32,479 nt of DNA from Chloroflexota bacterium (GCA_016183425.1 JACPEP010000014.1:102148-134626), one strand, 5' to 3'. Positions 1 through 32,479 are shown, counted from the stretch's first letter. Numbers and translations are program-made. The notes: generated by a model not told the origin, from the letters alone.

Positions 1-145
1 TGAAGGCCTTTATCCTCCTTGCTGTTTTTCCAGTCATCCTTCCGTCTTCTGGCCGCGGCGAAAATCATCTGGGAACAGACATCATTCCCACAATTAGGCT
101 TTTCCGCCCGGCACAGTTTGTAAGACAGGAATCTGGAGGTCGAGG

Positions 146-1471
146 TTGAGCGAGATACTCTCCCTTGCTGCGGCAAGAAGCCGGATGGGCCGAGTATTCT
201 ACGGTTGGTGGATGGTGGTGGCGGGCCTATTGATTATGGCCGTCAATGGGGGCACTTACTTTTATGGCTTTGGCGTCTTCTTCGTTCCTCTTGAAACCGA
301 GTTTGGCTGGTCAAGAACGGTCCTGGCGGGTGCTTTTTCTCTATCCCGCCTTGAGGCGGGGCTGACGGGGCCTATAGGAGGGTGGCTGGTAGATCGGTTC
401 GGGCCGCGAAGACTCATGCTAGTAGGGTGGGTCCTTTTTGGCCTGAGCTTCATAGTCCTCAGCCAGGTGAACAGCTTATGGGCCTTCTATGCCGTCTTCG
501 TGCTGGGTTTGGCGGTGGCCGGAAGCCTGGGTTCCGGCACACCGGTTCAGACGTCTATCGCTAACTGGTTTGTACGCAAGCGCAGCCAGGCTATAGGGAT
601 TGCCATGTCTGGCGCCGGGGTGGCGGGGATTATGGTGCCGGGGATGGCCTGGCTCATAGAACAGTATTCCTGGCGGGGCGCCGCTATAATCGCCGGACTA
701 GCGGCCCTGGTCTTTTGTCTTCCCCTCTCTTTGGTTATGCGACATCGCCCCGAACGCTACGGCCTTCTGCCCGACGGCGATGACAGTTCTACTCAGTCGC
801 TTTTACACAGACGAAAGCCGGCCACCTGGAGGTTTCTACATCGTTGGGCAGACTCTTCGCGAGAGACGGAGGTGGACTTTACAACCAGGGAAGCCCTTAA
901 AACCTCGGCTTTTTGGCTCATATCTGCCTTCTTCACTGTCCGGATGCTGGTCACGGCGGCGGTGGTGGTTCATCTAGCACCCTTCTTCACCGACTTAGGC
1001 GTGAGTCTCGAGGTATCGGCTATGATACTAGGCTCCGTTGCAACTATAAGTGTCGTGGGTAGAGTGCTCTTTGGCTGGCTGGGAGATGTCTTTGACAAAC
1101 GCTATGTACTGGGGATCTGTTACAGCATGATGGCCATAAGCCTATTGATTCTGGCCTTCGCTAACAACTGGTGGCAAACCATCCTTTTCATCGCCTTGTA
1201 CAGCCCATCCTATGGAGGCTCGGTACCCCTGGTTCCCGCCCTTCGGGGGCAATACTTTGGCCGCAAGACCTTCGGGACCATTCACGGCTTGACCAATACC
1301 GTCGCCATTGTGGGCACCGCTGGCGGGCCACTATTGGCAGGTTACATCTATGATGCTACCGGAAGCTACCGGCTGGCCTTCCTCATTTTTGCTGCCATAA
1401 CTGCTCTGGGAATTATCCTCGTTATGGCCACCCGACAGCCTAAGCTGGCAAGGGCTCCGGCTGCCCTCTAG
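146..1471 (+). CDS. MFS transporter, monocarboxylate/oxalate-formate antiporter-like
   Basis: A 441-residue integral membrane protein of the major facilitator superfamily. The pattern is about twelve hydrophobic segments in two six-helix halves joined by a charged central loop near residues 200-255. The N-terminus with FYGWWMVVAG and FGVFFVPLETEFGWSR resembles the MCT/OFA branch, which moves small carboxylates, but substrate cannot be read from the sequence. The loop after helix 2 carries GGWLVDRFGPRR, the usual MFS cytoplasmic signature, and its counterpart GWLGDVFDKR appears in the second half. The start is TTG at 146, chosen because GGAGG lies about seven bases upstream. It precedes the M23 peptidase gene by only 23 bases, so the two may be cotranscribed. 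Family call is firm; substrate unknown. Confidence 0.85.
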   Translation: MSEILSLAAARSRMGRVFYGWWMVVAGLLIMAVNGGTYFYGFGVFFVPLETEFGWSRTVLAGAFSLSRLEAGLTGPIGGWLVDRFGPRRLMLVGWVLFGLSFIVLSQVNSLWAFYAVFVLGLAVAGSLGSGTPVQTSIANWFVRKRSQAIGIAMSGAGVAGIMVPGMAWLIEQYSWRGAAIIAGLAALVFCLPLSLVMRHRPERYGLLPDGDDSSTQSLLHRRKPATWRFLHRWADSSRETEVDFTTREALKTSAFWLISAFFTVRMLVTAAVVVHLAPFFTDLGVSLEVSAMILGSVATISVVGRVLFGWLGDVFDKRYVLGICYSMMAISLLILAFANNWWQTILFIALYSPSYGGSVPLVPALRGQYFGRKTFGTIHGLTNTVAIVGTAGGPLLAGYIYDATGSYRLAFLIFAAITALGIILVMATRQPKLARAPAAL

Positions 1472-1494
1472 TCCTCTGAGACCACAGGGGGGAC

Positions 1495-2523
1495 ATGGGC
1501 ACCGGCGTCGGGTTGAGACCGGAGGACAAAAAGGGTGTGCTCATCCTTCTTATTCTGCTGACCAGCGTCGCTATCAACTGTACCCCTGAACCACCGGCCC
1601 CAACCATGACTGTCCCCCCTCCTACCCCTATCCCCTCACCTGAGCCTACGGCTACTCCATCACCCACAGCCACAATCACATTACTGCCTACTGCCACCGC
1701 CACACCATTGCCGACCCCTACTCCTTTATCCCCTCCGACGGTTGAAGTTGAACCCCTACCGGTACGGCAAGGAAGCATCGCCGTTTTGCGGCTGCGCGGG
1801 GGCGATCTTTGGGCAGCAGATGGCAGCTTCCAGGGACAGGCTATCAAGTTTGTTAGGGGCGCCGGTTCCTTTTGGGCTATCGTGGCGGTATCCCCAGTCA
1901 GCCCCCCAGGGCAACATCAGGTCATTGTTCGAGGGCATCGCACCCAGGGCGCAGAGTTTCAAGCCACCGTTCCTTTAACGGTGACCGAGGCTTCCTTTGT
2001 GGTGGATAGCGTAGAGCTTCCTCCCGACCGGGTAGAGCTCCTTGATCCGGCGGTAGTGGAGGAAGAGAGGAGAAAGTTAAGCCAGGTTTTCGCCCGCCCG
2101 GCCGGAGACAAACAATGGCGAGGCACCTTTATCATGCCGGTGGTGGGCGAGGTGACCTCCCCCTTTGGCGCTCGCCGCTCCTACAACGGCAGCCCGCCGA
2201 CGGGCTACCACGAAGGGCTGGATCTGGGTGCCCCAGAGGGAGAGGAGGTGACAGCGGCCAATGGTGGGGTGGTGGCCCTGGCTCGGTCGTTGAAGGTACG
2301 CGGCAATGCCGTTATCATAGACCATGGGGTGAACGTTTTCAGTGGGTACTACCACCTTTCCCAGGTGACGGTGACGGAGGGCCAACAGGTGAAGAGGGGG
2401 GAAGTCATCGGTAGAGTAGGGGAAACTGGTTTGGCCACCGGCCCTCACCTCCATTGGGAGATGAGGATAGGGGAAGTGTTTGTCAAACCTGAGGATTGGC
2501 TGGAACGGGAGATAGGGGAGTGA
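1495..2523 (+). CDS. M23 family metallopeptidase with Pro/Thr-rich linker
   Basis: A 342-residue exported cell-wall peptidase. Residues 14-28 form a hydrophobic export segment ending at Cys29 (SVAINC). This resembles a lipobox, but Asn at -1 is not typical, so it may be a lipoprotein or a simple membrane anchor. Residues about 30-82 are a low-complexity Pro/Thr/Ser linker. A beta-rich region of about 90-170 follows. The C-terminal LytM/peptidase M23 domain has the zinc ligands His239 and Asp243 (GYHEGLD) and the HxH pair His318/His320 (GPHLHWE), so it should be catalytically active on peptidoglycan cross-links or be an envelope endopeptidase. The stop overlaps the GTG start of the next gene, suggesting translational coupling to the LysE-like exporter. 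Confidence 0.88.
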   Translation: MGTGVGLRPEDKKGVLILLILLTSVAINCTPEPPAPTMTVPPPTPIPSPEPTATPSPTATITLLPTATATPLPTPTPLSPPTVEVEPLPVRQGSIAVLRLRGGDLWAADGSFQGQAIKFVRGAGSFWAIVAVSPVSPPGQHQVIVRGHRTQGAEFQATVPLTVTEASFVVDSVELPPDRVELLDPAVVEEERRKLSQVFARPAGDKQWRGTFIMPVVGEVTSPFGARRSYNGSPPTGYHEGLDLGAPEGEEVTAANGGVVALARSLKVRGNAVIIDHGVNVFSGYYHLSQVTVTEGQQVKRGEVIGRVGETGLATGPHLHWEMRIGEVFVKPEDWLEREIGE

Positions 2524-3170
2524 CGGAGGCGCTGGGAAACGTAAACATCGTTATTTTTGTCACCTCTTTTCTGGTGGGGCTTTCCGGGGCCCTAATTCCG
2601 GGCCCCCTTTTGGCTGTGGACATCTCTGAGAGCGCCCGCCGCGGACCATGGGTGGGACCTCTGCTTATCCTGGGCCACGGATTGCTGGAAATGTGGGTTG
2701 TGGTAGCGCTGGTGCTGGGGATGAGCCAGTTTTTGAGTCAGCCCCTGGTTACCGGCCCCGTATCGGTGTCGGGAGGGCTTTTTCTTTTCGTCACCGGGCT
2801 TTTCATCCTACGGCGTGCTAGACATGCCTCCTGGGAGAAAGAACTGCAAAGGGCCGGGGCGGGAGCTTTATCCGTTGCCAGCGGATTTGTCTTCAGCCTT
2901 TTCAACGCTTCCTGGCTGGTTTGGTGGGCCACCGTAGGTACCACTTACGTCATATGGGCGCTGCAGCAAGGGACAGTGGGTTTGGCCTCTTTCTACAGCG
3001 GTCACATTCTGGCCGACCTGTTATGGTATAGCCTGGTGTCTTTCATGGTGGCCCGGGGGAGTCGCTTGGTAACTACGCCGGTGTATCAGGGGCTGCTTCT
3101 CTTCATCGGTGGTTTCCTCATCCTCTTCAGCGGCTACTTTTTCCTTACTGGAGTGGGGGCCTTTATCTGA
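2520..3170 (+). CDS. LysE/RhtB family translocator
   Basis: A 216-residue membrane protein with about six hydrophobic segments, matching the LysE/RhtB amino-acid or metabolite exporter family in length and in the early motif GLSGALIPGPLLAVDISESARRG. Family members export amino acids or small solutes; the substrate here is not evident. I place the start at GTG 2520, whose GTGA overlaps the TGA stop of the M23 gene and which follows a purine-rich stretch; the frame is open up to 2496. The 3' end is overlapped on the other strand by the last 150 bases of rsmE, an unusually deep convergent overlap. Confidence 0.8.
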   Translation: MTEALGNVNIVIFVTSFLVGLSGALIPGPLLAVDISESARRGPWVGPLLILGHGLLEMWVVVALVLGMSQFLSQPLVTGPVSVSGGLFLFVTGLFILRRARHASWEKELQRAGAGALSVASGFVFSLFNASWLVWWATVGTTYVIWALQQGTVGLASFYSGHILADLLWYSLVSFMVARGSRLVTTPVYQGLLLFIGGFLILFSGYFFLTGVGAFI

Positions 3171-3893
3171 GGCAGCTCCTAGTTCCCCTTTTTCGTAAAG
3201 GACGATGGCCGCCGCAATCACTCCCGCCGTCTCCGAGCGCAGGAGGTGACCCCCCAGGGTAACCACCTGGATGCCCTGGCCACGGGCTAGCTCCACCTCC
3301 TGGGCGGTGAACCCCCCTTCTGGCCCCACCAGAATGTTCACCGCCGTAGGCAGGGGTGTGATAACGTCCCTAAGACCCACGACCGTCTCTTCCTCCCAGG
3401 GCAGAAGAGACAACCCGCCAACATGGTAGCATGCCTCGTCAAAGGGTAAAGGAGGGTACAGAGTGGGTATACCGCCGCGGCGGCACTGCTCCGCCGCTTC
3501 CTGTATAATTTGCTGCCATCGATGGCGACGATGAGCCGTTGCCTCACATCGATGGCAAAGGAGAGGCACGAAGGCAGTTACCCCTATCTCCGTGCCTTTC
3601 TGAAGAACGTACTCGAAGTGGTCCCCCCTGAGGAGCGCCTGATAAAGAGTGATGTGGGTCGCAGGCGCTGGCGGCGCCGGAGTTTTGTCCATTATCAGCC
3701 CGCGGACGCCATTTTGTTCCAGCGCGGTAAGCTTGACTTGATACTGCCCGCCTTTGTTGTCCAGAAGAGTGATGCTGTCCCCCGGTCGCAGGCGCAAAAC
3801 GCGCCGGATACGGTGAACCGGCTGGCCCAAGATGACCACCTGGTCTCCCGCAAAGGCCTCTGGAGGAACGAAGAAACGAGCGTGTTTAGTCAT
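3021..3893 (-). CDS. rsmE: 16S rRNA m3U1498 methyltransferase RsmE, with C-terminal extension
   Basis: RsmE is a SPOUT-fold enzyme that N3-methylates U1498 of 16S rRNA with S-adenosylmethionine. The first 238 residues match a complete family member: a PUA-like N-terminal domain (RIRRVLRLRPGDS near 28-40), the segment LQKGTEIGV, and the knot motifs LVGPEGGF (188-195) and LGGHLLRSETA (213-223). The ATG at 3893 overlaps the prmA stop as ATGA, and the frame is open further upstream without homology. Residues 239-290 are a highly charged extension (EEDEETTDEEK) beyond the usual length of about 245. It is encoded antisense to the 3' end of the LysE gene and may simply be read-through after loss of the normal stop. 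Part of the prmA-rsmE pair common downstream of dnaJ. Confidence 0.88.
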   Translation of the reverse strand: MTKHARFFVPPEAFAGDQVVILGQPVHRIRRVLRLRPGDSITLLDNKGGQYQVKLTALEQNGVRGLIMDKTPAPPAPATHITLYQALLRGDHFEYVLQKGTEIGVTAFVPLLCHRCEATAHRRHRWQQIIQEAAEQCRRGGIPTLYPPLPFDEACYHVGGLSLLPWEEETVVGLRDVITPLPTAVNILVGPEGGFTAQEVELARGQGIQVVTLGGHLLRSETAGVIAAAIVLYEKGELGAASDKGPHSSKEKVAAEEDEETTDEEKQPLIHRRSYQATPPGHHERHQAIP

Positions 3894-4909
3894 CCTTGGG
3901 TCGTAGTGCCGAATCGGGCGACCAGTGTGCGCCAGGGGCCATCTTCCACCACCCTGAGCATGTGGATACCATAGGATGAGGCGGCAGCCATCACTGCTTC
4001 CAGACCGTCTTGGGAAATGCCTCCCAGGATAAGCCGGCCTTCTTTGTCGGCAGCCCGGGTGATGGGGCCAAGGAGACGGGAGATGGTTGTAGAATCCAGA
4101 TTGGCGACAACGAGGTCGAATTTCAAGGCGTCCCGACTCACCCTCCCCCGACTTGTTCCCAGAGAGCCTCTGACTACCGATACGGTGCTTTCCACCTGAT
4201 TTCGCGCCACGTTCTCTCGGGCCACCCTTACCGCCAGGGAATCTATGTCCAGGGCCAGGACTTTCGCCGCCCCTAGTTGGGCGGCGGCGATGGCCAGGAT
4301 TCCAGAGCCGGTCCCCAGGTCGAGAACCGAGTCGCCTGGCCTGAGCCAAATTTCCAGCTCCTCCAGGCACATGCGGGTGGTGGGGTGGAGGCCGGTGCCA
4401 AAGGCCATACCTGGATCCAAATGGATGACCACATCTTCCGGCAGCGGGCTATACTCTCGCCAGGAAGGCTTGACGACCAGGTGGCTTCCCACGCGATGAA
4501 GGGGAAAATACTCTTTCCACCCGGCGGCCCATTCCTCTTCTTCGATGTGCTGGGTTCTTAATGGCGATAGAGGTCCAAAAATAACCAATCGGTGGAGCCC
4601 GTCTTCCAGGGATTTCAGCCGCTGTATCCATCGCCCATTCACCGACAGATAGGTCTTGATTACTACAGTTCGGCCTTCAAAGGAGGAATCCCCCTCCTCA
4701 ACCCCAGGGAATTCTTCGATAACTACCCCTCCGTGCCCGTAAAGACGAAAAAGCCACGAAACGGCTTCCTCATCTTTCCGGGACACTGTCAAACTCACCT
4801 CCAGCCAACGCCGAGGCGAGGGGCGCTTTTCCGTCTTAGTGGTGGTGACCTCCTCCTTCGCCCTGGAGAACGGCCTGGGGGTCGCTCTGAAAGGCCTCTT
4901 TGCAACCAT
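3890..4909 (-). CDS. prmA: Ribosomal protein L11 methyltransferase PrmA
   Basis: PrmA trimethylates ribosomal protein L11 using S-adenosylmethionine. Seen here: an N-terminal substrate-recognition region (WLEVSLTVSRKDEEAVSWLF, 35-54), the linker motif WKEYFPLHRVG, the family signature DPGMAFGTGLHPTT (165-178) and the SAM-binding loop LDLGTGSGILA (197-207). The length of 339 includes about 34 N-terminal residues that overlap the 3' end of the ferredoxin-YHS gene by 74 bases. No ATG, GTG or TTG lies in frame between that region and the conserved WLEVSL, although a strong GAAGGAGGAGG sits just before the upstream stop, so the exact start is uncertain. ATGA overlap with rsmE shows translational coupling. 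Confidence 0.9.
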   Translation of the reverse strand: MVAKRPFRATPRPFSRAKEEVTTTKTEKRPSPRRWLEVSLTVSRKDEEAVSWLFRLYGHGGVVIEEFPGVEEGDSSFEGRTVVIKTYLSVNGRWIQRLKSLEDGLHRLVIFGPLSPLRTQHIEEEEWAAGWKEYFPLHRVGSHLVVKPSWREYSPLPEDVVIHLDPGMAFGTGLHPTTRMCLEELEIWLRPGDSVLDLGTGSGILAIAAAQLGAAKVLALDIDSLAVRVARENVARNQVESTVSVVRGSLGTSRGRVSRDALKFDLVVANLDSTTISRLLGPITRAADKEGRLILGGISQDGLEAVMAAASSYGIHMLRVVEDGPWRTLVARFGTTTQG

Positions 4910-5315
4910 CGTCGCAGAAGTAGTAGGTCTTGCCGTTGTATGGCAAGCGTGCTTTGGCCTCGTACTCCCGAAAGATCATGCCGCAAACTGGGTCCTTCAC
5001 CACCTCAGGCACCGTCTCCCCCTGCTTGTGGATGAGCAAACGCTCTATCTCCCGCCCGCCAACCAGGTGTTCTTCCACCACCTGAGCCAGGTCCTCAGGC
5101 TTGAGGCCGTAGTACCAAACGCCATCGGGCCAGATGACCAGGTTAGGGCCAAAGCCACAGGCGCCCACGCACCCGCTCTTGGTGACCCTAATCTCCTGGG
5201 CCAAGCCCTTTTCCTCCAGGATGCTTTTCAGGGTGGGAGCTATGGGCTCAGAGCCCCGCTTCTGGCAGTTGCCCCCAAAGGTACAAACATAAACATGCTT
5301 GCGATAGGCCTTCAT
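4836..5315 (-). CDS. Thioredoxin-like [2Fe-2S] ferredoxin fused to a YHS domain
   Basis: A 159-residue protein with two recognisable modules. Residues 5-90 match thioredoxin-like [2Fe-2S] ferredoxins, with four candidate cluster cysteines: Cys11 and Cys17 (VCTFGGNCQKRGS), then Cys49 and Cys53 (SGCVGACGFGPN), followed by WYYGLKPEDLAQVVEEHL. Residues 106-146 are a YHS domain (VKDPVCGM, then YYFCDDGCKEAF) with Cys111, Cys134 and Cys138, a motif usually tied to metal binding. The protein ends in GGGHHH, which could add a metal site. A soluble redox or metal-handling role is inferred; the partner is unknown. It sits between dnaJ and prmA and overlaps prmA by 74 bases, so it is probably expressed with the heat-shock and translation cluster. 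Confidence 0.82.
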   Translation of the reverse strand: MKAYRKHVYVCTFGGNCQKRGSEPIAPTLKSILEEKGLAQEIRVTKSGCVGACGFGPNLVIWPDGVWYYGLKPEDLAQVVEEHLVGGREIERLLIHKQGETVPEVVKDPVCGMIFREYEAKARLPYNGKTYYFCDDGCKEAFQSDPQAVLQGEGGGHHH

Positions 5316-5395
5316 GCTTACCTCTTTCTACCAATCCGACTCGATTGCCTGGCGCCACCCGTTATAGCTTTCCTCTCTCATCCCCACCCCCTTCA

Positions 5396-6508
5396 TCACG
5401 TGCCAAAGGCATCCTTTATCCTGCCGAAGAAGCCCTTGTCGTGTCGCGGTATCTCCGCCTTGCCCAGGGTCTTGGCCAGTTCTCGCAGTAACCTCTTTTG
5501 CTCCTCCGTCGGGTCCTGAGGAGTGACTACCCACACTCGGACAAACTGATCCCCCCGCCCGCTGTCCCTAATGTAAGGCACCCCCCTTCCTTTTAGGGTA
5601 ATTGTCTTCCCCGATTGCGTGCCCGGAGGTATCTTGATAGTGGCGGAGCCATTCAGAGTAGGCACCTCCACCTCGTCGCCTAAAGCAGCTTGGGGAAAGG
5701 TGATGGGCAGGTCATAGATAATGTCGTGCTCTTCCCTATGAAAGAAAGGATGGCTCTCCACCTTAATGACCACGTAAAGGTTGCCCGGCCGGCCTCCCCG
5801 TTGCCCCACATCACCCTCACCGGTGAGACGGATCTGCGAGCCGTTGTCAACACCAGCCGGAATATGCACTACTATTTTGCGCCGCCGTCGTTCTCGTCCC
5901 TGGCCACGGCAGTTGGGACAGGGGTCGGTGAGCAGGATGCCTTCGCCGTGGCACTGCTCACAGGTGGTTACGTTTACGAAGTGGCCGAAGAAGCTCTGCT
6001 GGACTCGACGAGTTTGGCCGGTGCCGCGACAGGTAGGGCAGCGGCTGGGCTGGCTGCCGGGCCTGCTTCCCGTGCCCTGGCAGTGAGAACAGAACTCAAT
6101 GCGCAGTGCATCCAACTCTTTCTCGCAGCCGAATACTGCCTCTTCAAAGGACAAGGTCAGGTCATAGCGCAGGTCGGCCCCGGACTGAGGGCGGTGGTGG
6201 GCGGCAGTGGCGCCACCGAAAAAAGTGTCGAAAATATCGCCGAAGCCACCGAAGTCAAAGCCCTCGAAGCCTCGTCCCAATCCCTCAGCTCCTCGGTGAC
6301 CATAGCGATCATAGGCAGCCCGCTTTTCCGAGTTGCTCAGCACCTCGTAGGCCTCGTTTACCTCCTTGAAAGTCTCCTCAGCCTGGGGGTCCTTGTTGCG
6401 GTCGGGGTGATATTGGAAGGCCAGACGACGATACGCCTTCTTGATCTCCTCCTCGGAGGCGTTGCGCTGGACCCCTAAGACCTCGTAGTAGTCCCTTTTG
6501 ACGGCCAT
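5396..6508 (-). CDS. dnaJ: Chaperone protein DnaJ (Hsp40), type I
   Basis: A 370-residue DnaJ with all class I parts in order. The J domain spans 4-70 with the HPD motif at 34-36, which stimulates the DnaK ATPase. A Gly/Phe region runs from about 74-100. Four CxxCxGxG zinc modules start at Cys140, Cys157, Cys183 and Cys197. The C-terminal substrate-binding domains contain [11 protein letters not shown] and the [16 protein letters not shown] turn. The protein delivers unfolded clients to DnaK in the cytoplasm. The ATG at 6508 follows AGAGGGA. It lies downstream of dnaK but is separated from it by two unrelated genes, so it may rely partly on the promoter in front of the lipoprotein gene. Confidence 0.97.
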
Positions 6509-6536
6509 TTAATCCCTCTGGGTTGTTCTGCCCGGG

Positions 6537-7211
6537 CTATGGTATGAAATTGTAAAAATCGATGGTTATCACCGCTCGTTCAGTGTTTCCGGCTCGAGAT
6601 ACAAACTCCACTTCAACCTCTTCTCGACGAAGATTGCCTTGGGCCTTGTCTACCCAAGCTTCTCCCTTTACCTGGGTTACCCGCTGCATATCGCGGCCAT
6701 GGTCAGCGTCCAAAGCGGCCACCGCCGCCAGACGGGGACGGAACCCCACCCGATGTGTCTCAGTGCCCTCCAAGAGCCCCATGCTAGTTGCGTCGCCAAA
6801 GTTCCTCACATAAGAGACAACAGTATAAGGAGCGGCGCCAAATCCGGGCCCCCCGAAGGTGGTTGAAGGATTGGGCAACTCCCCCCGGGCGTCCCGAGCT
6901 TTTACCAGGTGGTCGGAAATCTCTACCTCATATAAGGTGTCTGCCGGACCCCTCAAAACGGAACGAAACCTTCCCCCCTCAACCCCCCCCTCCCCCTGGA
7001 AGCTCCAAATTTGCTCCTTCCCTTCCATTTGCCAGTAATACCTTAAAGTGACGGTAAAGCGGTAACCCTTGGCCCCCTGAAGCTTAGCCACCGCAACCCT
7101 CATGATGGAGGCCGCTTCATCGGGAACCTTAGTAGCCACGGGAGCCGGTACGCACCCCAAAATCAAAAGCCCCACCATCCCCATCATCCAATGCTTCCTA
7201 CTCATTTCCAT
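6537..7211 (-). CDS. Putative lipoprotein, LolA/LppX-like
   Basis: About 222 residues. The N-terminus has a basic stretch (SRKHW), a hydrophobic core (MMGMVGLLIL) and the lipobox ILGC, so it should be lipid-anchored outside the membrane. The mature part is beta-rich (YRFTVTLRYYWQMEGKEQIWSFQGEGGVEGGRF; VKGEAWVDKAQGNLRREEVEVEF), reminiscent of the LolA/LppX/LprG fold that binds lipids, but no signature residue confirms this. Three in-frame ATGs are possible (7211, 7205, 7187); 7205 or 7211 keeps the basic end of the signal peptide. A near-consensus promoter overlaps the two outer starts. It lies between the ATC-hydrolase-like gene and dnaJ, 28 bases from dnaJ. Function unknown. Confidence 0.65.
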   Translation of the reverse strand: MEMSRKHWMMGMVGLLILGCVPAPVATKVPDEAASIMRVAVAKLQGAKGYRFTVTLRYYWQMEGKEQIWSFQGEGGVEGGRFRSVLRGPADTLYEVEISDHLVKARDARGELPNPSTTFGGPGFGAAPYTVVSYVRNFGDATSMGLLEGTETHRVGFRPRLAAVAALDADHGRDMQRVTQVKGEAWVDKAQGNLRREEVEVEFVSRAGNTERAVITIDFYNFIP

Positions 7212-7238
7212 TATATTTTACGTTCGTGTGCTTCTCAA
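7210..7238 (-). promoter_or_regulatory. Predicted promoter in front of the lipoprotein-dnaJ genes
   Basis: On the minus strand TTGAGA (7238-7233) and TATAAT (7215-7210) are separated by exactly 17 bases, close to a perfect housekeeping promoter. The expected transcription start near 7203 falls on the second ATG of the lipoprotein gene, so the message would be leaderless or start at the internal ATG at 7187. It would give dnaJ and the genes after it transcription independent of the CIRCE-controlled promoter. Confidence 0.55.
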
Positions 7239-7376
7239 GTATCCCCCGAGGAGACCAGATTGTGTTTTTGCCAGGAGAATGCTTCAGGAGCTCTTGGTAA
7301 TGACATTTTCAAGAGTAGACATCTCCTTTAGAAGTCACCGATCAGGCCCTCCTGGAGAGCGGGTGAAACAGCGGCA

Positions 7377-7859
7377 CTATTCTTGAAAGCGAATATACAC
7401 TTCGCAGCAATCGTCTCCCTGCAGCACATTCTTGGCGTGGACAAAGGAGCCTTCCAGGTTGTAAGCCTTGAACCTGGCCTCATCCACGGCGCAGTAGAGC
7501 TGGCCCAGGGCATCAGCCCCCATGGCCTTCCAGGTATCAGCCAATGGGCAATAGGTCACCCGAAGGCCCGACTCACCTCCTGACATCCGGATGTGACGAG
7601 ACTCCCATCCTGTCTCAGGCAGGTCCGTAGCGCCTATCAGGTTTGCCAGGTTGTCCGTCCCCACCCTTTTCTTGATCTCTTCCCCTCGGTGTGCTCCAAA
7701 GCGAGCTACTACCTTGGAGACTACCTCCTTGCCTCTCTCCTCCCCCATCTCCTCCACGATAGTGGTGGCGAAGTGGTAGTACATAAGGGCAAAAAGGCGC
7801 GCCATCTTTCTCACCTCCAGAGCACATTGTTCCTTGCTCGATGCTTCCATTCTTTCCAT
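7377..7859 (-). CDS. ATC-hydrolase-like protein (L-2-amino-thiazoline-4-carboxylate hydrolase family)
   Basis: A 160-residue soluble protein. The helical N-terminus (ARLFALMYYHFATTIVEEMGEERGKEVV) followed by YCPLADTWKAMG and GQLYCAVDEARFKAYN is typical of the small family named after L-2-amino-thiazoline-4-carboxylic acid hydrolase. The conserved Cys of YCPL and Cys of YCAVDE are both present, as is the C-terminal GDDCCEVYI. Most relatives have no tested function and many sit in unrelated operons, so the reaction here is not assigned. I choose ATG 7859 because AAGGGAGGT lies nine bases upstream; the frame is open to 7883. It follows dnaK after a terminator-like hairpin and precedes the lipoprotein gene by about 165 noncoding bases. 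Confidence 0.7.
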   Translation of the reverse strand: MERMEASSKEQCALEVRKMARLFALMYYHFATTIVEEMGEERGKEVVSKVVARFGAHRGEEIKKRVGTDNLANLIGATDLPETGWESRHIRMSGGESGLRVTYCPLADTWKAMGADALGQLYCAVDEARFKAYNLEGSFVHAKNVLQGDDCCEVYIRFQE

Positions 7860-7932
7860 CGTGTGGCTACCTCCCTTCGGCATTGAACAGCAACCGCCGT
7901 CGCCTTCTCCCCTGGGATTTATCCCGCATCAA

Positions 7933-7960
7933 AATAGGGGCAGACGATCCTGCCCCTATT
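7933..7960 (-). terminator. Terminator-like hairpin downstream of dnaK
   Basis: An 11-base inverted repeat, AATAGGGGCAG and CTGCCCCTATT, encloses a six-base loop. On the minus strand it is followed by a short T-rich run (CTATTTTGAT). It lies 42 bases after the dnaK stop, so it probably attenuates transcription into the next gene. The TAGGGGC core resembles the palindromes near the RAYT gene, so it may instead be a repeat-derived element. Confidence 0.55.
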
Positions 7961-8001
7961 CTTCCTTATATGGCTAGGAATTGCAAGCCCAGGGTTAGCG
8001 G

Positions 8002-10239
8002 CTAAACCTCCCGGAACTCCCCTTCCACGGTTCCTTCTTCAGGACCCTTTGAGCCCGATTCCTGTCCGGGCGCGGTGCCTGCTTGAGACGCCTGCTGATA
8101 CACGGCTGCTCCAACCCGCTGCAAAACCTCGGTAAGCTCCTGGGAGGCGCGCTGGAGGGCGTTCACATCCTGGCTTTGGAGAGCGATTCGGGTGGCGTTT
8201 ATCTTGCTCTCCAGGTCTGTCTTGAGATTGGCGGGCACCTTATCCCCTTGTTCCCGTAGGGTCTTTTCGGCGGTATAGACTAAGGTATCGGCGCTGTTTC
8301 GTGCCTCCACCTCTTCGCGGCGGCGGGTATCCTCGGCGGCGTGCATCTCCGCCTCCCGCCGCATCTTTTCTACTTCCTCTTTATTCAAGCCGCTGCTGGC
8401 GGTGATGATTATCTTCTGTTCCCGACCGGTGGCTTTGTCCTGGGCACGGACGCTAAGGATGCCGTTGGCATCGATATCGAAGGCGACCTCGATCTGGGGC
8501 ACTCCCCGGGGAGCGGGGATGATGCCGTCCAGTATGAACCGTCCCAAGGTTTTATTGTCGGAGGCCATGGGACGATCCCCCTGGACAACGTGGATTTCCA
8601 CGCTGGTCTGGCTATCGGCGGCGGTGCTGAAGATCTGGCTCTTGCTGGTGGGTATGGTGGTGTTGCGGGGGATGATAGCCGTGGCCACTCCCCCCAGGGT
8701 CTCAATGGACAGGGTCAGCGGGGTAACATCGAGAAGGAGGACATCTTTCACCTCCCCTTTGAGAACACCACCCTGTATAGCCGCGCCCACTGCCACCACC
8801 TCGTCGGGGTTGACCCCTTTATGGGGCTCTCGACCGAAAAGCTGTTTCACCTTCTCCTGAACCAGGGGCATCCGGATCTGGCCGCCGACCAGGATCACCT
8901 CGTCCACCTGGGCAGCGGCAATCCCGGCGTCGGTCAAAGCCTGCTTACAGGGTGGGAGGGTTTTCTCCACCAGGTCCATCACCAATTGCTCTAGCTTGGC
9001 CCGGGAGAGAGTCATGCTCAAGTGTTTGGGGCCCGAGGCGTCGGCAGTAATGAAGGGGAGGTTGATCTCAGTGCTCAGGGTAGTGGACAGCTCGCACTTG
9101 GCCTTTTCCGCCGTCTCCCTCAGCCGCTGGAGGGCCATGCGATCCTGGCGCAGGTCGATGCCCTGCTCTTTCCGGAACTCGTCGCATATCCAGTCTATTA
9201 TTCGCTGGTCGAAATCATCCCCTCCCAGGTGAGTATCGCCGTTGGTGGCCTTGACGTGGAAGGTCCCTTCCCCCAACTCCAGGATAGAGATGTCGAAGGT
9301 ACCTCCCCCCAGGTCGTAGACGGCGATGGTTTCGTCCTTTTTCTTGTCCAGGCCATAGGCCAAGGACGCCGCCGTGGGCTCGTTGATGATGCGCAATACC
9401 TCCAGACCGGCGATCTTTCCGGCGTCCTTGGTGGCCTGACGCTGGCTATCGTTGAAGTAGGCGGGGACGGTAATTACCGCCTCGGTTATCTTCTCTCCCA
9501 GGTAGGCTTCGGCGTCTGCCCTCATCTTTTGAAGGATCATGGCCGAGACCTCCGGGGGGCTATAGGCGCGACCCCCCATGGTCACCTGAACATCTCCGTT
9601 GGGGGCCTCGCTGAGCTTGTAGGGCACCAGCTTCTGATCCCGCTCCACGATAGGCTCTCTCAGCTTACGTCCCATGAAGCGCTTGATGCTGAAGATGGTA
9701 TTTTCCGGATTGGTGACCGACTGGCGCTTGGCCACCTGCCCCACCAGCCTCTCACCGGTCTTGCTCACGGCCACCACGGAGGGGGTCACTCTCCCCCCTT
9801 CAGAGTTGGGAATGACCACCGGTTCCCCGCCCTCCATAACGGCCATGCAGGAGTTAGTGGTTCCCAAATCAATGCCGATGACCTTGAGGGCGAGGCGGGG
9901 CACCGGAACCAGGCGCCGGGAGAGAGGGTCTGGGGCAAGGCCGAAACCCTCCAGGGTGTAGGCTCCCAAAAGGGGCAGCGTTCCTTCATCCCCGAAGACG
10001 ACAAAGGTTATATGGGCGCTACCGTCGTGGCGGACCCAGGTCTGGGCCACATCCCGCTCGATAACGCGTCCATCGGCAGTCACGAACTCCATCCGGAATT
10101 GGGGTACTACCCCCAGCCTAGTCAGAAACTCCCTGGGGGCCCAGGTATAGCTGGAGCCGGTGTCCACCAAAGCCTCTATTGCCTCGTAGTGCTCTCCTTG
10201 CGCGTCGCCGATCTCGATGGTTGCTCGAAAAGTGCCCAT
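8002..10239 (-). CDS. dnaK: Chaperone DnaK (Hsp70) with N-terminal retropepsin-like aspartic protease domain
   Basis: A 745-residue protein in two parts. Residues 1-118 form a complete clan AA (retroviral-type) aspartic protease domain: a beta-rich start, the catalytic loop [14 protein letters not shown] with Asp26, then [29 protein letters not shown] and the usual domain end RRLVPVP. Residues 119-745 are a full-length Hsp70. [19 protein letters not shown] is the phosphate-1 loop, [13 protein letters not shown] phosphate-2 and [17 protein letters not shown] connect-1; the peptide-binding domain and a helical lid ending in EGEFREV follow. The usual GGQTRMP reads GGQIRMP. No ATG exists at the normal DnaK start; the nearest in-frame initiator is GTG 12 bases before the LALKVIG segment, without a ribosome-binding site, whereas ATG 10239 has GGAGGGG. 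The chaperone role is firm; a proteolytic role is inference, and a genomic or assembly deletion fusing two genes is possible. Confidence 0.93.
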
Positions 10240-10264
10240 TGCTTACCCCTCCATTATCGCCATA

Positions 10265-10310
10265 CAACTGTTGTCAGTTGCTAAGTTAATCCATATCACC
10301 ATTGATATGG
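10265..10310 (-). promoter_or_regulatory. Two small inverted repeats in the grpE-dnaK gap
   Basis: The 82-base gap between grpE and dnaK holds two short perfect inverted repeats: CAACTG-TTGT-CAGTTG at 10265-10280 and CCATATCA-CCAT-TGATATGG at 10291-10310. Neither is followed by a T-run in the transcribed direction, so they are not ordinary terminators. They could be operator half-sites or RNA hairpins affecting processing or stability between grpE and dnaK. No convincing second promoter is visible. Confidence 0.35.
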
Positions 10311-10321
10311 CTAAGATTACC

Positions 10322-10918
10322 TCATCCTGAAGCCGAGTCTCTTTCCCTTTCTGCCGCCTCCCCCTTCCCCCGGCCCACCTTTACCATGGCGGGACGAATG
10401 ACACGGTCATGAAGTTTGTAGCCCTTTTGCAACTCCTCAATGACCTTGCCCTCCTCCCCCTCCTCAAACATCACCGCCTCGTGGAGGTTAGGGTCGAAGA
10501 GCTCTCCCTCCGCCTTGACCTGGGTCACTCCTTGGGCCTCTAAGAGGGCCTGGAGCTTTCGGTGTATCAGGCGCACTCCCTCCAGCCAGGTGAAGCCAGC
10601 CATTGCGGTGGAAACAGCATCCAGGGCCCGCTCCAAATCGTCCCGAATAGGCAGCAAATTGAGGATGAGAGTGGCGTTGGCGAAGCGTAGGATGTCGCTG
10701 CGCTCTTGCTCAGTGCGCCGTTTCAGGTTCAGGAAATCCGCCTGAGCCCGCTGCCAATTGGCCAGGTATTTCTCCGCCCTATCCCGCTCTTCCTCCAGAG
10801 CACGCTTCAGGGCCGTTACCTCGTCTGCCCCAGCTCCGGAAGGGATGGCCTCTTTATTGGCTGTTTCATCCCTTTCCGTGGTAGGAACCCCTTCTTGGGT
10901 CGCTTCGTCCGGCACCAC
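10322..10918 (-). CDS. grpE: Nucleotide exchange factor GrpE
   Basis: A 198-residue GrpE, which dimerises and releases ADP from DnaK. A long N-terminal helix region (EVTALKRALEEERDRAEKYLANWQRAQADFLNLKRRTEQERSD, described here by its heptad-rich, charged character) leads to the four-helix core (LLPIRDDLERAL) and the beta wing with GVTQVKAEGELFDPNLHEAVMFEE and YKLHDRVIRPAMVKVG, all diagnostic. The frame is open to a TTG at 10930, but GGAGGTGATC, an excellent match to the 16S anti-Shine-Dalgarno sequence, directly precedes GTG 10918, so I start there. It follows hrcA after 20 bases and shares its CIRCE-controlled promoter. Confidence 0.95.
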   Translation of the reverse strand: MVPDEATQEGVPTTERDETANKEAIPSGAGADEVTALKRALEEERDRAEKYLANWQRAQADFLNLKRRTEQERSDILRFANATLILNLLPIRDDLERALDAVSTAMAGFTWLEGVRLIHRKLQALLEAQGVTQVKAEGELFDPNLHEAVMFEEGEEGKVIEELQKGYKLHDRVIRPAMVKVGRGKGEAAERERDSASG

Positions 10919-10938
10919 GATCACCTCCAAAGGGTTAC

Positions 10939-11967
10939 CTAACGGTAAACCCCTTCCAAAAGCTCGTTCATCAAAGAGGACAAATAGCGAACGGAGGAGA
11001 TGGCACGGGCATAGCGCATACGAGTGGGGCCCATGACCGCTAGGACGCCTCTCGCCTTGTTGGCAGTCCCGTACTGAGTCAGCACCACGCTGAACTCCTT
11101 CATAGTATCCTCGGGATTCTCACCCCCGATGACGATCTGAACTCCCTCCCCCGATAGTGCGTAGGAGAGGATGTTTCTAAAAGTGCGCCTCTCCTCGAAG
11201 AGCCGCAGTAGCTCCAGAAGGCGACCGCTATGGGCGAACTCCGGCTGACTAAAGAGGTTTCTAAGGCCATCTATGTACATATCCTCAAAGGTTTCCTGAT
11301 CTTCCATGGCCATTAGATTAGTCACGGTGCGCTGCACTTGCTCCTCCAAGAAGGAAGCGCCCGGGGCATGGCGACCGATGTCCCAGGTGGTGAGACCGTT
11401 GAATTCGGCGCTCATGCGGTTGGCGATACGGGTAAGCTCCTCTTGGGGAACGGCTTCCTCCAGAGTGAGCATTTGTTGCTTAAATTTGGCCTCCTGGAGA
11501 ACGATAATCAAGAGGATCAAAAACTCTTGGAGAGACACCAATTCCACCCGTTTAAAATGGCACGGCGTTGCTTTAGGTTGGGTCACCATGGCCGCGTTTT
11601 CCACACAATGGGCAAGAATGGCCGCCGCCAGACGGCTCCATTGCTCTATCTCCAGGGCCGCCTGGTGGAACTGATGGCGGATAGTCCGCTTTTCGGCTAA
11701 GGGAAGCTCCGTCTCCTCCATGAGGCATTCTACATAGTAGCGATATCCCTTATCTGAAGGGATGCGGCCAGCCGAGGTGTGGGGGTGGGTTATGTAACCT
11801 TCTTCTTCCAACTCCGCCATCTCGTTGCGGATGGTGGCTGGACTTACCCCCAGGTTGTACTTGCGAGCGATGGTGGCCGAGCCTACGGGGTTGGCATTGG
11901 AGATATACTCGCTAACCAAAGTACGTAGAATTACCTCTTTTCGCAGCGAAAGTGTTAACAAATCCAT
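10939..11967 (-). CDS. hrcA: Heat-inducible transcription repressor HrcA
   Basis: A 342-residue HrcA, the repressor that binds CIRCE operators and is kept active by the GroE chaperonin in well-studied bacteria. The N-terminal winged helix-turn-helix covers about residues 1-75 (ILRTLVSEYISNANPVGS, then SPATIRNEMAELEEEGYI and HPHTSAGRIPSDKGYRYYV). The GAF-like and dimerisation regions follow, ending in IGPTRMRY-type VMGPTRMRYARAISSVRYLSSLMNELL. ATG 11967 has AGGGGAA upstream. It is the first gene of the minus-strand heat-shock cluster and lies 13 bases from a perfect CIRCE, so it is autoregulated. Confidence 0.96.
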   Translation of the reverse strand: MDLLTLSLRKEVILRTLVSEYISNANPVGSATIARKYNLGVSPATIRNEMAELEEEGYITHPHTSAGRIPSDKGYRYYVECLMEETELPLAEKRTIRHQFHQAALEIEQWSRLAAAILAHCVENAAMVTQPKATPCHFKRVELVSLQEFLILLIIVLQEAKFKQQMLTLEEAVPQEELTRIANRMSAEFNGLTTWDIGRHAPGASFLEEQVQRTVTNLMAMEDQETFEDMYIDGLRNLFSQPEFAHSGRLLELLRLFEERRTFRNILSYALSGEGVQIVIGGENPEDTMKEFSVVLTQYGTANKARGVLAVMGPTRMRYARAISSVRYLSSLMNELLEGVYR

Positions 11968-11980
11968 TGCGTTCCCCTTT

Positions 11981-12007
11981 TTAGCACTCTCAGTATGAGA
12001 GTGCTAA
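11981..12007 (-). promoter_or_regulatory. CIRCE operator (HrcA binding site)
   Basis: TTAGCACTC, nine spacer bases and GAGTGCTAA form the perfect consensus CIRCE inverted repeat. It lies between the predicted promoter and the hrcA start codon, the standard position for HrcA repression of hrcA-grpE-dnaK. No second CIRCE is seen in the window. Confidence 0.97.
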
Positions 12008-12019
12008 TTATCCTTCCTC

Positions 12020-12048
12020 AATCTATCACCTGAACACCTTCTTGTCAA
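12020..12048 (-). promoter_or_regulatory. Predicted promoter of the hrcA-grpE-dnaK operon
   Basis: On the minus strand TTGACA (12048-12043) is followed after 17 bases by TAGATT (12025-12020). The expected transcription start, near 12013, is just upstream of the CIRCE, so bound HrcA would block RNA polymerase. This fits vegetative sigma-factor transcription relieved on heat shock. Confidence 0.75.
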
Positions 12049-12181
12049 GATGATAGACTGAGACTTGTTTAATATCACCTTGAAATCACCTCCAAACCCC
12101 CTCAAGGGGGTTCAAGGAACCTCTTCGGGGTTAAATTTACTCGGGGGCACCTTGCATCTATCTCCACCGCCCCTATCATTC

Positions 12182-12210
12182 TGGACAAGAGGGCTAAGCA
12201 ATGATATATT
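12182..12210 (+). promoter_or_regulatory. Predicted promoter of the ubiX-like gene
   Basis: TGGACA (12182-12187) and TATATT (12205-12210) are spaced by 17 bases, one mismatch each or nearly so from consensus. The predicted start near 12217 leaves a leader of about 40 bases before the TTG start at 12259. The gene is divergent from hrcA. Confidence 0.55.
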
Positions 12211-12258
12211 GAGCGTCACAGCCCCATCGGAGCGCGGCTTTCTAGTAGGAGGGAAGGG

Positions 12259-12861
12259 TTGCTGCCAGTAATAGTGGGTATCACCGGAGCCAGTGGCTCC
12301 ATTCTGGCCAAAAAATGTATCGAAAAGCTGGTAAGCCAGGGACATCCTCTGGCCACGGTATGTACCAATGCCGGCCGCTATGTTTGGGAGGCGGAGCTGA
12401 GAGAATCCTTTGATGATTGGATAAAAGGGTTGCCCTGCCAGCACTATCACATCGACAACATCGCCGCCCCTATCGCCAGTGGCACCTTTGTCACTCAGGG
12501 CATGATCGTCATCCCGTGCAGCATGGGAACTCTGGCCTCCATGGCCCACGGCCTGTCCCAGAACCTCCTGGAGCGCGCCGCCGATGTCATCATCAAGGAG
12601 AGGCGGCCCCTGGTTATAGTTCCCCGGGAATCCCCCCTATCTCCCATTCATCTTCGCAATATGTTAACACTGGCCCAGTTGGGTGCTAAGCTGGTGCTGC
12701 CCGTGCCCGCCTTCTACGCCCACCCCAAAACCCTGGAGGAGTACATCGATCAGACGACAGGTCGGGTTCTGGAGGCTCTGGGGCTGACCGGCCTGGCCCC
12801 TCACCAGCGCTACGCTGGAGACGAGGGGACGCCTTTCTCCAAGACCATGGGCCGTAAGTAA
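12259..12861 (+). CDS. ubiX: UbiX-family flavin prenyltransferase
   Basis: A 200-residue flavoprotein of the UbiX/Pad1 family, which attaches a dimethylallyl group to reduced FMN to make the prenylated flavin used by UbiD-type decarboxylases. Seen: the FMN loop VGITGASGS (6-14), the MIVIPCSMGTLASMAHGLSQNLLERAADVIIKERRPLVIVPRE core with the conserved Ser-Met-Gly-Thr and Arg-Glu residues, and the AQLGAKLVLPVPAFY segment. The start is TTG 12259 after AGGAGGGAAGGG. No ubiD partner is in the window, so the decarboxylase it serves must lie elsewhere. Confidence 0.92.
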   Translation: MLPVIVGITGASGSILAKKCIEKLVSQGHPLATVCTNAGRYVWEAELRESFDDWIKGLPCQHYHIDNIAAPIASGTFVTQGMIVIPCSMGTLASMAHGLSQNLLERAADVIIKERRPLVIVPRESPLSPIHLRNMLTLAQLGAKLVLPVPAFYAHPKTLEEYIDQTTGRVLEALGLTGLAPHQRYAGDEGTPFSKTMGRK

Positions 12862-13007
12862 CTAGCGGGCATAGGACAATACCCCGAATTGTGGTAAAAC
12901 CTTTCCGGCTGGATTTGTTGGTAATGGACAGATTACTAAGGACTTTAAGGTTTCTTCTCTCCACAGGCTCTGTTATCTCTGACCGGAGATGAAGGGGGGA
13001 TATCTCC

Positions 13008-13589
13008 TCAAAATCTAATATTCGCCATGATAAAAATGATGGCCAGTTGAAAAACACCCTGCACACCGCCCAGTTTTGCATTGGTCATGCCCAAACGGGC
13101 GATTCTTTCGATGTCCGGCTTGTCCGATAGCAGTTGACGAAATATGCGCACCTCGTTGGGAAGCAAGATGCCAAACCCTTGAATAGTGAGAATAGCGGTG
13201 ACAGTGAGCGCCGCCAGAATCCACGGGCTGGATAGAGAGAAAAGGCCCATGCGTTGGGCAAATTGAATACCGGAGGTAGCCGTAACCCCCGCCAGCACAG
13301 GCATAAGGAAGGTCATACGAGGAATAAGGCGCTTAAATACGCTAGCCCTATCTTTTGGCTCCATGCCGCCCAAAACGGGGCCGAGGACAAAACCCATAAA
13401 GAGGTCGATGCCCGTCCAAAGCCCGCCCGTCATTACGTGGACGTAATTTTGGGCAATCAGAGGACCGAAGCTGTAGGCATATATGTAAACTCCCAGGGGA
13501 AGGGACACCGCCATTAAAATAAAAACGGGGTTGGCCAGTCTTATGATCTCCCCTATCACTCCAAAGGTGGCTTGCCGGTTGCTTACCAT
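13008..13589 (-). CDS. Small integral membrane protein, CopD/DUF2269-like
   Basis: A 193-residue protein with four or five hydrophobic segments. The segment HVMTGGLWTGIDLFMGFVLGPVL has the His/Trp-containing first-helix look of CopD- and DUF2269-type membrane proteins, but I do not recognise a specific family member and assign no function. Two further long hydrophobic stretches (TFLMPVLAGVTATSGIQ and SPWILAALTVTAILTIQGFGILL) are separated by short charged loops. ATG 13589 has AAAGGAGG upstream with a somewhat long 12-base gap; an in-frame ATG at 13628 would add 13 residues. It is convergent with ubiX and divergent from the restriction operon. Confidence 0.6.
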   Translation of the reverse strand: MVSNRQATFGVIGEIIRLANPVFILMAVSLPLGVYIYAYSFGPLIAQNYVHVMTGGLWTGIDLFMGFVLGPVLGGMEPKDRASVFKRLIPRMTFLMPVLAGVTATSGIQFAQRMGLFSLSSPWILAALTVTAILTIQGFGILLPNEVRIFRQLLSDKPDIERIARLGMTNAKLGGVQGVFQLAIIFIMANIRF

Positions 13590-13978
13590 GAGATATTGGT
13601 GCCTCCTTTCATACTTCCCATACTTCACCCATCATGTAGACTCCTCGCTTATTTTTCCGCAACGCCTTTAAATACTATCACAATCACGCCTTTCTACAAG
13701 GAAGTAGGGCGCGGTCTTTTTGCTTACCTCATTCCCACGGACAGGTGTATAATCTACCCTAATTGCATGTAGCTCTATTAAGCAAAGCCTAAGTTGAGAG
13801 AGCGCCCAGGCCAATCCAATTGGAGGGAAAAGACACCTCCTATGTTGAACATAAGGAAGGTAGCCTGAACATCTACCAGAGCAATACATGACAGGTAGCG
13901 ACCAAGCTTGTAAAACTTTCGGACCTGAGGCCCTGTCTGAGGAGACCGCGCAGCCGGAAAGGCGAACGGTAGGAGGGT
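13590..13978. other. Intergenic region upstream of the restriction operon
   Basis: About 390 bases without a convincing gene between the divergent membrane-protein gene and hsdR. A TATAAT at 13748-13753 on the plus strand could be the hsdR -10 element, but no good -35 lies 16-18 bases upstream. If used, it would leave an hsdR leader of over 200 bases. On the other strand TTGTAG and TAGTAT spaced by 16 bases near 13.68 kb could serve the membrane-protein gene. No long repeat or tRNA fragment is visible. Confidence 0.4.
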
Positions 13979-16381
13979 ATGCCACTTAGCGAATCCGATA
14001 CCCGTGCCAAGCTGATTGACCCCGCGCTCCACGCCTGTGGCTGGACCGAAGACCTCGTTCGCCGCGAAGAGACAGAGGGAGCCATTGAGATTGTGGATGG
14101 CAGGCCGCGCAAGCGGGCAAAGGGACGCGTGGACTACACTTTGCGCGTCAAGGTCAATTCTGACACCCAGGCGGTCGCCGTGGCAATCATCGAGGCCAAA
14201 GCCGAGCATCTACCGCCAGGACACGGGTTAGAGCAGGCTAAGGTTTACGCCGCCTGCAAACGGCTGAACGTCCCCTTTGTCTTTTCCAGCAATGGGCACC
14301 TTTTTGTCGAGTTCGACCAGTTTAGTGGCCTTACAAGTTCCCTTCGCCCTTTGAGCGACTTCCCTTCGCCTGCCGAATTGCTCGCCCGCTACGAACAAGG
14401 TCATGGCTTCAAGCTATCCGACCCGGCCGCCCGGCCTCTCATTACCCGTTACAGTGGCGGAGAGGGCACACGGCGCTATTACCAGGACGCGGCCATACGC
14501 GCGGTGATGGAAAGGATCGCCGCGGGCGAAAAACGGGCTCTTCTATCCCTCGCCACCGGCTCCGGCAAGACCTTCATTGCCGTCAACTTGCTCAAGCGTA
14601 TCGCCGATGCTGGTCAACTGCGCCGGGCGCTCTTTGTATGCGACCGAGATGAACTGCGCCGCCAGGGGCTGGGGGCGTTTCAAAACGTGTTTGGCGCTGA
14701 TGCAGCCGCTGTCTCCAGTGGCAACCCCGAAAAGAACGCCCGCGTGCTAATTGCCACTTATCAGACTCTGGACATTGATACAGAAGATGGCACGGCCAAC
14801 TTCCTGATGGCCAACTACCCTGAGAACTACTTTAGCCACATAGTCATTGATGAGTGCCACCGCTCGGCCTGGGGGAAGTGGTCAAAGGTGCTATCAAGGA
14901 ATCCTGAAGCGGTGCAGATCGGCCTGACGGCCACGCCGCGCCAGCTTAGAACCGTAACCGGCAGGGCTGCGCCCCGCACAAAGGGCTACCTGGCCACAGG
15001 AGACGAAGGCGACGCCAAGATTATCGCCGACAACCTGAAACACTTCGGTGAGCCCGTCTATGAATACGACCTGGCGCAGGGCATCGAGGATGGCTACCTG
15101 GCCGCCTGCGAGATCATCCGCTGCGACATCTTTCTGGATCAGAAGTCCCAGAGAGAACAAGAAACCGGCGTCGAGCGGGCCGACCTGGTGAACAAGAGCC
15201 TGCGGGATGCCACCACCGGCCAGCCTCTAGAGGTTGCGACAGCCCGCGAGCGGTACGAAGCCGCGAGCTTCGAGGATCGGCTGTTATTGCCAGAGCGGGT
15301 AGCGGCTATGACTCAAGACCTGTTCAATCATTTGCTTAACACCGGCGGCCCCGAGCAAAAGACCATTATCTTCTGCGCCCGTGACCGCCACGCCGATGAC
15401 GTGGCTGCCGCCATGAACAATCTCTATGCCCAATGGTGTGTCAGCAACGGCAAGGCCCGTCTCGATCCCTATGCCTTCAAGTGCACCGCCTCCGTAGGCG
15501 GGTCTGACTACATCGCCGACCTGCGGGACGGCTCTCGCCACCACTTTGTGGCCACTACTGTGGACTTGCTGACCACCGGCGTCGACGTGCCCGTGGTGCG
15601 CAACATCGTCTTCTTCAAATACGTCCGCTCACCGATCGCTTTCTACCAGATGGTGGGACGGGGTACTCGGCTCGATCCGCCGACGGGCAAGTTGATGTTT
15701 CGCGTCTACGACTACACGGACGCCACTCGGCTGTTCGGCCAGAAGTTCATTTCTCAGTTCTCTCCGCCCAGACGGAAGGGTAGAATCGGGTTGGAGCCAG
15801 AGGGGCCGCCGGAACCGACTATCCTGGTCGAGGGATTCGATGTCCGGGTCACCGACGCCGGACGCTACATCGTGACGCATGTCGATGGAAAGGCTATGCC
15901 CGTGACGGTAGAGGAATACAAGGAGCGCCTGGCGGCCAAGCTGGTGGAAGAAGCGCCCACCCTGGAGGCTTTCCGCCATCTTTGGATTGTCCCAACGGAA
16001 CGGCGGGAAATGCTGGGGCGCCTGCCGGACGCGGGACGCTCGGCGGCTCTCGTGCAGGCGCTGGAGGAGATGACGGAATACGATCTTTATGACGTGCTGG
16101 CCGAGCTCGGCTATGGCATGGCGCCGCGCACCAAGATTGAGCGGGCCGACGCCTTCAACTACAAACACGATGCCTGGCTCTCGGGTCTGCCAACGCGAGC
16201 CGCCGCCACGCTAAAGGCCCTAGCCGCCCAGTTTGCCCGCGCCGGGACGGATGGCCTGGAGAATCCGCAGGTCTTCCAGACTCCGGAGGTGGTTCGGGCC
16301 GGGGGACTGGCTGCCCTCAAGGTGATCGGCAAGCCCGCCGATGCCTTGCGCGAGACCAAAGAGAGAATGTTCGCCGCATGA
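13979..16381 (+). CDS. hsdR: Type I restriction enzyme, R (motor/nuclease) subunit
   Basis: An 800-residue HsdR. The N-terminal nuclease domain has a PD-(D/E)xK-like arrangement: Asp52 in VDYTL and Glu72-x-Lys74 in IIEAKAE. The superfamily 2 translocase follows, with the QxxA-like YYQDAAIRAVM, Walker A ATGSGKT (192-198), the DEAD-box variant DECH (291-294), GLTATP, then TTVDLLTTGVDVPVVRN and the arginine-finger region MVGRGTRLD. The C-terminal third resembles the EcoEI-type HsdR tail that docks on the methylase. With HsdS and HsdM it would cleave DNA lacking host methylation. ATG 13979 follows TAGGAGGGT. Its TGA overlaps the ATG of the RAYT gene. Confidence 0.93.
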   Translation: MPLSESDTRAKLIDPALHACGWTEDLVRREETEGAIEIVDGRPRKRAKGRVDYTLRVKVNSDTQAVAVAIIEAKAEHLPPGHGLEQAKVYAACKRLNVPFVFSSNGHLFVEFDQFSGLTSSLRPLSDFPSPAELLARYEQGHGFKLSDPAARPLITRYSGGEGTRRYYQDAAIRAVMERIAAGEKRALLSLATGSGKTFIAVNLLKRIADAGQLRRALFVCDRDELRRQGLGAFQNVFGADAAAVSSGNPEKNARVLIATYQTLDIDTEDGTANFLMANYPENYFSHIVIDECHRSAWGKWSKVLSRNPEAVQIGLTATPRQLRTVTGRAAPRTKGYLATGDEGDAKIIADNLKHFGEPVYEYDLAQGIEDGYLAACEIIRCDIFLDQKSQREQETGVERADLVNKSLRDATTGQPLEVATARERYEAASFEDRLLLPERVAAMTQDLFNHLLNTGGPEQKTIIFCARDRHADDVAAAMNNLYAQWCVSNGKARLDPYAFKCTASVGGSDYIADLRDGSRHHFVATTVDLLTTGVDVPVVRNIVFFKYVRSPIAFYQMVGRGTRLDPPTGKLMFRVYDYTDATRLFGQKFISQFSPPRRKGRIGLEPEGPPEPTILVEGFDVRVTDAGRYIVTHVDGKAMPVTVEEYKERLAAKLVEEAPTLEAFRHLWIVPTERREMLGRLPDAGRSAALVQALEEMTEYDLYDVLAELGYGMAPRTKIERADAFNYKHDAWLSGLPTRAAATLKALAAQFARAGTDGLENPQVFQTPEVVRAGGLAALKVIGKPADALRETKERMFAA

Positions 16382-17088
16382 GCTACGACTCGGTCAAACA
16401 CCGCCGCCTCTCCATCCGGTTGAAGGAGTACGATTATTCCCAGTCGGGGGCCTATTTTGTGACCATCTGCGCGCAGGGGCAGGAGTGCCTCTTTGGGGAG
16501 ATTGTGGGGGACGGAATGCGGTTGAATGACGCGGGGAGGATGGTCTTATCGGAGTGGGAGGATTTGTCCAGACATTACCCCCACGTTAAATTAGATGCGT
16601 TTGTTATTATGCCGAACCATGCGCACGCAATTGTTGTTTTAGCCGATGCCGAGGTGTTGGGAATGGGGGTGGGTGTTGGTCATGTTGGCATGGATGACCA
16701 TAACGTAGGGGCGGGTGCCGGTCATATTGGAATGGATGACGATCGCGTAGGGGCGGGTTTGAAACCCGCCCCTACCGGGTTACGCCATGGGTTGTCGGAG
16801 ATCGTTAGGGCGTTAAAAACGTTCTCGGCCCGCCGGATCAATAAAATGCGTGATATGCCGGGCGCACCGGTATGGCAACGTGGTTATTATGAACACGTGA
16901 TTCGCGGTGATGATGAATTGAAGCGAATTCGCGAATATATCGCCATGAATCCCGCGCAATGGGCAGGGGACGCGGAGAACCCTGCGTCCGCATCAGGCGG
17001 ATCAGGACGGTATCCGGGTGTAGGGGCGGGTTTCAAACCCGCCCCTACCAGCAGACCTGCCCCTGGAGAGGTGCCGTGGCAAATGTAA
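16378..17088 (+). CDS. REP-associated tyrosine transposase (RAYT, Y1/HUH family)
   Basis: A 236-residue Y1 HUH-type protein of the RAYT family, single-strand endonucleases thought to mobilise REP palindromes. Seen: the N-terminal start RRLSIRLKEYDYSQSGAYFVTICAQG, the metal-binding HxH at His81/His83 (MPNHAHAIVVL), the tyrosine region WQRGYYEHVIR (Tyr170/171) and the ending REYIAMNPAQW. Between the HxH and Tyr regions is a low-complexity insert (about 95-133) made from a 42-base tandem duplication and a GTAGGGGC palindrome; a second palindrome encodes the tail (213-224). The gene lies between hsdR (ATGA overlap) and hsdS (13-base overlap), so it is translated as part of the restriction operon. 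All catalytic parts seem intact; activity is unproven. Confidence 0.85.
   Translation: MSYDSVKHRRLSIRLKEYDYSQSGAYFVTICAQGQECLFGEIVGDGMRLNDAGRMVLSEWEDLSRHYPHVKLDAFVIMPNHAHAIVVLADAEVLGMGVGVGHVGMDDHNVGAGAGHIGMDDDRVGAGLKPAPTGLRHGLSEIVRALKTFSARRINKMRDMPGAPVWQRGYYEHVIRGDDELKRIREYIAMNPAQWAGDAENPASASGGSGRYPGVGAGFKPAPTSRPAPGEVPWQM
16678..16761 (+). repeat. 42-base tandem duplication inside the RAYT gene
   Basis: Two adjacent 42-base copies (16678-16719 and 16720-16761) differ at several positions and encode GHVGMDDHNVGAGA then GHIGMDDDRVGAGL. The unit carries a half palindrome (TAGGGGCGGGT), and the second copy runs directly into the complete palindrome. The length is a multiple of three, so the frame is kept. 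Confidence 0.75.
16747..16775. repeat. REP-like palindrome, copy 1
   Basis: A 29-base perfect inverted repeat: the 14-base arm GTAGGGGCGGGTTT, one G, then the exact complement of the arm. It lies inside the RAYT reading frame, where it encodes VGAGLKPAPT. It is identical to copy 2 apart from the central base and is a likely substrate of the RAYT in which it sits. Confidence 0.85.
17020..17048. repeat. REP-like palindrome, copy 2
   Basis: The same 14-base arms as copy 1 around a central C instead of G. It encodes VGAGFKPAPT near the end of the RAYT frame and lies 27 bases before the hsdS start codon. As RNA it would form a very stable hairpin close to the hsdS ribosome-binding site. Confidence 0.85.
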
Positions 17089-18323
17089 GTGTCGGCAAAC
17101 ACCCGCTCCCCGACGGCTGGCACTGGGTACGGCTGGGGGAGGTGTGCATGTTTAATCCCCGCCGACCCGAGTTGCGGCGTTCCGATGATGAGCTGACAAC
17201 CTTTGTGCCCATGGCGGCGGTGGATGAGGCTGGTCGTGGCATTAGCCGAGCAGAGTTGAAGCCATTCGCTGAGATAAAGAGAGGTTACACTTACTTTGGC
17301 GAGGGCGATGTGCTTTTCGCCAAGATTACTCCATGTATGCAAAACGGCAAGCATGCCATTGCTCGAAATCTCACTGATGGTATTGGCTTCGGTTCCACCG
17401 AGTTTCACGTCATCCGCCCTGGCCCCACTATTGTCCGTGAATGGGTCCATCTTTTTGTCCTCCAGCCCTGGGTGCTGCAAGAAGCGACGGCGCACTTTAG
17501 CGGCGCGGTTGGACAACAGCGCTTACCCGAAGCCTATCTGTCTGGCCTGGAAATCCCCCTCCCCCCCCTTGCCGAACAGAAGCGCATTGCGGCTATCCTC
17601 AATGACCAGATGTCGGCAATAGAGCGAGCACGGGCGGCTGCCGAGACGCGGTTGGAGGCGGCCAAGGCTCTGCCCGCCGCCTATCTCCGCCAGGTGTTCG
17701 AGTCCGAGGAGGCTGAGTCGTGGCCGAGGAAGCGGCTGGGTGAGGTGTGCCGCTCAATGCAATACGGCCTGTCTCTTCCAATGAACGACGATGGTCGCGG
17801 CTATCCTGTCATACGTATGAACAACATCAAGGACGGAACCATCGATATCAATGAGATTCGGTATGTAGAAGTTGAGCACGCACAGGCAAAGAAGTTTGCC
17901 CTGGAGAAAGGTGACATCCTTGTCAACAGAACCAACAGCGCCGAACTGGTGGGCAAATCGGCGGTCTTCGACCGCGAAGGAGACCAGGTTTACGTCTTTG
18001 CTTCTTATCTGATACGGCTGGCACTGCTACGCGAAGTTGCAGTACCCCACTATGTAGCTTTCGCACTCAACTCTCGCGTAGGCAGAGAGTATGTAGAGCG
18101 AACCCTACGCCGAGCCATCGGGCAAGCCAACATCAATTCGCAGGAAATAGCGGCCTTTGAATTCCCGCTGCCCCCAGTTGCCCGCCAGGAGCGACTAGCC
18201 GCGCAAGTTGGTGACAAGATGACGGCTGTTAAAGGGGCCTGCAGAGCGCTTGAGGAACAACTGGACACCATCAACAAGCTCCCGGCGGCTCTTCTGCGCC
18301 GGGCCTTCAGCGGGGGGCTGTAG
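17076..18323 (+). CDS. hsdS: Type I restriction-modification specificity subunit HsdS
   Basis: A 415-residue HsdS, which recognises the bipartite DNA target for both methylation and restriction. Two target-recognition domains are visible. TRD1 starts at LPDGWHWVRLGEVC and ends at the central conserved helix IPLPPLAEQKRIAAILND. TRD2 starts at WPRKRLGEVCRSMQYG and ends at FPLPPVARQERLAAQV, followed by the second helix and LPAALLRRAFSGGL. The two differ greatly between these anchors, as expected for a split recognition site. The frame is open upstream to 16959, but GTG 17076 has GGAGAGG and HsdS homology starts just after it. The upstream RAYT gene overlaps it by 13 bases. Confidence 0.92.
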   Translation: MANVSVGKHPLPDGWHWVRLGEVCMFNPRRPELRRSDDELTTFVPMAAVDEAGRGISRAELKPFAEIKRGYTYFGEGDVLFAKITPCMQNGKHAIARNLTDGIGFGSTEFHVIRPGPTIVREWVHLFVLQPWVLQEATAHFSGAVGQQRLPEAYLSGLEIPLPPLAEQKRIAAILNDQMSAIERARAAAETRLEAAKALPAAYLRQVFESEEAESWPRKRLGEVCRSMQYGLSLPMNDDGRGYPVIRMNNIKDGTIDINEIRYVEVEHAQAKKFALEKGDILVNRTNSAELVGKSAVFDREGDQVYVFASYLIRLALLREVAVPHYVAFALNSRVGREYVERTLRRAIGQANINSQEIAAFEFPLPPVARQERLAAQVGDKMTAVKGACRALEEQLDTINKLPAALLRRAFSGGL

Positions 18324-18364
18324 TGGTAGGGTTACATCGTTCTCGCACGCCTGTGGTTTGGGTT

Positions 18365-18392
18365 GTAGGGGCGCAGCATGCTGCGCCCCTAC
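18365..18392. repeat. GTAGGGGC palindrome between hsdS and hsdM
   Basis: A 28-base perfect palindrome: arm GTAGGGGCGCAGCA followed by its exact complement. It shares the outer GTAGGGGCG with the two RAYT-gene palindromes but has a different core, so it looks like a sister class of the same element. It sits in the 114-base gap between hsdS and hsdM and could shape expression of hsdM as an RNA hairpin. No T-run follows, so it is not a classical terminator. Confidence 0.8.
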
Positions 18393-18437
18393 GGGATGCT
18401 GTCCCGCGGCGGCGGGCGTTCTCTAGAGGTCTGTAGG

Positions 18438-19976
18438 ATGGCCAAACGCAATGGCGTAACCAACGGCAAGCGCTTGGCCACCCAGCAATCGGTCAATGCC
18501 GCCATCAAGTCCATCTGCGACATCATGCGGCGCTCTAACTGCGCCGGGGCTCTTCAATACGTTCCAGAGCTAACGTGGATTCTTTTCTTACGCATCCTGG
18601 ACGAACGAGAGACCCAGGAGGCGGAATGGGCCGAGGCCGTGGGTGCGGACTTCGCACCGTCGCTGGAGACCCCTTACTGTTGGCAGGACTGGGCCGCCCC
18701 TGGCGGACCGAAGCGGGCGGAGCTACAGAACAGCACTCTGGGGGCTTTCTTTGCCTTCGTGAACGGCGACCTCATCCCTCATCTGAAGGGCTTGCGCGAG
18801 CGTCCTAACGCCACCCCGCGTCAGAAAGTCATCAGCGAAATCTTCTCCGGCGTGGAACACGTGCGCATTGACACTGAGCGCAATCTGCTGGACGTGCTGG
18901 ACAAGGTGCACGAGATCAGCTCCAACGGCGTTGATCAAACTCACGTCTTCACCCTCTCCCAGGTCTACGAAGGGCTGCTCCTCAAGATGGGAGAGAAGGG
19001 GAACGACGGCGGCCAGTTCTTCACCCCGCGAGAGGTCATCCGGGCCATGGTGAAGGTCATTGACCCAAAGATTGGTGAGACGGTTTACGATCCCGGCTGC
19101 GGGACCGGCGGCTTCCTGGCCCAGTCTTTTGAGCATATGGCCGGACTCAATAATGCCTATATCACGTCGCCAAACCAGTTAGAGACCATCAAGCGCTACA
19201 CCTTCTACGGACGTGAGAAGGACAACGCCATTTACCCCATCGCCCTGGCTAACCTCGTTTTGCACAACATTGACGAGCCGCACGTGTGGCATGGAAATAC
19301 TTTAACGGGGGCCGAGATATACGGAGGCCTTTTCGCCAATGCGCCTGCGCTTTACGATGTGGTGCTAATGAATCCTCCCTTTGGGGGAAAGGAGGGCAAG
19401 GAGGCCCAAACCCGTTTCTCTTACAAGACAGGGGCCACCCAGGTTCTTTTTCTCCAGCACGTCATAGACAGTCTAAAGCCGGGGGGACGCTGTGGCATCG
19501 TTCTTGATGAAGGAGTGCTCTTTCGAACCAACGAGACAGCCTTTGTCCAGACCAAGCGCAAGCTCCTTGACGATTGCGATCTGTGGTGCATCGTTAGCCT
19601 GCCTGGTGGCGTGTTCACGGCGGCGGGTGCGGGCGTGAAGACCAATCTCCTTTTCTTCACTAAGGGCGAGCCGACGGAGCGTATTTGGTATTACGACCTC
19701 TCAGACATCAAGGTGGGCAAGAAGACCCCTTTGACGATAGACAGATTCGAGGAACTCTTCCGCTTGCTGCCGGAGCGTGGCGATAGTGAACGCAGTTGGA
19801 CGGTAGCACGCCAAGAGATCGAGGCGAAGAGCTATGATCTCAAGGCAGTGAACCCGAATGCCAAGAATGATGAGGACACGCGGACACCTGAAGAGTTACT
19901 GGACCTAATTGACGCTAAGGGACGCGAAGTAGCTGAAGCTTTGGCATCCTTGCGTGTCGGACATGACATGCTATAG
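18438..19976 (+). CDS. hsdM: Type I restriction-modification N6-adenine methyltransferase HsdM
   Basis: A 512-residue HsdM that methylates adenine in the target defined by HsdS. The N-terminal helical domain (residues about 15-170) contains SICDIMRRSNCAGA and the LRILDERE motif. The catalytic domain has GGQFFTPREVIRAM (191-204), SAM-binding DPGCGTGGFL (218-227) and the catalytic NPPF (312-315) in VVLMNPPFGGKEG. The tail SYDLKAVNPNAKNDEDTRTPEELL is typical. The frame is open to 18378 across the palindrome, but ATG 18438, after TGTAGG, matches the family start MAKR..., so I choose it. Type I operons more often place hsdM before hsdS; here the order is R-S-M. Confidence 0.95.
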   Translation: MAKRNGVTNGKRLATQQSVNAAIKSICDIMRRSNCAGALQYVPELTWILFLRILDERETQEAEWAEAVGADFAPSLETPYCWQDWAAPGGPKRAELQNSTLGAFFAFVNGDLIPHLKGLRERPNATPRQKVISEIFSGVEHVRIDTERNLLDVLDKVHEISSNGVDQTHVFTLSQVYEGLLLKMGEKGNDGGQFFTPREVIRAMVKVIDPKIGETVYDPGCGTGGFLAQSFEHMAGLNNAYITSPNQLETIKRYTFYGREKDNAIYPIALANLVLHNIDEPHVWHGNTLTGAEIYGGLFANAPALYDVVLMNPPFGGKEGKEAQTRFSYKTGATQVLFLQHVIDSLKPGGRCGIVLDEGVLFRTNETAFVQTKRKLLDDCDLWCIVSLPGGVFTAAGAGVKTNLLFFTKGEPTERIWYYDLSDIKVGKKTPLTIDRFEELFRLLPERGDSERSWTVARQEIEAKSYDLKAVNPNAKNDEDTRTPEELLDLIDAKGREVAEALASLRVGHDML

Positions 19977-20240
19977 TCTTCTCCTCAATGACCATGCCCT
20001 TGATGATCCGTAAATATGAATTAGTGTCGAACTGGCATAGTCGTAGGGTCTCAGGCCAGCACCAAGTGGTCGAAATGGCTGTTGTCAAACTGCTTTCCCA
20101 ACTATGGTGCGGAGGTTTTCGTCCCGTCTGCGGCGGTGAACAAGCTCTTCTTTGAAAGAGTCCAATCGCTGCCGTTTGCAAGTAGGCAACTTCACCAAGC
20201 ACTCAAACACATCGGTGGGGCAGAGACTTTGTATAGCAGA
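19977..20240. other. Noncoding stretch between hsdM and tRNA-Asp
   Basis: About 260 bases with no gene I can support. There is no clear terminator after hsdM and none after the tRNA on the other strand, and no copy of the tRNA 3' end that would mark an attachment site. Composition is less GC-rich than the flanking genes. Confidence 0.4.
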
Positions 20241-20317
20241 TGGCGACCCCGAGGGGATTCGAACCCCTGATCTCCACCGTGACAGGGTGGCATGTTAGTC
20301 CGCTACACCACGGGGCC
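20241..20317 (-). tRNA. tRNA-Asp (anticodon GTC)
   Basis: On the minus strand the seven-base acceptor arm GGCCCCG pairs with CGGGGTC (one G-U pair). The D arm is GTGTAGCGGACTAAC-like. The anticodon loop CTGTCAC sits in the stem CCACC.. and reads GTC. The T arm AGGGGTTCGAATCCCCT is typical. Discriminator G73 and an encoded CCA (20243-20241) complete it. It lies just after trpB and has its own promoter. Confidence 0.96.
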
Positions 20318-20346
20318 GTGCTCTCGGCAACCTTCGGGCCTACCAG

Positions 20347-20375
20347 ATTGTATCCTACGCCGTTCTGGGTGTCAA
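20347..20375 (-). promoter_or_regulatory. Predicted promoter of tRNA-Asp
   Basis: TTGACA (20375-20370) and TACAAT (20352-20347) are separated by 17 bases on the minus strand, with an expected start near 20340 about 23 bases upstream of the mature tRNA end. It lies in the gap between trpB and the tRNA, so the tRNA need not depend on trp transcription. Confidence 0.75.
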
Positions 20376-20390
20376 TGGCTGCGGCACCCC

Positions 20391-21617
20391 TTACCCCACC
20401 CCTAACTCCACCCCCAGGGCTCGGGCCACGGTTTCCATATCCTTGTCCCCCCGGCCACTGAGATTGACCAGAATGATGTTGTCCTGGGGCAACTGGGAGG
20501 CCAACTGGGTAGCATAGTAGATAGCATGGGCGGGCTCTAAGGCGGGGATGATGCCCTCCGTCTGTGACAGGAGCTGAAACCCTTCCAGAGCCTCTAGATC
20601 GGTGGCGGCCACGTAGGTGGCTCGTCCAGTATCCTTATAGTAGCTGTGCTCCGGACCTACCCCGGGATAGTCCAGGCCGGCAGCGATGCTGTGGGTCTCC
20701 CTTACCTGTCCCCACTCGTCCTGTAGGAGATAGCTTCTCGCGCCGTGAAGCACCCCCGGCCGGCCCTTGACCAGGGTGGCCGAGTGTCTGTCGGTATCCA
20801 CACCCTGGCCGGCAGCCTCCACCCCGATGAACTTGACCTCCGAGTGGAAAAAGGGGTGAAAGAGGCCCATGGAGTTGCTGCCGCCCCCGACGCAGGCCAC
20901 GGCGTAGTCGGGAAGGCGCCCCTCCGCCGCCAGCATCTGCTCTTTGGCCTCGATGCCGATGATAGCCTGGAAGTCGCGCACCATGGTGGGATAGGGATGG
21001 GGGCCGACCACGCTGCCCAAGAGGTAGTAGGTGGTATCCACGTTGGTCACCCAGTCCCTCATCGCCTCGTTGATGGCATCCTTGAGGGTACGGCTGCCGC
21101 TGGCTACAGGAACCACCTGGGAGCCCAGCAGCTTCATACGGAAAACATTGAGGGACTGACGGCGCATGTCCTCCTCCCCCATATACACCACGCCCTCCAG
21201 CCCCAGCATGGCGCAAACGGTGGCCGTGGCCACCCCGTGCTGTCCTGCCCCGGTTTCGGCGATGATGCGGCGTTTGCCCATACGTTGCGCCAGGAGACCT
21301 TGGCCCAGGGCGTTGTTTATCTTATGGGCCCCCGTATGAGCTAGGTCTTCCCGCTTCAGGTAGATCTTTGCCCCGCCGCAATGTCCAGTGAGCTGACGGG
21401 CAAAGTAAAGGGGAGTGGGACGGCCAGCGTAGTTCCGGCACAGGGAGGCAAACTCTGCCTGGAAGGCCTGGGACCTCTTGGCTTCTTCATAGGCCGCCTC
21501 CAATTGGTTAACAGCGGCCATGAGGGTCTCCGGCACATACCTCCCGCCAAAGGGGCCAAAATGGCCTTTACCATCCATTCTCTCTACCGAAGAAAGAGAA
21601 GCCCTTACCTTTTTCAT
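20391..21617 (-). CDS. trpB: Tryptophan synthase beta subunit
   Basis: A 408-residue TrpB1-type enzyme that condenses serine with indole on pyridoxal phosphate. Diagnostic segments are [14 protein letters not shown] (20-33), the PLP lysine Lys99 in HTGAHKINN, the catalytic-loop AETGAGQHG, the phosphate-binding GGGSNSMG, and the EPAHAIYYA ending region. Its ATG overlaps the trpF stop (ATGA). It is the last trp gene before the tRNA; the trpA partner that usually follows is not in this window, so the alpha subunit must be elsewhere or be lost. Confidence 0.97.
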
Positions 21618-22390
21618 GGCTCACCTCCGCCAACAGATGCTTTCTGAACCCCACCCATTGCCCTATCTTTTGCGCGAACCGCTCCAATGAAAGCCAGGAT
21701 GCGCTCCGGGTCCTTCTTCCCCTGCCGCTCCACGCCTCCGGAGACATCCACCCCCCAGGGAGCCACCTCTTCCACGGCCTGGGCCACGTTCTCGGGATTC
21801 AGCCCTCCCGCCAAAAGAACGGGCCACTCCCGGGCTGCCTGCCGCGCCAATGTCCAGTCGAAGGTTTTCCCAGAGCCCCCGTAAAGGGTGCCGCCGGTGT
21901 CCAGGTGCCAAATCCAGCCCCCCGGCGGCATAAGGGACGCCCCTTCCTGAAGGCATGATAGCACTTCTTGGGCCGAGCTATCCCCTGGCTTAACGTGCAC
22001 CGTCTTTATGACGGGGCGATGAATCTTACGACAGTAGGGCCAAGTTTCGTCCCCGCTCAGTTGTACCGCGTCCAAAGAGCAGAAATTGGCTATCTGGTTG
22101 ACCAACGAAGGGGGAGTGTTGACGAAGACGCCCACGGTGGCCGGACGTCTCTTGTTCAGGCCCGTCCCCTCAATGAAACGAGCCAAAACTCCCCCGGCTC
22201 CCTCCCAGGGCGCTCCATCTTTGGGGCGAGGCGGAAACCTCTTTATGGCGGCCACGATGTCCTTTGCCCGCTCCGGAGTGACCTGGCGGGGGCTGGGGGC
22301 GAAGATGAGTCCGATCAAGTCGGCCCCGCCCTCCGCGGCCACCACAGCATCCTCCACCTCCATCAGGCCACAGATCTTGACCAGGGTCAT
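21614..22390 (-). CDS. trpF: Phosphoribosylanthranilate isomerase
   Basis: A 258-residue TIM-barrel enzyme that performs the Amadori rearrangement of phosphoribosylanthranilate. Seen: VKICGLM with the catalytic Cys near the N-terminus, [17 protein letters not shown], the DAVQLSGDE strand, [15 protein letters not shown] and [15 protein letters not shown], which carries the catalytic Asp and phosphate-binding residues. It is somewhat longer than the usual 200-210 residues because of an insertion near residues 50-75 and a C-terminal tail. It overlaps trpC and trpB by four bases each. Confidence 0.95.
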
Positions 22391-23166
22391 GCCAATTCCC
22401 GCACTTTTTGGGCCACGTCCGGAGCGGTGACCAGGGCCTCCCCCACCAGGGCCGCCTTCACCCCCCAGCGCCCCAGCATCTCCATATCCTCCCGACTCCT
22501 GATGCCGCTCTCGCTGACCACCACCCGATCCCCAGGCATGAGGGACATGAGCCGTTGGGTGGCTGACACGTCCACCTGGAAGGTTCTCAAGTCCCGGTTG
22601 TTGATTCCTATAAGCGAAGCGCCTACTTCCAGGGCTATCGTCAACTCCTCCTCCCCCCGCACCTCCACCAGGGCCTCCATGCCCAGCTCCTGCCCCAGTG
22701 CCTGAAGATCCTGAAGTTGAGCCTTCTCCAGGGCGAGAACAATGAGGAGAAAGGCGTCGGCGCCGGCCGCCCGGGATTCGTGCACTTGATAGGGATCGAA
22801 GATGAAGTCTTTACGCAGTAGAGGAGGCCCAAGCCCATCCCCCAAGGCGTTCCGTATCGCCTTTAGGTGCTCCAGGCTACCGCCGAAGAACGGGCCGTCG
22901 GTGAGAATGGAGATGGCGGCGGCCCCATTTTCGGCGTAGGTTCGCGCCAGGGCCACCGGGTCGAATTGGGTACTCAAGACCCCCTTGGAGGGGGAAGCCT
23001 TCTTCACCTCGGCGATAAGGCACACCCTTTCACCTTTCAGGGCGGAGGACAGAGACCGAGGAGCGTGCCTGCGGAACTCTTCCTTTAGCTGAGAAAGAGG
23101 GACCGCCCTTCGGCTGGTGCGAAGCTCTTCCCTTTTGCTTTCTAGTATGCGCTCTAAGATGTCCAT
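22387..23166 (-). CDS. trpC: Indole-3-glycerol phosphate synthase
   Basis: A 259-residue TIM-barrel enzyme that closes the indole ring. Signature parts are LIAEVKKASPSKG with the catalytic lysine, AAAISILTDGPFFGGSLEHL, PLLRKDFIFDPYQVHESRAAGADAFLL (described by its Lys and Glu catalytic positions), LIGINNRDLRTF and VSESGIRSREDM. Length is normal. It follows trpD by 12 bases and overlaps trpF by four, so the run is translationally coupled. Confidence 0.96.
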   Translation of the reverse strand: MDILERILESKREELRTSRRAVPLSQLKEEFRRHAPRSLSSALKGERVCLIAEVKKASPSKGVLSTQFDPVALARTYAENGAAAISILTDGPFFGGSLEHLKAIRNALGDGLGPPLLRKDFIFDPYQVHESRAAGADAFLLIVLALEKAQLQDLQALGQELGMEALVEVRGEEELTIALEVGASLIGINNRDLRTFQVDVSATQRLMSLMPGDRVVVSESGIRSREDMEMLGRWGVKAALVGEALVTAPDVAQKVRELA

Positions 23167-23178
23167 TGCGTTGCGGTC

Positions 23179-24198
23179 TCAGGCTCGAGGGAAGCTCTGG
23201 GTCAGACGTGCCAACTGCTCTAGCTTATTCAAAGCAGCGCCGCTGTCTATGGACTCCTGGGCCAACCTTATCCCTTCTTGAAGGTTGCCCGCCTTATCCC
23301 CCACCACCAGGGCGGCGGCGGCATTGATGAGCACGGCATCCCGTACCGGCCCCCCTTCACCCCCCAGCACGCGGCGCATGGTGCGGGCGTTCTCCTCCGC
23401 GGTGCCCCCCCGAAGGTCTTCCTTATGGGCAGTGGAGATGCCGAAATCACGGGGCGATATGGTGTAGGATCTAATGCCCTGGGGGGTTACCTCGCAAAGG
23501 GAGGTGGGGGCGGAGACGGAGATCTCGTCTAGGCCGTCCTGGCCGTGAACCACCAGGGCGTGGTGGCACTGAAGGTTGAAGAGCACCTGGGCCATCTTGG
23601 TCACTAAAGAGATATCGGCCACCCCCAGCACCTGAGACTGAGCGCCGGCGGGGTTAGTGAGGGGACCCAGGATATTGAACACGGTTCGGATGCCGATCTC
23701 GCGGCGGGGGGCGGCGGCGTACTTCATAGCGGGGTGAAAGAGGGGGGCGAACATGACGCCCATCCCCACCCCCTCCAGGCAGCGGGCCACCTCTTCCGGG
23801 GTCAGCTCCACCCGCACCCCCAGAGCCTCCAGAACATCGATGCTGCCGCATTGGCTGGTCATGGAGCGGTTGCCGTGCTTGGCCACCTTGATGCCGCCGG
23901 CGGCGGCGACGAAGGCGGCGGCGGTGGAGATATTGAAGCTGTGGGAGCCGTCGCCTCCCGTGCCGCAGGTATCGATGGTGGGGCCGGAATAGGGGACGGG
24001 GGTCACCTTGCGCCGCATCACCTGGGCCATGCCCACCAACTCCTCCACCGTCTCCCCCTTAATGTGCATGGCGGTGACGAAGGCCCCGATCTGGGCCGGG
24101 GTGGCCTGCCCGGTCATGATGTCCTCCATGGCCGCGGCTGCCTCCCCCTCGCCCAGGGGAGACCCGCCCACCACGATGGCGATGGCGTCTTTAATCAT
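23179..24198 (-). CDS. trpD: Anthranilate phosphoribosyltransferase
   Basis: A 339-residue stand-alone TrpD that transfers phosphoribose to anthranilate. It has the PRPP-binding CGTGGDGSHSFNIST (78-92), KHGNRSMTSQCGS, PLFHPAMKYAAAPRREIGIRTVFNILGPLTNPA (family core) and the VHGQDGLDEIS strand. In the usual KHGNR motif the sequence is intact. ATG 24198 has GAGGAGA upstream. It is separated from trpG by the inserted toxin-antitoxin block, so it may need read-through or a promoter inside that block. Confidence 0.97.
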   Translation of the reverse strand: MIKDAIAIVVGGSPLGEGEAAAAMEDIMTGQATPAQIGAFVTAMHIKGETVEELVGMAQVMRRKVTPVPYSGPTIDTCGTGGDGSHSFNISTAAAFVAAAGGIKVAKHGNRSMTSQCGSIDVLEALGVRVELTPEEVARCLEGVGMGVMFAPLFHPAMKYAAAPRREIGIRTVFNILGPLTNPAGAQSQVLGVADISLVTKMAQVLFNLQCHHALVVHGQDGLDEISVSAPTSLCEVTPQGIRSYTISPRDFGISTAHKEDLRGGTAEENARTMRRVLGGEGGPVRDAVLINAAAALVVGDKAGNLQEGIRLAQESIDSGAALNKLEQLARLTQSFPRA

Positions 24199-24221
24199 GA
24201 TTTTTCTCCTCTGACATTTGC

Positions 24222-24422
24222 CTATGCGGCAGCCATCCGATACTGGGCCAGTGTCTTGGCATCGCAGACGGCGCTGGCGTGCAGCACCTCGATCTCAGCC
24301 AGCTTTCCTTCCGCATCGAAATGAAGGATGGCATCGGGCCAGAGGTCTTTGGCGCGGATAGGTGGCTTTGCGGCCAGCCTGATGAGGAGCACATCGGCCT
24401 TAGGGTCATAGCTAATCCTCAT
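24222..24422 (-). CDS. DUF2283 family protein
   Basis: A 66-residue protein with the family pattern: MRISYDPKADVLLIRL at the start, then a central beta hairpin and LHFDAEGKLAEIEVLHAS, closely matching DUF2283 proteins. Their function is unknown, but they often sit beside toxin-antitoxin or mobile genes. ATG 24422 has CCAGGAGGCAG upstream. It ends 23 bases before trpD. Confidence 0.8.
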   Translation of the reverse strand: MRISYDPKADVLLIRLAAKPPIRAKDLWPDAILHFDAEGKLAEIEVLHASAVCDAKTLAQYRMAAA

Positions 24423-24449
24423 TGTTGCTGCCTCCTGGGGTCTTTAGCA

Positions 24450-25022
24450 TCAGACCAGACGGTTATCCTCGCTGCCTTCATCTATTCTTAGTGGCTCTTT
24501 TTTAAACACGGACTGTTTTACCTCATCGGCTACAAACGAAACCCTGCTGAACTTATTGTTACGAAAAAGATCAGTGTAGTACACTATGATAGAGGCGGGG
24601 CACGAATGCAGACGACTTCGGATTCTCCCGAAACCTGTTGCAAAAGCAAACTGTTTTGGGTCTCCGACTGCAAGCACTGGGAACTCCCTAGGCTCGAAAT
24701 CATGATCGGGATATTCCAAAGTGCACCGCACATTAAGAGCTGGCCCGTTACCAACGTTTCTAATCTTAACCTCATGCAACTGTATGGTATGCTCACCGAC
24801 TATTTGCAAGTAAAATTCGCCTTCTATCGCTATAATGGGGCAGATAGCGTCTAGTCTCTGGGCCCTCATCTCCTCTGCCATCTTCACGCTGGCCTCGGCC
24901 TGTTGTCTCGTGGCCTCAGCCATTCTTCCCGTCTCTATCCTTAACTGTCTGGTTTCCCACGAATACCAAGCAATGGCACCAAAAGTGATTACCAAGACGC
25001 CTAATGTGGCCCACTCCACCAT
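24450..25022 (-). CDS. Hypothetical protein with N-terminal membrane anchor
   Basis: A 190-residue protein I do not recognise. One hydrophobic helix (residues about 5-21, ATLGVLVITFGAIAWYSW) is followed by a charged helical or coiled-coil segment (RQLRIETGRMAEATRQQAEASVKMAEEMRAQR). A beta-rich domain of about 130 residues comes next, with VKIRNVGNGPALNVRCTLEY, a pattern seen in many uncharacterised single-pass proteins. ATG 25022 has AGGGAA upstream. It follows the toxin gene by 11 bases and lies within the block that splits the trp operon. AT content is higher than in the trp genes, hinting at transfer. Confidence 0.6.
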   Translation of the reverse strand: MVEWATLGVLVITFGAIAWYSWETRQLRIETGRMAEATRQQAEASVKMAEEMRAQRLDAICPIIAIEGEFYLQIVGEHTIQLHEVKIRNVGNGPALNVRCTLEYPDHDFEPREFPVLAVGDPKQFAFATGFGRIRSRLHSCPASIIVYYTDLFRNNKFSRVSFVADEVKQSVFKKEPLRIDEGSEDNRLV

Positions 25023-25033
25023 CTTATGATTCC

Positions 25034-25315
25034 CTACAAGCCCCGGTAAACCTCTCGCCGGTGCCTCACTCGAAAGATGGTTACCACCCTGGCCTCGTCG
25101 TCAATATGAAACAGGATGCGGTACTCGCCACTGTCCACTCTATAGTTATCGGCCCGACCTTGTAGAGGCCCAACATCCTGGGGCCACCCGCCACTATCAA
25201 GAACTGCCTTTAGCGACCTGATCCTCTTATCTACCTGACGCTGAATTTTGGGGGGCAAAAGACGTATCTCTTTCTGGGCATGATGAGTGATGTTCAGTCT
25301 GTACGGTTCAGGCAC
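25034..25315 (-). CDS. RelE/ParE superfamily toxin
   Basis: A 93-residue protein with the RelE/ParE fold pattern: ITHHAQKEIRLLPPKIQRQVDKRIRSL (two helices), then GRADNYRVDSGEYRILFHIDDEARVVTIFRVRHRREVY, in which the YRVR-like strand, EYRILF and the late RHR...Y residues are typical. Such proteins either cleave mRNA on the ribosome or inhibit gyrase; the RVRHRREVY ending favours a RelE-like enzyme. It starts at GTG 25315, overlapping the antitoxin gene by eight bases. Confidence 0.88.
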   Translation of the reverse strand: MPEPYRLNITHHAQKEIRLLPPKIQRQVDKRIRSLKAVLDSGGWPQDVGPLQGRADNYRVDSGEYRILFHIDDEARVVTIFRVRHRREVYRGL

Positions 25316-25559
25316 TGGCCTTGTTGTTTTCTTGCTCTAGCTCGGCCCAGAATTCTTCATACGGGCGGGTCTCGTCTCCCTTGGCCTCCTCATAGGCGGC
25401 CAGGTCTTCCTCCTCCTCCTGACGGCGCAGCCAATCCCGCAGCGCCTCCACCACGATCCCCCTAAGGCTGGTCCCATGCTCCACGGCGGCGATCTTCACC
25501 GCCTTGTAGAGGGCTTCATCCCACAGGTCAACGGTTATCTTGGTTCCTTTGGGCGACAT
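25308..25559 (-). CDS. Ribbon-helix-helix antitoxin
   Basis: An 83-residue partner of the RelE/ParE toxin. The N-terminal TKITVDLWDEALYKAVKIAAVEHGTSLRGIVVEALRDWL has the strand and two helices of a ribbon-helix-helix DNA-binding domain. The acidic, disordered-looking tail (EEEEDLAAYEEAKGDETRPYEEFWAELEQEN) is typical of toxin-wrapping antitoxin ends. I choose ATG 25559, nine bases after GGGAGGTG; GTG 25568 and ATG 25565 are also in frame. It is probably autoregulated with the toxin. Confidence 0.85.
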   Translation of the reverse strand: MSPKGTKITVDLWDEALYKAVKIAAVEHGTSLRGIVVEALRDWLRRQEEEEDLAAYEEAKGDETRPYEEFWAELEQENNKASA

Positions 25560-26022
25560 AGCCATCACCTCCCTCAGCCATCCTAACGAAAAACCATATT
25601 GCTGTCAATCTGTCTAACTGAGCAATTATGAAGCTTGTCATTGATGACACCCTCACCCCTCGGTCCCCCTCTTCCTGGAAGAGCTTTGCACAAAAAGTCA
25701 TTCTGAAGGAAGTGAAGAATCTGGGGAGGGGCGTCACTTTGTATCTGGTTGACCCCCCACCCCAGACCCTTCTCCGCCTCTGGCGGATCAGGGTAACATA
25801 AATGGCGCTTTTTGCGCAAGACTCCCTGGAAGGGAGAGGAATTGTGAATCAGGGGGGGCACCCCCTGAAACCCCCGTCAAAGGGGCATAGCCCCTTTGAA
25901 AACCCTATTAGAGACCAAGGTTTTTGTATGCCCGCCATGTTAAATACTCAATCAGCATAAGATAAGGAGCTGATACCCACCTTTTGCTTAGGGTGTTGCG
26001 AAATGGGCCCTCAATAACTTGG
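25560..26022. other. Noncoding, hairpin-rich stretch between antitoxin and trpG
   Basis: About 460 bases with no convincing gene. It contains two adjacent strong hairpins (25849-25899), a degenerate 25-base motif CATTCTGAAGGAAGTGAAG...AATCTG at 25699-25723 that looks like a dispersed bacterial repeat, and G-rich runs. Composition is unlike coding DNA. It resembles accumulated repeat debris from the event that inserted the toxin-antitoxin block. Confidence 0.6.
25849..25899. repeat. Twin-hairpin repeat element
   Basis: Two perfect inverted repeats lie nine bases apart. The first pairs TCAGGGGG with CCCCCTGA around GGCA (25849-25868); the second pairs TCAAAGGGG with CCCCTTTGA around CATAG (25877-25899). 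Paired GC-rich hairpins of this kind resemble BIME/MITE-type intergenic elements. No T-run follows on the trp-transcribed strand. Confidence 0.6.
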
Positions 26023-26601
26023 TCAGCGAACGGGGGCCGACATGGCCAGGAAGTTCCGCAACAAGTCCTTCCCCACCTTCGTCATGATGGACTCGGGGTG
26101 GAACTGGACGCCCTCTACCAGATGCTCTTTGTGCCTCAGCCCCATGATGACCCCCTCCGGCGTCCAGGCGCTCACCTCCAGGCAGTCGGGCAAGGTCCCC
26201 CTGTCCACCACCAGGGAGTGATAGCGGATGGCCGAGAAGAGGTTGGGGAGGCCTTGAAATACCCCTCGCCCGTCGTGGTGAATGGTGGAGGACTTGCCGT
26301 GCATAACCTGCCCCGCCCGCACCACCTGGCCCCCGTAGACCTGGCCGATGCACTGGTGACCCAGGCATACCCCCAGGATGGGCCGCCGCCCGGCGAAGCG
26401 CTGAATTAGCTGGTTAGAGATGCCTGCCTTGTCCGGGGTTCCTGGGCCAGGAGAGATGACAAACCTCTCCGGCGAGAGAGCCTCCACCTCCTCCAGGGTT
26501 ATCTTGTTGTTGCGCACCACGCGCACCTCCGCCCCCAGCTCACTGAGGTACTGGAAGAGGTTGTAGGTGAAGCTATCGTAGTTGTCGATGAGAAGAAGCA
26601 T
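26023..26601 (-). CDS. trpG: Anthranilate synthase glutamine amidotransferase subunit
   Basis: A 192-residue class I glutamine amidotransferase that supplies ammonia to TrpE. Seen: [17 protein letters not shown], the oxyanion motif [11 protein letters not shown] (50-60), the nucleophile Cys79 in GVCLGHQ, and His168/Glu170 in VQFHPESI. Such subunits may also serve folate synthesis (PabA), but the position after trpE fits tryptophan. It starts at ATG 26601, 24 bases after the small membrane-protein gene. Confidence 0.95.
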
Positions 26602-26625
26602 TGGTCCTTGCCCCGGGGACGGTAT

Positions 26626-26811
26626 TTACGCCTTTTCCAACTCCCGAAGGCGCACCTCCAGGGCCTTGAGGCGCACCCGGCTCCATTGGCGCACGGCATA
26701 GAAGGCGAACCCAAAGAAAATGGCCCCCATCACCATGCCCATACAAGGAAACATCATCTCCGGCGAGCAGCGGCAACCGCGGGATGACTTCTCTCCTTCG
26801 GTCTCAGCCAT
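26626..26811 (-). CDS. Small single-pass membrane protein between trpE and trpG
   Basis: A 61-residue protein I do not recognise. A short N-terminus with a CRC motif and more Cys is followed by one hydrophobic helix (MGMVMGAIFFGFAFYAV, about 29-45). A basic and amphipathic tail (RLKALEVRLRELEKA) that could form a coiled coil ends it. ATG 26811 lies two bases after the trpE stop and is preceded by GGGGGTGG, so it should be translated with trpE; a GTG at 26820 is also in frame. The tight packing in the operon argues that it is a real gene. Confidence 0.62.
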   Translation of the reverse strand: MAETEGEKSSRGCRCSPEMMFPCMGMVMGAIFFGFAFYAVRQWSRVRLKALEVRLRELEKA

Positions 26812-26813
26812 GG

Positions 26814-28268
26814 CTACCACCCCCTGTTCTCTGCTTCCTGGATGGCCCGCAGCAAGGCCTGGGCCTTGTTAAGACTCTCTTGATGTTCCCGCTCCGGCAC
26901 ACTATCGGCCACGATGCCGGCCCCCGCCTGAACGTAGGCTACACCATCCTTGATCACGATGGTGCGGATGGTGATGGCCGTATCCAGGTTGCCCGAGAAG
27001 CTGAGGTAGCCCACCGCTCCGGCGTAAGGCCCCCTCTTATCCGGCTCCAGCTCGGCGATAATCTCCATAGCCCTTATTTTGGGGGCACCGGAGACGGTGC
27101 CCGCCGGAAAACAAGCCCGTAGGGCATCCAGGGGCGTCATATCGGAGCGCAGCTTCCCCTCCACGTGAGACACCAGGTGCATGACGTGGGAGTAGCGTTC
27201 TACGTCCATAAGCTGCGGTACGGTGACCGTCCCTGGCTGGCTCACTCGACCGATGTCGTTGCGACCCAGGTCTACCAGCATGATGTGCTCCGCCTGCTCC
27301 TTCTCGTCCCCTCGCAACTCCTCCTCCAGAGCCAGATCGGTGGCGGCATCGGCTCCCCGAGGCCGAGTGCCGGCGATGGGGTGGGTAGCCACCACGCCCC
27401 CTTCTGCTCGCACCAGAAGCTCCGGCGAGGCCCCCACAATGGTGCAGTCCTTTAGAGTCAGGTAGTACATGTACGGGGAGGGATTGATGGTTCGCAGCGC
27501 TCGGTAGATGTCAAAGGGGTGAGCCGAGGTAGACAGAGCCAGGCGGAGGGACAGCACCACTTGAATAATGTCGCCGGCGTAGATGTACTCCTTAGCCCGT
27601 TGAACCATGGCTTCGTACTCGGCTTTGGTCATGTTGCTGGTCACCTGGCGAGATGGCTTTTGGTGAACCAACCTTGTCGGTAAGGGCTGTGCCAGGCGCT
27701 GCACCAGGTCCTCTATCTTCTCCACCGCCTGGAGGTAGCTTTGCCTTGTATTCCCATCCAAGGGAACGTGGCTGACCACCTTTATTTTGTGCTTCAGGTG
27801 GTCAAAGACGAGGAGGGTATCAGTGAACATGAACACCGCTTGAGGGAGAGCGAGAGGGTCTAGCTCTGGGGAGGGAAGAGCCTCGAAATGGCCGGCCACC
27901 TCGTAGGCCATGTAGCCCACTGCCCCACCGTGGAAAGGCGGCAAGTCGGGGGAGCGAGCTACCCGATACTTCCCTAGCTCCTCCGCCACCAGGGGCAAGG
28001 GGTCCCCATCGCCGACGGTTCCTACCTCGGGACTCCCCGTTTTCAGTACCAGGTAAGGCTCGGTGCCGATGAAGCTATAGCGAGCCAGGCGCTCTCCCCC
28101 CTCTACACTTTCCAAGAGGAAGGAATAATCGCCGCGAGACGTTTTGAGGAAGGCAGAGACGGGAGTCTCCAAATCGGCCATAATCTCCCTGTAGACCGGA
28201 ACCAGGTTGCTCGTTTCGGCCAGAACTTTTGTCTCCTCAAGAGAAGGGTGATAGGGGGACTCGGACAC
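26814..28268 (-). CDS. trpE: Anthranilate synthase component I
   Basis: A 484-residue chorismate-using enzyme that makes anthranilate with TrpG. It has the N-terminal [20 protein letters not shown], the feedback-inhibition LLES (51-54), and the catalytic core with [38 protein letters not shown], and [20 protein letters not shown] start at GTG 28268, which has AAAGGTGG upstream and gives an N-terminus of normal length; TTG 28286 is also in frame but has no ribosome-binding site. The gene follows a strong promoter and a terminator-like hairpin. It begins the trp operon. Confidence 0.96.
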
Positions 28269-28294
28269 GGATGCCACCTTTCCCAAAGTGCACT

Positions 28295-28317
28295 AAAAAC
28301 CGCTCCTGACGGAGCGG
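28295..28317 (-). terminator. Terminator-like hairpin in the trpE leader (candidate attenuator)
   Basis: On the minus strand CCGCTCC, loop GTCA, GGAGCGG is followed at once by TTTTT, the form of an intrinsic terminator. It lies between the predicted trpE promoter and trpE, about 20 bases downstream of the expected start. A ten-codon frame (28325-28293, MSSRSVRSGF) spans the whole hairpin but has no Trp codon and no clear ribosome-binding site. Confidence 0.65.
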
Positions 28318-28342
28318 GAAGACATTCTTCAATGATGGTGAC

Positions 28343-28371
28343 AGAATATCACCTTGAGAACCAGGTGTCAA
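28343..28371 (-). promoter_or_regulatory. Predicted promoter of the trp operon
   Basis: A perfect TTGACA (28371-28366), a 17-base spacer and TATTCT (28348-28343) on the minus strand. The predicted start near 28336 leaves a short leader holding only the hairpin before trpE. Confidence 0.75.
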
Positions 28372-28492
28372 TGAGACTGTGTGCCTCTGACGTAAAGGAT
28401 GGAGGATGGGTAGTGGATTTGGGTTTTTTTCTGACCTTTGCCTCAAAACCCCTTGACAAATGCTGGGGGGAGTATAAATTGGCTATCACAAA

Positions 28493-29172
28493 GGGGAGAC
28501 GACCGGCACCGATCCCTGGACCGTGGACGCCACCACCGCCTACAGCTACAACTTCCTTGACCAGCTTGTTGGCGTGTCCGATGCCCTGGGCAACGGGGTC
28601 ACGGTGAGCCACCAGTACTGGGGTGTGGAGTACCAGCCAGGAGGCAATCCCAGTGGTCACTTCGGCATGGTGCGCAGCATCGCCGCCGGCTCCTTCCAGG
28701 GTTTGACCTACGACTATGACAGCAGGGGGAACGTCAGCTCGTTGCAGGATGCGGTAGTGGGCGAGACTATCAGCTTCGCTTACGATCATCTCGATCGCTT
28801 GCTCTCGGCGGCCTCGGCGCTCTTCAACGAGAGCTACGGCTATACGAAGATTGGCACCTTCGTGAGCAAGGGCGGGGTCTCTTACACGTATCCCTCGGGA
28901 GGGCAGCCCCGGCCTCATGCGCCGACACAGGTGGGCGGCAACACCTACACCTACGACAACAACGGGAGCTTGATCGACGCCGAGGGCCGGACGTACACCT
29001 ACGACGTCGAGAACCGCCTGGCTGGGATCAGCGGAGACGTGACCAAGGGCTTCACCTACGACGGCGACGGTGTCTTACGGACCTCCACGGAGGGGGGTGT
29101 CACCACGCGCTACGTGGATGGCGACTATCGGGTGAACGTGAGCACGGGCGAAGCGTTTATCTACTACCGTTT
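28493..29172 (+). pseudogene. RHS/YD-repeat protein fragment
   Basis: About 225 codons of RHS/YD-repeat protein, without the usual start or end. Repeated motifs such as YDYDSRGNVSSL, FAYDHLDRLLSA, YTYDNNGSLIDAEGRTYTYDVENRLAGI and FTYDGDGVLRTS are the classic YD repeats of large surface or toxin-delivery proteins, which are normally over 1000 residues. Homology starts after a stop at 28475 and ends at YYR near 29170, six bases before the FAD oxidoreductase stop on the other strand; the frame runs on to 29326 without homology. A GTG at 28523 is open but has no ribosome-binding site. TTGACA at 28453 with an AT-rich -10 region could still give transcription. Most likely a decayed or rearranged remnant. 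Confidence 0.8.
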
Positions 29173-29175
29173 TCT

Positions 29176-30297
29176 TCAGCCGCCAAATCGCCTCAGGCTT
29201 AAGGGACTAATGTCGATGGATGTCTTGCCTCTCAGCACCAGTTCGGCGATAAGCCGCCCCGTGGCCGGGGCGTGCATAAAGCCATGGCCGCTGAACCCGT
29301 TGGCGCAGACGAACCCCTCCACTTGAGGAACAAAACCCAAAATCGCCTCCTCGTCGGGGGTAATCTCCCGCAACCCCACCCAACCCGTCAAGATCCCCAC
29401 CTCTGATAAAGAAGGCAGCCGGTGGACAGCCTTGTTGGCTACCTGGGGCAGCACCTGCCAGTCTATCGTCGTGTCATAGTCCTGGGTATCGGTGGCGTCG
29501 TAGGCGTTTAGCATCAGCCCCCTGCCCTCTTTACGGCAGACAAAACCCTGCACCTGGTCTACAACCAGGGGCATGGTAGAGGGAATCTCATCGAAGGGGG
29601 TAGTTATGAACACGTGGCGCCGCTGCGCCCAAACCGGAAGCTCCACACCCGCCATCCTACCTACTTTGGCGGCGTACGGCCCGGCGGCGTTCACCAACAA
29701 AGGCGTCGCCACTTTCCCCTGAGAAGTGCTCACCCCCTGAACGCGACGCCCTTTCACCTCAATAGCCACCGCCTCAGTGCCCTGAAAGATCCTCACTCCC
29801 AGGCGGCGCGCCTGCCGGGCGAAGCCTTGAGTGACCTCATAGGGGTTGAGATAGCCGTCGCAGGAACAGAAGGTGGCCCCGGCCACATCGTCCCAGAACA
29901 TGAAGGGAGCCTGGCTTGCCAACTCCTGGCGTCCCATGAGCGTCACTGGCACCCCCAGACGCCTCTGAAGGGCCACATTGCCCGCCGCCGTTGCTAGCTG
30001 TTCTTCATTTCCCAGCAAAAAAAGATACCCCACCTGGCGAAACTCGGGATCGTTGCCCATCTCAGCGGAGAAGTTCTCAAAGAACTCCAGCGAGAGCTGA
30101 GACATCAGTATGTCCACCTCCGAGGTCATTTGCAGCCGGATGCCGCCGGTGCACCGAGCCGTGGTGCCATTGCCGATAATGTCCTTCTCCAGAACCACTA
30201 CATCCCGGCACCCTTCCCTCGCCAGATGGTAGGCAATGCTGCATCCCACCACCCCCGCCCCGATGATAACGACGTCGGCACTCTTGGGAAGAATCAA
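29176..30297 (-). CDS. FAD-dependent oxidoreductase, DAO / sarcosine oxidase beta-like
   Basis: A 373-residue flavoprotein of the D-amino-acid oxidase (DAO) superfamily. The Rossmann FAD motif VVIIGAGVVGCSIAYHLAREG (9-29) with GxGxxG at 13-18, ARCTGGIRLQMTSE, the FVCRKEGRGLMLN strand and the C-terminal EITPDEEAILGFVPQVEGFVCANGFSGHGFMHAPATG are characteristic of sarcosine-oxidase-beta-like and proline-dehydrogenase-beta-like enzymes, which oxidise N-methyl or secondary amines. The substrate is not defined. The start is TTG 30297, with a weak ribosome-binding site. It is preceded by a promoter-like pair and stands alone, next to the RHS fragment. Confidence 0.87.
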   Translation of the reverse strand: MILPKSADVVIIGAGVVGCSIAYHLAREGCRDVVVLEKDIIGNGTTARCTGGIRLQMTSEVDILMSQLSLEFFENFSAEMGNDPEFRQVGYLFLLGNEEQLATAAGNVALQRRLGVPVTLMGRQELASQAPFMFWDDVAGATFCSCDGYLNPYEVTQGFARQARRLGVRIFQGTEAVAIEVKGRRVQGVSTSQGKVATPLLVNAAGPYAAKVGRMAGVELPVWAQRRHVFITTPFDEIPSTMPLVVDQVQGFVCRKEGRGLMLNAYDATDTQDYDTTIDWQVLPQVANKAVHRLPSLSEVGILTGWVGLREITPDEEAILGFVPQVEGFVCANGFSGHGFMHAPATGRLIAELVLRGKTSIDISPLSLRRFGG

Positions 30298-30336
30298 TTC
30301 TGGTCGCCCGTTCTGCTCAAAAGCCTAGCCTATCCC

Positions 30337-30365
30337 AAGATAGCACATTGTCTGGCCCGTGTCAT
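30337..30365 (-). promoter_or_regulatory. Predicted promoter of the FAD oxidoreductase gene
   Basis: ATGACA (30365-30360) and TATCTT (30342-30337) are separated by 17 bases on the minus strand, with the expected start near 30330 and the gene start at 30297. Confidence 0.5.
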
Positions 30366-30459
30366 GCTATCCTGGTGCGAGAGTTGGAGGGGGGCACTCG
30401 GTTTCTAGTTCTCCCGTGCGAGGAGGGGTGGCGTGTAGATGTTTCACCCCATGGGGGAT

Positions 30460-32121
30460 TTAAACCTTCTCTGTTACCTGGTACTCGATATATTTCCTAA
30501 CCATCAATCGGGTCTGAGCGTCCACGGCGGGGAGGGTAGCCAGAAATAAGCTGGTCAATGGTAAGGAAAGCCACTGGAGATAAACAAAGGGCAACCGCCA
30601 CCACGGAAAATGAGGAGGAAGGGGAGGCCGAAGAAGGGTATCCCACAGAATGATGCAAGCCAAGGGAATAAGACAAATCATTAGGATCCAGTTGCTCAAC
30701 TGGGTAAGTCCGCCCCAGGGGGTCAGCCGAGCCAGGGCAGGCGCCAGCAGAGTAGGAATTCCCGCCCCCAAAGTAAGCATGAACCAATGGGTAGACCAGA
30801 GGAGGTGATTTTCCATCACCGCCCAGATCCGTCTTAGGGCCGGCAACATCGGGACCTCCGGACGGTCGAGGAACTCCCTCACCGCATAAGGAATATCCAC
30901 TGCCCCCCAGGCGTGTCTCTGGGCCTGGAAGTAGCGACTGGTCAGCGTCCGCCAGTAGGTGGTAGACTGGACAGCATCACTGCCGATGGGCAGAAAGATG
31001 GGTTCCGTCTCCACCATGGCTCCCAGGCGGAAGAAGCACTTAAGGAACATATGCCAATCTTCTGGGATAACATCTGGGTCCCAATAGTCTACCTCATCGG
31101 CCATCCTTAGGCTGAGGCTGTAAGTGGACTGGGGAAAGAGTGAGTGGCGTCTTTTGCACAGCTCGGAAAGGAAGTGAATGCTGGAGAGAGAGCTCACCAC
31201 CCGCAGCGGCATGGGCACCTCCCAAAGGTTATTGTGCAGAAAGATGGGTGCTTGCCAAAACTTATGGTAGCGGTTGGGGTCGGTGCTGAACTTGTAGGTA
31301 AGACACCTGAAATACTGGGGATGGAACAAAGAATCGGCGTCGCTGCTGGTAATGGTCAGGTGATCCAGAGGATATTTCATCTCATCAACCAGTAAGCGTT
31401 TCGCCCATCGGGCAGCCCAAGCCTCGTTGGCCGATTTGCCTTTGACCTCTCTGGGAAGATTGGCGGGATGAAAGGTACAGAAAAAATGGGCAAAATGTGC
31501 CTGGAACTCCTTCTGTAAAGCACTGGCCTTGGCGAAGGCCCCCTCCTCTCTCTCCTCCATGGCCAACACCACCGTTATCTGCCTCAAAGCCAGCGGCTGT
31601 CGGGCCAGATGTTCCAGAGTGAGGTGCAGTTTCTGGATTTTCTCGTTGAAGTTGGGGATGACCACCACATGGTGGATATGACTCCAGGGAATACCCACCC
31701 TTCCCCCTCGCAACTCCTTTTGATACTCAGCAAACCAATCTATTTTAGCGTCCCTGCGCACTCTCAGCATCCCCATCCCGGCGTACAGCACAGTGCTCAC
31801 CGATCGAACCAGCCAGTAGAAATCGAAGGCGATGACAAACCATGCCAAAGGTAGCGGGATAAGCAGCGCTCCCCACACCAGAGAGGTGACCACCACCCAT
31901 GTCAATACCCCAGGTGCCATTTCCAGGGATCGCTGAAGAAAGCCTCCGTTTTTTGCTGCCCAACTCCTGGCAGCCGGCCGCCATGAGGCTGGTGCCTTCA
32001 GAGATAGGGTTACGCCAGCCTGGGCACAACTTGCCCTGTATGTACCCGTGGTTGAGGAGGAGGGGAGTATCCTTTGGTAGCTTCGAAATAAGGACGCACC
32101 CCCTTTGTTCCAGATTTTCAC
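30460..32121 (-). CDS. Membrane glycosyltransferase, family 2-like
   Basis: A 553-residue protein. After a basic, poorly conserved N-terminus two hydrophobic segments span about 70-118. A GT-A type catalytic domain follows, with VVVIPNFNE (152-160), the DxD-like TSSDADSLF (Asp261/Asp263), the acceptor-site EDWHMFLK and the QRHAWG motif that matches the QxxRW-like element of processive family 2 enzymes. Four further hydrophobic segments occupy the C-terminal third. It probably builds a polysaccharide or glycolipid at the inner membrane; donor and product are unknown. The start is GTG 32121 after AAGGAGGAA. No other polysaccharide genes are nearby. Confidence 0.8.
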   Translation of the reverse strand: MKIWNKGGASLFRSYQRILPSSSTTGTYRASCAQAGVTLSLKAPASWRPAARSWAAKNGGFLQRSLEMAPGVLTWVVVTSLVWGALLIPLPLAWFVIAFDFYWLVRSVSTVLYAGMGMLRVRRDAKIDWFAEYQKELRGGRVGIPWSHIHHVVVIPNFNEKIQKLHLTLEHLARQPLALRQITVVLAMEEREEGAFAKASALQKEFQAHFAHFFCTFHPANLPREVKGKSANEAWAARWAKRLLVDEMKYPLDHLTITSSDADSLFHPQYFRCLTYKFSTDPNRYHKFWQAPIFLHNNLWEVPMPLRVVSSLSSIHFLSELCKRRHSLFPQSTYSLSLRMADEVDYWDPDVIPEDWHMFLKCFFRLGAMVETEPIFLPIGSDAVQSTTYWRTLTSRYFQAQRHAWGAVDIPYAVREFLDRPEVPMLPALRRIWAVMENHLLWSTHWFMLTLGAGIPTLLAPALARLTPWGGLTQLSNWILMICLIPLACIILWDTLLRPPLPPHFPWWRLPFVYLQWLSLPLTSLFLATLPAVDAQTRLMVRKYIEYQVTEKV

Positions 32122-32343
32122 TGAAACACTTCCTCCTTAATGGGTTCAGCGAGGTAACGAGACCTGTCCGGAACTTCCCAAACTCTTAATTGATGGCCAA
32201 TTTGATATGCCCAATTTGGGAGTTCTGCCCCACAAATAAGGCTCCTTTTCGCTAGGAGCCCCGTAATAATTTCCTCTTCGGCCAAAAAGTCATGATAGCG
32301 ATGCCATTATATCGGGCCGATGAATAGAAAGCAACTCCGCGTA
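32122..32343. other. Upstream region of the glycosyltransferase gene
   Basis: About 220 bases without a gene. A six-base-pair hairpin (GGCTCC, nine-base loop, GGAGCC, 32240-32260) and two repeats of CCAATTT near 32.2 kb are visible. No confident promoter was found. Confidence 0.35.
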
Positions 32344-32400
32344 TTCACTCATGTAAAATGTTACCGGATGGGGTATGGTTCACTCAACTAGAAATGTTAC
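32344..32400. repeat. Direct repeats at the left end of an insertion sequence
   Basis: Two imperfect direct repeats (32344-32364 and 32379-32400) share TTCACTCA and AAATGTTAC and lie just before the transposase start. Repeated motifs of this kind are common as transposase binding sites at IS ends. The outer end of the element cannot be fixed because the rest lies outside the window. Confidence 0.5.
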
Positions 32401-32411
32401 TGAGGGGGATC

Positions 32412-32479
32412 ATGCCGAGCGATGACAGGATGACCGTAGATGAACGAAGGAAGTACCTCAAACTAGTGGCACCGCGGTA
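32412..32479 (+). CDS. Transposase/integrase (DDE, rve-type) N-terminus, cut by the window edge
   Basis: Only the first 22 codons are present, starting at ATG 32412 after GAGGGGGAT. MTVDERRKYLKLVAPRY, within this start, resembles the N-terminal helix region of integrase-core transposases found in many Chloroflexota and other bacteria. The catalytic part is outside the window, so the family is a guess from this short piece and from the repeats upstream. Confidence 0.5.
   Translation, partial: MPSDDRMTVDERRKYLKLVAPR

Follow-up and report, generated by a model that had tools for sequence, protein, structure and literature searches.

The RAYT gene analysed here carries a REP-type palindrome within its own coding sequence, and from comparisons of sequence we conclude that this in-gene palindrome is a maintained, cognate and built-in substrate, which may serve in autoregulation or as a seed copy. 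On balance, we favour the view that the gene is a group 4 RAYT with its own cognate REP hairpin in a linker, kept as a self-recognition site or seed copy. The arrangement is of a known kind, while its long-term maintenance, the co-evolution of the palindrome with the reader helix and the association with hsd genes go beyond the published findings that we located.

A RAYT gene between hsdR and hsdS

The window, i.e. the whole stretch of 32,479 nt of Chloroflexota DNA that was analysed, contains an intact RAYT ORF, with hsdR and hsdS as its neighbours on either side. The hsdR stop codon TGA is located at 16379-16381, so that ATGA forms a 4-nt overlap with the RAYT start. The RAYT stop codon is at 17086-17088 and the likely hsdS start is a GTG at 17076, giving an overlap of 13 nt. 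These coordinates confirm what an earlier note on this DNA had described, namely an intact RAYT between hsdR and hsdS with overlaps of 4 and 13 nt. The ORF matched Pfam Y1_Tnp (PF01797) with 29.8 bits (cut-off 23) and, below the cut-off of 80, NCBIfam REP_Tyr_transpos with 66.4 bits, the latter in two separate stretches because of the RAYT linker. An Rfam search of the window returned a tRNA at 20244-20317 and nothing else. The features are as follows.

13979..16381, plus strand: hsdR, the upstream neighbour, a type I restriction subunit (EcoAI/FtnUII-like; Pfam ResIII and EcoEI_R_C; NCBIfam NF046051 at 440 bits, below the cut-off of 550)
16378..17088, plus strand: RAYT (TnpA_REP, subclass 2.4-like), 236 aa, start in the ATGA overlap with hsdR (PF01797; best fold match 4er8_A, Z 13.1)
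16546..16581, plus strand: codons of the second covarying segment (residues 57-68, LSEWEDLSRHYP; correlation with the palindrome core, r 0.30, permutation maximum 0.10)
16612..16626, plus strand: HuH motif PNHAH (His81, His83), invariant in the alignments
16666..16749, plus strand: two 42-nt tandem units in the linker, each with the 5′ half of the palindrome (81% identical direct repeat)
16747..16775, plus strand: palindrome 1, an in-gene double-foot REP in the HuH-alpha3 linker, encoding VGAGLKPAPT (predicted RNA hairpin)
16780..16836, plus strand: codons of the DNA-reading helix alpha3 (residues 135-153), directly 3′ of palindrome 1 (model helix 139-158; core covariation r 0.48)
16936..16938, plus strand: catalytic Tyr187 (YIAMNP), an invariant column
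17020..17048, plus strand: palindrome 2, in opposite orientation to palindrome 1, within the part of the ORF that encodes the RAYT C-terminal tail
17076..18323, plus strand: hsdS, type I specificity subunit (PF01420), GTG start inferred, 13-nt overlap with RAYT
18365..18392, plus strand: palindrome of a second family (core GCAGCATGCTGC) between hsdS and hsdM
18378..19976, plus strand: hsdM, type I methyltransferase (PF02384, PF12161)

Palindromes 1 and 2 are 29 nt each and correspond to GTAGGGGCGGGTTTGAAACCCGCCCCTAC and its reverse complement. As the earlier note had observed, the two are near-identical and lie within the RAYT coding frame; they differ at the centre base only and are therefore mutual reverse complements. 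Matches to the palindrome were absent from 100 dinucleotide shuffles. In the genome to which the window belongs (2.70 Mb, 52 contigs), 11 copies were detected at up to 3 mismatches, 7 of which are exact; a reversed control pattern gave no copies. Chance palindromes were ruled out by the dinucleotide shuffles, by shuffled linkers and by random genome pieces. Palindrome 1 is positioned in the linker that leads from the HuH motif to helix alpha3, and palindrome 2 in the C-terminal tail, where relatives have a palindrome just 3′ of the gene. Palindrome 2 is best explained as a downstream flanking REP that is read through by the RAYT ORF as a bridge to hsdS, and it belongs in this sense to an overall reading that we hold to be fairly probable.

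The same genome contains a second RAYT (G000:C31:11773-12372, minus strand), whose palindrome, GTAGGGGCGGTTCGCGAACCGCCCCTAC, differs from that of the first but occupies the equivalent site, read in another frame; of this palindrome there are one exact genome copy and one with one mismatch. One genome thus has two RAYTs with two different in-gene palindromes at one common site. The palindrome between hsdS and hsdM, GTAGGGGCGCAGCATGCTGCGCCCCTAC, constitutes a third family with five genome copies, two of them with one centre change. No cognate RAYT for this family was found in its own genome, and a Desulfuromonas RAYT (L059) has exactly this 28-mer in its gene. The listed ATG of hsdM falls inside this palindrome, and the true hsdM start is probably located further on. 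Copies of the window palindrome at four loci (L001, L003, L006, L008) either coincided with the stop codons of genes for large surface-type proteins or had a common longer 3′ flank (CCCGATGCATGTAGTCGGCGTCGTC); judging from this placement and flank, some genome copies are part of a larger composite repeat. In addition, the GTAG of palindrome copies is often the source of a TAG stop codon.

Class of the RAYT and known systems

Alignments of 17 and 76 relatives identified His81, His83, Trp166 and Tyr187 as invariant columns. The best fold match of the RAYT model was 4er8_A, the E. coli TnpA_REP with a REP hairpin (Foldseek E 3.5e-7, Z 13.1, 130 aligned residues). In this model, residues 95-137 form a linker between the strand 81-88 and the helix 139-158, and residues 99-130 mostly have a pLDDT below 50 and are predicted to be disordered. 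The palindrome at 16747-16775 is of the double-foot type (GTAG...CTAC), in frame and within the HuH-Tyr interval. In-frame REPs within the gene, in the HuH-Tyr interval, were described as a unique feature of TnpA_REP subclass 2.4, for which double-foot REPs are also given (Quentin et al. 2018, PMC6006769). The same study maps subclass 2.4 onto RAYT group 4 of Bertels et al. 2017 and regards the insertion as a peripheral extension of little effect. The window RAYT fits this subclass 2.4 / group 4 kind, as placed by alignment, linker, palindrome type and fold. Specifically, it has in common with subclass 2.4 an insertion that separates the HuH strand from helix alphaC (beta3-alphaC) and varies in length and sequence, double-foot REPs (GTAG...CTAC), in-frame REPs between HuH and Tyr, and short insertion repeats. 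Since it was described for subclass 2.4, the basic in-gene REP arrangement was already known, and the term 'unusual' in the earlier note is not supported for a feature that is published and occurs in 82 of 110 relatives. What the present analysis adds to the subclass 2.4 description is the DNA-level conservation, the covariation with alpha3, the retention as a single copy and the hsd association.

The window RAYT resembles the E. coli TnpA_REP (PDB 4ER8; group 2) in its fold, the HuH motif, the single Tyr and the GTAG foot, but the E. coli REPs are bulged and located outside the gene, and the E. coli enzyme lacks the long linker insertion. With the IS200/IS605 TnpA proteins (IS608, ISDra2), it has in common the HuH/Y1 single-strand transposase fold and, probably, the recognition of subterminal hairpins; unlike for these elements, however, left and right ends were not identified around the gene. 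The NCBIfam IS200 profile NF033573 scored 20.1 bits against a cut-off of 55, no end hairpins flank the gene, and the gene overlaps both hsdR and hsdS. This score and the absence of identifiable ends speak against an IS200/IS605 element. Two IS200-like TnpA genes that also belong to this genome (L012, L013) lack palindromes in the HuH-Tyr interval, their palindromes being at or beyond the gene ends. In-frame palindromes within coding genes are also known from the Rickettsia palindromic elements (RPE) and intragenic REPs (PMC3733652). Those reside in many unrelated genes, whereas the host of the window palindrome is its presumed own enzyme and the site is conserved.

In-gene palindromes among relatives

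To place the in-gene palindrome among relatives, 110 RAYTs with HuH and WQ motifs were considered (109 distinct, since L020 and L101 are identical). About 30 of these loci come from 301 genomes of the phylum and the rest almost all from named contigs, covering more than 10 phyla. A palindrome score of at least 8 in the HuH-to-WQ linker was reached by 82/110 relatives, a share that is no survey of all RAYTs because the relatives were chosen by similarity to the window RAYT, as compared to 31/400 for 200-nt pieces drawn at random from these genomes. With a smaller maximum loop, a score of at least 9 was reached by 65/110 real linkers and by 0/550 shuffled ones. Elsewhere, palindromes with scores of at least 8 occurred before HuH in 9 relatives, and within 1 kb upstream or downstream in about 60 each. 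Most linker palindromes start with GTAGGGG, and their offsets from HuH cluster at 15-54 nt. This motif was read in frame 0 in 45 linkers and in frame 1 in 18, and never in frame 2, where it would give the stop codon TAG. About a quarter of the relatives had no clear linker palindrome and a few linkers (L067, L057) are short and empty; the in-gene palindrome is therefore not indispensable. In a single search of viral contigs for RAYT relatives, two weak ones and no others were found.

The palindrome behaves as a cognate REP

When in-gene and flanking GGG-type palindromes of the same locus were compared, 41/59 matched at 9/10 positions or more, as opposed to a permutation mean of 4.3 and a maximum of 12 in 2000. 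Furthermore, when the RAYT tree was calculated with the linker left out, 36 changes sufficed to explain the first four bases of the core, versus 61 with shuffled labels (minimum 55). One clade (L045, L063, L078, L087, L119), representing the genome of the window, two Nitrospirota, a Planctomycetota and a cyanobacterium, has an identical 28-mer, and in the first four of these members the palindrome position (offset 25) and frame are kept across several phyla. The exact window palindrome was present in 10 genomes, 9 of which are among the 96/301 with a RAYT match. The palindromes, which the earlier note had assigned to the RAYT substrate kind, thus behave as cognate REPs, the core tracking both the RAYT tree and alpha3. 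The 'recent self-targeting' of the earlier note is not supported, given identical in-gene palindromes in different phyla, where the proteins are about 60% identical. Recent self-insertion in this one genome was set aside as the main reading in view of the same in-gene site throughout the group and of clades with one common palindrome.

The copy number of the in-gene palindrome is often low. There was one copy in the L082 genome, one (with one mismatch) in the L112 genome, two in the L063 genome, both on the RAYT contig about 300 nt apart, four within 1.2 kb on one contig in the L078 genome, and three on one contig in the L086 genome. In G122, the single exact copy is the one inside its RAYT. 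As judged from these copy numbers, the in-gene copy persists even where no other exact donor was found. In many-copy genomes (42 copies in G033, 46 in that of L088 and 30 in that of L104), copying from other REPs could be an alternative keeper of the perfect in-gene copy.

Conceivably, the RAYT could repeatedly insert or re-copy a REP into its own gene, with the nascent protein acting in cis and only linker insertions surviving. In several linkers, two or three palindromes occur together (L022, L068, L105, L108, L116), extra half palindromes were present in the linkers of 18/52 relatives, flanking copies match the internal palindrome, and one clade carries the same palindrome in two reading frames (L079/L091 versus L090/L100), all of which would be in line with such homing. 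Nevertheless, the position and frame kept in the multi-phylum clade, and the perfect palindrome of L082 for which no other exact donor copy was found, argue against it, and we consider recurrent homing unlikely. The extra half palindromes, among them the two 42-nt tandem units described above, point to slippage or to a transfer of strands at the foot of the hairpin. In another RAYT between hsdR and hsdS (L140 / L201, G081, 830-1627), the linker has about six near-identical tandem VGATGGTSAMAQDS units, each containing a half palindrome.

Conservation as DNA and covariation with the reader helix

The hairpin is conserved as DNA and not as peptide. In a comparison limited to eight clades whose members have a common core, 274/274 same-amino-acid codons were identical inside the palindromes versus 1239/2387 (52%) outside, the proteins within these clades being about 51-63% identical. 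A function of the peptide VGAGLKPAPT was ruled out, since the palindrome is translated in two different frames, in one case by members of a single clade.

A sliding scan along the RAYT protein, in which the similarity of each segment was related to the similarity of the palindrome core, singled out alpha3 (19 columns; r 0.48, partial 0.46, permutation maximum 0.08), and r was 0.40 for the half of the pairs at greater distance. The segment before HuH (residues 57-68) gave an r of 0.30 (partial 0.29, permutation maximum 0.10), while the correlation with the rest of the protein was weak (r 0.23, and 0.09 among distant pairs). Because the uncorrelated HuH region separates the upstream segment from the palindrome, mere linkage would not account for the covariation of this segment. 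In E. coli TnpA_REP, alpha3 contains K82, a REP contact (PMC8266576). Changes in the palindrome core thus go along with changes in alpha3 and in one further short stretch of the protein, as the scan shows.

These data also bear on the possibility, suggested by the view of Quentin et al. (2018), that a REP fell into a flexible linker, was harmless there and has been retained by drift. In the model the linker is disordered, its length varies greatly among relatives (126-357 nt), and REPs occur inside unrelated genes as well (PMC3733652). Such a neutral passenger is, however, already disfavoured by the codon test, in which about half of the same-amino-acid codons outside the palindrome differed and none inside. 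In addition, the core covaries with alpha3 and the upstream segment, and perfect palindromes persist as single copies. We therefore regard neutral persistence as improbable.

A possible role for the in-gene hairpin

The reading that we prefer is a cognate hairpin kept by selection. The in-gene hairpin is probably recognised by the RAYT, and an arrangement of this kind proves to be normal and of long standing in this group of enzymes rather than a recent accident. According to this model, the RAYT coding sequence holds its own hairpin in a flexible linker, predicted to be disordered, that joins the HuH strand to alpha3. The hairpin is inherited at a roughly fixed place, and often the genome has no other exact copy or hardly any. 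The RAYT may bind this hairpin in single-stranded DNA, which replication or transcription would expose, or possibly in its own mRNA. From such binding it would follow that the in-gene copy is kept either as a cis-acting self-recognition site, limiting the expression or activity of the enzyme itself, or as a seed, so that the substrate is sure to travel with any RAYT gene that is transferred. The placement in the hsd operon is one case of a recurrent association, probably offering regular transcription and a mobile vehicle to the RAYT.

This bears on the question of why bacteria keep RAYTs as single-copy, non-jumping genes. The in-gene substrate makes RAYT specificity and autoregulation directly testable. 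Moreover, a substrate and a reader helix that co-change over great distances provide a ready-made recognition code, with dozens of genes stating both protein and hairpin.

Association with type I R-M operons

Genes of the hsd type were detected in 18/160 RAYT surroundings and in 0/40 control windows from the same genomes, a share that may be inflated because the sampling followed similarity to a RAYT that is itself hsd-embedded, although the hsd-linked RAYTs are scattered over the tree. HsdM_N occurred at 6 listed places in RAYT surroundings versus 0.21 expected (P ~9e-8, with loci treated as independent), and type I R-M genes were the commonest direct RAYT neighbours by Pfam. In all 19 hsd loci the RAYT was co-oriented with the hsd genes. 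The order hsdR-RAYT-hsdS recurred in G081, where RAYT and palindrome differ from those of the window; the orders hsdS-RAYT-hsdM (L067, L056, G019) and hsdS-RAYT-hsdR (G238, G150) were also encountered. One operon of G150 (L177, 3299-9514) has two RAYTs on a single strand in the order hsdM-RAYT-hsdS-RAYT-hsdR. No earlier report of a RAYT/type I R-M association was found in the literature searched, a scope outside which most subscription papers fall. This recurrent placement offers a new lead on how RAYTs may serve their hosts or how they spread.

The over-representation, the uniform orientation and the operon with two RAYTs would also suit a functional link in which the RAYT and its REPs act on the hsd operon, for instance by recombining or varying hsdS, but this seems very unlikely, as the window contains neither inverted hsdS fragments nor palindromes within hsdS, RAYTs reside in other operons such as metH-MTHFR, and the RAYT types of hsd operons are scattered over the RAYT tree. 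For the role in moving or varying hsdS that the earlier note had proposed, no evidence was found, and shuffling of hsdS found no support; a RAYT between hsd genes is, however, a recurrent and co-oriented arrangement. Returning to the selected cognate hairpin, we tentatively extend it to a broader proposal, about which we are less than evenly convinced: group 4 RAYTs may be self-referential, with the hairpin substrate stored beside the codons of its reader helix and selected as a cis-acting site for autoregulation or seeding, and a good part of these RAYTs may be standing passengers or components of type I R-M operons.

In the Anaerolineales (L069, L121, L130), a co-oriented RAYT was observed with MTHFR on one side and genes for homocysteine methyltransferase / B12-dependent methionine synthase on the other. 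In related hsd operons (L135, L144, L161), the slot after hsdR is occupied by other small genes, namely a zinc-ribbon protein and, as judged by eye, a DinD-like ORF. This slot seems to accept accessory genes generally.
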